Below, piece by piece: positions 1 to 64,000 of a stretch of DNA of 64,000 bases. The notes under the pieces were generated by a model, which saw only the letters and a program-made list of their open reading frames with translations, ran no database searches and was not told where the DNA came from. Each line of letters opens with the position of its first letter. The stretch's first letter is position 1. The DNA comes from Pseudomonadota bacterium (GTDB lineage: Bacteria; Pseudomonadota; Gammaproteobacteria; Burkholderiales; Burkholderiaceae_C): assembly GCA_020161775.1 (NCBI GenBank), contig JAIUOW010000021.1, positions 1 through 64,000 of the forward strand, written 5' to 3'. The position numbers were made by a program, and so were the translations under genes.

Positions 1-73
1 GAGCCAAGCCGCCGCCGCTCCCGGGCTTGCCAGCGATCAACTTGCCGCGCAAGGGGCGTGGTTCATTGACCGC

Positions 74-1159
74 TTACTTTTCAATCAGCGCAAAGTGGGC
101 CGCCGTGCCGGCGCTCACAAAGCTGATGGCCAGGCCGGTTTCGCCCGCGCGGCCCGTGCGGCCAATGCGGTGGACATAGTCGGCGGGCGAGCGCGGCAGG
201 TCGTAATTGACCACCACCGGCAGCTGCGCAATGTCGATGCCGCGCGCGGCCAGGTCGGTGGTGACGACCACCTCCCAGCGTTCGTCGCGGAATTCCTGCA
301 GCACCTGCTGGCGTGCGCCCTGGCTCAGGTCGCCATGGAACGGCGTGGCATACACGCCGGCCTTGTACAACTTTTCGGCCACCGTGCTGGCGGCGTACTT
401 GGTGGCCACGAACACCAGCGCACGCTGCCAGCCGTTCGCCTTGACCAGGTGGCGCAGCAGCTGCGTGCGCTTGCCCGCGTCCACCTCGATCACGCGCTGC
501 ACGATGGCGGGCAGGGTGTCGGGCGTGTCGTCCACCTCCACCCGCACCGGCTCGCGCAGCAGCGCGCTGGCCAGGCCCTGCACCGCGGCGGGAAACGTGG
601 CCGAGAAAAACAGGTTCTGCCGCTGCCCCGGCAGCAGCGCCAGCACGCGGTTCAGCTCGTCGGCAAAGCCCAGGTCCAGCAGGCGGTCGGCTTCGTCCAG
701 CACCAGCAGGCTCACGGCACCCAGCTTCAGCGCGTTGTGGTCCACCAGGTCCAGCAGCCGCCCCGGCGTGGCCACCACCACCTCGGCGCCGCCGCGCAGG
801 CTCATCATCTGCGGGTTGATGGACACGCCGCCAAACACCACGTTCACCTTGGGGCGCTGCGGCAGATGCTGCGCCAGCGAGCGGATCACTTCGCCCACCT
901 GCGCGGCCAGTTCGCGCGTGGGCACCAGCACCAGCGCGCGCGTGCGGCGCGGGCCGGGCTTGCTGTCTTGCAGGTGCTGCAGCAGGGGCAGGGCATAGGC
1001 GGCTGTTTTGCCCGAGCCCGTCTGGGCACGGCCCAGCAGGTCGGCGCCACGCAAGGCAGGCGGTATGGCGCCCAGCTGGATGGGCGTGGGGCTGGCAAAA
1101 CCGGCCGCCGCGGATGCGCGCAGCAGTTCGGGCGACAGGCCCAGGGATTCAAAGGACAT
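74..1159 (-). CDS. rhlE: DEAD-box ATP-dependent RNA helicase, RhlE type
   Basis: Unwinds RNA duplexes, probably in ribosome or mRNA maturation. The 361-aa product has the DEAD-box motifs in order: Q motif near 21-28 (PTPIQ), Walker A AQTGSGKT at 45-52, DEAD at 155-158, SAT at 186-188, and HRIGRTGRAG at about 330-339. The start ATG at 1159 gives the family N-terminus MSFESLGLSPELL; an upstream in-frame ATG would add an unrelated tail. The protein stops 21 residues after motif VI and lacks the usual basic C-terminal tail; the same frame stays open past the TAA to the window edge, so a nonsense change is possible. It is the last gene of a probable three-gene minus-strand operon. Confidence 0.93.
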   Translation of the reverse strand: MSFESLGLSPELLRASAAAGFASPTPIQLGAIPPALRGADLLGRAQTGSGKTAAYALPLLQHLQDSKPGPRRTRALVLVPTRELAAQVGEVIRSLAQHLPQRPKVNVVFGGVSINPQMMSLRGGAEVVVATPGRLLDLVDHNALKLGAVSLLVLDEADRLLDLGFADELNRVLALLPGQRQNLFFSATFPAAVQGLASALLREPVRVEVDDTPDTLPAIVQRVIEVDAGKRTQLLRHLVKANGWQRALVFVATKYAASTVAEKLYKAGVYATPFHGDLSQGARQQVLQEFRDERWEVVVTTDLAARGIDIAQLPVVVNYDLPRSPADYVHRIGRTGRAGETGLAISFVSAGTAAHFALIEK

Positions 1160-1166
1160 GGGTGAT

Positions 1167-1394
1167 TCAGGGCGCGCGGTGCAGGCGGGGCGCCGACAGC
1201 AGGGCCAGATTGTCGTCGATGGCTTCGTCCAGCAGGCGCCAGCGGCCACCCAGCTTGCCCACGATCATCAGCGTCTTCAGGGCCTTGAGGTCCTTGACGG
1301 TGGGCGCTACCTTGATCTGTGCGATCGCGGCGTCGGTGTTGCCGGCCTTCACCAGCGTAAGCACCTTTGTGGCCCAGTCGTTCCCTTTGCTCAT
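1167..1394 (-). CDS. Small conserved-looking hypothetical protein (75 aa)
   Basis: Not recognised. The start ATG at 1394 lies one base after the stop of the upstream oxidoreductase gene, and the stop lies 7 bases before the helicase start, so it sits tightly inside an operon. The product begins MSKGNDWATKVLTLVKAG and is mostly short alternating hydrophobic and charged stretches, with no signal peptide, membrane segment or metal-binding cluster. The composition (many Ala, Leu and Lys) suggests a small helical cytosolic protein. A longer reading frame upstream overlaps the neighbour and is not favoured. Its role could be linked to the helicase, but this is only inferred from position. Confidence 0.7.
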   Translation of the reverse strand: MSKGNDWATKVLTLVKAGNTDAAIAQIKVAPTVKDLKALKTLMIVGKLGGRWRLLDEAIDDNLALLSAPRLHRAP

Positions 1395-1395
1395 C

Positions 1396-2394
1396 TCAGC
1401 CTCCTTTGCGCAGCTTCGGCTGCACCTGCGCCAGCAGCTCGTACGAACGCACGCGCAGCGCATGGTCAAACATCTGGGTGGGCACCATCAGCTCGTCGGC
1501 GCCCGTCAGGTCGATGAAGGCCTGGGTCTTTTCCAGCACCGTCTGGGGCGAGCCAATGGCGTAGCACGACATCACCGTGTCCAGCACCGCGCGCTCCTGC
1601 GGGCCGGCGTTGCCGTAGTAGCCCGGGCGCGGCGGCGGCAGCTTGCCAGGGCGGCCCGTGCGCAGGTTCACAAAGGCCTGCTGCATGGACGTGGCCAGGT
1701 CCTGGGCCTCGGCGTCGGTGGGTGCGGCAAACACGCCGTAGCCCAGCATCACATAGGGGCTGGCCAGCTGGGCGGACGCCTTGAACGTGCTGCGGTAGAT
1801 GTCGATGGCCTGCATCATCTGGGCCGGTGCGAAGTGCGATGCAAACGCAAACGGCAGGCCCAGCATGGCCGCCAGCTGCGCGCCGAACAGGCTGGAGCCC
1901 AGGATCCAGACCGGCACCTTGGCGCCCTGGCCCGGCACGGCGCGCACCCGCTGGCGGGGCTCGTCCGACATGTAGTCCATCAGCTCCACCACGTCGCGCG
2001 GGAATTCATCCGCGTCGGATGACAGGTTGCGCCGCAACGCGTGCGCCGTGGCCTGGTCCGAGCCTGGCGCGCGGCCCAGGCCCAGGTCGATGCGGCCAGG
2101 GTACAGCGCCTGCAGCGTGCCGAACTGCTCGGCAATCACCAGCGGTGAATGGTTGGGCAGCATGATGCCGCCGGCACCCACGCGGATGCTGTGCGTGCCC
2201 GCGGCCACATGGCTGATGAGGATGGAGGTGGCCGCGCTGGCAATGCCGGGCATGCCGTGGTGTTCGGCCAGCCAGTAGCGCGAATAGCCCAGCCGTTCGG
2301 CGTTTTGCGCCAGGTCCAGCGTGTTGCGAAACGATTGCGCAGCGTCGCTGCCTTCGGTGACGGGGGACAGGTCCAGGACAGAGAGGGGAAACAT
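1396..2394 (-). CDS. yhbW: Luciferase-like (LLM class) flavin-dependent oxidoreductase, MsnO8/YhbW type
   Basis: A 332-aa predicted FMN/F420-type monooxygenase of the bacterial luciferase superfamily; the substrate is unknown. It carries the YhbW-type blocks [18 protein letters not shown] near 45-65, [17 protein letters not shown] near 95-110 and [11 protein letters not shown] near 120-130, plus [11 protein letters not shown] in the middle. Length matches the E. coli YhbW family. ATG at 2394 is chosen because homology begins at once with [15 protein letters not shown]; the 39 codons upstream look random. First gene of the operon running to the helicase. Confidence 0.92.
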
Positions 2395-2529
2395 GGCCCC
2401 AAGTGTCGCGCAAGATGGCCGCGGGCGCTGAAAAAGGGGTTTGGCGCAGCGTCCGGTTGTGTCCCCTGCGTGGCAGGGCACGCGGGCAGCGGCCCCTACA
2501 CTTTGGCGCAACCCAAGGAGACGTTTGCC

Positions 2530-3171
2530 ATGATCACACTGTGCGGTTCACCCATTTCCAATTACTACAACAAGGTCAAGCTGGCCCTGCTGGAAAAGGG
2601 CGTACCCTTCACCGAAGAGTTCGTACCCACCAAGAGCACCGACCCGGCCGTGCTGGCCGCCTCGCCGCTGGCCAAGATCCCGTTCATCCGCACACCGCAA
2701 GGCGGCCTGTGCGAAAGCCAGGTGATCCTGGAATACATCGAATCGGCCTACCCCAGCCCGCCGCTGCTGCCCGCCGACCCGTATGCCGCCGCCAAGGTGC
2801 GCGAGCTGACGCTCTTCATCGACCTGCACCTGGAACTGGTGGTGCGCGACCTGTACCCGCAGGCCTTTTTTGGCGGCACCGTTAGCGACAGCAACAAGGC
2901 GCGGGTGCAAAAGCAGCTGCAAAAGAACATCGCGGCCTTCAAGCAGCTGGCCCGGTTTGCCCCCTATGTTGCGGGTGATACCTTCACCCAGGCTGACTGC
3001 TCCGCGTTTGCCAACCTGCCGCTACTGGGCATGGCCACCAAGGCGGTGCTGGGCGAGGACATGCTGCTGGCCGCCGGCATTGACTACAAGCCCTACATCA
3101 AGCTCGTGGGCGAGCGCCCCGCGGCGCAAAAGGTCGTGGCCGACCGCAAGGCAGCTGCCACGCGCGCATGA
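2530..3171 (+). CDS. Glutathione S-transferase family protein
   Basis: A 213-aa cytosolic GST-like protein. The N-terminal thioredoxin fold (about 1-78) starts [20 protein letters not shown] and holds the glutathione-site cis-proline and ES pair ([10 protein letters not shown] and [10 protein letters not shown]). The C-terminal helical domain (about 85-213) has the usual AFANLPLLG helix with its Asp in QADCSAF. A clear ribosome site AAGGAG lies 8 bases before the ATG. It is transcribed divergently from the oxidoreductase operon. The physiological substrate cannot be read from sequence. Confidence 0.92.
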
Positions 3172-3199
3172 GCACGGCCATGCCGGCACAATCCGGCCC

Positions 3200-3550
3200 A
3201 TGACCTTGCCCGTTTCCGCCATCAGCAGTTGGCACGCCCATGTGTACTTTGACGCCGCCAGCCGCGACGCCGCCTGGGCGCTGCGTGAACGCATCGAGGC
3301 TGCGTTGGGTGACCGCATCCAGATGGGCCGTTTTCATGAAAAGCCCGTGGGGCCGCACCCGATGTGGAGCTACCAGCTGGCATTTGAAGCCGCGCAGCTG
3401 GCCGAGGTGGCCAGCTGGCTCACGCTGAACCACGGCGCGCTGGACGTCTTCATGCACCCCAACACCGGCGATGCGCTGCGTGACCACCGCGACTGCGCGT
3501 TGTGGCTGGGGCGTTCTTATGCGCTGGATTTGCGGGCGGTGGGGGGTTAA
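3200..3550 (+). CDS. DOPA 4,5-dioxygenase family protein
   Basis: A 116-aa single-domain protein matching the DOPA 4,5-dioxygenase/YqcI-like family (aromatic ring-opening in fungi; bacterial role unclear). His-rich signatures are SSWHAHVYFD near 9-18, GRFHEKPVGPHPMWSYQL near 46-63 and LNHGALDVFMHPNTGD near 79-94, which probably supply the metal ligands. ATG at 3200 follows the GST stop by 28 bases, so the two may be co-transcribed. The end abuts the repeat-rich gap starting at 3551. Confidence 0.88.
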   Translation: MTLPVSAISSWHAHVYFDAASRDAAWALRERIEAALGDRIQMGRFHEKPVGPHPMWSYQLAFEAAQLAEVASWLTLNHGALDVFMHPNTGDALRDHRDCALWLGRSYALDLRAVGG

Positions 3551-3570
3551 GGCGCTTTTGCTCTTGTACG

Positions 3571-3798
3571 CAAGGTTGTGGGTGGGGCTGCTGGCGCTTC
3601 ACTGCGACGCCCTGCGCTGCGCTACGGGTTCCCTGCGCTGCTCGCCCTGCGGGGCGGGGTTCAGGTGCTTCGCAACGGCGCTGATACGCGCCGTTCCATA
3701 AATCACCTGACCCCCGGTCCGCCTGCGGCGGACTACCCCCGCAGGTCTGCGCTGCTCGGCGTCGCAGAGGCGCACCATCAGCCCCACCCACAACCTTG
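3571..3798 (+). repeat. Structured 228-bp repeat element, copy 1
   Basis: Part of a gene-free stretch (3551-4161). This copy is closed by perfect 20-bp terminal inverted repeats: CAAGGTTGTGGGTGGGGCTG at 3571-3590 and its reverse complement at 3779-3798. Inside are two hairpins: an 8-bp stem (AACGGCGC at 3674-3681 with GCGCCGTT at 3688-3695) and a 7-bp stem with a 3-base loop at 3717-3733. The segment TTCGCAACGG to TCCATAAAT at 3669-3703 recurs perfectly, inverted, in copy 2. No credible coding frame. It resembles a MITE-like or REP-like element; no transposase is nearby. The 20 bases before it and the 79-bp spacer show no other feature. Confidence 0.85.
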
Positions 3799-3877
3799 CA
3801 GCCCGCGTGCAGGAGCGCCATGGGCTGCGGACGCCAAAGGGCTGACTGTTGAACCGTCGCGCACCAACAATGCCTCT

Positions 3878-4105
3878 GCAAGGACGGGGGGTAGGGCCGC
3901 AGCGGCGCCTCTGCGGCGCTGAGCATCGCAGTGCAGCGGGGGGAGTCCGCCGCAGGCGGACCGGCGAGGACGATTTATGGAACGGCGCGTATCAGCGCCG
4001 TTGCGAAGCGACCGCAGCCGCCCCGCGGAGCGAGGAGCGCAGGGGAGTCCGGCCACAGGCCGGACCACGGCAGTGAAGCCGCTGCGTGCTGTCCCCCGTC
4101 CTTGC
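3878..4105 (-). repeat. Structured 228-bp repeat element, copy 2 (inverted)
   Basis: Second copy, in the opposite orientation, separated from copy 1 by 79 bp. It is also 228 bp when bounded by its own terminal inverted repeats, GCAAGGACGGGGG at 3878-3890 and the reverse complement at 4093-4105, whose sequence differs from copy 1. The shared 35-bp core (3973-4007) starts at the same offset from its end as in copy 1. The hairpin made from GTCCGCC/GGCGGAC is conserved, and an extra stem GTCCGGCC/GGCCGGAC lies at 4047-4065. The remaining 56 bases up to the exonuclease gene show nothing clear. Confidence 0.83.
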
Positions 4106-4161
4106 CGACGTGATGCAGCTTGTGGCCGGATGGCATTAGGCCAGTGCAACAGCACAAGACC

Positions 4162-4755
4162 TCAAGCGCCCAACCCCAGCGCGTCATAAACCCGCGCAGC
4201 CGCATACGCATCGTTGGCCGCATAGACCAGTTGTGCTTCGCTCAGGCGCGGGTTGGCCCAATTGGAGGTGGCGGCTTTTTTGGATTTGATGAAGCGGCGG
4301 TTGAACAGTACGGCCACGGCGCCCTTGACGCCCATGTCCTTGCGCCAGCCGTCCTTGCGGAACACATGGTTCAGGTCCAGCACATCGGCGGGCTGCACGC
4401 GCAGCTTGCTGACGATGCGCTTGTGGTCGTCACCCAGGCCAAAGCCGGCCTTGGGCATGCCAGCATGGGCCAGCAACGCGGCCACCACGTCGCGGCAGGG
4501 CGCGTCGTGCAGCTGGAAGACCCAGGCCCGCTCGGTGGTGGACAGCTGCACGATGTGCGGCCCGTCGGACACCTGGTCCTTGAAGAAGGTGGGTTTGGAC
4601 TCGGTGTCAAAGCCCCAGGCACTGGCGCGCACCAGCGCGTCAAACGCGCGTTCAGCCTGATCGCGCGTGGACACCAGCTCGATGCGGTCCAGCCCGAGCC
4701 GCTCGAACGGCTCCAGCAGGGCGATGTCTTCCTTGGACGGGGTGGTGCGTTGCAT
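4162..4755 (-). CDS. 3'-5' exonuclease domain protein (DEDDy, RNase D-like)
   Basis: A 197-aa nuclease made of just the DnaQ-like exonuclease fold, without the HRDC domains of full RNase D. Exo I is GFDTESKP near 48-55 (Asp and Glu metal ligands), Exo II is GFGLGDDHKRI near 103-113, and Exo III is YAANDAYAAARVY near 178-190, with the Tyr-x3-Asp spacing of the DEDDy class. It likely trims RNA or DNA 3' ends, but the substrate is unknown. The stop lies 56 bases from repeat copy 2. The gene shares direction with uspA upstream (30-base gap). Confidence 0.9.
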   Translation of the reverse strand: MQRTTPSKEDIALLEPFERLGLDRIELVSTRDQAERAFDALVRASAWGFDTESKPTFFKDQVSDGPHIVQLSTTERAWVFQLHDAPCRDVVAALLAHAGMPKAGFGLGDDHKRIVSKLRVQPADVLDLNHVFRKDGWRKDMGVKGAVAVLFNRRFIKSKKAATSNWANPRLSEAQLVYAANDAYAAARVYDALGLGA

Positions 4756-4785
4756 GGACCGATGTTACGCGGCCCCTGCGGACCG

Positions 4786-5226
4786 TCAGCGCGCCACCAG
4801 CACCGGCACGGTGGATTCGGCCACCACGCGCGACGCCACACTGCCCAGCATGAGCCGCGCAATGCCCGAGCGGCCGTGCGAGCCGACCACGATCAGGTCG
4901 GCGCCCAGCTCCCTGGCTGTCTGCAGGATGCCGACCGACGCACCCACGTCCTCGACCACGCGCGGCGTCACGGTGACCTTGGGGCCGCCTTCAGCGGCCA
5001 GCTTGTCAATGGCCGCAAGCGCCTGGGATGCGTGTTCCATGGCGGCGGACATGTAGGCCTGGAAGCCCATGGGGTTGGCCTCGCCCAGGCCCAGGTAGGG
5101 GTAAGGGTCCACCACGTACAGCGCCGTGAGTTGGGCGCCATGGCTTCGCGCCAGGCCAATGGCCAGCGCCGCGGCGTGGGTGGAGGCGGCGGAGCCGTCG
5201 GTGGCCAGCAGGATGTGCTTGAACAT
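4786..5226 (-). CDS. Universal stress protein (UspA family)
   Basis: A 146-aa single-domain Usp protein of the ATP-binding class. It begins MFKHILLATDGSAAS with the conserved Asp10 and has the nucleotide loop GSHGRSGIARLMLGS near 117-131, matching the G-2x-G-9x-G(S/T) pattern. Such proteins aid survival under energy or oxygen limitation. A ribosome site (AAAGGAA) precedes the ATG at 5226. The divergent promoter region shared with the hemerythrin gene holds an FNR-type site 65 bases upstream, so induction at low oxygen is likely but inferred. Confidence 0.95.
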   Translation of the reverse strand: MFKHILLATDGSAASTHAAALAIGLARSHGAQLTALYVVDPYPYLGLGEANPMGFQAYMSAAMEHASQALAAIDKLAAEGGPKVTVTPRVVEDVGASVGILQTARELGADLIVVGSHGRSGIARLMLGSVASRVVAESTVPVLVAR

Positions 5227-5290
5227 GGTGGATTCCTTTCAGTGGCTTGGGAGATGGCCATCATCGTGCCGTGCCACCCGCGCACGCTGC

Positions 5291-5304
5291 TTGACCTGCA
5301 TCAA
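5291..5304. promoter_or_regulatory. Probable FNR/ANR binding site
   Basis: The 14-mer TTGACCTGCATCAA matches the FNR/CRP-family consensus TTGAT-N4-ATCAA at 9 of 10 fixed positions. It lies between divergent uspA and hemerythrin genes. Its centre is 41 bases from a start site at 5339 expected from a TAGATT -10 element (5327-5332), the class II activator spacing. A weaker -10-like GATGAT lies at 5260-5265 for the uspA side. Confidence 0.7.
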
Positions 5305-5338
5305 GGCGCCCCGGCACGCGCACGCCTAGATTGCAATC

Positions 5339-5890
5339 ATGAACGCAGCCCCGGTCTCCCCGCCTACCGCCCCTGACGCGCCTCTGGGTGATTTCTCGCG
5401 CTGCCATCTGGGCATCGTCTCGCAGCTGGAATCTTTCTCGGAACTGCCCGACCTGCTGGGCCCCGCAGCCCAGGCGCGCGTGGTGGCCCAGGACACGCTG
5501 GACCTGTTCAAGGACAGTGTGCTGTCCCACCATGCAGACGAGGAAAAGGAGCTGTTCCCCGCCGTGCTTCGCAGCGCCCAGCCGGGCGAGGAAGCCGCCC
5601 TTGTGCGGTCGATGACGCAGCGGCTGGTCAAGGAGCACCGCAGCATCGAGGCGCAATGGAAGGAGATGGAGCCCGCGGTGCGCGAAGCCGCGCGCGGCAA
5701 ACCGGCCATCGTGGACCCGGGTGCGGTGCAGCAGCTGGTGGTGGATTACCTGGCCCATGCCCGGTTCGAGGAAGAGCACTTCCTGCCGATGGCCGCGCAC
5801 ATCCTGTCGCGCAACATGAACCATGTAGCGGCGCTGGACATGGCGCTGCACCTGCGCCACGCGGTTCCGGCCATCCCGGCCTACATCTGA
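5339..5890 (+). CDS. Hemerythrin domain protein
   Basis: A 183-aa cytosolic protein with a hemerythrin HHE four-helix fold, likely binding a di-iron centre for oxygen or NO sensing or iron handling. Candidate ligands are His in FSRCHLGI near 23, SHHADEEKELFP near 64-75, LVKEHRSIEA near 99-108, and HARFEEEHFLPM near 140-151. ATG at 5339 has no Shine-Dalgarno sequence, and a -10-like TAGATT ends 6 bases upstream, which suggests a leaderless transcript. The FNR-type site at 5291-5304 fits control by oxygen. Divergent from uspA. Confidence 0.9.
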   Translation: MNAAPVSPPTAPDAPLGDFSRCHLGIVSQLESFSELPDLLGPAAQARVVAQDTLDLFKDSVLSHHADEEKELFPAVLRSAQPGEEAALVRSMTQRLVKEHRSIEAQWKEMEPAVREAARGKPAIVDPGAVQQLVVDYLAHARFEEEHFLPMAAHILSRNMNHVAALDMALHLRHAVPAIPAYI

Positions 5891-5902
5891 GTCAGGCCGC
5901 GA

Positions 5903-7141
5903 TCAGGCCTGTGCGGGCGCGGCGGGCCTGACGGGCCACAGGCGTGCCATGGCGGCAAAGGCCAGCGCGCCCAGCACCAGTGCTGCCGCTGCGATTTCCA
6001 GTGACAGCGTGAAGCCCGCCGCCGGCGTGGCCGCGCGCGCGAGCATGGCAGCCGCCAGCGGCGGCCCCACGATCTGGCCCAGGCCGTACAGTGCCGTCAG
6101 CAGCCCCATGAGCGCCGCGGGCGCCTGCGGGCGGATGCGCCGCACTTCCTGCATGGCAAAGAAGGTGATGGCGGTGAACGGCAGGCCCAGCAGCAGGCTG
6201 CCCAGGGCAAAGCCGGCCAGGCTGGGGCTGAACAGGCCCACGCCGATGCCCAGGGCCTGGACGGCATAGCAGGCCGCCAGCAGCAGCCGCAGGTCAAGCG
6301 ACGTGCGCATGCGCGACGCAATCAGCGCGCCGGCAATCACACCCAGGCCGAAGAGGGGCCAGAACATGTCCAGCCACGCCGAGCCTGGCAGCGACTGCCG
6401 TGCAATCACCGGCAGGAAGGTGGCCGTGATGATGTAGCCAAACCCGGCCAGGCCGTAGGCCAGCGTGAGCGTGGCGACCTCGGCCGCGCCATGGCGGCCC
6501 TGCATACCGGCGCTGCCGGGCGGGGGCGCGGCGGGCGCCGGCAGTTCGTGGCGCGGCGCCAACACCGGCCACACCAGCGCCGTCAGCACCGCTGCCAGCA
6601 GGCCGAACACCAGCCACCCGGCGGCGGCCGTCCAGTGCCAGGCCACCATGCCGCTGGCCGCCAGCCCGCTGAGCACGATGCCCGCGCCCGGCCCGGTGTA
6701 GATAACGGCGCCCATGGCGGGCACGCCCAGGCGCGCCAACTGCCCCAGGCACCAGCCCGATGTGTACACAAACACCAGGGCGCTGGCCACGCCCGCGGCA
6801 AAGCGCAGCAGGGTCCAGGCGGCGGGCCAGTGCAACGCCATGCCCAGCGTCAGCACGCAGGTGGCCACCAGCCCCGTGCGCACCAGCAGCGTGAAGCGCA
6901 GCGGCGGCAGCGGGCCGAAGCGCCGCCAGGCCCAGGGCTGCAGCGTGCACAGCAGTGCCCCCACCAGGTAGCCCAGGTAATTGGCGCTGGCCAGCCAGCT
7001 GGCCGTGGGCAGGTTGACCACGCCGTCGGCCAGCATCATGGGCAGCAGCGGCGTGAAAGCAAAGCGGCCGATGCCCATGGCCACTGCTAACGAAAGCATT
7101 CCTGCAGCGGCGGCCTGCCAGGGGCGGAGCGGAGAAGTCAT
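5903..7141 (-). CDS. MFS transporter, YbfB/YjiJ family
   Basis: A 412-aa inner-membrane major facilitator with about 12 hydrophobic helices. It begins MTSPLRPWQAAAAGMLSLAV, followed by the family signature GIGRFAFTPLLPMM near 23-36. The middle loop (about 195-225) is Pro/Ala-rich and separates the two six-helix halves. The substrate is unknown. ATG at 7141 is preferred; the 24 codons upstream are not membrane-like and overlap the divergent promoter region. It converges on the hemerythrin gene with a 12-base gap. Confidence 0.9.
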   Translation of the reverse strand: MTSPLRPWQAAAAGMLSLAVAMGIGRFAFTPLLPMMLADGVVNLPTASWLASANYLGYLVGALLCTLQPWAWRRFGPLPPLRFTLLVRTGLVATCVLTLGMALHWPAAWTLLRFAAGVASALVFVYTSGWCLGQLARLGVPAMGAVIYTGPGAGIVLSGLAASGMVAWHWTAAAGWLVFGLLAAVLTALVWPVLAPRHELPAPAAPPPGSAGMQGRHGAAEVATLTLAYGLAGFGYIITATFLPVIARQSLPGSAWLDMFWPLFGLGVIAGALIASRMRTSLDLRLLLAACYAVQALGIGVGLFSPSLAGFALGSLLLGLPFTAITFFAMQEVRRIRPQAPAALMGLLTALYGLGQIVGPPLAAAMLARAATPAAGFTLSLEIAAAALVLGALAFAAMARLWPVRPAAPAQA

Positions 7142-7219
7142 TGCCCGCGATTTTGTCAGGCGGTTGATCACCCTGCCTGTCACATGCCATGATCGGGGCC
7201 TGAACACCCGCACCTCACC

Positions 7220-7831
7220 ATGAAGCTACTCAAACGCCTGCTGTCCGGCGGCCCGGACCAGCAGGCCCCCAAGCTGGAGACGCCGTCGCAGGTGGATGGC
7301 CAGGAAGAGTCCCGCATGACGGACCTGGGCAGCCAGACCCATACCCGGCGCGAGCTGCTGAGGGTATTGACGCGTGACACGCTTCGCTACTGCGGTATTC
7401 CCGAAGGCTGGGTGGAGTGCCAGGTGCTGGTGGTCAACACCCGCAAGGGAGAGACCCACATGCATGCACGCCTGGTGGTGCGCCACTGGGACGAGCTGCT
7501 GCTGCACTACGCGGTGGCGTTTGAGCGCCGGCTGATGGCCGAAGTCCAGCGCTTTGAGCCGCAGGCGTCCGAATGGCTGCACAGCATCACCTGGCAGTTC
7601 AAGGCCGACAACTGCCCCGTCACCGGGATGCCGCCGGCTGGGACCTGGACGGGTGCGCCCGTGGCCGTGTCGCTGCTGGACACCGGGGGTGGCCCCGGCA
7701 GCGACGACGACGAGCCCATGAGCGAGCTGGAGCAGGACCTGGCCCAGCTGATGGCGGTGCGCGATTCGGCGCTGGCCGAGCTGCGCAGCGACGTGCCCGA
7801 CTTCGCCGCCACGCAGCCCGGCGTGCGCTGA
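7220..7831 (+). CDS. Hypothetical protein (203 aa), unknown function
   Basis: Not recognised. Strong third-position GC and a clear ATG support coding. It has a basic, Pro/Gln-rich start (MKLLKRLLSGG then acidic residues to about 45) and a compact central domain (about 45-150) with TRDTLRYCGIPEGWVECQVL and GETHMHARLVVRHWDELLLH. An acidic linker near 165-175 (DDDE) is followed by a short helical tail ELEQDLAQLMAVRDSALAEL. There is no signal peptide or membrane helix. It is divergent from the MFS gene and convergent with the aldo/keto reductase. The basic helix at the extreme N-terminus could be membrane-associating, but that is speculative. Confidence 0.78.
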   Translation: MKLLKRLLSGGPDQQAPKLETPSQVDGQEESRMTDLGSQTHTRRELLRVLTRDTLRYCGIPEGWVECQVLVVNTRKGETHMHARLVVRHWDELLLHYAVAFERRLMAEVQRFEPQASEWLHSITWQFKADNCPVTGMPPAGTWTGAPVAVSLLDTGGGPGSDDDEPMSELEQDLAQLMAVRDSALAELRSDVPDFAATQPGVR

Positions 7832-7856
7832 GCCGCCCGCGCGGCAGGCGCGCTGC

Positions 7857-8855
7857 TCAGCGCCGCGGGGTCAGCGGGTAGGCCGGATCGGTAAAACCCG
7901 GCGTGGACGGGTGGCCCGGTGCCACGAATGAATCAATCAGCGCCTCGTCTTCGGGCGTCACGGTGCAGTCCAGCGCGGGCAGGTAGTCTTGCCACTGGGC
8001 CAGCGTGCGCGGCCCGGCAATCACGCTGCTGACCGCGCGGTGCGCCAGCACCCAGGCCACGGCCAGCCGGGCGACCGTGGTGCCGCGGGCCTGGGCGTGC
8101 TGCTGCAGCTTCTGCGCAATGACCAGCGACTCCTCGCGGAACTCGGTTTCGTTGATGCGCTTGTCGCCCCGGCCCGCGCGCGTGCCCTCGGCCGGCTTGG
8201 CGCCGGGCGTGTATTTGCCGGTGAGCACGCCGCGCGCCACGGGGCTGTAGGGCACGACGCCAATACCGTAGTGTTCACACGCGGGCAGGATTTCAACTTC
8301 GGGCATGCGGTTGAGCAGGTTGTAGTAGGGCTGGCACACCACGGGCCCCGGCATGCCGATGGCACGCGCCATGTGCACCAGCTCGGCAATGCGCCAGCCG
8401 CGGAAGTTGGACACGCCCCAGTAACGGATCTTGCCGGCGGCCAGCAGCGCCTGCAGCGCGTACAGCGGCTCCTGCAGGTCCATGCCGTTGTAGTCGCGGT
8501 GCAGGTACAGCACGTCGATGTGGTCCGTCTGCAGGCGCGCCAGGCTGGCGTCCACCTCGCGCAGCATCCAGGTGCGCGAGTAGTGGCCTTCGTTCACGCG
8601 GCGGCTCATGGTGTTGCCCAGCTTGGTGGCCAGCACCCAGTCGTGGCGCTGGCCCTTGAGCAGGGTGCCCAGCATGGTTTCCGAGGCGCCCCTTGTGTAC
8701 ACATCGGCCGTGTCGATGAAGTTCACGCCTTGCGCGTGTGCGTCGGCCACAATGCGCGCGGCCTCGGCGGCGTCGGTCTGGTCGCCAAACATCATGGTGC
8801 CCAGGCACAGGGCGGAGACTTTCAGGTTGCTTTTGCCAAGCTGGCGGTACTGCAT
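7857..8855 (-). CDS. Aldo/keto reductase
   Basis: A 332-aa NADPH-dependent reductase with the TIM-barrel AKR fold. The catalytic tetrad is visible: Asp and Tyr in NFIDTADVYTRG near 45-56, Lys in WVLATKLGN near 74-82, and His in VLYLHRDY near 115-122. The NADP-binding end has SSVIAGPRTLAQWQDYL near 275-291. Members reduce aldehydes, ketones and sugars; the actual substrate is unknown. ATG at 8855 with the N-terminus MQYRQLGKSNLKVSALCLGT is typical. Divergent from the phosphatase gene. Confidence 0.94.
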   Translation of the reverse strand: MQYRQLGKSNLKVSALCLGTMMFGDQTDAAEAARIVADAHAQGVNFIDTADVYTRGASETMLGTLLKGQRHDWVLATKLGNTMSRRVNEGHYSRTWMLREVDASLARLQTDHIDVLYLHRDYNGMDLQEPLYALQALLAAGKIRYWGVSNFRGWRIAELVHMARAIGMPGPVVCQPYYNLLNRMPEVEILPACEHYGIGVVPYSPVARGVLTGKYTPGAKPAEGTRAGRGDKRINETEFREESLVIAQKLQQHAQARGTTVARLAVAWVLAHRAVSSVIAGPRTLAQWQDYLPALDCTVTPEDEALIDSFVAPGHPSTPGFTDPAYPLTPRR

Positions 8856-9039
8856 GCGGGATTCCTTGTATCGGGTTGACCGCGATACCTTAGCGCATTG
8901 CGTGGCGCGGTGCTTCGGCGCACAGCCGCATCGCTGTGTTGGCCTCCTCCATCACGCGGCGCCGGCCCAGCCCGCCTGTCGCGCGCCTGCCAGCAGGGTG
9001 GAATCCTCTATAGTGCGCCGAACCCCCTGTCCATCCATC

Positions 9040-10593
9040 GTGACCGACCGCCGCCACCTCCTGAAGCTTGCCACTGCCGCCGCCACCACGCTGTGGCTGC
9101 CGCGCAGCGGCTGGGGCCAGCTGCACGCGGCCACGGACCCGTTTGCGCTGGGCGTGGCCAGCGGCTCGCCCCGCCATGACGGCGTGGTGCTCTGGACGCG
9201 GCTGCTGGCGCCCGCCGGCACGGCGGCCGTGACGGTGCAATGGGAGGTCGCGCACGACGAGGCGTTTGCCCGTATCGCCGGGCGCGGCCAGGCCCAGGCC
9301 TTGCCCGAGCTGGGCCACGCCGTGCATGTGGAGGTGCCGGCGCTGGAGCCGGACCGTGTGTACTTCTACCGCTTCATGGCGGGCGGTGCCACCAGCCCCA
9401 TGGGCCGCACGCGCACCACGCCCGCGCCAGACGCCGCCGTGCAGCGCCTGCGGCTAGCCTATGCCTCGTGCCAGCGCTGGGAGCACGGCTACTACAGCGC
9501 ATGGCGCCACATGCGCGCCGACGATCCCGATTACGTCGTGTTCCTGGGCGACTACATCTACGAATACCCCAACGCGCAGGGCGCCGTGCGCTTTCCCGAC
9601 GGCGGCTGGGCGCTGACGCTGGACGGCTACCGCCGGCGGTATGCGCTGCACAGGAGCGACGCCGACCTGCGCGCCATGCATGCGGCCTGCCCATGGTTTG
9701 TGACCTGGGACGACCATGAGGTGCAAAACGACTACGCCGGCCTGACCGCGGGCAACGGCGGCCCGGCGGTGGCCGGCTTTGCCGAGCGCCGGGCGGCGGC
9801 GTACCAGGCGTTTTACGAGCACATGCCGCTGCGCTCCGGCGCGCTGACGCGCGCACTGCAGGGCCTGGCCACGGGCGCCGAGCTGCGCATCCACGGCCAG
9901 GCGTCGTTTGGCCGCCTGGCCAGCCTGTACCTGCTGGACGCGCGCCAGTACAAGGACCCGCAGGTCTGCACGCGCGACGGCAAGCCCGGCTCCAGCTATG
10001 TGGACCCCGCCACATGCCCGGCGTGGGATGACCCGAAGCGCAGCATGCTGGGCGCCGCGCAGGAGGCCTGGCTGGACGGCGCGCTGGCCCAGGGCAGCCG
10101 TGGCTGGAACCTGATCGGCCAGCAATCGGTGTTCGGCGCGCGCGACGCCCGGCCGGGCCCGGACCGATTCTTGTGGAACGACGGCTGGGACGGCTACGGC
10201 GCGGCACGCACCCGGCTGACCGACAGCCTGCGCCGCCATGCGGTGGCCAACCCGGTCTTTCTGGGCGGCGACGTGCACGAGAACTGGGTGGGCCATGTGA
10301 AGGCCGACTACGCCATGCCGGCCAGCCCGGCGGTGGGCGTGGAGTTCTGCGGCACCAGCATCACGTCGCGCGCGGGCGGCGACAACAGCAAGCTGGCGGC
10401 GCGGCTGGCTGCGAACCCGCATTTCGTGTTTGCCGACACCGAGAAACGCGGCTATGGCCTGGTGGACCTCACGCCCTCGCGTCTGACGGCCACGCTGCGC
10501 GTGGTGGACGATGTGACCCGCGCGGACGCCTCGGCGAGCACGCTGGCGCAATTCGCGGTGACCGCAGGCCGCCAGGCGGTGGAAAAGGCTTAG
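9040..10593 (+). CDS. phoD: Alkaline phosphatase D family protein (PhoD), Tat-exported
   Basis: A 517-aa secreted phosphodiesterase/phosphatase of the PhoD family. GTG at 9040 is chosen because it yields a Tat-like leader: TDRRHLLKLATAAATTLWLP, ending near 30. The PhoD N-terminal domain follows (FALGVASGSPRHDGVVLWTR), then the metal-dependent domain with ASCQRWEHGYYSAW, FLGDYIYEY, TWDDHEVQND and GGDVHENWVG, which carry the Fe/Ca ligands. A -10-like TATAGT lies at 9009-9014. No Pho box was clearly seen. The stop lies one base before the start of a sensor kinase, so the two are probably co-translated. Confidence 0.92.
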   Translation: MTDRRHLLKLATAAATTLWLPRSGWGQLHAATDPFALGVASGSPRHDGVVLWTRLLAPAGTAAVTVQWEVAHDEAFARIAGRGQAQALPELGHAVHVEVPALEPDRVYFYRFMAGGATSPMGRTRTTPAPDAAVQRLRLAYASCQRWEHGYYSAWRHMRADDPDYVVFLGDYIYEYPNAQGAVRFPDGGWALTLDGYRRRYALHRSDADLRAMHAACPWFVTWDDHEVQNDYAGLTAGNGGPAVAGFAERRAAAYQAFYEHMPLRSGALTRALQGLATGAELRIHGQASFGRLASLYLLDARQYKDPQVCTRDGKPGSSYVDPATCPAWDDPKRSMLGAAQEAWLDGALAQGSRGWNLIGQQSVFGARDARPGPDRFLWNDGWDGYGAARTRLTDSLRRHAVANPVFLGGDVHENWVGHVKADYAMPASPAVGVEFCGTSITSRAGGDNSKLAARLAANPHFVFADTEKRGYGLVDLTPSRLTATLRVVDDVTRADASASTLAQFAVTAGRQAVEKA

Positions 10594-10594
10594 G

Positions 10595-13321
10595 GTGACC
10601 AGGCGCCTTCTCCTGCTGTTGGGCTTGGCCTGGCTGGCGGCATTGGGTGGCGCGCGGGCGCAGGCCCAGGTGGTGCTGGGCCAGGACGGCAGCTATGCGC
10701 TGGCGCCAGCCGTCAGCTACCTGCGCGACAGCGCTGGAACGATGACACTGGCCGACGTGCTGCAGCCCGCACGGCAGGCCGCGCTGCAACCGGTGGCCAA
10801 CAGCGCCACGGCCACCAATTTCGGCCTGACGCCCGATGCCATCTGGATGCGCGTGGCGGTGCGGCTGGCGCCCGGCGCGCCGCGCGACTGGCTGCTGCAG
10901 GTGGCCTATCCGCCGCTGGACAGCGTGGACCTGTACGTGCCCGACGGCGCAGGCGGCTGGGCGCGCAGCCGCGCGGGTGACTCCGTGCTGCCACGCGACA
11001 GCATGCCGCACCGCACCCATGTGCTGCGCGTGGCGCTGCCACCCGGCAGCGAACACCTGCTGTATGTGCGCGTGGCCTCGCAGGGGCCGGTGTCCGCGCC
11101 GCTGCGGCTGTGGCAACCGGAGGCCCTGTGGGCCAACGACCAGAAGACCTATTCCGTGCTCAGCCTGTACTTTGGCCTGCTGCTGGGCCTGCTGGCCTAC
11201 AACCTGCTGCTGTACCTGTCCGTGCGCGACCGGGCGTTCCTGCTTTACGTGGCGTTCGTGGCCTGCCTGGGGCTGGCGCAAAGCGCGCTGACCGGGCTGG
11301 GCATGCAGTTCCTGTGGGGGCAGTGGGTGTGGTGGACCAATGCCGCGCCCAACGTGGGCAATTCCGCCGCGGCTGTATTTGGCTTGCTGTTTGCACGTCA
11401 CTTCATTGAATCGGCCAGGACCATGCCGCGGCTGGACCTGACGCTCAAGGTGCTGGCGGCTGCCTGGCTGGCGTCGCTGGTTGCCGCGGTGCTGTTGCCT
11501 TACCTCGCCGCGACATGGATGACCACCGTGCTCTCGCCCGTGAGCGTGTTCGCGGTGATCGCTGCCGGCGTGCAGGGCGTACGCCAGAAGCACCCCGGTG
11601 CCGTCTACTTCCTGGCGGCCTGGGCGGCGCTGCTGGGCGGCGTGATGGCGCTGTTCCTGCACAACATCGGCATCCTGCCGTCCACGCTCGTCACGGCCAA
11701 TTCACTGCTGATCGGCTCGGCGCTGGAGATGGTGTTGCTGTCCTTCGCGCTGGGTGACCGCATCAACGTCGTGCGGCGCGAAAAGGAGCAGGCCCAGGCG
11801 CGCATGGAAGCCGAGCATGCGCTGGTGGAGGCGCTGAGCGAATCGCAGGAGCGCTACCGCGCCGTGCTGGCGGAGCGCGAGACCATCCTCGAAAACTCGC
11901 TGGTGGGCATTGCCTTCCTCACGCCCGAGGGGCGTTTTCGCTGGGCCAACAGCGCGATGTTCAGCATCTTTGGCGCCGAAGGCGACACCAGCGCCATCAC
12001 CTCGATGCAGCCGTTTTACCTGACGCGCGAGCAGTACCTGCAGACCGGTGCCGCGGTGGCGGCCAGCATCCGGCGCGGCGATGTGTTCCGCGAGGAGCTG
12101 CAGATGCGCCGCGTGGACGGCCGCGTGCTGTGGGTGTCCATGTCGGGCAAGGCCGTCAGCGCCCACGACCTGTCGCAGGGCACGGTGTGGGTCATCATGG
12201 ACATCACCGCGCGCAAGGAGCTGGAGTCCGAGCTGCAGCGCACCTCGTCCGAGCGCGAGGCCATCCTGAACAGCGCCACGGTGGGCATCGTGCTGTCGGT
12301 CCTGCGCCGCCATGAATGGGTGAATGCCAAATTCGCGCAGATGCTGGGCTACCCGCGCCAGATCCTCATCGGCCAGACATCCGAGTACCTGCACCTGAGC
12401 CATGAGGCGTGGGAGGAGTTTGGCCGCGAGGCGCGTGCCGCGCTGATCGCGCACGGCACCTACATCTGCGAGCGCCAGCTGCGCCAGCGCAATGGCGAGC
12501 TGCTGTGGGTGGAGATGGGCGGCAGCTGCATCCGGCCCAACGACCCGGATTCAGGCGTGATCTGGACCTTTCTAGACATCACCGGGCGCAAGCGCTCCGA
12601 GCAGGAGATCCGCGAGGCGCTGGAGCAGCAAAGGGCGCTCAACGAACTGCGCAGCCGTTTCGTGGCCATGACCAGCCATGAGTTCCGCACGCCGCTGTCA
12701 GCCATCCTGTCGGCTGGCGAATTGCTGCGCGACTATGGCGACCGCCTGCCGGCCACCGAGCGGGCCGAACTGCTGGACGGCATCTCCGCCGCGGTGCAGC
12801 GCATGTCGCGCATGATGGACCGCGTGCTGCTGCTGGGCAAGGCCGATGCGCAGATGCTGGAGTTCACGCCGCATGAGGTGGACCTGGTGCCGCTGGCACG
12901 CAAGTTCATTGACGAGGCGCGCGCACAGCACCCCGACGCCACCAGCCGGGTGGTGACCGAGTTTGATCCCGGGCTGCGCCGCGGGCGCTATGACGAAGCC
13001 TTGCTGCGCCACATCTTTGGCAACCTGCTGTCCAATGCGCTGAAGTATTCGCCCGATGGCGGCACGGTGCGCTTTACCGTGCAGGCCCGCGACGGCGGCG
13101 CGAAGTTCGAGGTGGCCGACCAGGGCATTGGCATACCGGCCGCCGAGCTCCCGCACCTGTTTGGATCGTTCCACCGGGCCAGCAATGTGGGCGGCATCCA
13201 GGGCACGGGGCTGGGCCTGGCGATTGTGAAGAACGCCGTGGACAAGCACGGCGGGCGCATATCGGTGACCAGCGTGCCGGGCGAGGGCACGTGCTTTACC
13301 GTGTGGCTGCCCTCAGCCTGA
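10595..13321 (+). CDS. Orphan sensor histidine kinase with 7TM sensor and two PAS domains
   Basis: A 908-aa membrane kinase. The order is signal peptide (1-24), periplasmic 7TMR-DISM sensor domain (about 30-180), seven transmembrane helices (about 185-395), a short coiled segment, two PAS domains (about 425-540 and 550-665), HisKA with the phosphate-accepting His695 in MTSHEFRTPLSA, and an ATPase domain with N box NLLSNALKYS, G1 DQGIGIP and G2 GTGLGLAI. GTG at 10595 follows the phoD stop by one base. No response regulator is adjacent, so its partner must be elsewhere. The 3' end overlaps the convergent transporter gene by 9 bases. The ligand is unknown; a carbohydrate or phosphate-related signal is a guess from the sensor type and neighbour. 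Confidence 0.92.
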   Translation: MTRRLLLLLGLAWLAALGGARAQAQVVLGQDGSYALAPAVSYLRDSAGTMTLADVLQPARQAALQPVANSATATNFGLTPDAIWMRVAVRLAPGAPRDWLLQVAYPPLDSVDLYVPDGAGGWARSRAGDSVLPRDSMPHRTHVLRVALPPGSEHLLYVRVASQGPVSAPLRLWQPEALWANDQKTYSVLSLYFGLLLGLLAYNLLLYLSVRDRAFLLYVAFVACLGLAQSALTGLGMQFLWGQWVWWTNAAPNVGNSAAAVFGLLFARHFIESARTMPRLDLTLKVLAAAWLASLVAAVLLPYLAATWMTTVLSPVSVFAVIAAGVQGVRQKHPGAVYFLAAWAALLGGVMALFLHNIGILPSTLVTANSLLIGSALEMVLLSFALGDRINVVRREKEQAQARMEAEHALVEALSESQERYRAVLAERETILENSLVGIAFLTPEGRFRWANSAMFSIFGAEGDTSAITSMQPFYLTREQYLQTGAAVAASIRRGDVFREELQMRRVDGRVLWVSMSGKAVSAHDLSQGTVWVIMDITARKELESELQRTSSEREAILNSATVGIVLSVLRRHEWVNAKFAQMLGYPRQILIGQTSEYLHLSHEAWEEFGREARAALIAHGTYICERQLRQRNGELLWVEMGGSCIRPNDPDSGVIWTFLDITGRKRSEQEIREALEQQRALNELRSRFVAMTSHEFRTPLSAILSAGELLRDYGDRLPATERAELLDGISAAVQRMSRMMDRVLLLGKADAQMLEFTPHEVDLVPLARKFIDEARAQHPDATSRVVTEFDPGLRRGRYDEALLRHIFGNLLSNALKYSPDGGTVRFTVQARDGGAKFEVADQGIGIPAAELPHLFGSFHRASNVGGIQGTGLGLAIVKNAVDKHGGRISVTSVPGEGTCFTVWLPSA

Positions 13322-14428
13322 GCTGGCGGGGTTGTCGGGGCCGCTGGCGGGCGGCGCGGCGGCTTCGTGGCGGGTGGTGGTGAAGATGTCCCAGGCGGCG
13401 ATGAACATGGCCGCGATCACCGGCCCGACCACAAAGCCGTTGATGCCGAAAATGCCCATGCCGCCCACCGTGGACAGCAGCACCAGGTAGTCGGGCATCT
13501 TGGTGTCCTTGCCGACCAGGAAGGGGCGCAGCAGGTTGTCCACCAGGCCAATGGCCAGCACACCCCAGGCGATCAGGCCCGCAGCCTGTGCCCAGGCGCC
13601 AGTGGCCAGGAAATAGATGGCCACCGGGCCCCAGACCAGCGCCGCGCCCACGGCCGGCAGCAGCGACAGGAAGGCCATGACCGTGCCCCACAGCAGCGCG
13701 CCGGGAATGCCCAGCACGGCAAACGCAATGCCGCCCAGGGCGCCCTGGATCATGGCCACCAGGATGTTGCCTTTGACCGTGGCCCGCACCACCGTGACGA
13801 ACTTGCCAAACAGCCGGCGCCGGTGCACCGGGTTCAGCGGCACGGCGGCACCCACCTGCGCGGCCAGCGCGGGGCCGTCGCGCAGCAGGAAGAACAGCAG
13901 GTACAGCATGATGAAAAAGCTCACCACGAATTCCAGCGTGTTCTGGCCGATGGAAAACGCCTGCGTGGTGAGCGCCTGGCCGCTTTGCGCCAGCGCGGTG
14001 ACCAGCTTTTGCTGCAGCGCGCCCAGGTTGCCCAGGCCGAAGCGGTCCAGCAGCTGGTGCAGCCAGGCCGGCAGGGCATCCACCATGCGCTGGAAATAAA
14101 GCGCCACATTGAGCTCGCCCGAGCGGATGCGTTCATACAGCCCCGACGCCTCCTGTGCCAGCGACGCCGTGATGAGCGCCATGGGAATGATCACGATCAG
14201 CACAATGACTGCCAGCGTGACCAGCGCGGCCAGGTTGGGCTGGCGGCGCCAGCGGTTGTGTAGCCGCCGCTGCAGCGGCATGAACACGATGGCAATGAAC
14301 AGGGCCCACAGCACCGCGCCGGAGAACGGCCAGATGATCAGGCCGAAGGCCAGCGTGACGGCGGCCAGCAGCCAGATGAAGGCGCGTGATTCGATGCTGG
14401 GGGACACCAGCGGGTTGGGCTCTTGCAT
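13313..14428 (-). CDS. AI-2E family transporter (PerM type)
   Basis: A 371-aa inner-membrane protein with about 8 predicted helices and the long central amphipathic region typical of the AI-2E/PerM exporter-like family. Landmarks are LIIWPFSGAVLWALFIAIVF near 30-49, FFIMLYLLFFLLRDG near 180-194, and GLVDNLLRPFLVGKDTKMP near 290-308. Function in this family is mixed (quorum-signal transport, Na+/H+ exchange, permease), so no substrate is claimed. The start lies 10 bases after the serB stop, making it the last gene of the vapBC-serB run. Confidence 0.9.
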   Translation of the reverse strand: MQEPNPLVSPSIESRAFIWLLAAVTLAFGLIIWPFSGAVLWALFIAIVFMPLQRRLHNRWRRQPNLAALVTLAVIVLIVIIPMALITASLAQEASGLYERIRSGELNVALYFQRMVDALPAWLHQLLDRFGLGNLGALQQKLVTALAQSGQALTTQAFSIGQNTLEFVVSFFIMLYLLFFLLRDGPALAAQVGAAVPLNPVHRRRLFGKFVTVVRATVKGNILVAMIQGALGGIAFAVLGIPGALLWGTVMAFLSLLPAVGAALVWGPVAIYFLATGAWAQAAGLIAWGVLAIGLVDNLLRPFLVGKDTKMPDYLVLLSTVGGMGIFGINGFVVGPVIAAMFIAAWDIFTTTRHEAAAPPASGPDNPASSG

Positions 14429-14438
14429 GGCGCTCAGG

Positions 14439-15164
14439 TTAACACCGCACGACTTCCAGCAGGCGATCCAGCCCGCCGCTGTTGATGGCCACCATGGCCT
14501 GTGCGCGTACCGCGGGCTTGGCCTGGTAGGCCACGGACAGGCCGGCCGCGCCCATCATGGGCAGGTCGTTGGCACCGTCGCCCATGGCGATGGCCTGGCG
14601 CGGCTCAATGCCCAGTTGCGCACAGGTCTGCAGCAGCATGCGGCGCTTTTCCTCGCCGTCGCAGATGTCGCCCCAGGCCTGGTCCACCATGCGGCCGGTG
14701 AGCTGGCCGCAGTTGGGGCCGGACTCCACCTCCAGTATGTTGGAGCGGGTGTAGTCAATGCCCAGCGTGTCGCGCACGCGGTCGGTGAAGAACGTGAAGC
14801 CGCCGGAGACCAGCAGCACTTTCAGGCCCGCCGCCTTGCAGGCGGCGACCAGTTCGCGCGCGCCGGGGTTGAGCTTGAGGCGCTCGGTATAGACCTGCTC
14901 CATGTCGGCCACGGTGACGCCGCGCAAAAGCGCCACGCGCTGGCGAAGGCTGGCCTTGTAATCGGCGATCTCGCCGCGCATGGCGGCTTCGGTGATGGCG
15001 GCCACCTCGGCCTTGCGGCCGGCCACGTCGGCAATTTCGTCCACGCATTCGATGTTGATGAGTGTGGAGTCCATGTCGAAGGCGATGAGCTTGAAGTCAC
15101 TGAGCTTGAGCGGCGGCGTGAAGTTCTGGATGACGAGGCCGGGGGAGATTTCGGTAGTGGTCAT
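14439..15164 (-). CDS. serB: Phosphoserine phosphatase
   Basis: Last step of serine synthesis: hydrolyses L-phosphoserine. The 241-aa HAD-family enzyme has motif I FDMDSTLI with Asp30 and Asp32, motif II VSGGFTFF near 127-134, and motif IV MGDGANDLPMM near 192-202. It lacks the N-terminal ACT domain found in some SerB proteins. Its ATG overlaps the toxin gene stop in an ATGA, so it appears translationally coupled to vapC. In related genomes serB usually lies close to mfd, so the vapBC pair looks inserted between them (inference). Confidence 0.95.
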   Translation of the reverse strand: MTTTEISPGLVIQNFTPPLKLSDFKLIAFDMDSTLINIECVDEIADVAGRKAEVAAITEAAMRGEIADYKASLRQRVALLRGVTVADMEQVYTERLKLNPGARELVAACKAAGLKVLLVSGGFTFFTDRVRDTLGIDYTRSNILEVESGPNCGQLTGRMVDQAWGDICDGEEKRRMLLQTCAQLGIEPRQAIAMGDGANDLPMMGAAGLSVAYQAKPAVRAQAMVAINSGGLDRLLEVVRC

Positions 15165-15586
15165 GGGTTTTGCTGAAACCAGTTTTCGGTTGCAAGGCCC
15201 GCGATGCGGGCAAATTCGGTGTCGGACGTGACGAGCGTGGCGCCCAGCGCCAGGGCATGCGCGGCGATGAGTGTGTCGTTGCCACCCACGGGTGTGCCGG
15301 CCTGTTCCAGCCGGGCGCGCAGCCGCCCGTAATGGGTGCTGACGCTTTCGTCCAGCGGCAGAACCGGAATCTGCCGCATTTGCAATTCGTACGCCGTCTG
15401 CAGGCGGGGCGAGGGGCGGCGGGCCAGGCCAAAGAGCAGCTCGCACTGCACGACCACGCTGGTGACGATTTCGCAGTCGGGTTCGCGCCGCAGCCGGGCG
15501 CGATACTGCAGGGCGTCTGGCCCCAGGGCGTCTTTCATGATGCGGCTGATGACGTTGGTGTCCAGCAGGTAGGTTCTGCCTGCCAT
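15161..15586 (-). CDS. vapC: Type II toxin VapC, PIN-domain ribonuclease
   Basis: A 141-aa PIN-domain endoribonuclease, the toxin of a VapBC module. The acidic metal-binding quartet is present: Asp9 (YLLDTNVIS), Glu49 (QCELLFG), Asp104 (GGNDTLIAAHA) and Asp122 (TSDTEF), so it should be active. ATG at 15586 lies one base after the antitoxin stop. Its TGA overlaps the serB ATG. Targets in the family include initiator tRNA or rRNA loops; which one here is unknown. Confidence 0.93.
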   Translation of the reverse strand: MAGRTYLLDTNVISRIMKDALGPDALQYRARLRREPDCEIVTSVVVQCELLFGLARRPSPRLQTAYELQMRQIPVLPLDESVSTHYGRLRARLEQAGTPVGGNDTLIAAHALALGATLVTSDTEFARIAGLATENWFQQNP

Positions 15587-15587
15587 G

Positions 15588-15914
15588 TCAGGGTTCACCC
15601 AGGTCGATGTCGTCCAGTGGCAGCAGCCCTTCGTCGCCGATGTCGGGGAAGTCGCCCTCATAGGGACCAAGCCGGGCGATTTCGTCCAGCGCCAGCAGCA
15701 GCGCGGCCGGCGTGCCCTTCCTGGGCGTGTCGGGCGCCAATTCCAGGATGAGGCGCTGGCCTTCCCGGTGCATCAGCGCCTCGGTGCCGGGCAGCTCGAA
15801 TTCGCGCGGAATGCGCACGGCCTGGTTGGCGCCATTGCGAAACAGACGCACTCGACGCGGCGCGGCCTGCACCAGATAGGCGGCCGAGGGCTCGGCGACT
15901 TTGTGCTCAGTCAT
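15588..15914 (-). CDS. vapB: Type II antitoxin VapB, AbrB/SpoVT fold
   Basis: A 108-aa antitoxin. The DNA-binding swapped-hairpin region is RVRLFRNGANQAVRIPREFE near 21-40, the usual AbrB-type motif; the acidic C-terminal half (DFPDIGDEGLLPLDDIDLGE) would wrap the toxin. It is longer than many VapB proteins (about 75-85 aa) because of an N-terminal extension of roughly 18 residues. ATG at 15914 is preceded by CTGGGAG. The mfd stop is 52 bases upstream, and that gap holds operator-like repeats. Expected to repress its own promoter with VapC. Confidence 0.9.
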   Translation of the reverse strand: MTEHKVAEPSAAYLVQAAPRRVRLFRNGANQAVRIPREFELPGTEALMHREGQRLILELAPDTPRKGTPAALLLALDEIARLGPYEGDFPDIGDEGLLPLDDIDLGEP

Positions 15915-15932
15915 GGCGGGCTCCCAGAAAAA

Positions 15933-15965
15933 TAACCCTAAGGTTAGCATATGTGTTGGCATATG
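15933..15965 (-). promoter_or_regulatory. Candidate VapB/VapBC operator
   Basis: An AT-rich patch between mfd and vapB. It holds an imperfect palindrome, TAACCCTAAGGTTA (15933-15946, 5-bp arms), and two CATATG palindromes spaced exactly 12 bp apart (15948-15953 and 15960-15965). The composition contrasts sharply with the GC-rich genes on both sides. Such repeats are the usual binding sites of autoregulating antitoxins. Confidence 0.5.
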
Positions 15966-18900
15966 TCATTTGGCGCTCACCTGTGCTGCTGCGGGCTCGG
16001 CCTGCATCTTGGGCTGGCCCAGCGACCGCAGCACGTCGCGCACCATCTGGGCCCGGTCCTTGGGCTCCTTCAGCTCGCGTTCAATGCGCAGCTTTTCATT
16101 CCCGGCCAGGCGGATGTGGCGGTTTTTCTGGACCAGCTCGATGATGCGCATCGGGTCCACTGGCGGGTTGGGCTTGAAGGTGATGTTGATGACGCTTGGT
16201 GCCGCGTCCACCTTCACCACGCCATAAGGCCGCGCAATCACGCGCAGGCGGTGCACGTCGATCAGCGTCTGCGCCTGCGGCGGCAGCTTGCCAAAGCGGT
16301 CCACGATTTCTTCCAGCAGGGTGTCGATCTGGTCGGTGTTCTTGGCCGTGGCGAGCTTCTTGTAAAAGCTCAGGCGCAGGTGCACGTCGCCGCAGTAGTC
16401 GTCGGGCAGCAGGGCGGGCGCATGCAGGTTGATGTCGGTCGTGACCGACAGCGGGCTCAGCAGGTCGGGCTCCTTGCCTTCCTTCAGGCTGCGCACGGCC
16501 TCGGACAGCATCTCGTTGTACAGCTGGAAGCCGATTTCCAGCATGTTGCCGCTCTGGTTTTCACCCAGCACCTCGCCGGCGCCGCGGATTTCCAGGTCAT
16601 GCATGGCCAGGTAAAAGCCGCTGCCCAGTTCCTCCATCTGCTGGATCGCGTCCAGCCGCTGTGCGGCCTGCTTGGTCAGGCCTTCAGTGTCCGGGACCAT
16701 CAGGTAGGCATAGGCCTGGTGGTGGCTGCGGCCCACACGCCCGCGTAGCTGGTGCAGCTGCGCCAGGCCGAACTTGTCGGCGCGGCTGATGACGATGGTG
16801 TTGGCCGTGGGCACGTCAATGCCGGTCTCGATGATGGTGGAGCACAGCAGCAGGTTGTAGCGCTGGGCCACGAAGTCGCGCATCACGCGCTCCAGCTCGC
16901 GCTCGGGCATCTGGCCGTGGGCCACGGCGATGCGCGCCTCGGGCAATATTTCTTCGAGCTTGGCGCGCCGGTTCTCGATGGTCTCCACCTCGTTGTGCAG
17001 GAAGTACACCTGCCCGCCGCGCTTGAGCTCGCGCAGCACCGCTTCGCGGATCACGCCGTTGCCCTCGTTGCGCACAAAGGTCTTGATGGCCAGGCGCCGC
17101 TGCGGCGCGGTGGCGATCACGGACAGGTCGCGCAGGCCCTCCAGCGCCATGCCCAGCGTGCGCGGGATCGGCGTGGCCGTGAGCGTCAGCACGTCCACCT
17201 CGGCGCGCAGGGCTTTCATGGCCTCCTTGTGGCGCACGCCAAAGCGGTGTTCCTCGTCAATGATCAGCAGGCCCAGGTTCTTGAACCTGGTCGATTCGCT
17301 GAGCAGCTTGTGCGTGCCCACGACGATGTCCACGCTGCCGTCGGCAATGCCCTTGATGGACGCGGTGATTTCCTTGCCCGAGCGAAAGCGCGAGACCTCG
17401 GCCACTTTCACCGGCCATTTGGAAAAGCGGTCCACCAGCGTCTGGTAGTGCTGCTCGGCCAGCAGCGTGGTCGGCGCGAGGAACGCCACCTGCTTGCCGC
17501 CGGTGACGGCGATGAACGCCGCGCGCAGGGCTACTTCGGTCTTGCCAAAGCCCACGTCGCCGCAGACCAGGCGGTCCATGGGCTGGGGGCTGATCATGTC
17601 CTGGATCACCGCGTGGATCGCGGCGCGCTGGTCGGCGGTTTCCTCAAAGCCGAAGTCGGTGGCGAAGGTTTCGTAGTCGTGCGGGCTGTAGCGGAAGGCG
17701 TGGCCTTCGCGGGCGGCGCGGCGGGCATAGATGTTCAGCAGCTCGGCCGCGCTGTCGCGCACCTGCTCGGCGGCCTTGCGTTTGGCCTTGTCCCACTGGC
17801 CGCTGCCCAGCTTGTGCAGGGGCGCCTCGTCGGCGCTGACGCCGGTGTAGCGGCTGATCAGGTGCAGCTGGCTGACGGGCACATAGAGCGTGGCCTTGTC
17901 GGCGTATTCCAGGTGCAGGAACTCGGAGCTTCCCTGTCCCAGGTCCATGTTGACCAGGCCCTTGTAGCGCCCAATGCCGTGCGCGTTGTGCACCACCGGG
18001 TCGCCCACGTTCAGCTCGCTCAGGTCCTTGATCAGCGCTTCCACATCGCTGACCTGCTCCTGCTTCTTGCGCCGGCGGGTGGTGGGGCCAGCGGCAAAGA
18101 GCTCGGTTTCGGTCACGAAATCGATGCCTGGCTCCATCCAGCTGAAGCCGGCGGCCAGCGCCGCGGTGGCAATACCCAGCTTTTCGTCGCTGGCCTGGAA
18201 CTCGGCCAGCGAATCAAAGGCCGGCGGCGACAGCTGGCTGGCCCGTACAAAATCAAGCAGGCTTTCGCGCCGGCCATCGCTTTCGGCCAGCAGCAGCACG
18301 CGGTGCTGCGTGTTGCGCACATGGGCCTTCAGGCGGGCCAGCGGATCGTCCGCGCCACGCACCACGGACAACTCGCCCAGCTTCTGGAAGTGCGCGTTGT
18401 CGGCCACGTCCTCGATGGCCGGGCGCAGGGCCAACTGGGCATGCGCATTGGCCCGCGCGTAAAACTGCTCGGTGCCCAGGAACAGCGCCTCGGGCGGCAG
18501 CACGGGCCGGTCCGGGTCGCCCTGCACCAGCCGGTAACGGTCTTTCGTGTCTTGCCAGAAGCGCTGGAAGGCAGGCTCCAGGTCGCCATGCAGCACCACG
18601 GTGGCGTCTGCGCCCAGGTAGTCAAACACCGTGGCGGTGTCATCAAAGAACAGCGGCAGGTAGTACTCGATGCCGGCGGTCGCCACGCCGTTGCCCATGT
18701 CCTTGTAAATGCGGCTGCGCGTGGGGTCACCGTCCAGCAGCTCACGCCAGCGGCTGCGGAATTTGGCGCGCGCCGCATCGTCCATCGGGAATTCGCGGCC
18801 CGGTAGCAGGCGCACCTCGGGCACCGGGTACAGGCTGCGCTGGCTGTCAGGGTCAAAGGTGCGGATGCTGTCGATCTCGTCGTCGAACAGGTCCACGCGG

Positions 18901-19448
18901 TACGGCACGGGCGAGCCCATGGGGAACAGGTCGATCAGGCCGCCGCGCACCGCGTATTCGCCGGGGCTGACCACCTGGGTCACATGGCTGTAGCCGGCCA
19001 GCGTGAGCTGGCCCTTGAGCTTGGCCTCGTCCAGCTTCTGCTTGACCTTGAAATGGAAGGTGTAGCCCGCCAGGAAAGACGGCGGCGCCACCCGGTACAG
19101 CGCCGTGGTGGCGGGCACCAGCACCACGTCCGCGCCCGTTTCCCTGTCTTTCTGGCTGATGCGCCACAGCGTGGCCAGCCGCTCGCTGATCAGGTCCTGG
19201 TGCGGCGAAAAGCTGTCGTAGGGCAGGGTTTCCCAGTCCGGGAACAAGGCGGTGCGGATGCCGGGCGCAAAAAAGGCCAGTTCCTCCATCAGCCGCTGGG
19301 CATCTGCCGCGTCGGACGTGATGATGGCTACCGGCTTGCCGGCCACTTTTTCGCGTTGGGCCAGCCCGGCCAGCAACAAGGCGTCGGCCGATCCGGCGGG
19401 GCGGGGCAGGGTGAAGCGCCTGCCGGGAACGAGTTTGGGTAAGTCCAT
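15966..19448 (-). CDS. mfd: Transcription-repair coupling factor
   Basis: Removes RNA polymerase stalled at DNA lesions and recruits UvrA. The 1160-aa product has the UvrB-homology N-terminus (about 20-320), the RNA polymerase interacting domain near 480-560 (GDPVVHNAHGIGRYKG), superfamily 2 translocase motifs GDVGFGKTEVALRA (Walker A) and LLIIDEEHRFGV, and the C-terminal TRCF domain. ATG at 19448 is preferred; a GTG six codons upstream would lie inside a strong hairpin at 19463-19492. Divergent from ispD. Confidence 0.97.
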   Translation of the reverse strand: MDLPKLVPGRRFTLPRPAGSADALLLAGLAQREKVAGKPVAIITSDAADAQRLMEELAFFAPGIRTALFPDWETLPYDSFSPHQDLISERLATLWRISQKDRETGADVVLVPATTALYRVAPPSFLAGYTFHFKVKQKLDEAKLKGQLTLAGYSHVTQVVSPGEYAVRGGLIDLFPMGSPVPYRVDLFDDEIDSIRTFDPDSQRSLYPVPEVRLLPGREFPMDDAARAKFRSRWRELLDGDPTRSRIYKDMGNGVATAGIEYYLPLFFDDTATVFDYLGADATVVLHGDLEPAFQRFWQDTKDRYRLVQGDPDRPVLPPEALFLGTEQFYARANAHAQLALRPAIEDVADNAHFQKLGELSVVRGADDPLARLKAHVRNTQHRVLLLAESDGRRESLLDFVRASQLSPPAFDSLAEFQASDEKLGIATAALAAGFSWMEPGIDFVTETELFAAGPTTRRRKKQEQVSDVEALIKDLSELNVGDPVVHNAHGIGRYKGLVNMDLGQGSSEFLHLEYADKATLYVPVSQLHLISRYTGVSADEAPLHKLGSGQWDKAKRKAAEQVRDSAAELLNIYARRAAREGHAFRYSPHDYETFATDFGFEETADQRAAIHAVIQDMISPQPMDRLVCGDVGFGKTEVALRAAFIAVTGGKQVAFLAPTTLLAEQHYQTLVDRFSKWPVKVAEVSRFRSGKEITASIKGIADGSVDIVVGTHKLLSESTRFKNLGLLIIDEEHRFGVRHKEAMKALRAEVDVLTLTATPIPRTLGMALEGLRDLSVIATAPQRRLAIKTFVRNEGNGVIREAVLRELKRGGQVYFLHNEVETIENRRAKLEEILPEARIAVAHGQMPERELERVMRDFVAQRYNLLLCSTIIETGIDVPTANTIVISRADKFGLAQLHQLRGRVGRSHHQAYAYLMVPDTEGLTKQAAQRLDAIQQMEELGSGFYLAMHDLEIRGAGEVLGENQSGNMLEIGFQLYNEMLSEAVRSLKEGKEPDLLSPLSVTTDINLHAPALLPDDYCGDVHLRLSFYKKLATAKNTDQIDTLLEEIVDRFGKLPPQAQTLIDVHRLRVIARPYGVVKVDAAPSVINITFKPNPPVDPMRIIELVQKNRHIRLAGNEKLRIERELKEPKDRAQMVRDVLRSLGQPKMQAEPAAAQVSAK

Positions 19449-19462
19449 GGAAAGAATGGCAA

Positions 19463-19492
19463 ACACCCCTCGGCTGAAAAGGCGAGGGGTGT
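19463..19492 (-). promoter_or_regulatory. Hairpin in the mfd leader
   Basis: A perfect 10-bp inverted repeat, ACACCCCTCG (19463-19472) and CGAGGGGTGT (19483-19492), with a 10-base loop, just upstream of mfd in the divergent mfd/ispD gap. On the mfd strand the 3' arm is followed by only a short T run (GTGTTT), so it is a weak terminator at best. It may instead act as an mRNA leader structure. Confidence 0.5.
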
Positions 19493-19524
19493 GCAGGCCC
19501 CGATTCTAGAATGCAGGACTGCCC

Positions 19525-20229
19525 ATGACTGTCAGCACACCGCATTCCCCCCACGCCCGCTTTTTCGCCCTGGTGCCCTGTGCCGGCTCGGGCAGCCGCG
19601 CGGGCACCGCCATTCCCAAGCAATACCAGCCGGTGGCCGGGTTGCCCATGGTGCGGCACACCCTGGCGGCGTTTGCCGCGGTGCCGCGCATCGCGCGCTG
19701 CCTGGTGGTGGTGGCGCCAGGCGACGATTTCCTGCAGCCGCTTGAGCCTCCCTTTGCCCTGGCGGCCTGCGGTGGCGCCACGCGCGCGGCCAGCGTGCGC
19801 AACGGCCTGCAGGCCTTGCTGGCGCTGGGTGCCGCGCCTGGCGACTGGGTGCTGGTGCACGACGCCGCGCGTTGCCTGATCACCCCGGCGCTCATCAATT
19901 CCCTGATTGATGCCTGTGCGCAGGACGCCGTGGGCGGGCTGCTGGCCCACCGCCTGGCCGACACGCTCAAAAGCGAAGTGGATGGCCGTGTCGGCGCCAC
20001 GGTAGACCGCAGCGGCAAGTGGCTGGCGCAGACGCCGCAGATGTTTCGCATCGGCATGCTGCAGGATGCGCTGGCACAGGCGGGCGATGCCGTCACCGAT
20101 GAAGCCGGCGCCATGGAGGCGCTGGGCCACCGGCCGCTGCTGGTGGCTGGCAGCGCGCAGAACTTCAAGGTCACCTACCCCGATGATTTCGCACTGGCCG
20201 AGGCCGTGCTCAGGAGCGCTACCCGATGA
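19525..20229 (+). CDS. ispD: 2-C-methyl-D-erythritol 4-phosphate cytidylyltransferase
   Basis: Third step of the MEP isoprenoid pathway: couples MEP to CTP. The 234-aa product has the nucleotide-binding N-terminus [20 protein letters not shown] near 15-34, the VHDAARCLI block near 112-120, and [11 protein letters not shown] near 172-182, with [11 protein letters not shown] for MEP binding. ATG at 19525 opens the ispD-ispF operon. The stop overlaps the ispF ATG by four bases. Confidence 0.97.
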
Positions 20230-20702
20230 ACATCCGTGTGGGAGAGGGCTGGGACGTGCACGCGCTGGTGCCGGGGCGCAAGCTCGTCATTGGCGGCGTG
20301 CACATTCCGCATGAACTGGGCCTGCTGGGCCATTCCGACGCCGACGTGCTGCTGCACGCCATCACCGACGCGCTGCTGGGCGCGGCGGGCCTGGGCGACA
20401 TCGGCACGCATTTTCCGGATACAGACGAGCGTTTCAGCGGGGCGGACTCTGCCGTGCTGCTGGCCGAGGCCGCGCGCCGCGTGCGTGAAGCCGGCTGGCA
20501 GGTGGGCAACGTGGACTGCACCGTCATCGCGCAGGCGCCGCGTCTTGCACCGCACAGGGCGGCCATGCGCGCATCGGTCGCCTCGGCACTCGGCATTGGC
20601 GACGAGCAGGTGAATGTGAAGGCCAAGACAGCGGAGAAGCTGGGCCCGGTGGGGCAGGGGCTGAGCATCGAGGCGCGGGCGGTGGTGCTGCTCACGCGCT
20701 GA
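20226..20702 (+). CDS. ispF: 2-C-methyl-D-erythritol 2,4-cyclodiphosphate synthase
   Basis: Fifth step of the MEP pathway. The 158-aa trimeric enzyme has the zinc-site signature [20 protein letters not shown] near 6-25 (Asp and His ligands), the [18 protein letters not shown] block near 38-55, and the C-terminal [12 protein letters not shown]. Usual family length. ATG overlaps the ispD stop (ATGA), so translation is coupled. Confidence 0.97.
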
Positions 20703-20711
20703 CGCGGCAGC

Positions 20712-22121
20712 CTATTCGGGCTTGGGTTTTTGCAGCTTGATGTGCGCCGCCAGGCCACCCGAGGTGGTGTTGGCCAGCGCAAAAATCCCGCCCATGCGCT
20801 GCACGGTCTTGTCCACGATGGCCAGGCCCAGGCCGGCGCCCGTGGCCGCCGTGCGGGCAGCGTCACCGCGGAAGAACGGCTTGACCAGGTTGGGCAATGT
20901 CTCGGCCGACACGCCCATGCCGTGGTCGCGCACCTTCAACAGCACCCATTCACCGCGCGCCTTGGCGGCGATGTCCACCACGGCAATGCCGGTCTCGGGC
21001 GTCTTGCCATAGCGGCGGGCGTTCTCCAGCAGGTTGGACAGCACGCGGGCCAGCTCCACCTCGTCCGCCAGCACATACAGCCCCTTGGACACGTCCAGGT
21101 TGATGCGCATGTCGCCCTGGTCCTGCACCGCGTACAGGCAGGCCTCGATCACGTCGTTGAGCAGCACCGGCTTGAGCTCGGCATGGTCGGGCCGTGCGTA
21201 GTCCAGGAACTTGTCGATGATGGCGTCCAGCTGGTCGATGTCGGCCGCCATGTGGTCGCGCGCATCCTGGTCAGACACGCTCATTTCGGTTTCCAGCCGC
21301 AGGCGGGCCAGCGGCGTGCGCAGGTCGTGCGAAATGCCGGCCAGCATGACGGCGCGGTCCTGCTCGATCTTGGCCAACTGCTGCGCCATGCGGTTGAAGC
21401 CGATGTTGACCTCGCGGATCTCGCTGGTCACGGCCTTCTCGTCCAGCCGGCTGGCGTCAAAGTCGCCGTCGCGCACGCGGCTGGCGGCGAACGACAGCTG
21501 CTTGAGCGGCCGGTTGATCAGCCGCGCGATCACGGCCGAGCCGGCCAGCGACAGCGCGGCGGCGATCACCAGCCAGATCAGCCAGGTCTTGCCGCCCACC
21601 GGGGTGAAGCGGTTGCGGTCCATGAGCAGCCAGTAGGAATCGCCCTCGATCTTGAATCCCACCCAAAGCCCGGGTTCGTTGTTGACGATGCTGGCGACGA
21701 TCGTGCCCTTGCCAAGGCGGGTGGCCAGTTCCTCGATCACGCGTTCGTCCAGCGTTTCAGCGTCAAACAGTTCGAACTTGTCGCCTGGCTCACGCGGCAG
21801 GATGCGCACGCCTTCCTGGTCGGCCAGCGTCTTGATGAGTGAAACCCGCGCAATGGCGTCGGAATGGATGAGCGCGGCCCGGCTCAGGTTGACCAGCGAG
21901 GCGATCTGTTGCGCCGTCTGCACCGCACGGGGCTCGAACTCCAGCGCGCGAAAGGTCTGCAACCAGGCCACGATACTGCCGATCAGCAGCAAGGCGAGCA
22001 GGAAGAAGGTGCGCCAGAAAAGGCTTAACCCCACCCGTGGCCGCATTTCAAGCGGTGCGGGTGCTGTTTCAAGCGGGGCGGGCCCCGTGGCGTCGATGCT
22101 GGTGGTGACTGCGCGGATCAA
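20712..22121 (-). CDS. envZ: Sensor histidine kinase, EnvZ/OmpR-partner type
   Basis: A 469-aa membrane kinase with two helices (about 32-55 and 179-200) flanking a periplasmic sensor region, then HAMP (about 200-252), HisKA with His265 in AGISHDLRTPLARLR, and the ATPase domain with NLLENARRYG, DHGMGV and GAGLGLAIV. The layout and adjacent OmpR-type regulator indicate an EnvZ-like osmotic or envelope sensor, though the actual signal is not readable. It lies 62 bases downstream of the regulator gene. The name is by similarity of type. Confidence 0.88.
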   Translation of the reverse strand: MIRAVTTSIDATGPAPLETAPAPLEMRPRVGLSLFWRTFFLLALLLIGSIVAWLQTFRALEFEPRAVQTAQQIASLVNLSRAALIHSDAIARVSLIKTLADQEGVRILPREPGDKFELFDAETLDERVIEELATRLGKGTIVASIVNNEPGLWVGFKIEGDSYWLLMDRNRFTPVGGKTWLIWLVIAAALSLAGSAVIARLINRPLKQLSFAASRVRDGDFDASRLDEKAVTSEIREVNIGFNRMAQQLAKIEQDRAVMLAGISHDLRTPLARLRLETEMSVSDQDARDHMAADIDQLDAIIDKFLDYARPDHAELKPVLLNDVIEACLYAVQDQGDMRINLDVSKGLYVLADEVELARVLSNLLENARRYGKTPETGIAVVDIAAKARGEWVLLKVRDHGMGVSAETLPNLVKPFFRGDAARTAATGAGLGLAIVDKTVQRMGGIFALANTTSGGLAAHIKLQKPKPE

Positions 22122-22183
22122 GTGTCTTTACCCCGGCTGTGATTGTGCGTTGCGCGCCGGGGCAAGGCAATGGCGAAAGACGG

Positions 22184-22915
22184 TTAACCCGCGCCATCGG
22201 GCACGAAGACGTAGCCCACTCCCCAGACGGTTTGAATATAGCGCGGCGCCGCGGCGTCCACCTCCACCAGCTTGCGCAGGCGCGACACCTGCACGTCCAG
22301 GCTGCGGTCAAACGGCTCGAACTCGCGTCCGCGGGCCAGTTGGGCCAGCTTTTCACGCGACAGGGGCTGGCGCGGGTGGCGCACCAGGGCCTTGAGCATG
22401 GCGAATTCGCCGGTGGTCAGCGGCAGCTCTTCGCCGTTCTTGTGCAGGGTACGGGCGCCCAGGTCAAAGGCAAACGGCCCGAAGGTCACGACCTCGTTGT
22501 CGCTGGACGGCGCGCCCGGCGCCTCCTGCGCGGGGCGACGGCGCAGCACGGCATGCACACGGGCCAGGAGCTCGCGCGGGTTGAAGGGCTTGCCCAGGTA
22601 GTCATCAGCGCCGACTTCCAGGCCCACGATGCGGTCGACGTCCTCGCCCTTGGCGGTCAGCATGATGATGGGGGTGCGGTCATTGGCGGCACGCAGGCGC
22701 CGGCAGATCGACAGGCCGTCCTCGCCGGGCATCATCAGGTCCAGCACGATCAGGTCGGCCGTCTCGCGCAACATCAGGCGGTTCAGTGCCTTGCCGTCCT
22801 CGGCCAGGATGACCTCGAAACCTTCCTGGGTGAGGTAGCGGCGAAGCAGGTCGCGGATGCGGGCATCGTCATCGACCACCATGATCTTGTCGGTACGGGC
22901 GGCTGCTTGGTTCAT
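22184..22915 (-). CDS. ompR: DNA-binding response regulator, OmpR family
   Basis: A 243-aa regulator. The receiver domain (about 10-125) has the acidic pocket VVDDD, the phospho-acceptor Asp59 in LIVLDLMMPG, and Lys in LGKPFNP. After an Ala/Pro linker, the winged-helix DNA-binding domain (about 145-240) contains LTTGEFAMLKALVRHPR and YIQTVWGVGYVF. ATG at 22915 gives the OmpR-like N-terminus; a longer frame upstream is not supported. Candidate self-binding sites lie upstream. Confidence 0.92.
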   Translation of the reverse strand: MNQAAARTDKIMVVDDDARIRDLLRRYLTQEGFEVILAEDGKALNRLMLRETADLIVLDLMMPGEDGLSICRRLRAANDRTPIIMLTAKGEDVDRIVGLEVGADDYLGKPFNPRELLARVHAVLRRRPAQEAPGAPSSDNEVVTFGPFAFDLGARTLHKNGEELPLTTGEFAMLKALVRHPRQPLSREKLAQLARGREFEPFDRSLDVQVSRLRKLVEVDAAAPRYIQTVWGVGYVFVPDGAG

Positions 22916-22930
22916 GTTGCTCCAACGAAA

Positions 22931-23014
22931 TATGTAACAGAGCCGATTCTGAGGGGCTTGGCAGGCGCTGTGCGGGATTTCCCCAGTGTCTTGACAGAGT
23001 GTTACAAATGTTGC
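22931..23014 (-). promoter_or_regulatory. Candidate OmpR-type sites upstream of ompR
   Basis: The ompR/SIMPL intergenic gap (22916-23150) holds two TGTAAC/GTTACA-type sequences: TATGTAACAG at 22931-22940 and GTTACAAATGTTGC at 23001-23014. Both resemble OmpR half-sites, suggesting autoregulation. The match is short and untested. Confidence 0.3.
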
Positions 23015-23150
23015 CCCACGCGGCAAGCACTTCACCCGCGGGAAGTGAACGTGGATGACGCCCGGGCGTTGCATGGGTGTGGGCCTCGTGTCCACCACGG
23101 CGGGCCGGCCCGCCGGTACCATGTCCTTTCATACCCAACGGGAGAAATTT

Positions 23151-23855
23151 TTGAGAGCAACCCAACTGATCGCCGCCTGCGCGCTTGCCGCTGCAACGTC
23201 GGGCCTGTGGGCCCAGTCCACCCCCTGGACGCCGCCGCAGAACGTACTGCAGCTGTCGGCCAGCGGTACCGTTGATGTTCAGCAGGACCTGCTGGTCATG
23301 AGCCTGAACACCGTGCGCGAAGGCCCCGATGCCACCACGGTGCAAAACCAGCTCAAGGTGGTGCTGGACACTGCGCTGGCCGAAGCGCGCAAGACGGCCG
23401 CCCCCGGCCAGATGGACGTCCGGACCGGGAACTTCAGCCTGTATCCGCGTCACGGCCGTGACGGCAAGATCAGCGGCTGGCAGGGCTCGGCCGAGCTGGT
23501 GCTGGAAGGGCGCGATTTCGCGCGCATCACCGCCGCGGCGGGCAAGATCCCCGGAATGACGCTCGGCAATGTGGGTTTTGGCCTGAGCCGCGAGCGCCGT
23601 GCCCTGGTGGAAGCCGACGCGCAAAAGCAGGCCATTGACCGTTTCAAGGCCAAGGCGGGCGAACTGGCCGCGGGCTTTGGCTTTACCGGCTACACCTTGC
23701 GCGAGGTATCGGTCAACGCCAACGACCCCGGCTTCGCGCGCCCGCGCATGCTGGCCATGGAAGCCAAGGCCGCTGCAGCCGACATGCCCGTGCCGGTGGA
23801 GGCGGGCAAGAGCACCGTGATGGTCACGGTGTCGGGGTCGGTGCAGTTGAAGTAA
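23151..23855 (+). CDS. Secreted SIMPL (DUF541) domain protein
   Basis: A 234-aa periplasmic or secreted protein. TTG at 23151 is chosen because a good ribosome site (GGGAG at 23140-23144) precedes it by 6 bases and it gives a signal peptide at once (MRATQLIAACALAAATSGLWAQS). An in-frame ATG 30 bases earlier lacks a ribosome site. The SIMPL domain spans about 35-230, with LQLSASGTVDVQQDLLVM near the start. Function in this family is poorly known; some members bind kinases or bacterial surfaces. Divergent from ompR. Confidence 0.85.
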   Translation: MRATQLIAACALAAATSGLWAQSTPWTPPQNVLQLSASGTVDVQQDLLVMSLNTVREGPDATTVQNQLKVVLDTALAEARKTAAPGQMDVRTGNFSLYPRHGRDGKISGWQGSAELVLEGRDFARITAAAGKIPGMTLGNVGFGLSRERRALVEADAQKQAIDRFKAKAGELAAGFGFTGYTLREVSVNANDPGFARPRMLAMEAKAAAADMPVPVEAGKSTVMVTVSGSVQLK

Positions 23856-23957
23856 CGGTACAAGTGAAGTCTGTCGCGTCAAAGGGGCATGGAGCCCCTT
23901 TGGCACGAGCGGCGCATTCGCTGGTCGATCCCGCTGGCGCGGGACCCTCGCCCTTCG

Positions 23958-24728
23958 CTACTGCGCCGCCCACCCCCCATCCATATTCCAGGCAACGCCG
24001 CGCACGTTGTTGCCGGCGGGCGAGCAGAAGAAAACAGCCAGTTCACCCAGCTCTTCAGGCGTGGTGAATTGCAGCGAAGGTTCTTTTTCGCGCAGCAGCT
24101 CGGTCGTGGCCTGCTCGTTGGTCCAGTTGTTGGCGGCGGCACGGGCATCGACCTGCTTCTGGACCAGCGGCGTTAGTACCCAGCCGGGGCAGATCGCGTT
24201 GCAGGTCACGCCGGTGGTGGCGTTTTCGAGTGCGGTGACCTTGGTCAGCCCCACGATGCCGTGCTTGGCGGCCACGTAGGCTGATTTCTGGGCCGATGCC
24301 ACCAGGCCATGGACCGACGCCACGTTGATCACGCGGCCCCAGTTGGCGGCTTTCATGGCCGGCAGCGCCAGGCGGGTGGCATGGAACGCGCTGGACAGGT
24401 TGATGGCGATGATGGCGTCCCATTTCTCGACAGGGAAGTCTTCCACATTGGCCACGTGCTGGATGCCGGCGTTGTTCACCAGGATGTCCACCCGGCCAAA
24501 CTGCGCGGCGGCGAACTTCATCATGTCTTCGATCTCGGCGGGCTTGCTCATGTCCGCCCCGTGGTAGGTCACCTTGACGCCCAGGGCTGCGACTTCGGCC
24601 TTGGGGCCATCCACGTCGCCAAAACCGTTGAGCACGATGTTGGCACCCTGGCGGGCCAGGGCCTTGGCGATGCCCAGCCCGATGCCGCTGGTGGAGCCGG
24701 TGACGAGGGCGGTTTTTCCTTGAAGCAT
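23958..24728 (-). CDS. bdhA: 3-hydroxybutyrate dehydrogenase
   Basis: Interconverts D-3-hydroxybutyrate and acetoacetate with NAD, the entry of PHB breakdown products into central metabolism. The 256-aa SDR has TGSTSGIG near 10-17, NNAG near 87-90, the catalytic Ser in VASVHGLVAS and YVAAK near 151-155, and the bdhA-type C-terminus GVAWNMDGGW. A GGAGATA ribosome site precedes the ATG at 24728. Other members of the PHB network (phaR) lie about 3.4 kb away. Confidence 0.95.
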   Translation of the reverse strand: MLQGKTALVTGSTSGIGLGIAKALARQGANIVLNGFGDVDGPKAEVAALGVKVTYHGADMSKPAEIEDMMKFAAAQFGRVDILVNNAGIQHVANVEDFPVEKWDAIIAINLSSAFHATRLALPAMKAANWGRVINVASVHGLVASAQKSAYVAAKHGIVGLTKVTALENATTGVTCNAICPGWVLTPLVQKQVDARAAANNWTNEQATTELLREKEPSLQFTTPEELGELAVFFCSPAGNNVRGVAWNMDGGWAAQ

Positions 24729-24776
24729 TTCAGTATCTCCAGATGAATTACAGTGCCTTGAAACGCTGATTGCACC

Positions 24777-25679
24777 ATGACCGAGCCTACGCTGAACTAC
24801 GTATCCTGCCCCGATGCCGCTGGTGGCCACCGCATGGCTTGGTGGGAGTGGGGTGACCCGTCCGCCAGCCACGTGGTGATGTGTGTGCATGGCCTGTCGC
24901 GCCAGGGCCGCGACTTTGATTTGCTGGCGCAAGCCCTGGTGGCCCGCGCCGGCGGCGCGCTGCGCGTGGTGTGCCCGGATGTGGTGGGGCGGGGCCGCAG
25001 CGAATGGCTCAAGGATCCCATGGGTTACCAGCTGCAGAATTACGCGGCCGACATGCTGGCCCTGCTGGCGCAGTTGCAGCGCAATGCGCCCGTCAGCACG
25101 CTGGACTGGGTCGGCACCAGCATGGGTGGGCTGATCGGCATGGCTGTGGGCGGCACGCCAGGCCTGCCGCTGCCCGCGCCGCTGCGCCGTCTGGTTCTCA
25201 ATGATGTGGGGCCCGTCATCCAGTGGCAGGCGTTGCAGCGCATTGGCACCTATTTGGGCCATCCCACGCGGTTTGACACGCTCCAGCAGGCGGCGGATGC
25301 CATGTGGGCGGTCTCCACCAGCTTTGGGCCCCATACCCCGCAGCAGTGGCTGGACCTGTCGCGGCCCATGGTGCGTGCGCTGCCCGATGGCGCGTTGACG
25401 CTGCACTATGACCCCGCCATTGCCGTGCCCTTTCGGACCATCACCCGGGAGGCCGCGGCGCAGGGGGAAGCCACGCTGTGGCAGCTGTATGACAACATCC
25501 AGGCCGCCACTCTGTTGACGCGTGGCGCCCAGTCCGACCTGCTGTCGCGCGAAACGGCCCAGGCCATGACGCAGCGCGGGCCGCGTGCAAGGCTGGTGGA
25601 ATTTGCCGGCGTTGGCCACGCGCCCACGCTGATCGCCCCTGACCAGGTGGAGTGTGTTGCCTCCTTCCTGTTCGACTGA
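24777..25679 (+). CDS. Alpha/beta hydrolase
   Basis: A 300-aa cytosolic hydrolase with the alpha/beta fold: oxyanion block CVHGLSRQGRDFD near 36-48, nucleophile elbow VGTSMGG near 113-119, acid residue in the C-terminal part, and His in FAGVGHAPTL near 278-287. The substrate is not identifiable. Divergent from bdhA and 18 bases upstream of relA, so possibly co-transcribed with it. Confidence 0.9.
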   Translation: MTEPTLNYVSCPDAAGGHRMAWWEWGDPSASHVVMCVHGLSRQGRDFDLLAQALVARAGGALRVVCPDVVGRGRSEWLKDPMGYQLQNYAADMLALLAQLQRNAPVSTLDWVGTSMGGLIGMAVGGTPGLPLPAPLRRLVLNDVGPVIQWQALQRIGTYLGHPTRFDTLQQAADAMWAVSTSFGPHTPQQWLDLSRPMVRALPDGALTLHYDPAIAVPFRTITREAAAQGEATLWQLYDNIQAATLLTRGAQSDLLSRETAQAMTQRGPRARLVEFAGVGHAPTLIAPDQVECVASFLFD

Positions 25680-25697
25680 CATGGAACTGTCTGCCGG

Positions 25698-27899
25698 ATG
25701 AAAAGCCTGACCGCGGAACAAACCGACGCCGCGCCCATTCCCGAGCTGATTGCCGCAACCGAAAAAAGCATGCCGGTGCAGGCGGATGCGCTGGCGCGCG
25801 CGCGTGCATTTGCCGAACCGCTGATTTCCGGCGAAACCCTGGACACCGGCGAAAACACGCTGGCCCATGCCGACGCAGTCGCCGCCATCCTCAAATCCAT
25901 GGGCGGCTCCGAAGCCATGCAGGCCGCCAGCTACCTGGTGTATGCCAGCCAGCACCTGAACAAGCCGCAGGAAGTCATCGCCAAGGCGTTCGGCGAGAGC
26001 TTTGCCGCGCTGGCCATGGAGACTACCAAGCTGGTGCGCGTGCAGCAGCTGTCGCGCGCCGCGGAATCATCCGCGCAATTGGTGGACGACCCCAAGGTGC
26101 AGACCGAGAACGTGCGCAAGATGCTGCTGGCGTTCTCGCGCGACCTGCGCGTGGTCATGCTGCGCCTGGCTTCGCGCCTGCAGACACTGCGCTATCACGC
26201 GGCGTGCAAGACCATGGCCCCACCCAGTGTGGCGCGCGAATCCCTGCAGGTGTTCGCGCCGCTGGCCAACCGGCTGGGCATCTGGCAGGTCAAGTGGGAA
26301 ATGGAGGACCTGGCTTTCCGCTTCCTGGAGCCCGACACTTACCGGGAGGTCGCGCGCCTGCTGGACGAAAAGCGCGTCGAGCGTGAAGCCTATGTCGAGC
26401 AGTTGCGCCAGACCCTGGAGGCCGAACTGAAGAGCCAGGGCATCGCCGCCACGGTGCACGGCCGGCCCAAACACATCTACAGCATCGTGCGCAAGATGCG
26501 GGGCAAGTCTCTGGACTTCGAGCAGGTGTTTGACGTGCGGGCACTGCGGGTGGTGGTGCCTGGCGTGAAGGACTGCTACGCCGCTCTGAGCTGGGTACAT
26601 GACCGCTTCACCCCGCTGGTGGAGGAGTTTGACGACTACATCGCCAGACCCAAGGCCAACGGCTACCAGTCGCTGCACACCGTGGTGCGCGACGCCGCGG
26701 GCCAGCCCATCGAGATCCAGATCCGCACCCAGGCCATGCACGAGCATGCCGAGCATGGCGTGGCCGCGCACTGGGCCTACAAGGAAGCTGGTGCCAAGGG
26801 CTACGCCGGTGTGTCCGCCAGCGGCGAATACGACGCCAAGATCGCCGTGCTGCGCCAGCTGCTGGCCTGGGAGCGTGATCTGGCCGGCGCGAGCCAAGGC
26901 CTGTTCGAGGACCGCATCTACGTGCTGACACCCGATGCCGCCGTGGTGGAACTGCCCCAGGGCGCCACGCCCGTGGACTTTGCTTACAGCGTGCACACCA
27001 GCCTGGGCCACCGCTGCCGCGGCGCGCGGGTGGATGGCGCCATGGTGCCCTTGAATACGCCGCTGCATAACGGGCAGACCGTGGAGGTCACGGCCGCCAA
27101 GGAAGGTGGCCCGTCCCGGGACTGGCTCAATGCCGACCTGGGCTTTCTGGCCAGTCACCGGGCCAAGGCCAAGGTGCGCGCCTGGTTCAACGAGCAGGTG
27201 CGCCACGAAACCATCGCGCGCGGCCGGGAAGCGGTTGAAAAGCTGCTGCAGCGCGAAGGCAAGACGGCAATGAAGCTGGATGACCTGGCATCGCAGCTGG
27301 GCTTCAAGGCTGCGGACGATCTGTTTGAAGTCGTGGGCAAGGACGAATTTTCATTGCGCAGCATCGAGACGCTGCTGCGCCCGCCCGAGCCGGTGCTGGC
27401 GCCGGATGATCTGCTGCTCAGGAAGCCGCGCCAGCCGGACAAGACCCCCAAGGGCGGCGTGCTGGTGGTGGGCGTTGATTCCCTGATGACGCAACTGGCC
27501 AAGTGCTGCAAGCCGGCGCCGCCGGATGCCATTGGCGGCTTTGTCACGCGTGGCAAGGGCGTGAGCGTGCACCGTGCCGACTGCAGCAATTTCCGGGAAA
27601 TGGCGGTGCGCAGCCCGGGCAGGGTCATCGAGGTCGAATGGGGCAGGCCCAAGTCGGAAAGCCAGGCGGTGTATCCCGTGGACGTTGCGGTGGAGGCGGC
27701 CGACCGCCAGGGCTTGCTGCGCGACATTTCCGAGGTGTTTGCCAAGGAAAAGATGAACGTGATTGGTGTGCAGACGCAGTCCGTCAAGGGCACGGCCTGG
27801 ATGACCTTCACGGTGGAGGTCAATGATTCCGGCCGGCTGGCGCGCGTGCTGGGTGTGGTCGCTGATGTGCAGGGTGTGCGGACCGCACGCCGGCGCTGA
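25698..27899 (+). CDS. relA: (p)ppGpp synthetase RelA
   Basis: Makes the alarmone (p)ppGpp at starved ribosomes. The 733-aa Rel-family protein has an N-terminal region (about 40-200) that resembles the HD hydrolase domain but lacks the His-Asp pair (the equivalent reads AASYLVYASQHLNK), so it is likely synthetase-only. The synthetase domain (about 240-360) has RPKHIYSIVRKM, FDDYIARPKANGYQSLHT and EIQIRTQAMHEHAEHG. Then come TGS (about 405-465), a Cys cluster LAKCCKPAPPDAIGGF, and a C-terminal ACT domain. The tRNA-Val promoter starts at its stop codon. Confidence 0.95.
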   Translation: MKSLTAEQTDAAPIPELIAATEKSMPVQADALARARAFAEPLISGETLDTGENTLAHADAVAAILKSMGGSEAMQAASYLVYASQHLNKPQEVIAKAFGESFAALAMETTKLVRVQQLSRAAESSAQLVDDPKVQTENVRKMLLAFSRDLRVVMLRLASRLQTLRYHAACKTMAPPSVARESLQVFAPLANRLGIWQVKWEMEDLAFRFLEPDTYREVARLLDEKRVEREAYVEQLRQTLEAELKSQGIAATVHGRPKHIYSIVRKMRGKSLDFEQVFDVRALRVVVPGVKDCYAALSWVHDRFTPLVEEFDDYIARPKANGYQSLHTVVRDAAGQPIEIQIRTQAMHEHAEHGVAAHWAYKEAGAKGYAGVSASGEYDAKIAVLRQLLAWERDLAGASQGLFEDRIYVLTPDAAVVELPQGATPVDFAYSVHTSLGHRCRGARVDGAMVPLNTPLHNGQTVEVTAAKEGGPSRDWLNADLGFLASHRAKAKVRAWFNEQVRHETIARGREAVEKLLQREGKTAMKLDDLASQLGFKAADDLFEVVGKDEFSLRSIETLLRPPEPVLAPDDLLLRKPRQPDKTPKGGVLVVGVDSLMTQLAKCCKPAPPDAIGGFVTRGKGVSVHRADCSNFREMAVRSPGRVIEVEWGRPKSESQAVYPVDVAVEAADRQGLLRDISEVFAKEKMNVIGVQTQSVKGTAWMTFTVEVNDSGRLARVLGVVADVQGVRTARRR

Positions 27900-27908
27900 T
27901 GCTATACT
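27900..27908 (+). promoter_or_regulatory. Extended -10 promoter of tRNA-Val
   Basis: TGCTATACT directly follows the relA stop: a TGn extended -10 plus TATACT. The tRNA begins 23 bases downstream. No good -35 box is seen in the relA tail. The same 9-mer occurs before rpsB. Confidence 0.6.
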
Positions 27909-27930
27909 CGCGGTCTCGGACAAATTCTTC

Positions 27931-28007
27931 AGGCGCGTAGCTCAGCTGGTTAGAGCACCACCTTGACATGGTGGGGGTCGTTGGTTCGAGTCCAATCGCG
28001 CCTACCA
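27931..28007 (+). tRNA. tRNA-Val (GAC)
   Basis: A 77-nt cloverleaf with a 7-bp acceptor stem (AGGCGCG with CGCGCCT), D arm GCTC/GAGC, anticodon stem CCACC/GGTGG with loop TTGACAT (anticodon GAC), T arm GTTGG/CCAAT with TTCGAGT, and an encoded CCA end. Reads valine codon GUC. Lies alone between relA and phaR. Confidence 0.97.
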
Positions 28008-28133
28008 ATCTCCCGATACACAAGCGACACATCCTCAGGGTAAACCTTGGGGAGTCCTTGTGGCTCGCTCCCTAGAATGTGTTGCAGTGCACCAGGCACA
28101 ACCAGGGCACGAGCCAGACCGAGGAGTTCTCCA

Positions 28134-28667
28134 GTGCAAAGCAAGAAAGCCGGCGCAGCCAAACCCGCGCAGCGCATCATCAAGAAATACCCCAACAGGC
28201 GGCTCTACGACACGGATACGTCCACCTACATCACGCTGGCCGAGGTCAAGCAGCTGGTGATGGACAGCGAACCCTTCGTCGTTCGCGACGCGAAGTCCAA
28301 CGAGGACCTCACGCGCAGCATCCTGCTGCAGATCATCCTCGAAGAGGAAGCAGGCGGCGCGCCGATGTTCACCGAGGCCGTGCTGGCCAACATCATCCGC
28401 TTCTACGGGCATGCAATGCAGGGCTTCATGGGTTCGTACCTTGAAAAGAACGTGCAGGTCTTCACCGACATCCAGGCCAAGCTCAGCGAGCAATCCAAGG
28501 GCGTGACGCCCGAGATGTGGGCGCAGTTCATGAACATGCAGAACCCCATGGTGCAGGGCTTGATGGGCACCTATGCCGAGCAGTCCCGCACCGTGTTCGA
28601 CAAGATGCAGGAACAGATGCAGAAACAGACCGAGCAGATGCTGGGTGCCTTTGGGTTGAAACGCTGA
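28134..28667 (+). CDS. phaR: Polyhydroxyalkanoate synthesis repressor PhaR
   Basis: A 177-aa DNA-binding repressor that also binds PHB and controls phasin and granule genes. The PHA accumulation regulator domain at the N-terminus shows [20 protein letters not shown] near 15-34, followed by [15 protein letters not shown]; the C-terminal half is Met/Gln-rich and helical ([13 protein letters not shown]). GTG at 28134 is set by the ribosome site GAGGAG 7 bases upstream; no ATG gives the family N-terminus. It fits with bdhA nearby. Confidence 0.93.
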
Positions 28668-28689
28668 ATACAAAGATAACTGGGACAAT

Positions 28690-30078
28690 ATGGGGATGAG
28701 CGAAGTTCTTTCCCCTGAAGCCAAAATCCCCAAAGTCGGTTTCGTCAGCCTGGGCTGCCCCAAGGCGCTGACGGATTCCGAGCTGATCCTGACGCAACTG
28801 AGTGCCGAGGGCTACCAGACCTCCAAAACCTTTGAAGGTGCGGACCTGGTGATCGTCAACACCTGCGGCTTCATTGACGACGCAGTTCGCGAAAGCCTGG
28901 ACACGATTGGCGAGGCGCTGGCCGGGAATGGCCGCGTGATCGTCACCGGCTGCCTGGGCGCGCGCGCCGGCGAGGGCGGCGGCAACCTGGTGCGCGAGAT
29001 GCATCCCAGCGTGCTGGCCGTGACGGGACCGCATGCCACGCAGGAAGTCATGGACGCCGTCCATGCCAACCTGCCCAAGCCACATGACCCTTTTGTGGAT
29101 CTGGTTCCGGCGGCGGGCGTAAAGCTCACGCCAAAGCACTATGCATATCTCAAGATCAGCGAGGGCTGCAACCACCGCTGCACCTTCTGCATCATCCCCT
29201 CAATGCGCGGTGACCTGGTGTCGCGACCCATTGGCGACGTGCTGAAGGAAGCGCATGCGCTGTTTGAAAGCGGCGTCAAGGAATTGCTGGTGATCAGCCA
29301 GGACACGTCGGCTTATGGCGTGGACGTGAAATACCGCACCGGTTTCTGGGACGGCAAGCCCGTGAAGACGCGCATGCTGGAACTGGTGCAGACGCTGGGC
29401 GACATCGCCGCTCCGTATGGCGCCTGGGTCCGGCTGCACTATGTGTACCCGTACCCGTCGGTGGACGAGGTGATTCCGCTCATGGCCACTGGCAAGGTCC
29501 TGCCTTATCTGGATGTGCCTTTCCAGCACAGCCACCCCGACGTGCTGCGACGCATGAAGCGCCCGGCCAGCGGCGAACGCAACCTGGAGCGCATCCAGCG
29601 CTGGCGCGAGACCTGTCCCGAAATCGTGATCCGCAGCACCTTCATTGCCGGTTTTCCTGGCGAAACCGAAGACGAGTTCGCGCACCTGCTGGATTTCATG
29701 CGCGAGGCGCAGATTGACCGGGCAGGGTGCTTTGCCTACAGCGCGGTGGACGGGGCGGCGGCCAACGACATTCCCGGCATGCTGCCGCTGGAACTGCGCG
29801 AAGAGCGCCGTGCGCGTTTCATGGCCGTGGCCGAGGAGGTTTCTGCGGCCAGGCTTCAACGCCGCGTGGGCGCGAACATGCAGGTGCTGGTGGATGCGGC
29901 ACCCGGGCTGGGGCGCAAGGGCGGCGTCGGGCGTTCGTATGCGGATGCGCCCGAGATTGATGGCACGGTGAAACTGCTGCCACCCGAGAAAATCAGCAAG
30001 ACGCTCAAGGTCGGGGAATTTACCCGCGCCCGGATCGTTGGCACTCAGGGTCACGATCTCGTGGCACTGCCTGTCTGA
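28690..30078 (+). CDS. rimO: Ribosomal protein uS12 methylthiotransferase
   Basis: Adds a methylthio group to an aspartate of ribosomal protein S12. The 462-aa product has the MTTase N-terminal domain with three Cys ([24 protein letters not shown]), the radical-SAM cluster CNHRCTFC near 157-164, and a C-terminal TRAM domain. The first ATG at 28690 is used; another lies two codons later. A strong terminator follows the gene. Confidence 0.96.
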
Positions 30079-30098
30079 ATGACAGGCACACAAAAAGC

Positions 30099-30125
30099 AA
30101 AAGCCGCCTGGGAAAGGCGGCTTTT
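30099..30125. terminator. Bidirectional terminator of rimO and tRNA-Leu
   Basis: Stem AAAAGCCGCC/GGCGGCTTTT (30099-30108 and 30116-30125) with a 7-base loop and A/T runs on both sides, so it can end transcription from rimO (plus) and tRNA-Leu (minus). Confidence 0.85.
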
Positions 30126-30135
30126 AATTTATATT

Positions 30136-30220
<85 letters not shown>

Positions 30221-30238
30221 TTTCAGGGAAAAAAGGAT

Positions 30239-30266
30239 TCTATATCAAAAATACCGGACACACCAA
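30239..30266 (-). promoter_or_regulatory. tRNA-Leu promoter
   Basis: On the minus strand, -35 TTGGTG and -10 TATAGA with a 16-bp spacer; the -10 ends 18 bases before the tRNA. It overlaps the 5' end of the RNase R reading frame on the other strand. Confidence 0.65.
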
Positions 30267-32529
30267 TAGCCTTCTCGAAGAAATTGAAGGCGTGATCCAG
30301 GGCCATCGCGATGGCCACGGTTTTGTCAGTCGCGATGACGGGGAAGGTGACATTTATTTGCCCCCCAACGAGATGCGTGCGGTGCTGCACAAGGACCGCG
30401 TCAAGGTCCGTGTCGTGCGCCATGACCGCAAGGGCCGGCCTGAAGGCCGCGTCGTTGAAATCATCGAGCGGCCGCCGCATCCCATCATCGGAAGGCTGCT
30501 GCATGAAAGCGGCGTCTGGCTCGTGGCACCCGAAGACAAACGCTATGGCCAGGACGTGCTGGTGCCCAAGGGGGCCACGGGCACGGCCAAGCCGGGCCAG
30601 GTGGTGGTGGTCGAGCTGACCGAGCCGCCCAGCCTGTACGGCCAGCCCGTGGGGCGCGTGAAAGAAGCGCTGGGCGAGATTGACGACCCTGGCATGGAAA
30701 TCGAAATCGCCGTGCGCAAGTACGGCGTGCCGCACGAGTTTTCGGACGCATGCATCGCCATGGCCCGGGCCCTGCCGGACAAGGTGCGCCCCCAGGACAA
30801 GAAGCACCGCGTGGACCTGACGGATGTGCCGCTGGTCACCATTGACGGCGAGGACGCCCGTGACTTTGACGACGCCGTCTATTGCGAGCCGGCCAAGGTG
30901 GGGCGTGGCAAGGGCTGGCGCCTGCTGGTGGCGATTGCCGATGTCAGCAGCTATGTGGAAACCGGCAGCGCGATCGACATTGATGCCTACGACCGCGCTA
31001 CCAGCGTGTATTTCCCGCGCCGCGTGATCCCCATGCTGCCCGAGAAGCTGTCCAACGGCCTGTGCTCGCTGAACCCCGAGGTGGAGCGGTTGTGCATGGT
31101 GTGCGACATGCTGGTGTCCAGCGCCGGTGAGATCCACGCCTACCAGTTCTATCCGGCGGTGATGTGGAGCCATGCGCGCTTTACCTACACCGAGGTGGCG
31201 GCCATCCTGGCCAATACCCGGGGGCCGGAGGCCCTGCGTCGCAAGGACCGCATCGGGGATCTGGAAAACCTGCACGACGTTTACCGCGCCTTGCTCAAGT
31301 CGCGCCAGCAGCGCGGTGCGGTGGACTTTGAGACCACCGAGACGCAGATCGTCTGCGATGAAAACGGCCGTATTGAAAAAATCGTGCCGCGCACGCGCAA
31401 CGACGCCCACCGCCTGATCGAGGAAGCCATGCTGGCGGCCAACGTCTGCAGCGCGGACTTCATCCTGCAGAGCAAGCACAACGGCCTGTACCGGGTGCAC
31501 GAGGGCCCCACACCCGAGAAAAAGGACGTGTTGCGCGGCTACCTGAAGGCCATGGGCGTGGGCCTGACCATCAGCGAGGACCCCGCGCCCGGAGAGTTCC
31601 AGCGCATTGCCGAGGCGACCAAGGACCGGCCCGATGCCCAGCAGATCCACACCATGCTGCTGCGGTCCATGTCGCAGGCGATCTACACCCCCATCAACAG
31701 CGGGCACTTTGGCCTGGCGTACGAGGCCTACACCCATTTCACCAGCCCCATCCGGCGCTATCCGGACTTGCTGGTCCACAGGGTGATCAAGGCGATCCTG
31801 GCCGGCGGAAAGTACGAGCTGCCCGTGTTGCCCACCCCGGGCGAGGCGCACGAAAAGCTGGCGCGCCGCCTGGCCGCGCGCGTGCGCGCGCCGGGGCAAA
31901 AGCCCAAAAAGGCGGTGGCGCCGCCGAGCAAGGACACCCAGGCATGGGAGGCTGCAGGCCTGCATTGCAGCGCCAACGAGCGCCGGGCGGACGAAGCCAG
32001 CCGGGACGTGGAAGCGTGGCTCAAGTGCAAGTACATGCGCGAGCACCTGGGCGAGGAGTACGGCGGCGTCGTCACGGCGGCCACCAGTTTCGGCATTTTC
32101 GTGACGCTGGATGCGATGTATGTCGAGGGACTGGTGCACATCACCGAGCTGGGTGGCGAGTACTTCAAGTTTGACGAAGCGCGCCAGGAACTGCGCGGCG
32201 AGCGCACCGGCATCCGCTATGCCATCGGCACGCGCGTGCGGGTGCAGGTCAGCCGGGTGGATCTGGACGGCCGCAAGATCGACTTCCGCCTCGTGCGCGA
32301 GGGTGAAGAGCTGCAGTCGCGCGCCATGAAAGACAAGGGCGTGGGCAGCCCGGCACCGGGCCGCAGTTCGCAAGGTGTTCCAGCCAAGTCATCGGCCAAG
32401 CGCGCGGCCAGGGCGGCACGCAGCCCGGCGCCGCCCGCCGATCGGCCGCCGCGCACGCCCATCCAGGCACTCAAGGCGTCCGTGAAAAAGGCCGCGGCCA
32501 AGAGCAAGAGCCGAAAATCACGTCGTTGA
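30244..32529 (+). CDS. rnr: Ribonuclease R
   Basis: Processive 3'-5' exoribonuclease that degrades structured RNA. Cold-shock-type N-terminal domains lead into the RNB catalytic domain with DGEDARDFDDAVYCE (active-site Asp residues) and FTSPIRRYPDLLVHR, then an S1 domain (GVVTAATSFGIFVTL) and a Lys/Ala-rich tail. The start is uncertain: no ATG, GTG or TTG lies between the tRNA and GTG 30292, yet the frame before it looks conserved (EEIEGVIQGHRDGHG). An AAAGGA site at 30232-30237 is correctly placed for an ATC codon at 30244, giving about 761 aa. GTG 30292 (745 aa) is the conventional choice; GTG 30193 would lie inside the antisense tRNA. Confidence 0.9.
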   Translation: MKNTGHTNSLLEEIEGVIQGHRDGHGFVSRDDGEGDIYLPPNEMRAVLHKDRVKVRVVRHDRKGRPEGRVVEIIERPPHPIIGRLLHESGVWLVAPEDKRYGQDVLVPKGATGTAKPGQVVVVELTEPPSLYGQPVGRVKEALGEIDDPGMEIEIAVRKYGVPHEFSDACIAMARALPDKVRPQDKKHRVDLTDVPLVTIDGEDARDFDDAVYCEPAKVGRGKGWRLLVAIADVSSYVETGSAIDIDAYDRATSVYFPRRVIPMLPEKLSNGLCSLNPEVERLCMVCDMLVSSAGEIHAYQFYPAVMWSHARFTYTEVAAILANTRGPEALRRKDRIGDLENLHDVYRALLKSRQQRGAVDFETTETQIVCDENGRIEKIVPRTRNDAHRLIEEAMLAANVCSADFILQSKHNGLYRVHEGPTPEKKDVLRGYLKAMGVGLTISEDPAPGEFQRIAEATKDRPDAQQIHTMLLRSMSQAIYTPINSGHFGLAYEAYTHFTSPIRRYPDLLVHRVIKAILAGGKYELPVLPTPGEAHEKLARRLAARVRAPGQKPKKAVAPPSKDTQAWEAAGLHCSANERRADEASRDVEAWLKCKYMREHLGEEYGGVVTAATSFGIFVTLDAMYVEGLVHITELGGEYFKFDEARQELRGERTGIRYAIGTRVRVQVSRVDLDGRKIDFRLVREGEELQSRAMKDKGVGSPAPGRSSQGVPAKSSAKRAARAARSPAPPADRPPRTPIQALKASVKKAAAKSKSRKSRR

Positions 32530-32554
32530 GACACTTCACAGGAGATTTCCGTAA

Positions 32555-33301
32555 ATGAGCAAGATTGCGATCGTGACGGGCGCAGGCACCGGCATTGGCA
32601 AGGCGGCCGCCTTGGCGTTGTTGAAGGATGGCTGGCATGTGGCCCTGGCGGGGCGGCGCGCCGAGCCGCTGGAAGCCGTGGTGGCTGAATCAGGCGCCGG
32701 CCCGCGCGCGGTGGCCGTGCCCACCGATGTGGCGGACCCGCAGGCCGTGCGCGCCCTGTTTGACCGCGTGGTGCAGGCCTTTGGCCGTGTGGACCTGCTG
32801 TTCAACAATGCGGGCGTGAATGCACCTGGCGTACCGCTGGACGAGCTGACCGTCGAGCAGTGGAAGAACGTGGTGGACATCAACCTGAACGGAATGTTCT
32901 ATTGCATCCAGAATGCGTTTCGCGTGATGAAGGCGCAGGACCCCAAGGGCGGACGCATCATCAACAACGGCTCCATCTCGGCGCACACGCCGCGGCCCAA
33001 TTCCATCGCCTACACGGCGACCAAGCACGCCGTCATGGGGCTGACCAAGACCGCTTCGCTGGACGGGCGCAAGCACGACATTGCCGTGGGCCAGATTGAC
33101 GTGGGCAATGCAGGCACCGAAATGGCCATGCGCATGGCCAAGGGCGTGCCGCAGGCCAATGGCGAAATTGCCGTGGAGCCGCTGATGGATGTGAACATCG
33201 TGGGCCAGTCGGTTCTGTACATGGCCAACCTGCCACTGGACGCCAATGTGATGTTCCATACCGTCATGGCAACCAAGATGCCCTTTGCCGGGCGGGGTTG
33301 A
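32555..33301 (+). CDS. SDR family oxidoreductase
   Basis: A 248-aa NAD(P)-dependent short-chain dehydrogenase. Cofactor loop TGAGTGIG near 8-15, NNAG near 87-90, catalytic Ser in NNGSISAHT and YTATK near 152-156 are all present. The C-terminal half ([16 protein letters not shown]) matches a common uncharacterised SDR subgroup. AGGAGA ribosome site upstream. It follows rnr by 25 bases in the same direction; the substrate is unknown. Confidence 0.92.
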
Positions 33302-33313
33302 CCCGGCCCGAGA

Positions 33314-34762
33314 TCAGAGGCGGGCCGCCAGCGCACTGGCCGTGAGGGTCTGACCGGCGGGCCATTGATCTGCGGCCCGGCCGTGCCGCCAGGCGGCTTG
33401 TGCGGCGGCATCAAACGCTCGCGCGCCCGAGGCCAGCAGCGCGCCGGCAAGCCCTGCCAGAACATCCCCGGTCCCGGCAGTGGCAAGCAGCGGTTTGCCG
33501 GTTGGGTTGATCCACGGGGCATCCTCCGGTTGCGCCAGCACGCTGCCAGAGCCCTTCAGAATCACTGCGCAGCCCAGCTGCTGCGCCAGTTGCTGCGCAG
33601 CCTTCAGGCGGTCGGCCTGGATGTCTGCGCTGCTGCAGCCCAGCAGCCTCGCTGCCTCCAGCGGATGAGGGGTGGCGACGGTTGAGTGGGGATGGCGTTG
33701 CGCACGTGCGCGCAGCAGGGCCAGCAGTTGCGTGTCGGTGGCCAGGGCGTTCAGTGCATCGGCATCCAGCACCAGCTTGCCTGCGCCGGACAGCACAGGC
33801 GCCAGCACGTGGCGCACGGCATCGCCCCCACCACAGCCGCACACCACCGCCATGGTTTGCAGGTCCAGCGTTTGCCAGTCACGCAGCATCAGCTCGGGCT
33901 GGGCCGGGTCATACGTCGTTCCCGCGCCGTCCAGCAGCGCGAGGAATACCCGCCCGGCCCCGCCGTGCAAGGCCGCGCGGGCGGCCAACTGGGCAGCCCC
34001 CGACATGCCCGGTGCGCCACCGATCACGGCCACGTCGCCGTAGCTGCCCTTGTGCGAGGCGTGGGGCCGTGCCGAGGCCGCGGGCGGGCCCGCCAGCCAT
34101 GCCGTGGCTGCGGTCTGGTTGGCATCCACTCCCAGTGCGTCAAGCCAGACCTGGCCGGCCGCATCGCGTCCATGGCCCGTAAAAAGGCCCGGCTTCAGAG
34201 TCAACAGGCTCAAGGTCCATCGGGCCCGCACATGAGGGCCGTGCGTGGCGCCAGTGTCCGCATCCAGGCCGGTGGGAACATCCACCGCCAGGATTGGCGG
34301 TGCCAGCGTGTTCAGCGCCTCAATGCACGCGGCCATGGGGCCGTCCGCCGGCCTGCGGCTACCGATGCCCAGCAGCGCGTCAATGCACAGATCCTGCGCC
34401 GTCAGGTCCTGCGGTGGCTCGCTGGCAAACCGCACGCCCGCATCACGGGCCCGCGTCAAGGACGCGCGGGCGTCGGCCGGGGCCGAGGATTCGTTGCCCA
34501 GCCAGGTCACCACGGGCACACGGCCCCATTGCTGCAGATGCATGGCCGCCTCCAGCCCGTCGCCGCCGTTGTTGCCTGGCCCGCAGGCCAGCCATACCCG
34601 ACGCGCATGCGGGGCAGCCGCCAGAGCAAGTTGTGCCACGGCCAGCCCGGCGCGTTGCATCAGCGCATGTGGCGCTTGTACGCCCTGGGCGTCAGCCTCC
34701 AGGGCGCGGGTGGCTGCGGTGCTGTACAGCGGCCAGGCTTGGGTCGGGGTAATGCGGTGCAT
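33314..34762 (-). CDS. nnr: Bifunctional ADP-dependent NAD(P)H-hydrate dehydratase / NAD(P)H-hydrate epimerase
   Basis: Repairs damaged hydrated NAD(P)H. The 482-aa product fuses the epimerase (YjeF N-terminal, about 1-215; nucleotide loop GPGNNGGDGLEAA) and the dehydratase (about 225-482; KGSYGDVAVIGG, VATPHPLEAARLLG, and TAGTGDVLAGLAGALLA near the active Asp). ATG at 34762 gives the usual N-terminus MHRITPTQAWPLYS; a longer frame upstream overlaps dadA and is rejected. It converges on the SDR gene (12-base gap). Confidence 0.95.
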   Translation of the reverse strand: MHRITPTQAWPLYSTAATRALEADAQGVQAPHALMQRAGLAVAQLALAAAPHARRVWLACGPGNNGGDGLEAAMHLQQWGRVPVVTWLGNESSAPADARASLTRARDAGVRFASEPPQDLTAQDLCIDALLGIGSRRPADGPMAACIEALNTLAPPILAVDVPTGLDADTGATHGPHVRARWTLSLLTLKPGLFTGHGRDAAGQVWLDALGVDANQTAATAWLAGPPAASARPHASHKGSYGDVAVIGGAPGMSGAAQLAARAALHGGAGRVFLALLDGAGTTYDPAQPELMLRDWQTLDLQTMAVVCGCGGGDAVRHVLAPVLSGAGKLVLDADALNALATDTQLLALLRARAQRHPHSTVATPHPLEAARLLGCSSADIQADRLKAAQQLAQQLGCAVILKGSGSVLAQPEDAPWINPTGKPLLATAGTGDVLAGLAGALLASGARAFDAAAQAAWRHGRAADQWPAGQTLTASALAARL

Positions 34763-34785
34763 CGCGCCATTGTGCGCGCGCTGCC

Positions 34786-36051
34786 TCAGGCTTTCGTCAG
34801 CCGCCGCAGGCCCAGGCCATCCACGTCCACACCCGGGGCCCGGCCGGCGATCTGGTCGGCCAGAATCCGCGCGCTGCCGCAGCTCAGGGCCCAGCCGCTG
34901 GAGCCATGGCCGAGGTTCAGCCACAGCCCCGGAATGCCGCTGGCACCCAGCACCGGCGGGCCATCGGGCAGCATGGGCCGCGCGCCTTTCCACTCCTGCA
35001 CGCTGGCGCCGGTGTTGGACAGCTGCGCCGCGCCGGGGAACCAGTCGTGCAGCACCTTGTACAAGGTCTGGATGGAGGCGGCGCGCTTGACGCCGGGGCG
35101 TCCGCCAATTTCCGCGCTGCCTGCCACGCGCACGCGGTTGCCCAGGCGTGAGATGGCAACCTTGTAGCGCTCGTCCATCAGCGCGCTGCGCGGCGCGTTC
35201 AGGGGCTCGCGAATAGGCGCGCTGATGGAATAGCCGTACACGGCGGCCAGCGGGATCTTGATGCCCACCGGGCGCAGCAGGTTCGCGCTGGCCATGCCGG
35301 CGCACACGACCAGCGCATCAAAGTGGCGCGGCGCCGGTTCGCCTTGCACCGCCAGCGTTGCTGGATGCGACGGATCCAGCGCTGCCACGTTGGCGTTGAA
35401 CTCGAACCGGGCACCCAGCGCCTCTGCCTCTTTTTTCAGCAACAGGGCGAACTGGCGGCAGTTGCCGACTTCGTCGGCCGGCAGATGGACGGCGCCCAGG
35501 AACTGCGTGTCAGGGTTCAGGGCCGGTTCGATCAGGCGGGCCTGCGCTGACGAAATCTCACTGAAGGAAACCCCTGCGTCGCGCAGCACCTGCAGGCCTG
35601 GCTGGATGAGCTTGCTGTCTGCTTCGGAGCGCAGCAACACCATGTAGCCGGGGCTGCGGTCGTAGTCCAGCTGCAGTTCATCCGTGAGGTGGTGCAGGCG
35701 CTCACGGCTGTAAAACGCAAGGCGTTGCATGCGGGCGCGATTGGCCAGGAAGGTTTCCAGCCGGCAGGCGCGCAACCACTTCCACATCCATGCCAGGTCA
35801 GCGCCGGCCAGCGGAAGCGCAAGCTTGACCGGCGCGTGCTGGCTGAACAGGTAGCGGGCTACCTTGGTCGGCATGCCCGGTGCCGCCCACGGCGTCACGT
35901 AACCTGGTGCCACCACACCCGCATTGGCAAAGCTTGTCTCCTCGGCGGCGGCGCTGCGCCGCTCGAAAACCGTGACCTCGTGGCCGTCGGCGGCCAGTTC
36001 GTAGGCCGTGGTGACGCCGATGATGCCGGCGCCCACGATAGCGATCCTCAT
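34786..36051 (-). CDS. dadA: D-amino acid dehydrogenase
   Basis: A 421-aa FAD enzyme that oxidises D-amino acids to 2-oxo acids, passing electrons to the respiratory chain at the inner membrane. The N-terminal dinucleotide motif is GAGIIGVTTAYELAADGHEV near 7-26; the DadA block GVVAPGYVTPWAAPGMP near 46-62 and the C-terminal NLGHGSSGWALSCGSAR are present. ATG overlaps the amidase stop by four bases, so the two genes are coupled. The nnr gene starts 23 bases downstream on the same strand. Confidence 0.94.
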   Translation of the reverse strand: MRIAIVGAGIIGVTTAYELAADGHEVTVFERRSAAAEETSFANAGVVAPGYVTPWAAPGMPTKVARYLFSQHAPVKLALPLAGADLAWMWKWLRACRLETFLANRARMQRLAFYSRERLHHLTDELQLDYDRSPGYMVLLRSEADSKLIQPGLQVLRDAGVSFSEISSAQARLIEPALNPDTQFLGAVHLPADEVGNCRQFALLLKKEAEALGARFEFNANVAALDPSHPATLAVQGEPAPRHFDALVVCAGMASANLLRPVGIKIPLAAVYGYSISAPIREPLNAPRSALMDERYKVAISRLGNRVRVAGSAEIGGRPGVKRAASIQTLYKVLHDWFPGAAQLSNTGASVQEWKGARPMLPDGPPVLGASGIPGLWLNLGHGSSGWALSCGSARILADQIAGRAPGVDVDGLGLRRLTKA

Positions 36052-37388
36052 GCGGCGCTCCTGAGGGCCAGGGCTGCTTCTGCCTGCATGGCGATGTTCA
36101 GCACGGTGTCATCGCGCAGCGCGCCGTGCCAGATCATCAGGCCCACGGGCAACTCGCCGGGTTGCTGGCAAGGGATGGAAATGGCGCATCCGTCCAGCAT
36201 GTTCACGACGCTGGGGTTGCGCAGCAGCAGGGCGTTGATGCGGAAGAACTCCTCGTCGCGTTCCTGCCCGGGCGCCACATCCGCCAGCGGTGGCGCGATG
36301 ATGGGCACCGTGGGTGACAGCACGGCGTCATAGCCCGCCAGCGCCAGCCCCACGTTGGCCATCCAGGCCTGGCGGGCCTGGACCAGATCGAGGTATTCCC
36401 ACGCCTTCATGGCAGCGCCGCGCTCGATGCGCGCGCGCACCCGCGGGTCGTAGCGGTCACCCCGTTGGGTGATCAGTTCGCGGTGCCAGGCGTAGCTTTC
36501 AGCGGCCGAAAAACCGCCGGTGGACTGGATCGTGCCCAGGTCCTGCAGGGGCGGCAACGGCATCGGGTCAATATGCGCGCCGGCGTCGCGCAGCGTCTTG
36601 AGCGTGCGTTCAAAAGCAGCCGCAACCGGCGGGGTCAGACCGTCCAGCATGAGCGTGGTGGCGACGGCCAGCCGGTACGAAGACAGCGACGCCTGGCTGC
36701 GCGTGACGGTGCGCGCGGCCAGGATCTCGTGCACCGTGATGGCGTCACGAACGCTGCGCGTCATGGCGCACACCGTGTCCAGCGTCGTGGACAGTGGCAG
36801 CGCACCGTCCGTGGGCACCAGCCGCGCCGTGTTCTTGAACCCCACGATGCCATTCAATGCCGCCGGTATGCGGATCGATCCGCCGGTGTCCGAGCCCAGC
36901 CCCACAAAGGCAGCGCCTGCGGCGACCGACACGGCCGCGCCCGACGACGACCCGCCCGGCACGCGCGCCACCGTGGCGTCGCAGGCGTTGGCTGGCGTGC
37001 CGTGGTGCGGATTGACGCCCACGCCAGAAAAGGCGAACTCGGTCATGTTGGTCCGCCCGACCAGGGCTGCCCCTGCGCCCCGCAGGCGGGCCACCGCGGT
37101 GCAATCCCGCGAGGCCGGAGCTACATCGGCCAGAACGGCCGAGCCGGCTGCCGTGACTTGCCCGGCAACGTCGAAAAGGTCCTTGACCGAGACGGCCAAC
37201 CCGGCCAGTGGCCGCTGCGGCGCCAGGGGGTGGCAGGCGGCCTGCCGGGCATCGTCGAAAGTGGTTTGCACAAAGGCGTGCGAACACGCTGGTGACCGGG
37301 CTGCGGCAAGGGTCTGGTCCAGCTCGGCCGGAGCATTGGTCTGGCCGGAAAGAATGCGCGCACGCGCGGCATGAAGGTCAGAAAGCAT
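36048..37388 (-). CDS. Amidase (amidase signature family)
   Basis: A 446-aa amide hydrolase. The Lys-Ser-Ser triad region is present: SVKDLFDVAG near 75-84, GGSSSGAAVSVAAGAAFVGLGSD split around 145-167 and TGGSIRIPAALNG near 168-180. ATG at 37388 fits the family N-terminus. The ATGA overlap with dadA suggests the products act together, for instance releasing D-amino acids from amides for DadA to oxidise, but this is inferred only from the operon. Confidence 0.9.
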   Translation of the reverse strand: MLSDLHAARARILSGQTNAPAELDQTLAAARSPACSHAFVQTTFDDARQAACHPLAPQRPLAGLAVSVKDLFDVAGQVTAAGSAVLADVAPASRDCTAVARLRGAGAALVGRTNMTEFAFSGVGVNPHHGTPANACDATVARVPGGSSSGAAVSVAAGAAFVGLGSDTGGSIRIPAALNGIVGFKNTARLVPTDGALPLSTTLDTVCAMTRSVRDAITVHEILAARTVTRSQASLSSYRLAVATTLMLDGLTPPVAAAFERTLKTLRDAGAHIDPMPLPPLQDLGTIQSTGGFSAAESYAWHRELITQRGDRYDPRVRARIERGAAMKAWEYLDLVQARQAWMANVGLALAGYDAVLSPTVPIIAPPLADVAPGQERDEEFFRINALLLRNPSVVNMLDGCAISIPCQQPGELPVGLMIWHGALRDDTVLNIAMQAEAALALRSAA

Positions 37389-37417
37389 GTGTCTTTCAGA
37401 GGGGAACGGGCCTGATC

Positions 37418-37426
37418 TGCTATACT
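37418..37426 (+). promoter_or_regulatory. rpsB promoter, extended -10
   Basis: TGCTATACT, a TGn extended -10 with TATACT at 37421-37426; no clear -35. It is the same 9-mer seen before tRNA-Val, consistent with strong growth-linked expression. Confidence 0.6.
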
Positions 37427-37432
37427 CTTTGG

Positions 37433-37573
37433 GTTTTGCCGGAAGGCGGCGGCGTGAGCCGGTGCCCTTCGGTGGAATAAATCGCAAACCAGCCCATCAA
37501 GGTGTTGCAGCCGGCTTCAAGTAACCGGATGCAAGGCGGGCTGGATTTTAGACCCAACCTTTGGAGTTAGCTC
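37433..37573 (+). promoter_or_regulatory. rpsB mRNA leader, possible S2 autoregulatory structure
   Basis: A leader of about 140 nt before rpsB. It can form stems, including CCAGCCC (37489-37495) with GGGCTGG (37538-37544). In other proteobacteria the S2 protein represses rpsB-tsf through the rpsB leader; a related element here is plausible but not proven by sequence. Confidence 0.4.
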
Positions 37574-38326
37574 ATGTCCGCAACCATGCGTCAAATGCTG
37601 GAAGCCGGTGTCCATTTTGGCCACCAGACCCGCTTCTGGAATCCCAAGATGGCCCCGTTCATTTTCGGCCATCGCAACAAGATCCACATCATCAACCTGG
37701 AAAAGTCGCTTCCGATGTTCCAGGAAGCCACCAAGTTCGTGAAGCAGCTGTCCGCCAACCGCGGCACCATCCTGATGGTGGGCACCAAGCGCCAGGCACG
37801 TGAAATCGTCGCGGCGGAAGCCCAGCGCGCAGGTGTTCCCTATGTTGACCAGCGCTGGCTGGGCGGTATGCTGACCAACTTCAAGACGGTCAAGACTTCG
37901 ATCAAACGCCTGAAGGACATGAAGGCCCAGCAGGAAGCCGGCCTGGACTCCCTGAGCAAGAAGGAGCAGCTTACCTTCACCCGCGAGATCGAAAAGCTGG
38001 AAAAGGACATCGGCGGCATCCAGGACATGAATGCCCTGCCTGACGCCATCTTCATCATCGACGTAGGCTTTCACAAGATCGCCGTCGCTGAAGCCCGCAA
38101 GCTGGGCATCCCGCTGGTCGGCGTGGTGGACTCCAACCACTCGCCCGAAGGCATCGACTACATCATCCCCGGCAACGACGACTCGGCCAAGGCCGTGACG
38201 CTGTACGCCCGCGGTATTGCCGACGCCATCCTGGAAGGCCGCGCCAACGCCGTGAATGACGTTGTCAAGGCAGTCGCCGAAGGCGGCGACGAATTCGTTG
38301 AGGTCGAAGAGGGCTCCGCCGCCTGA
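37574..38326 (+). CDS. rpsB: 30S ribosomal protein S2 (uS2)
   Basis: A 250-aa small-subunit protein. It begins [20 protein letters not shown], contains the conserved [10 protein letters not shown] and the S2 signature [16 protein letters not shown] near 88-103, and ends in an acidic tail (VEVEEGSAA). A GGAG site precedes the ATG. First gene of the rpsB-tsf operon, with a terminator before tsf that probably gives partial read-through. Confidence 0.98.
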
Positions 38327-38343
38327 CGCGCCTGCCGAGCCGT

Positions 38344-38370
38344 GAAAAGGGGCTCTGGTAGCCCCTTTTT
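38344..38370 (+). terminator. Terminator/attenuator between rpsB and tsf
   Basis: Stem AAAAGGGGCT/AGCCCCTTTT with a 5-base loop and a T6 run. Lying inside the operon, it would lower tsf relative to rpsB. Confidence 0.85.
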
Positions 38371-38415
38371 TACAACCGAACTGATTGATTTGAACTGAAG
38401 ACAACGGAGTAACAA

Positions 38416-39339
38416 ATGGCTGCAATTACCGCAAGCATGGTCGCCGAACTGCGCGCCAAGACCGACGCCCCCATGATGGAATGCAAGAAGGCACTGACCG
38501 AGGCCGACGGCAACATGGAAAAGGCCGAAGAGCTGCTGCGCGTCAAGCTGGGCAACAAGGCCGGCAAGGCCGCCTCGCGCATCACCGCCGAAGGCGTGGT
38601 GTCCTCGTACATCGACGGCACCACCGGGGCGCTGCTGGAAATCAATTGCGAAACCGATTTCGTGACCAAGAACGACAGCTTCCTGGCGCTCGCCAATGCG
38701 GCGGTGGAACTGGTTGCAAAGCACAACCCCGCCGACGTGGCTGCCCTGGGCGCGCTGGCTTACAGCCAGGACGGCTTTGGCCCCACGCTGGAAGACGTGC
38801 GCAAGGGCCTGATCGGCAAGATCGGCGAAAACATGAGCTTTCGCCGTTTCAAGCGCTTCTCGGGTGGCAACAAGCTGGCCGCCTACCTGCACGGTACGCG
38901 TATCGGCGTGGTCGTTGAATTTGACGGTGATGACGCCGCAGCGCGCGACACGGCGATGCACGTCGCTGCGATGAAGCCCGTGGCGCTGACCAGCGCCGAC
39001 GTCCCTGCCGACCTGATCGAAAAGGAGCGCTCGGTGGCCGCGGCCAAAGCCGAGGAAGACCGCAAGGCTGCGGAAGCTGCCGGCAAGCCGGCACAGTCGG
39101 CAGAGATCGTTGCCAAGCGTATCGAAGGCGGCGTGCAGAAGTACCTCAAGGAAGTTTCGCTGTTCAACCAGCCTTTCGTGAAGAACGACAAGCAGTCCGT
39201 CGAACAGATGCTCAAGGCCGCCAACACCACCGTCAAGGCGTTCACGCTTTACGTTGTGGGCGAAGGCATCGAGAAAAAGGTGGATGACTTCGCGGCCGAG
39301 GTTGCCGCCCAGGTCGCTGCCGCCAAGGCCTCGGCCTGA
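38416..39339 (+). CDS. tsf: Elongation factor Ts
   Basis: Nucleotide exchange factor for EF-Tu. The 307-aa product has the N-terminal UBA-like helix block ([20 protein letters not shown] then CKKAL), the core with [12 protein letters not shown] near 76-87, and a C-terminal coiled part [12 protein letters not shown]. An ACGGAG ribosome site lies upstream. Co-directional with rpsB. Confidence 0.98.
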
Positions 39340-39345
39340 TACACA

Positions 39346-39371
39346 GGGCGGCCACCAGCCGCCCTTTTTTT
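39346..39371 (+). terminator. Terminator after tsf
   Basis: Stem GGGCGGC (39346-39352) and GCCGCCC (39358-39364) followed by T7. It separates rpsB-tsf from the pyrH operon. Confidence 0.88.
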
Positions 39372-39416
39372 GCCCCCCATTCAGTACACTCGAACCACAC
39401 CCAAGGAGCACCGTCC

Positions 39417-40139
39417 ATGTCTTCAGCCAAGCCAGCCCACAAGCGAATCCTGCTGAAGCTGTCCGGCGAGGCCCTGATGGGTGACGATGCGTTCGGCATC
39501 AACCGCGCCACCATCGTGCGCATGGTCGAGGAAGTGGCCGAAGTGGTGAACATGGGTGTGGAGGTCGCCGTCGTGATCGGCGGTGGCAACATCTTTCGCG
39601 GCGTCGCGGGCGGCTCGGTCGGCATGGACCGCGCCACGGCGGACTACATGGGCATGCTGGCCACGGTCATGAACGCCCTGGCACTGGCCGACGCGATGGA
39701 CAAGCAGGGCCTGACAGCGCGGGTGATGTCGGCCATCAATATCGAGCAGGTGGTGGAACCTTACATCCGGCCCAAGGCGCTCCAGTACCTGGAAGAGGGC
39801 AAGGTCGTGATCTTCGCGGCAGGCACGGGCAACCCGTTCTTCACGACCGACACCGCGGCTGCGCTGCGTGGCGCGGAGATCGGCGCCGAGCTGGTGCTCA
39901 AGGCCACCAAGGTGGACGGGGTTTACACGGCCGACCCCAAGAAAGACCCCGACGCCACGCGGTACAACCAAATTACATTTGACGACGCCATGGCGCAGAA
40001 TCTGGGCATCATGGATGCGACTGCGTTCGCGCTTTGCCGCGACCAGAAGCTGCCGATCAAGGTGTTTTCGATCTTCAAGCACGGTGCGCTCAAGCGCGTG
40101 GTGATGGGCGAGGACGAGGGCACCCTGGTGTATGCCTGA
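39417..40139 (+). CDS. pyrH: UMP kinase
   Basis: Phosphorylates UMP to UDP, feeding RNA and envelope sugar synthesis. The 240-aa product has [13 protein letters not shown] near 10-22, [10 protein letters not shown] near 53-62, and [16 protein letters not shown] near 131-146, the hexameric bacterial UMP kinase family. AAGGAG ribosome site. First gene of the long operon reaching past rnhB. Confidence 0.98.
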
Positions 40140-40172
40140 CGATGCCGCGCGCCGCAGCCTGAGGAGAACCAA

Positions 40173-40733
40173 ATGACCATTGCCGACATCAAGAAAACCA
40201 CCGAAGCCAAGATGGACCAGTCCATCGCTGCCTTCAAGAACAACCTGACCAAGATTCGCACCGGGCGCGCCAACCCCGCGCTGCTGGATGCCATCCAGAT
40301 TGACTACTACGGTGCCATGACCCCGTTGAGCCAGGTGGCCAACGTGTCGCTGCTTGATGCCCGCACCATCAGCGTGCAACCCTGGGAAAAGGGCATGGGC
40401 GCCAAGATCGAGAAAGCCATCCGCGAGAGCGATCTGGGGCTGAATCCTGCCTCCATGGGCGACCTGATCCGCGTGCCCATGCCGCCGATGAGTGAAGAGC
40501 GCCGCAAGGAAATGACCAAGATCGTGCGCACCGAAGGCGAGAACGCGAAGATTGCCGTGCGCAACCTGCGCCGCGACGCGAATGATGCCGTCAAGAAACT
40601 GGTCAAGGACAAGCTCGCGTCCGAGGACGACCAGAAACGCGCCGAAGCCGACATCCAGAAGGTCACTGACCGGCATGTTGCCGAAATTGACCAGGTGGTA
40701 GCCGCCAAGGAGCAGGAAATCCTGGCGGTCTGA
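40173..40733 (+). CDS. frr: Ribosome recycling factor
   Basis: Splits post-termination ribosomes with EF-G. The 186-aa helical protein has the family signatures [19 protein letters not shown] near 21-39 and [15 protein letters not shown] near 107-121. GAGGAG precedes the ATG. Lies 33 bases after pyrH. Confidence 0.98.
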
Positions 40734-40740
40734 GCTGCGC

Positions 40741-41475
40741 ATGACAGCCGCTGCTTCACTGGTTCCGCATCACGTGGCCATCGTGATGGATGGCAATGGC
40801 CGTTGGGCGACGCGCCGCTTTCTGCCTCGCGTGGCCGGGCACAAGAGGGGCGTGGACGCGCTGCGCGCCTGCGTGCGCCACTGTGGCGAGCGCGGGGTGC
40901 GCGTGTTGACGGTATTTGCCTTTTCGTCCGAGAACTGGAACCGCCCCGCCGAGGAGGTCTCCGGGCTCATGGAACTGCTGGCGGTCGCGCTGTCGCGCGA
41001 GGTGCCGCAACTGCGCGCCGAAGGTGTGCGCATCCATTTCGTTGGCGACCGCTCCGCGCTGTCCGACAAGGTGCGCGCCGGCCTCGCCCAGGCCGAGGCG
41101 GCTACATCGGCCAACACCCGCCTGATCTTCAATGTCTGTTTCAACTACGGGGGGCGCTGGGACATTGCCCAGGCCGCAGCTGGCCTCGCCCAGCGCGGCG
41201 AGGCGATTACCGAGTCCAGCCTGGACAAGGCCCTGGCGCTGGCCCATGTGGGCGACCCTGACTTGCTGATCCGCACGGGTGGCGAGCAGCGTCTCAGCAA
41301 TTTCCTGTTGTGGCAGGCGGCCTATGCCGAGCTCTATTTCACGGACAAGCTTTGGCCCGAATTTGATGAGGCCGCGCTGGATGCCGCCATTGCCGATTTT
41401 GGCCAGCGTGAACGCCGGTTTGGCAAGACCCCGGACCAGCTCAACGGCCGGTCAGCTGCACAACGAGCGGCCTGA
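40741..41475 (+). CDS. uppS: Isoprenyl transferase (undecaprenyl diphosphate synthase)
   Basis: Makes the C55 lipid carrier for peptidoglycan and lipopolysaccharide. The 244-aa cis-prenyltransferase has the Asp-containing HVAIVMDGNGRWATRRF near 12-28, FAFSSENWNRP near 60-70, and RTGGEQRLSNFLLWQ near 178-192. Starts 7 bases after the frr stop. It uses the product of the MEP pathway, whose dxr gene is two genes on. Confidence 0.97.
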   Translation: MTAAASLVPHHVAIVMDGNGRWATRRFLPRVAGHKRGVDALRACVRHCGERGVRVLTVFAFSSENWNRPAEEVSGLMELLAVALSREVPQLRAEGVRIHFVGDRSALSDKVRAGLAQAEAATSANTRLIFNVCFNYGGRWDIAQAAAGLAQRGEAITESSLDKALALAHVGDPDLLIRTGGEQRLSNFLLWQAAYAELYFTDKLWPEFDEAALDAAIADFGQRERRFGKTPDQLNGRSAAQRAA

Positions 41476-41488
41476 AAGCCGCCCCCTC

Positions 41489-42340
41489 ATGCTCAAGCAG
41501 CGCATCATCACGGCCGTCATCCTGCTGGCCATCCTGTTGCCCGCCCTGTTTTACCCGGCACCCGAGCCATTTGTCGGCATTGTGCTGGTGCTGATTGCCG
41601 CGGGCGCATGGGAATGGGGCCGGCTCAATGGCTGCGGCCAGGCGGTGTCGCTCGCGCTGGCGGTGGCTTGCGTGGCGCTGTGCGCGCTGGCCTGGCAGGG
41701 CGGTTGGCTGGCCAGGCCCCTGCCCATGCTGTGGAGCCTTTGGGGCGCGGCCTGGGTGCTGGGCGGCGCGTGGCTGCTGCACGCCGGCGTGGCAGGCTGG
41801 CCACGCATACCCCGCGTCTTGCGGCTGGCGGGCGGATTGCTGGCGCTGTGGTTGGCCTGGCTCGCCGTGGCCCAGGCGCGCGTAACCGGCATCAACTTTC
41901 TTCTGTCGGTGCTGCTGCTGGTGTGGGTAGCAGACATTGCCGCCTACTTCGCCGGGCGCGCCTTCGGGCTCAAGTTCACCCGCAACCGGCTGGCGCCTTC
42001 CATCAGTCCTGGCAAGAGCTGGGAAGGTGTTTGGGGCGGCATGGCCGGCGTGGTGGCGTTGGCCCTGGCATGGGTCGCGGCTGACAGCCACATGCAAGCG
42101 GCGTCTGCCAGCCTGTACACGCGGCTGGCGGATGCCGGCTGGTGGTTGCTGGTTGTGGCCGTCGTGTTCCTGGCCGCACTGAGCGTCGTGGGGGACCTGG
42201 TCGAGTCGCTGGTCAAGCGCAGCGCCGGGGCCAAGGACTCCAGCGGATTGCTCCCCGGTCATGGTGGCGTGCTCGATCGCGTGGACGCCTTGCTGCCCAC
42301 CTTGCCCCTGGCCATGATGCTGGCCTCGCTCATCCAATGA
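41489..42340 (+). CDS. cdsA: Phosphatidate cytidylyltransferase
   Basis: Makes CDP-diacylglycerol for phospholipid synthesis at the inner membrane. The 283-aa product has about 8 membrane helices, beginning [20 protein letters not shown], and the signature [12 protein letters not shown] near 172-183 and [13 protein letters not shown] near 254-266. ATG at 41489 lies 13 bases after uppS; its stop overlaps the dxr ATG. Confidence 0.96.
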
Positions 42341-43527
42341 AACAGCGCATTACCGTTTTGGGTTCCACAGGCTCGGTTGGGGCCAACACGCTGGACGTGG
42401 TTGCCCGTCATCCGGATCGTTACGAGGTATTTGCCCTGAGTGCCGCCACGCGCGTGGACGAAATGCTTGCGCAGTGCCAGCGTTTCCAGCCCCGGTTTGC
42501 CGTCATGGCCAGTGCATCGCATGGCCGTGAGCTGGAAGCCCGTTTGCGTGACAACGGCATCGCCACCCGCGTCCTGATGGGCGCCGATGCGTTGGACATC
42601 ATAGCGAGCCATGAGGAAGTCCATGCCGTGATGGCGGCCATCGTGGGCGCCGCTGGCCTGGCGCCTTGCCTGGCAGCGGCGCGCGCTGGCAAGCGTTTGC
42701 TGCTGGCCAACAAGGAAGCGCTGGTGGTTGGCGGCGAGCTGTTCATGGCAACCGTGCGCGAAGGCGGTGCCAGGCTGCTGCCGATTGACAGCGAGCATTC
42801 GGCGATCTTCCAGTCGCTGCCCGAGGACCCTGCCACCTGGGACGCCCGGGTGGAAAAGATCATCCTGACGGCATCGGGCGGGCCGTTTCGTACCCGCGCG
42901 AGCGCAACGCTGCGCCATGTGACGCCAGAAGAAGCCTGTGCGCATCCCAACTGGGTCATGGGGCGCAAGATATCGGTTGACTCGGCGACCATGATGAACA
43001 AGGCGCTGGAGGTGATCGAGGCGCGCCATCTGTTTGGCCTGCCTCCCCAGCGGCTGGAGGTCGTGATCCACCCGCAAAGCGTCATCCACTCCATGGTCCA
43101 GTACCGTGACACCTCCGTTGTGGCGCAGCTCGGCACGCCGGACATGCGGGTGCCCATCGCCTACGGCTTGTCGTGGCCGGACCGCATCGAGTCGGGCGCG
43201 CAGGCGCTGGATTTCAGCCGCCTGGCGGACATGAGCTTCGAGTCGTTCGACAGCGGCGATCACCGGCTACGGTTTCCCGGTCTGCAACTGGCCTGGGAAG
43301 TGCTGGAGGCGGTCCCCGGCACCCCCGCGGTGCTGAATGCCGCCAACGAAGTGGCGGTGGCTGCTTTCCTGGATCGGCGCATCCGTTTTGACCAGATCCA
43401 CGATGTGAATCTTGCAACGCTGGACGCCGTCACCACCTCCAGTCCAGAATCGCTGGAGCAACTGCTGGCACTGGACGCCCGGGCGCGGGGGGCCGCGCAG
43501 GCCAGCGTCGAGCGAATGGCGGCCTGA
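42337..43527 (+). CDS. dxr: 1-deoxy-D-xylulose 5-phosphate reductoisomerase
   Basis: Second step of the MEP isoprenoid pathway. The 396-aa product has the NADPH loop [15 protein letters not shown] near 6-20, the Lys/Glu block [27 protein letters not shown] (metal ligands), and [12 protein letters not shown]. The ATG overlaps the cdsA stop (ATGA). Works with ispD/ispF elsewhere in the window. Confidence 0.97.
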
Positions 43528-43548
43528 TCGCCGCCCCAAGGAGAACCC

Positions 43549-44922
43549 ATGCTGACCGTCGTCGCTTTCATCGTCGCGCTGGGCCTGCTGATCGCCGTCC
43601 ATGAGTATGGCCACTACCGGGTGGCTGTGGCTTGCGGCGTCAAGGTGCTGCGCTTTTCGGTGGGATTCGGCAAGACGCTGTACCGCTGGCAGCCGCAAAA
43701 CCAGAGGAACGGCCAGACCACCGAGTTTGTCATCGGCATGTTTCCGCTGGGCGGCTACGTGAAGATGCTGGACGAGCGCGAGGCCCCCGTGGCCGCCAGC
43801 GAGCGCCATCTGGCCTTCAACACCCAGCCTTTGCGCTCGCGCGCTGCCATTGTGGCGGCCGGGCCCGCGGCCAACCTGTTGCTGGCGGTTCTGCTTTATG
43901 CAATCGTCAACTGGTATGGCGTGCAGGAACCCAGGCCGGTGCTGGCCAGCCCGGTGGCGGCCTCGGTGGCCGAGGCGGCGGGCCTTCGCGGGGGGGACAT
44001 CGTCCAGCGGGCCGGCTTTGCCGGCGAGGAGATGGACCCGGTCCAGTCGTTCGAACAGCTTCGCTGGCTGCTCACGCGCGGTGCGCTGGACGGACGTGAT
44101 CTTCGGATGGAGGTCGCACGCGCCCAAGGCGGTGCGACCCGCGAGGTGGTGCTGGAACTCAGCGGCCTGGAAACCCGGGACGCCGACGCGCGCCTGTTCC
44201 GCCGCATCGGCATTCTGGGGCCTTGGACGCAGCCCGTGATTGGCGACGTGATGCCCGGCGGCGCGGCCGAAAAATCCGGCTTGCGCAAGGGAGATGTGGT
44301 CCTCACCGCAGGCGATGTACCGGTGGTGGATGGCTCCCAGCTTCGTGAGCTGATCCGTGCATCGGTGGTTGCCGGCAAGGGCCGGGCAAGCGTCTGGCGC
44401 GTGGAGCGCGAGGGACGCACGCTGGCGCTGGAAGTGACGCCTGAGGTCCGCCAGGACAATGGCGTGGTGGTTGGGCGTATTGGCGCTTACGTGGGCGCAC
44501 CGCCCGAATTCGTCACGGTGCGCCATGGCCCGCTTGAAGGCTTGTGGAAGGGTGTCGTGCGGACCTGGGAGGTGTCAGCGCTGACGCTGCGCATGATGGG
44601 CAAGATGGTGATCGGCGAGGCGTCGCTCAAGAACCTCAGCGGTCCGCTCACCATCGCGGACTACGCCGGCAAATCCGCGAGCATGGGCCTGACCCAATAC
44701 CTGGTGTTCCTGGCGCTGATCAGCGTCAGTCTGGGCGTGCTGAATCTGCTGCCGCTGCCGGTCCTCGATGGAGGACACCTGATGTATTATCTTTGGGAGG
44801 GCGTGACGGGGAAGAGCGTCTCCGACGCATGGATGGAGCGGTTGCAGCGCGGTGGCGTGGCGCTGCTCATGGTCATGATGTCAATCGCGTTGTTCAACGA
44901 CGTCACCCGCCTGTTTGGTTAA
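43549..44922 (+). CDS. rseP: RIP metalloprotease RseP
   Basis: Inner-membrane site-2 protease that cleaves anti-sigma factor RseA in the envelope stress response. The 457-aa product has the zinc site HEYGH at 18-22, the second metal motif LPVLDGGHL near 400-410, and PDZ domains between (about 120-300), with about four membrane helices. AAGGAG ribosome site. Upstream of bamA as usual. Confidence 0.96.
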   Translation: MLTVVAFIVALGLLIAVHEYGHYRVAVACGVKVLRFSVGFGKTLYRWQPQNQRNGQTTEFVIGMFPLGGYVKMLDEREAPVAASERHLAFNTQPLRSRAAIVAAGPAANLLLAVLLYAIVNWYGVQEPRPVLASPVAASVAEAAGLRGGDIVQRAGFAGEEMDPVQSFEQLRWLLTRGALDGRDLRMEVARAQGGATREVVLELSGLETRDADARLFRRIGILGPWTQPVIGDVMPGGAAEKSGLRKGDVVLTAGDVPVVDGSQLRELIRASVVAGKGRASVWRVEREGRTLALEVTPEVRQDNGVVVGRIGAYVGAPPEFVTVRHGPLEGLWKGVVRTWEVSALTLRMMGKMVIGEASLKNLSGPLTIADYAGKSASMGLTQYLVFLALISVSLGVLNLLPLPVLDGGHLMYYLWEGVTGKSVSDAWMERLQRGGVALLMVMMSIALFNDVTRLFG

Positions 44923-44980
44923 CCTTTTTGGCTGTCGCCGCGGTGGCTCCCGTCGGGGCCCGGCGGGTCACCCCTGATTC

Positions 44981-47278
44981 ATGAAAAAACAATTCAACGG
45001 CTTTCGCTTGCGTACCGTTTCGGCCCTGCTGGCCATGGCATTCGCAGCCAACACGGCATGGGCGGTGGATCCGTTTACGGTGCGCGACATCCGCGTTGAA
45101 GGCCTGCAGCGCGTCGAGCCCGGCACCGTGTTCGCGTCGTTGCCGTTCCGCGTGGGTGACCAGTACAGCGATGACAAGGGTTCGGCCGCCATTCGCGCGC
45201 TGTTTGCGCTGGGCCTTTTCAAGGACGTGCGCCTGGAGGTCAACAACGACGTGCTGGTCGTGATCGTGGAAGAGCGCCCGACCGTCGCGGATGTGGACTT
45301 TGCCGGTGCCAAGGAGTTTGACAAGGATGTTCTGAAGAAGGCCCTGCGCGACATCGGCCTGACCGAAGGCCGGCCCTTTGACCAGGCGCTGGCCGATCGT
45401 GCCGAGCAGGAGCTCAAGCGCCAGTACATCAACCGCAGCCTGTACGGCGCCGAGGTCGTCACCACGGTGACGCCGATCGAGCGTAACCGTGTGAACCTGA
45501 CCTTCAGCGTGACCGAGGGTGAGCCCGCGCGCATCAAGGAAATCCGCATCGTGGGCGCGAAGGCGTTTTCCGAGTCCACGCTCAAGGGCCTGTTTGACCA
45601 GGACACCGGCGGCTGGCTCAGCTGGTACACCAAGTCCGACCGCTACGCGCGTGCCAAGCTCAATGCCGATCTGGAGACCCTGCGCTCGTACTACCTCACA
45701 CGCGGCTACCTGGAGTTCCGCATTGATTCCACCCAGGTGGCCATTTCGCCCAACAAGCAGGACATCTCCATCACCGTCAATGTGACGGAAGGCGCACGCT
45801 ACGTGGTCTCCAGCGTTAAGCTGGAGGGCAACTACCTCGACAAGGACGACGAATTCAAGTCTTTGGTCACCATCAAGCCCGGTGAGCCCTACAACGCCGA
45901 CCAGGTGGCTGAAACCACCAAGGCCTTCACCGACTATTTTGGCAATTTCGGATTCGCGTTTGCCCAGGTCGAGGCGCGCCCGGAAGTGGACCGCGTCAAT
46001 AACCGCGTGGCATTCGTGTTGCAGGCCGAGCCCTCGCGCCGGGCCTATGTGCGCCGCGTCAACATTGGCGGCAACAACCGCACGCGCGATGAGGTGGTTC
46101 GCCGCGAATTTCGCCAGTTCGAGTCCTCCTGGTATGACGCCGAGCGCATCAAACTGTCGCGCGACCGCGTGGACCGCCTCGGATTTTTCAAGGAAGTCAA
46201 CGTCGAGACGTCCGATGTGCCGGGCTCGCCCGACCAGATCGACCTGAACATCAACGTCGCTGAAAAGCCCACCGGCAGCCTGCAGCTGGGCGCCGGCTTC
46301 TCCAGTGCCGAGCGGCTGGCGCTGTCGTTCAGCATCAAGCAGGAAAACGCTTTTGGCTCGGGCAACTACCTGGGCATTGAGGTCAACACCAGCAAGTACA
46401 ACCGCACGATTGTGTTCAATACGGTGGATCCGTACTTCACACCTGACGGCATCTCGCGCACGATCGATGTGTATCACCGGCGTTCCAAGCCTTACGAAGA
46501 CCAGGGTGGCAACTACGAACTGGTGACTTCCGGCCTGGGCCTGCGTTTTGGCGTGCCGTTCAGCGAGGTCGACACGGTTTACTTCGGCACCGGCATCGAG
46601 CGCATCACGATCAAGCCGGGCACCAATATTCCGGCCGCGTACCTGGCGTATGCGAACGAGTTCGGCTACACGAGCCATTCGATCCCCCTGACCCTGGGCT
46701 GGTCGCGTGACGACCGCGACAGCACGCTGGTGCCCAACAGCGGCCGTTATCAGCGCCTGGCCTCCGAGTGGGGCGTGGGTGGCGACGCTCGCTACTTGCG
46801 GGCCAACTACCAGTACCAGCAGTACATCCCGTTGAACAAGCAGTTCACCTTTGCTTTCAACGGTGAAGCAGGGTGGGGCAAGGGCCAGGGCGGGCGGCCG
46901 TTCCCGGTGTTCAAGAACTTCTATTCCGGTGGCCTGGGTTCCGTGCGTGGTTTTGAGCAGGGCACCCTCGGTCCGCGCGACGTGACCGGATCTAGCATCG
47001 GCGGCCCCAAGAAAGTGACTCTGAACGCCGAAATCATTGCGCCGTTCCCCGGCGCCGGCAATGACCGCACGCTGCGCATGTTCGGATTTTTTGACGCCGG
47101 CAACGTGTTTGGCGAAACCGAAAAGCTTGATTTTGGTCAACTCCGGGCTTCGGTGGGGATTGGCCTGAGCTGGATTTCTCCCATTGGGCCGCTGCGCCTG
47201 GCGGTGGCCAACCCCGTTCGCAAGTTCGCTGGCGATAGAATCCAGAAATTGCAATTCCAGATTGGAACGTCTTTCTAA
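44981..47278 (+). CDS. bamA: Outer membrane protein assembly factor BamA
   Basis: Core of the BAM machine that folds outer-membrane proteins. The 765-aa precursor has a signal peptide (cleaved near 28, after NTAWA), five POTRA domains (about 29-425), and a C-terminal 16-strand barrel with the conserved VRGF motif (GSVRGFEQG) and terminal Phe (QIGTSF). The stop overlaps the skp ATG by one base. Confidence 0.98.
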   Translation: MKKQFNGFRLRTVSALLAMAFAANTAWAVDPFTVRDIRVEGLQRVEPGTVFASLPFRVGDQYSDDKGSAAIRALFALGLFKDVRLEVNNDVLVVIVEERPTVADVDFAGAKEFDKDVLKKALRDIGLTEGRPFDQALADRAEQELKRQYINRSLYGAEVVTTVTPIERNRVNLTFSVTEGEPARIKEIRIVGAKAFSESTLKGLFDQDTGGWLSWYTKSDRYARAKLNADLETLRSYYLTRGYLEFRIDSTQVAISPNKQDISITVNVTEGARYVVSSVKLEGNYLDKDDEFKSLVTIKPGEPYNADQVAETTKAFTDYFGNFGFAFAQVEARPEVDRVNNRVAFVLQAEPSRRAYVRRVNIGGNNRTRDEVVRREFRQFESSWYDAERIKLSRDRVDRLGFFKEVNVETSDVPGSPDQIDLNINVAEKPTGSLQLGAGFSSAERLALSFSIKQENAFGSGNYLGIEVNTSKYNRTIVFNTVDPYFTPDGISRTIDVYHRRSKPYEDQGGNYELVTSGLGLRFGVPFSEVDTVYFGTGIERITIKPGTNIPAAYLAYANEFGYTSHSIPLTLGWSRDDRDSTLVPNSGRYQRLASEWGVGGDARYLRANYQYQQYIPLNKQFTFAFNGEAGWGKGQGGRPFPVFKNFYSGGLGSVRGFEQGTLGPRDVTGSSIGGPKKVTLNAEIIAPFPGAGNDRTLRMFGFFDAGNVFGETEKLDFGQLRASVGIGLSWISPIGPLRLAVANPVRKFAGDRIQKLQFQIGTSF

Positions 47279-47793
47279 TGAAGTATTTTTCCCGTCAATG
47301 CTGGCTGGGCGTCGTGCTGGGACTGCTGTCCCTGGCCAGTACCGCCCAGGCCGAAGACTTCCGCGTGGGGTTTGTCAACACCGACCGGATCTTCCGCGAA
47401 GCCACCACGGCCAAGGCCGCGCAAACCAAGCTCGAGCAGGAGTTCTCGCGCCGCGAGAAAGAACTGAACGACCTGGGCAACAACCTCAAGACAGCGTCCG
47501 AGAAATTCGAACGCGAAGCACCCACGCTGCCTGAAAGCCAGCGCGTGGCGCGCCAGAAGCAGCTGGTGGACCAGGACCGTGAATTCCAGCGCAAGCGCCG
47601 CGAGTTCCAGGAGGACCTGAACGCCCGCAAGAGCGAAGAACTGCAGCAGGTGCTTGAGCGCGCCAACCGCGTGGTCAAGCAGGTGGCCGAGGCCGAGAAG
47701 TACGACCTGGTCCTGCAGGAGGCGGTGTACATCAATCCCAAGCACGACATCACCGACAAGGTGATCAAGGCGCTGAACGGCGGCGCCAAGTAA
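47278..47793 (+). CDS. skp: OmpH/Skp family periplasmic chaperone
   Basis: Carries unfolded outer-membrane proteins across the periplasm. The 171-aa precursor has a signal peptide cleaved after Ala25 (STAQA), then VGFVNTDRIFREA and a long charged coiled coil (about 45-130), typical of Skp. TAATG overlap with bamA. Confidence 0.96.
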   Translation: MKYFSRQCWLGVVLGLLSLASTAQAEDFRVGFVNTDRIFREATTAKAAQTKLEQEFSRREKELNDLGNNLKTASEKFEREAPTLPESQRVARQKQLVDQDREFQRKRREFQEDLNARKSEELQQVLERANRVVKQVAEAEKYDLVLQEAVYINPKHDITDKVIKALNGGAK

Positions 47794-47814
47794 GCCGTGC
47801 CGGGCTGACCAGGT

Positions 47815-48789
47815 GTGTCGCTTCGTTTAGCCACCATTGTCGAGACGCTGGGCGGCGAACTGCACGGCGACCCGGCAACGCTGATCGAACGCCTGGCCCC
47901 GCTGGAGTCTGCCGATGCGTCGGCGCTGAGCTTTCTCAGCAACCCCCGTTACCAGAAGCAGCTGGCCGCCTCGCAGGCGGCCTGCGTCATTGTGGGGGCT
48001 GCCCTGCGTGACGCTGCAACAGCGCGCGGCGCCTGCATCGTTACGGACGACCCTTACCTTTACTTTGCCCGCGCGACCCGGCTATGGAAGGCGCGTCATG
48101 CGCCGGCCGCAACCGTGGGCATCCACCCCAGCGCGGTGGTGGACCCGGATGCGCAGGTGCACGCCACGGCCTGGATCGGCCCGCTGTGTGTGGTGGAGCG
48201 GGGCGCGCGCATCGGCGCTGGCACCGTGCTGAAGTCACGCGTGACGGTCTCTGAGGACTGCACCATTGGCGAACGCTGCATCGTCCACGCAGGTGCCGTG
48301 ATCGGCGCCGATGGCTTTGGCTTCGCGCCTCATCAGGGCGCCTGGGAAAAGATCGAACAACTGGGCGCCGTGGTGATCGGCAATGACGTGGAAATTGGCG
48401 CCAACACCTGTATTGACCGTGGCGCGCTGCAGGACACCATGATCGAAGACGGTGTGAAGCTGGACAACCTCGTGCAGATCGGCCATAACGTGCGTGTGGG
48501 GCGTCATACGGCCATGGCCGGTTGCGTGGGCGTTGCGGGCAGCGCCACCATCGGTGCGCACTGCACCGTGGGCGGTGGCGCCATCGTGTTGGGGCATCTG
48601 ACGCTGGCAGACCATGTCCACATTTCGGCCGCCACGGTGGTCACGCGTTCCATCAGCAAGCCCGGCCACTACACCGGCGTGTTTCCCATCGACGACAATG
48701 CGCACTGGGAAAAAAACGCCGCCACCCTCAAGCAGCTGTACCTGCTTCGTGAACGGGTCAAGGCAATCGAGAAGACAACAAAATCATGA
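47815..48789 (+). CDS. lpxD: UDP-3-O-(3-hydroxyacyl)glucosamine N-acyltransferase
   Basis: Third step of lipid A synthesis. The 324-aa product has the uridine-binding N-terminal domain (about 1-100) and a left-handed beta-helix of hexapeptide repeats ([16 protein letters not shown] and [15 protein letters not shown] blocks; catalytic His in [15 protein letters not shown] region). GTG at 47815 is used; the upstream AGG is only a weak ribosome site. The stop overlaps fabZ by four bases. Confidence 0.96.
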
Positions 48790-49226
48790 TGGACATCCAC
48801 CAGATCCTCAAACAACTGCCGCACCGCTACCCCATCCTGCTGGTGGACCGTGTGCTGGAGCTTGAAAAAGGCAAGCGCATCAAGGCGCTCAAGAACGTGA
48901 CCATCAACGAGCCCTTTTTCATGGGCCACTTTCCGCACCGCCCGGTCATGCCCGGGGTCCTGATGCTGGAGGCCATGGCGCAGGCCGCCGCGCTGCTGGC
49001 CTTTGACACGGTGGGCGTGACACCGGACGACAAGACGGTTTACTACTTCGCAGGCATTGACGGCGCGCGCTTCAAGCGGCCGGTGGAGCCGGGTGACCAG
49101 CTCGTCATGGATGTATCCCTGGACCGCATGAAAGCCGGCATCTTCAAGTTCAAGGGCGTCACCCGGGTGGGTGAGGACATCGCCTGCGAGGCCGAGCTCA
49201 TGTGCACCATGCGCAGCATTGCCTAG
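48786..49226 (+). CDS. fabZ: 3-hydroxyacyl-ACP dehydratase FabZ
   Basis: Dehydrates 3-hydroxyacyl-ACP in fatty acid synthesis and balances flux with lipid A. The 146-aa hot-dog protein has catalytic His in [12 protein letters not shown] near 46-57 and the Glu in [17 protein letters not shown] overlap with lpxD; 4 bases before lpxA. Confidence 0.97.
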
Positions 49227-49230
49227 GGAC

Positions 49231-50025
49231 ATGGGCCTCATCCATCCCACAGCCCTGGTGGACCCGGGCGCCGAACTCGACAGCTCGGTCAGCGTGGGGC
49301 CGTACACCGTGATCGGTCCGCATGTGAAGGTCGCGGCCGGCACGACCATTGGCGCGCATTGCGTGATCGAGGGCCATACGACCATTGGCCGCGACAACCG
49401 CATCTTCCAGTTCAATTCGCTGGGCGCGATTCCTCAGGACAAGAAATACGCGGGCGAGCCTTGCGAACTCATCATTGGCGAGCGCAACACCATCCGGGAG
49501 TTCTGCACCTTCAACATCGGTTCGCCCGGCGGCGGGGCCGTCACGCGCGTGGGCAATGACAACTGGATCATGGCGTACGTGCACCTGGCGCACGACTGCA
49601 TCGTGGGCAACCACACCATTTTTGCCAACAACACCCAGCTGGCCGGCCATGTGGAGGTAGGGGACTGGGTGATCCTGGGTGGGTTCACCGTGGCTCACCA
49701 GTTCATCCGCATCGGCGCGCATGGCATGACGGCCATGTGCTCGCTGCTGTTTGCCGACCAGCCGCCATTCGTGATGAGCCAGGGGCAGCCGGCCCAGGCG
49801 CGTTCCATGAACTACGAAGGGCTGCGCCGGCGCGGCTTCTCCGCGCCGCGTATCGCCGCCGTCAAGGCCATGCACAAGGCGCTGTACCGCGATGGCCTGA
49901 CGCTGGATCAGGCGCAGGAACGCATCGCCGCCCTGGCTGATGCAACACCTGAGGCCCAGCCCGACATCCGCATGATGTTGGACTTCCTTGGCAAAACATC
50001 GCCGCAGCGCGGCATCGTCCGATAG
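49231..50025 (+). CDS. lpxA: UDP-N-acetylglucosamine acyltransferase
   Basis: First committed acyl transfer to lipid A. The 264-aa beta-helix protein has many hexapeptide repeats, the catalytic His in [11 protein letters not shown], and [18 protein letters not shown]. Start ATG at 49231 gives [17 protein letters not shown]-terminal helices near 200-264 as in the family. Confidence 0.97.
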
Positions 50026-50028
50026 ACC

Positions 50029-51165
50029 ATGAGCCCAACGGTGCGCATGGTCGCTGGCGAGGCCTCCGGCGACCTGCTCGCCGGCCTGCTGATGGACGGC
50101 ATGCGCCGGCGCTGGCCCGCGCTGGACGCCGCAGGCATCGGCGGCCCGCAGATGGCCCGGCGTGGCTTCCAGGCCTGGTGGCCGCATGACAAGCTGGCGG
50201 TGCGCGGTTATGTGGAGGTGCTTCGCCACTACCGTGAGATCGTCGGCATCCGCAACCAGCTGCGCGAGCGCCTGCTGCTGGAGCGGCCTGGCGTGTTCAT
50301 TGGCGTAGACGCTCCCGATTTCAACCTCGACCTGGAAGCCGCCCTGAAAGCGCAGGGCATCCGCACCGTGCATTTCGTATGCCCGTCCATCTGGGCATGG
50401 CGCGCCGACCGCGTGGAGAAGATCCGCCGCAGCGTGGACCACGTGCTGTGCATCTTTCCGTTCGAGCCCGCGCTGCTCGCGCGCCATGGCATTGCGGCCA
50501 CCTATGTGGGGCATCCGCTGGCGGATGTGATTCCCATGGTGCCCGACAAGGTTGCCGCCAGGCGCCAGCTGGGCCTGCAGGACACGGACACGGTGGTGGC
50601 CATCCTGCCGGGCAGCCGCAGCTCTGAAGTGCAGTATCTGGCGCGGCGGTTCCTGCAGGCGGCGCGGCTGATCCAGGCGGCGCGGCCAGGCGCGCGCTTT
50701 GTGTTGCCCGCGGTGGGCGCGCTGCGCGCCGTAATTGAGGAAGCCGCCCGGGGCGCCGGCTTGGGCGACAGCCTGCAGATCGTCACCGGCCAGTCGCATA
50801 CCGTGCTGGCTGCCTGCGACGTGACGCTGATTGCCAGCGGCACGGCCACGCTGGAGGCGGCGCTGTTCAAGCGCCCCATGGTCATTGCCTACAACATGAA
50901 CTGGCTGTCGTGGCAGATCATGCGGCGCAAGAAGCTGCAGCCTTGGGTGGGTCTGCCCAACATCCTGTGCGGCGATTTCGTGGTGCCCGAGCTGCTCCAG
51001 GGGGCCGCCACGCCGCAGGCCATGGCACACGCCGTCTTGGCCTGGCTGGACGCTCCTGAGAGAATCATCCAGTTGCAGCGGCGCTTCACGGCGCTGCACC
51101 ATGAACTGCAACGCGACACCGCAACACTGGCAACCGATGCGATCCAGAAAGTTTTTGAAAGCTGA
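50029..51165 (+). CDS. lpxB: Lipid-A-disaccharide synthase
   Basis: Condenses UDP-diacylglucosamine with lipid X. The 378-aa GT-B enzyme has [16 protein letters not shown] near 6-21, [12 protein letters not shown] near 89-100, and the C-terminal [18 protein letters not shown] near 263-280. Starts 3 bases after lpxA and overlaps rnhB by 29 bases. Confidence 0.97.
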
Positions 51166-51754
51166 ACAGGCGGCGCTGGCTTGGGACATGCCAGGCCTGG
51201 TCGCTGGCGTGGACGAAGCCGGGCGGGGGCCGCTGGCGGGGCCGGTGGTGGCCGCGGCGGTCATCCTGGACGACCTGAACCCGGTGCGCGGCCTGGCGGA
51301 CTCCAAGACGCTGACCGCGCTGCGCCGCGAAAAGCTGTACGACGAAATCCGCGCCAAGGCCCTGTGCTGCTCCATTGGCGAGGCCAGTGTCGATGAAATC
51401 GACACCTTGAACATCCTGGAGGCCACCATGCTGGCGATGCGCCGGGCGGTGGACGGTCTGCGCCTGAAACCCGTCAAGGTGCTGGTGGACGGCAACAGGC
51501 TGCCGCGCCTGGATGTGCTGGCCGAAGCCATCGTCAAGGGCGATGCCAAGGTTCAGGCCATTTCAGCTGCCTCCATTCTGGCCAAGGTGCACCGCGACCG
51601 CTGGTGCATTGAATTCCACCAGCAGTACCCGCAGTACGGGTTTGACGGCCACAAGGGCTACGGAACCGCAGAGCACATGGCGGCGTTGCGCGCGCATGGC
51701 GCCTGCCCGCAGCACCGCAAATCGTTCGCGCCTGTCGCGCAGGTGCTGAGATGA
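51137..51754 (+). CDS. rnhB: Ribonuclease HII
   Basis: Removes ribonucleotides from DNA. The 205-aa product has the acidic active site [19 protein letters not shown] near 22-40, then SKTL and LVDGNRLP, and the RNase HII block [15 protein letters not shown] at 51137 lies inside lpxB; a TTG at 51155 is an alternative. The stop overlaps the next ATG by four bases. Confidence 0.95.
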
Positions 51755-52536
51755 CCCCTGACGCGGCGACGCACATCACCTCGCGGGACAACGCCCTGCT
51801 CAAGGACCTGCGGCGGCTGACGCAGGATGCCACTGCCTACCGCAAGCAGGGCAGGGTGTGGTTGGAGGGCGACCATCTGTGCCGCGCCGCGCTGGCACGC
51901 GGCCTGCGGCCAGCGCAGGCCCTGTTTTGCGAATCCGTCTGGGCGTCCGCCCGCACGGAATATGCGCAGCACGCGGTCAAGAGCATCGTGGTGGCGGATG
52001 CGCTGTGGGCCGGCATCAGCGCGCTCGAATCCCCCGCCCGCATGGGTTTTGTGCTGGACCTGCCGGCACCTGCCGCGCTGGAGCCGTTGGCGGCCACCGT
52101 GATCCTGGACCGCGTGCAGGACGCCGGCAATGTGGGCTCCATCCTGCGCAGCGCGGCGGCGTTTGGCTTCCGGCAGGTGATCGCGCTCAAGGGGACGGCC
52201 GCGCTGTGGAGCCCCAAAGTGCTGCGCGCCGGCATGGGCGCGCACTTTGGCCTGCGGCTGATCGAGGGCGCGGACCCCGCGGCGCTGGATGCGCTCGCCG
52301 TACCAGTCATCGTCACCAGCTCCCACCATGGCGAGCTGGTGCAAAAGCAGCCGCTGCCCTGGCCGTGCGCCTGGGCGCTGGGCCATGAAGGGCAGGGCGT
52401 GGGCGAGGCGGTGGCGTCAAAGGCCAGCATGGCCGTGCGCATCGGCCAGCCGGGCGGGGAAGAATCGCTCAACGTGGCCGCCGCAGCCGCCATCTGCCTG
52501 CACGCCAGCGCGATCGGCCAGGCTAATGCCCCATGA
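51751..52536 (+). CDS. TrmH/SpoU family RNA 2'-O-methyltransferase
   Basis: A 261-aa SAM-dependent RNA methyltransferase of the knotted (SPOUT) class. An N-terminal RNA-binding substrate domain (about 10-105) precedes the catalytic part with [18 protein letters not shown] near 118-135 (motif 1), LGHEGQGV near 211-218 (motif 2), and [16 protein letters not shown] near 231-246 (motif 3). The rRNA or tRNA target is unknown. ATGA overlap with rnhB. Confidence 0.93.
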
Positions 52537-52585
52537 GAGCAGGGTTCATGCGCGCGCTGCATGAAGACCCGGCGGGGCACGCGGC

Positions 52586-52591
52586 TATAAT
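52586..52591 (+). promoter_or_regulatory. carAB promoter -10 element
   Basis: A perfect TATAAT in the 199-base gap before carA; no convincing -35. A 7-bp hairpin (CAAAAGC/GCTTTTG at 52658-52673) lies in the leader, and the rest of the gap shows no other feature. Confidence 0.55.
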
Positions 52592-52735
52592 CAAGGGCTT
52601 TCCCGCAAACCCCCGTACGCCTAGCGCATTCAAGCCTTTTCCCTGAGTAAACACAATCAAAAGCAAGCTTTTGGGTCGCCACGAGCAAAGTTTTTGAGCG
52701 CGTTTGGGCGTACCCGTAACCATCCGGAGAACCCA

Positions 52736-57121
<4,386 letters not shown>

Positions 57122-57130
57122 CCCGCCTTC

Positions 57131-57136
57131 TATAAT
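57131..57136 (+). promoter_or_regulatory. greA promoter -10 element
   Basis: TATAAT 59 bases before the greA ATG, just after carB. No clear -35. Confidence 0.5.
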
Positions 57137-57147
57137 CCATCCCATGC

Positions 57148-57182
57148 ACCGCCGGCCGGCAACGTCCGGCGGTTTCTATTTG
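57148..57182 (+). promoter_or_regulatory. Hairpin in the greA leader, possible attenuator
   Basis: Stem ACCGCCGG (57148-57155) and CCGGCGGT (57166-57173), followed by TTCTATTTG. It lies downstream of the greA -10 and so would be in its leader. It might end carAB transcripts or act as an attenuator. Confidence 0.45.
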
Positions 57183-57194
57183 CCGGAGAGACAA

Positions 57195-57671
57195 ATGGTC
57201 ACCATCCCCATCACCAAACGCGGCGCCGAGAAGCTCAAGGCGGAGCTGCACGAGTTGAAGACCGTGCAGCGTCCCTGGGTCATCAACGCCATTGCCGAAG
57301 CCCGCGCCCAGGGTGACCTGAGCGAAAACGCCGAATACGAGGCCGCCAAGGACCGCCAGGGCTTCATTGAAGGCCGCATCCAGGAAGTCGAAGGCAAGCT
57401 GTCCGCCGCCCAGATCATTGACCCGGCGCAGGTGGACGCCGGCGGCAAGGTGGTGTTTGGCGCCACCGTCGAGCTCGAAGAGGAAAGCACCGGCGACAAG
57501 GTGCGCTACCAGATCGTTGGCGAGGACGAAGCCGACCTCAAGCTCGGCCTGATCAACATCTCCAGCCCCATCGCCCGCGCACTCATTGGCAAGGAAGAGG
57601 GCGACACTGCCGAGGTGCAGGCACCCGGTGGTGTCAAGCGCTACGAGATCGTCGCCGTCCACTACATCTGA
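57195..57671 (+). CDS. greA: Transcription elongation factor GreA
   Basis: Rescues backtracked RNA polymerase by stimulating transcript cleavage. The 158-aa product has the coiled-coil N-terminal domain with the conserved acidic tip ([15 protein letters not shown] near 41-55) and the FKBP-like C-terminal domain ([16 protein letters not shown]). GGAGAG ribosome site before ATG 57195. Confidence 0.97.
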
Positions 57672-57685
57672 CACGCCCCGCCACC

Positions 57686-58096
57686 ATGCGTGACCGTCTG
57701 CCCGTGATGTTCGCGGCCCTGTGGTGGGGCAGCCTGACGGCGGTGGGGTTCGTGGTGGTACCCCAGCTGTTTGCCCATTTGCCCACGCCAGCCATGGCAG
57801 GCGCGATGGCGGCCCGGCTTTTCACGGCCCAAACCTGGGTGTCCGTGGCCTGTGGCGTGTTGCTGCTGCTGGCGTCGCGCGAGCGGGGCGGGGGCGGCAC
57901 TGCGGCCTGGGCCAAAACGGCCACGCCGTTCATCGTGGCTGGCCTGCTGCTGGCCTTGCTGGTGGAGTTTGCGGTGGCTCCGCGCATCGTGGCGCGCGAG
58001 AACCTGAAGCTCTGGCATGGCGTGGGCAGCGCCATGTACCTGCTGCAGTGGCTGTGCGCGGGTGCGGCGCTATGGAAGGCTAGCCGTTCGGCCTGA
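57686..58096 (+). CDS. DUF4149 domain membrane protein
   Basis: A 136-aa inner-membrane protein with about four hydrophobic helices, starting MRDRLPVMFAALWWGSLTAV, and the family feature FVVVPQLFAHLPTPAMAG near 22-39. Function unknown. Follows greA by 14 bases in the same direction and converges on yhbY (8-base gap). Confidence 0.85.
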   Translation: MRDRLPVMFAALWWGSLTAVGFVVVPQLFAHLPTPAMAGAMAARLFTAQTWVSVACGVLLLLASRERGGGGTAAWAKTATPFIVAGLLLALLVEFAVAPRIVARENLKLWHGVGSAMYLLQWLCAGAALWKASRSA

Positions 58097-58104
58097 GAAC
58101 GGAT

Positions 58105-58581
58105 TCAACCCTGGGCGGCCTTCTTGGCCGATTTCTGCTTGGGCGGCTTGGCCCGCTTGATTTGCCCGCCGGACGTGAGGCGCTGGTTGCCCAGCACGCG
58201 CAGCGTCTTGATTTCGGGCCGCTGGCCGGCGCGCTTGCTGTACTTGATGACCTTCACATCGCGCGGGCCGGGCATGCGGTCCTCGTCCTCGGCCTTGACC
58301 TTGGCGGGCTTGGGCCGCCACAGCACCAGCAGCTTGCCGATGTGCTGGATCGGCGCGGCGTTCAGCTCGTCGGCCAGGGCCTGGTACATGGCCTCGCGCT
58401 GGACGCGGTCGTCGCCCAGCACGCGGACCTTGATCAGGCCGTGGGCGTTCAATGCAGCGTCGGTTTCCTTCTTGACGGCGGCGGTCAGGCCGTCGTTGCC
58501 GATCATGACCACCGGTGACAGGTGATGGGCTTCGGCGCGGTGTTCCTTGCGCTGGGCGATGGTGAGTTGGATTTGGGGCAT
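58105..58581 (-). CDS. yhbY: YhbY family RNA-binding protein (CRM domain)
   Basis: A 158-aa protein binding pre-50S ribosomal particles. The CRM domain (about 1-100) has [19 protein letters not shown] and the helical segment GKLLVLWR; the C-terminal 55 residues are basic and Lys/Pro-rich. ATG at 58581 gives [15 protein letters not shown]. Divergent from rlmE (20-base gap), a pairing seen with this ribosome-maturation enzyme in many bacteria. Confidence 0.93.
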
Positions 58582-58601
58582 ACCCGTATTATCGAGGCAG
58601 G

Positions 58602-59279
58602 ATGAAAGCCAAACCAAAGAGCGGCAAGGTCAACAAGGCCTGGCTGCACGATCACATCAACGACCCCTGGGTCAAGCTCGCGACCAAGGAGGGCTACCGT
58701 GCCCGTGCGGCCTACAAGCTCAGGGAAATCGATGAAACGCTGGGCCTGATCAAACCCGGCCACCTGGTGGTGGACCTGGGCTCCACGCCCGGCGCCTGGA
58801 GCCAGTATGTACGTCGAAAGCTCTCGCCGGGTGGCGCGGCATCGGGTACGCTGAACGGCACCATCATCGCGCTGGACTTGCTGCCCATGGAGCCGATCGA
58901 GGGGGTGACCTTCATTCATGGCGACTTTCGCGAGCCCGATGTGCTGGCCCGGCTGGAGGCGGAACTGACAGGCCGGCAGGCCGACGTGGTGGTGTCCGAC
59001 ATGGCGCCCAACCTGTCGGGCATCGAATCCGCCGATGCAGCCCGGGTGGAGCACCTGATCGAGCTGGCCATTGAATTCGCCCAAGGGCACCTGAAACCCG
59101 ACGGCGCGCTGGTGGCCAAGGTGTTCCATGGCAGCGGCTACAGCCAGCTGGTGAATCTTTTCAAGGCGAACTTCCGCATCGTCAAACCGCTCAAACCCAA
59201 AGCGTCGCGTGACCGGTCATCAGAGACCTTCCTGATCGGCATGGGCCTCAAGCCGACAGCCGGCGGGCCGAAATCCTGA
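58602..59279 (+). CDS. rlmE: 23S rRNA (uridine2552-2'-O)-methyltransferase
   Basis: Methylates the 50S A-loop. The 225-aa FtsJ enzyme has [12 protein letters not shown]-type block near 35-46 (catalytic Lys), the SAM-binding [13 protein letters not shown] near 60-72, the [10 protein letters not shown] block, [10 protein letters not shown], and the final SSETFLIG. Adjacent to ftsH, as in many bacteria. Confidence 0.97.
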
Positions 59280-59391
59280 GGCTGAAGTCCTTGTTTGCCC
59301 TATGGATTCCGTAGCGAAAATACATCATTGCCTTGCTTGAAACACCTAAAATGGGGCGCAAGTAGTCCTCACGTCTTCCCCGGAGCCTCAG

Positions 59392-61308
<1,917 letters not shown>

Positions 61309-61328
61309 AACCGCCGGTAGACGCACAC

Positions 61329-61354
61329 AAAAGGGACCTTCGCGGTCCCTTTTT
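61329..61354 (+). terminator. Terminator after ftsH
   Basis: Stem AAAAGGGACC/GGTCCCTTTT with a 5-base loop (TTCGC) and T5, between ftsH and folP. Confidence 0.88.
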
Positions 61355-61383
61355 CACGATCCGTCTGCAGCACAATCCGGCCT

Positions 61384-62238
61384 ATGATCTGGCAAACATC
61401 CCGCTTTCGCATCGACCTTTCGCGCCCGCGCGTGATGGGCATCGTCAACGTCACGCCGGACTCGTTTTCAGACGGTGGCCTGCATGAAAGCACCCGCGCT
61501 GCCCTGGCGCATTGCGAGGCGCTGGTGGCCCAAGGCGCTGACATCCTGGACATTGGCGGTGAATCCAGCCGGCCTGGCACCGCCCCTGTGCCGCTGGAGC
61601 AGGAACTGGCCCGTGTGCTGCCCGTGCTGCGCGAGGCCGTGACCCTGGGCGTGCCGGTTTCCGTGGACACCTACAAGCCCGAAGTCATGCGCCGGGCGCT
61701 GGACCTGGGCGCGGACATCATCAACGACATCTGGGCTCTGCGCCAGGCGGGGGCGCGCGAGGCGGTCGTCGCCCATGCGAGTTGCGGCGTCTGCCTGATG
61801 CACATGCACGGCGAGCCGCAGACCATGCAGCGCTCGCCCCTGGATGGCGACGCTGTGCCACAGGTGCTGGCCTTCCTGCGCGAGCAGACCGGCGCGTTGC
61901 AGGCGCTGGGGGTGGACGCCGCGCGCATCGCCTGGGACCCGGGCATCGGCTTTGGCAAGACCGTGGAGCAGAACTTTGCGCTGCTGGCCCGTCAGGCCGA
62001 GCTGCTGGTGGACGGCTACCCGCTGCTGGCGGGCTGGTCGCGCAAGTCGTCGCTGGGCAGCGTCACGGGGCAGCCGGTGAACGACCGCCTGGAAGCCAGC
62101 GTCACGGCGGCGGTGCTGGCGGTGGAACGGGGCGCACGCGTGGTGCGGGTGCATGATGTGCGCGAAACCGTGGCCGCGCTGAAGGTGCTGGCCGCTACAA
62201 TTTCGATAGCAGAGCAACCGATGGGGACAACGGCATGA
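61384..62238 (+). CDS. folP: Dihydropteroate synthase
   Basis: Joins pABA to the pterin in folate synthesis, the sulfonamide target. The 284-aa TIM barrel has [14 protein letters not shown] near 20-33 and [13 protein letters not shown] near 55-67, with [10 protein letters not shown]. Its stop overlaps glmM by four bases. Confidence 0.97.
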
Positions 62239-63569
62239 GCAGAAAGTACTTTGGCACCGACGGCATCCGCGGCACGGTGGGCCAGGCCCCCATCACCCCG
62301 GACTTCGTGCTGCGTCTGGCCCATGCCGTGGGCCGCGTGCTCAAGCGCAGCGAAGACCGCCCCACGGTACTGATCGGCAAGGACACCCGCATCTCCGGCT
62401 ACATGCTGGAAAGCGCGCTGGAGTCCGGCTTCAATTCCGCCGGGGTGGACGTGGTGCTGCTGGGGCCGCTGCCCACGCCGGGCGTCGCCTACCTGACGCG
62501 TGCCCAGCGCGCCAGCTTGGGCGTGGTGATCAGCGCCAGCCACAACGCCTTCCCGGACAACGGCATCAAGTTTTTCAGCGCGCAGGGCACCAAGCTGCCC
62601 GATGCGTGGGAGCTGGCCGTCGAGGCCGCGCTGGACGAGCCCCCCGTGTGGGCGGATTCGGCGTCGCTGGGCAAGGCCCGCCGGCTCGATGATGCAGCCG
62701 GGCGCTACATCGAGTTCTGCAAAGCCACCTTTGCCAACGACCTGACGCTCAAGGGCTTGCGCATCGTGGTGGACGGCGCCCATGGCGCGGCGTACCACAT
62801 CGCGCCCAAGGTGTTCCATGAGCTGGGCGCTGAAGTCATTGCCATCGGCTGCGCGCCGGACGGCCTGAACATCAACCATGAGGTGGGTGCCACCCACCCC
62901 GAGGCGCTGGTGCGCTCGGTCAAGGCCAACCGCGCCGACTACGGCATCGCGCTGGACGGTGATGCCGACCGGCTGCAGATGGTGGACGCCAGCGGCCGCC
63001 TGTACAACGGTGACGAGGTGCTGTACCTGATGGTGGCCGAGCGCCTGGCACGCGGCGAAGCCGTGCCCGGCGTGGTGGGCACGCTGATGACCAACATGGC
63101 GGTGGAGGTGGCGCTTAAGGCAAAAGGCGTGCAGTTCGTGCGCGCCAAGGTCGGTGACCGCTATGTGCTGGAAGAGCTTGAAAAGCACAAATGGCTGCTG
63201 GGCGGCGAGGGCTCGGGCCATCTGCTGGCGCTGGACAAGCACACCACCGGCGATGGTCTGATCAGCGCGCTGCAGGTGCTGCAGGCCTGCGTGCGTGGCG
63301 GCAAGAGCCTGTCGCAGCTGCTGGCGGACGTGACGCTGTTTCCGCAGACGCTCATCAACGTGCGCCTGCGCCCCGGCCAGGACTGGAAGGCCAACACGCT
63401 GCTGGCGTCCGAGACGCAGGCGGTGGAGGCTGAGCTGGCCGCCACCGGCCGGGTGCTGATCCGCGCCAGCGGCACCGAGCCGCTGCTGCGTGTGATGGTG
63501 GAAGCCCGCAGCGAGCCACAGGCTCTGGCCTGCGCGCAGCGGCTGGTGGACGCCGCCAAGGCGGGTTGA
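62235..63569 (+). CDS. glmM: Phosphoglucosamine mutase
   Basis: Interconverts glucosamine 6-phosphate and 1-phosphate, the route to UDP-GlcNAc for peptidoglycan and lipid A. The 444-aa product begins [16 protein letters not shown], carries the phosphorylated Ser102 in ISASHN, and the Mg site [12 protein letters not shown] near 238-249. ATGA overlap with folP. Confidence 0.97.
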
Positions 63570-63574
63570 CGTGG

Positions 63575-63587
63575 GGGCCTCAGGCCC
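63575..63587. terminator. Hairpin between convergent glmM and ACR3 genes
   Basis: Palindrome GGGCCTCAGGCCC across the ACR3 stop. It lacks a T run, so it is only a possible terminator. Confidence 0.35.
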
Positions 63588-64000
63588 GCTCTGACGGGAA
63601 CCAGTGCTGCGTCCGGTTGACCAGCGCCACCAGTGACAGCATCACGGGAACCTCCACCAGCACACCCACCACGGTCGCCAGCGCAGCGCCCGAGTTCAGC
63701 CCGAACAATGAAATGGCCACGGCCACAGCCAGCTCAAAGAAATTGGACGTGCCGATCAGGCAGGCGGGCCCGGCCACGTTGTGCGGCAGGCGCAGCAGCT
63801 TTGCACCGGCCAGGCTGACGGCAAAAATGCCGTAGCTTTGCAGGATCAGTGGCACTGCGATCATGGCAATCACCAGCGGCTTGGCCACCAGCGTTGCGGC
63901 CTGAAATCCAAACAGCAGCACCACGGTGGCGATCAGCCCGACGATGGACCAGGGTTTGAGCCGCGCAACGAAGTCGCTCACGGCCTGCGGCGAGCGGCGC
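63580..64000 (-). CDS. ACR3 family arsenite efflux transporter (5' cut by window edge)
   Basis: The C-terminal part (about 140 aa) of a membrane permease. [20 protein letters not shown] is followed by [20 protein letters not shown] and [20 protein letters not shown], the last helices of Acr3/ArsB-type arsenite exporters (BASS superfamily). The frame runs on past the right edge, so the start is outside. Neighbouring ars genes are likely beyond the edge but not seen. Confidence 0.88.

Follow-up and report, generated by a model that had tools for sequence, protein, structure and literature searches.

The window, as we term the whole 64,000-nt stretch of DNA analyzed here, contains one copy of a dispersed, nonautonomous doublet in which two structured modules of ~230 nt are inverted around a spacer. 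Each module consists of end arms, a side hairpin, a two-fold helix formed by the motif GAGnAnCGCA, and a central hairpin domain, of which there are several types. We have high confidence in the family, its doublet architecture, the outward polarity of its modules, and the covariation of its paired positions; the copies compared also show that folding is conserved, that a doublet of one species can be missing from the corresponding site of a related one, and that decayed half-copies occur. We consider it reasonably probable that the doublets are dispersed by a putative factor acting on a folded strand, either RNA or single-stranded DNA.

The whole twin unit (half A, spacer, and half B; no strand assigned) spans positions 3564..4114, as judged by eye from the ends of four copies with the same order, and its short outer flanks are conserved (TTGTAC at the left and CCGACG at the right, also by eye). 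Half-element A (R1 type, 230 nt) occupies 3570..3799 and half-element B (R1 type, 228 nt) 3878..4105, with the minus strand of A and the plus strand of B being the folding strands, both directed outward from the spacer. The sequence-only reading had placed two head-to-head elements of equal length (228 bp) here; the arrangement and the ends of B stand, while A had to be extended to 230 nt. Perfect inverted repeats at the ends, also claimed, are present. Element A begins with GCAAGG and ends with CCTTGC, and its end arms are perfectly complementary over 21 bp (outer arm, 3570..3590; inner arm, 3779..3799), and those of B are perfect over 13 bp (inner arm, 3878..3890; outer arm, 4093..4105), with imperfect pairing further in; all four arms were delimited from the folds and an inverted-repeat comparison. 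The halves share a letter-identical core, as had been noticed, which is 38 nt long instead of 35 and forms the central hairpin (3667..3704, minus strand, in A; 3972..4009, plus strand, in B). By the corrected ends, the spacer (3800..3877) measures 78 nt rather than 79 and resembles the spacers of other A/B copies in the genome. The GAGnAnCGCA strands 1 and 2 lie at 3748..3757 and 3634..3643 in A (minus strand, both GAGCAGCGCA) and at 3921..3930 (GAGCATCGCA) and 4032..4041 (GAGGAGCGCA) in B (plus strand). Covariance model R1 matched A at 3631..3734 (minus strand; 96.4 bits, E 5.4e-17) and B at 3944..4044 (plus strand; 111.7 bits, E 2.6e-20), both sequences being themselves part of the model alignment. 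Both halves combine the features of the superfamily, namely, an R1 match, outward polarity, and both GAGnAnCGCA strands.

Over ungapped stretches of 76, 53, and 27 nt, halves A and B are 83, 87, and 89% complementary. Folded as RNA, A reached −160 kcal/mol (z −13.0) and B −135 kcal/mol (z −5.8), and none of 200 shuffles folded as low in either case, which bears out the earlier statement that the structure is far from chance. To the left, a gene of the Dopa 4,5-dioxygenase family (PF08883; 3200..3550, plus strand) ends 19 nt before A, and to the right, the stop codon of a 3'-5' exonuclease gene (PF01612; 4162..4755, minus strand) lies 56 nt past B; since both flanking genes end at the twin element, the site is convergent. 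A promoter-site search detected no sigma-70-like promoter in the spacer or near the window copy, and a search of that copy for T-tract terminators was likewise negative (shuffles average 0.5). A peptide-coding reading, suggested by an ATG in the shared core, was set aside, as the R2 core differs and the frame ends vary among the A copies (by eye).

The host genome (4.36 Mb in 32 contigs) contains four further complete twins (C1:28690, C12:47079, C9:106892, and C20:8362), which were detected by a nucleotide search with the whole twin as the query and are 84 to 91% identical to that of the window over 551 to 561 nt, spacer included. The recurring unit is the pair with its spacer, and not the single 228-bp element assumed before. 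Partly lost doublets were also observed, with A collapsed (contig C18), B deleted (C22), or a remnant left (C31). A second set of twins has the same frame with a different central domain and different arms (ten loci read). With one covariance model per central domain (R1, from 21 sequences; R2, from 10), 47 half-elements were detected in the host genome (15 R1 and 32 R2), 34 of which form 17 close twins (5 R1 and 12 R2); the remaining R1 halves are one pair 2.2 kb apart at C6 and 3 lone halves, and the remaining 8 R2 halves are all alone. Single copies look dispensable, given the partly lost doublets and the 8 single R2 halves. CTTCACT and AGAGGCG were 173 to 179 nt apart in eight elements, which include both types, a count that leaves out a second pairing of 215 in one element and a 109-nt case in locus L076.

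Several individual copies deserve mention. Two A' halves of R1 type, oriented as in a twin and 2.2 kb apart at C6 (locus L069, 2109-4540), enclose, as if it were spacer cargo, a gene for a 326-amino-acid protein with a cysteine-rich end and a short early-ending frame; this 2-kb cassette gave no Rfam match, and the 326-amino-acid protein gave no Pfam match. In locus L040 (1351-1430), a module has collapsed to ~75 nt with both arms kept, an example of internal deletion as a route of decay. Spacers of loci L089, L200, L201, and L205 carry a recurring palindrome like GTTGGCGCGCCAAC or TGGCRYGCCA, which in the host genome often lies 9 nt from the inner arm end and of which the window has only a GTTGGTGCGC half (3860-3877). 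This palindrome is a possible protein site.

In all 62 close twins examined, the folding strand points outward from the spacer. This set comprises the 17 twins of the host genome, 17 double-R2 twins in 17 other genomes (leaving out locus L096, which belongs to the host genome), 27 mixed twins (R1 paired with R2) from the three species of the related genus g99, and 1 additional twin (L197); not all 62 are independent, a few being at matching sites of sister species (e.g., L179/L185). The mixed twins indicate that R1 and R2 modules can replace each other within one frame. Core matches were separated by 116 to 424 nt at 18 double-R2 loci and by 130 to 141 nt at 10 of them. Only one module was recognized at 12 of 30 loci in the multigenome R2 set, three of these having an R1 partner (two of the three, L196 and L211, are doublets already counted as L183 and L164), and at 8 of 35 loci in the g99 set, which has two further single modules near the ends of L164 and L166.

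The predicted structures are conserved well beyond this locus, whereas the sequence-only reading had named a lack of such conservation as speaking against it. For R2 (48 sequences), 97.8% of cells were paired and two-sided changes were observed in 25 of 31 pairs, and for R1 (21 sequences), 94.0% of cells were paired with two-sided changes in 13 of 23 pairs; these pair counts are biased towards the structure because the alignments were assembled from matches and alignment A3 was fitted to the model, and they are not independent because the aligned sequences are related. None of 500 shuffles reached the observed value of two-sided changes for either type, and all slid versions of both types also remained below it, those of R2 by a wide margin. 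Each module carries two direct-order copies of GAGnAnCGCA; opposed in the folded structure, they form a pseudo-two-fold helix whose pairs are interspersed with purine mismatches. One variable pair of this helix in R2 was GC in 24, AU in 12, and CG in 11 of 48 sequences, with one mismatch. In 41 R1 halves, two variable pairs were standard in 81 of 82 cells (one G-U), with one C-T; these halves were left from 51 after one duplicate had been dropped (50) and 9 lacking the first-strand motif had been set aside.

To determine which strand is kept folded, structures were inferred without G-U pairs and hence strand neutrally, and G-U and A-C cells were then counted. On the outward strand, R2 showed G-U in 22 and A-C in 5 cells (12 versus 3 columns), and R1 showed 12 versus 1 cells (binomial P values of 0.0015 for R2 cells, 0.035 for R2 columns, and 0.003 for R1, with related cells not being independent). 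The R2 result did not depend on the strand used for inference. For R1, inference from the reverse strand with G-U pairs permitted gave 29 G-U versus 18 A-C cells for the reverse strand itself, and alignment A2 alone (10 sequences) gave 5 versus 3; as these results are weaker, the strand argument rests mainly on R2. Together, the sequence comparisons suggest that one particular strand, the outward one, is kept folded, as RNA or as single-stranded DNA. Free energy was also lower on the outward strand in 31 of 31 halves and in 42 of 48 R2 cores, an observation that we dropped as support for RNA, since loop composition can cause such a difference.

R2 matches were found in 158 of 299 sampled genomes of the bacterial family at an E value of ≤0.01, in 82 of 141 genera (three of the 158, G000, G098, and G272, supplied R2 model sequences), and in 140 of 299 at ≤1e-4 (by best E value). 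R1 matched 10 of 299 genomes in 8 of 141 genera; nine of the ten supplied R1 model sequences and had originally been found by nucleotide search, and the tenth (G108) gave a weak match (E 0.006). Both searches scored the best 9 to 13 candidates per genome, so that copy numbers are lower bounds, and many R2-matching genomes have at least as many copies as were scored. In a class-wide sample, 10 of 369 genomes matched R2 at ≤1e-4, 2 within the family and 8 outside it, the latter all weak (≤57 bits); three listed genomes belong to the family, leaving at most 366 outside genomes. Of nine loci from a motif scan, five matched R2, namely, those of a proteobacterial MAG, two Rubrivivax MAG contigs, Variovorax soli (Comamonadaceae), and a Rhizobacter MAG (Sphaerotilaceae; weak, 41.6 bits). 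The loci of Paraburkholderia heleia, a Gemmatimonadetes MAG, a Binatia MAG, and Streptomyces cyaneus gave no R2 match and were taken as chance. The earlier suggestion of a mobile, regulatory, or RNA-encoding repeat family is thus upheld as far as the family goes, given the 47 half-elements of the host genome and the matches in roughly every second family genome sampled; further copies, whose absence from related genomes that reading had named as speaking against it, were present in both the host and its relatives.

A scan of the window with Rfam release 15 returned two tRNAs only, and permissive Rfam 15 scans of the window element and of loci L096, L043, L054, and L040 returned nothing at the gathering score. 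The plasmids and phages searched gave no match, two patterns searched in viral contigs gave no exact match, and the exact R1 core was absent from a genome-contig database that may omit the host genome or very near ones. Other genomes of the family (L054, 1450-1950; L049, 1400-1600) contain a third type of module, which has TGTCTGAGC...GCGAGTTT cores and is flanked by a long CTTTGCTTACTTTCTCTTGGCGAAGC-like palindrome.

Copies in genus g99 (matches of >500 nt only) resemble each other within a genome, with median identities of 88.7% in G198 (28 pairs, 84.8 to 93.0), 90.1% in G272 (23 pairs, 85.3 to 96.6), and 86.6% in G098 (3 pairs, 80.6 to 92.5); between species, the medians were 80.0 to 82.1% (95 pairs, 74.3 to 86.5). 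Two sites differ in doublet presence between G098 and G272, one each way (L189/L181). At one of them, the neighbors are two codirectional branched-chain amino acid permease genes (PF02653), which overlap by ATGA where the doublet is absent (related species; by eye). In one of the two comparisons, ~105 and 70 nt of the flanks beyond the repeat also differ, and in the other, the sequence between the genes could not be aligned. Since the ends are not clean in either case, gain and loss are indistinguishable at both sites. For the window copy, the matches listed from 40 relatives never placed the two flanking genes together on one contig.

Could the element be kept for the benefit of its host? We regard it as rather unlikely that it is primarily a 3'-end RNA element, i.e., an orientation-independent mRNA stabilizer or a termination/antitermination element kept for the gene in front. 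An open reading frame (ORF) heuristic classified 45 loci as 27 tandem, 15 convergent, and 3 divergent; it called the window tandem, whereas the Pfam-supported genes there are convergent, which makes the tally 26, 16, and 3, and other rows with distances near or above 1 kb may be wrong too. That convergent sites outnumber divergent ones (15 to 3; binomial P = 0.0075), compared with 6 and 6 among the 48 gene pairs of the window (36 tandem), favors such a role, as do the location of copies often 10 to 60 nt from both neighbor genes, the G-U bias of the outward strand, and the twin design, which gives any read-through transcript one module in the folding sense. The scarcity of divergent sites in itself fits either elimination of copies near promoters or a function downstream of genes. 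A 3'-end role sits poorly with the lack of a detectable T-tract terminator in the window copy, the existence of decayed half-copies, the variable presence at matching sites of related species, and doublets between codirectional genes, one of them between the PF02653 genes that overlap in related species. A terminator for convergent sites only was rejected, with copies in all gene contexts and the same missing T-tract. Very unlikely, in our view, are neutral long palindromes that template-switch repair keeps perfect, the folded strand being functionless. The near-perfect arms vary in concert at each locus, as arm-to-arm correction could bring about; such correction does not account for the unmatched marks CTTCACT and AGAGGCG recurring in R1 and R2, for GAGnAnCGCA, a direct repeat with mismatches whose variable pairs nevertheless covary, or for the R2 excess of G-U over A-C on one strand whichever strand is used to infer the structure.

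Inverted end arms, a gene-free interior, and multiple intergenic copies would also be expected of a MITE whose arms are the terminal inverted repeats of an insertion sequence with a DDE transposase acting in trans. Target duplications, which the sequence-only reading had proposed looking for, were not detected in the 16 g99 copies scored, a set apart from the host genome copies (all 60 shuffled pairings equaled or exceeded the best score of 21). In addition, the end arms vary between subfamilies with locus-specific paired changes, unlike a fixed transposase site, and the two outer ends of a doublet come from two different arms, so that we give this explanation very little weight. Inverted doublets, palindromes, intergenic location, and no target duplication are equally properties of REPINs (the term for REP doublets) or BIMEs mobilized by a RAYT (Y1) transposase. 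The host genome and two others (G055 and G105) each have one Y1 gene, and most g99 copies carry GTAGGAGC, which is like some REP heads, ~30 nt inside one outer end. The host Y1 gene is flanked by other repeats (TAATTGGGGTCAGA) that are unrelated to the twin elements, modules are ~10 times larger than REPs, and no Y1 match was obtained in 6 of the 8 other genomes asked (G098, G198, G272, G118, G171, and G090), the first three of which have 9 to at least 13 R1 matches each and are among the four genomes richest in R1. We therefore consider mobilization by a RAYT highly improbable and, for resident enzymes, largely refuted. A GT(A/G)G head was absent from the outer ends compared by eye. As separate observations, the Y1 gene of the host (L126 at C1, 1100-1917) encodes a 234-amino-acid RAYT-like transposase and is bounded by inverted TAATTGGGGTCAGATTCCAATTA repeats, and at the outer right ends of g99 copies L156-L189, the window-type motif CAGTGAAGC reads CAGTAGGAGC in most, resembling some REP heads.

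The reading that we favor is dispersal of the doublet through its folded strand. We infer that the outward strand folds, as RNA or single-stranded DNA, and would then be recognized by a putative factor that acts in trans and places copies of the doublet at further sites between genes. Copies would persist mainly behind genes, where a read-through transcript would hold one module in the folding sense, and, with less certainty, they may secondarily affect mRNA ends. Dispersal is weakened by the lack of a mobilizing gene among our findings, Y1 being absent from G098, G198, and G272, and by the missing target duplication and the unequal sites without clean insertion. A more specific proposal, which we consider unlikely, is that paired divergent structured RNAs constitute a new mobile class, in which a putative homodimeric protein would bind the two-fold helix of GAGnAnCGCA strands, in a folded transcript or a single strand, and carry the doublet to new places between genes; the elements would also act at mRNA ends throughout the host.

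The elements are spread between genes across many relatives of Comamonas, and R2 matches roughly every second genome sampled from this large bacterial family, yet it has no match in Rfam 15; the covariation already suffices for defining a new structured family. The symmetric mismatch helix offers a handle for finding the protein that handles the element, and the family would connect how bacterial interspersed repeats spread with their effect on transcripts.

Within the open-license literature searched and Rfam 15, the twin family is apparently undescribed and unnamed, although two previously reported elements may overlap with it in part. The Beta-proteobacterial repeat element (BRE) is, in the parts of PMC3110155 drawn on here, a GC-rich, usually intergenic repeat of Comamonadaceae and Bordetella genomes with units of 75 to 91 bp, single or in tandem with few bases between them; our modules are ~230 nt and form inverted pairs, and partial overlap is possible. 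The Burkholderiales-1 motif, a candidate RNA without an Rfam number and of doubtful RNA status in the portion of PMC2864571 used, is like the twins a candidate structured motif of the same order, a likeness that was compared by description only. MITEs are short, gene-free, intergenic, multicopy elements with inverted ends, and Polaromonas MITEs are cited in the section of the review consulted (PMC10969869); the twins differ from that account by their inconstant arms, doublet architecture, covarying interior, and lack of a detected target-site duplication, for which reason a classic transposase-made MITE is not supported. REPs, BIMEs, and RAYTs are covered in PMC2817692, whose REP table shows single short hairpins, in contrast to the ~230-nt modules with several helices described here. 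A cognate RAYT (PF01797) flanked by the twin repeats was not found in the host genome or in six of eight other genomes with the elements, and with no resident RAYT in most genomes asked and the larger modules, the twin element is not a REPIN by membership. It shares with REPINs and BIMEs two inverted palindromic modules as the dispersed intergenic unit, no target duplication, and singles that look like decay products. The best reading is thus that the twin element behaves as a REPIN of unusual size: its folding modules form an inverted doublet, which is dispersed and decays to singles.
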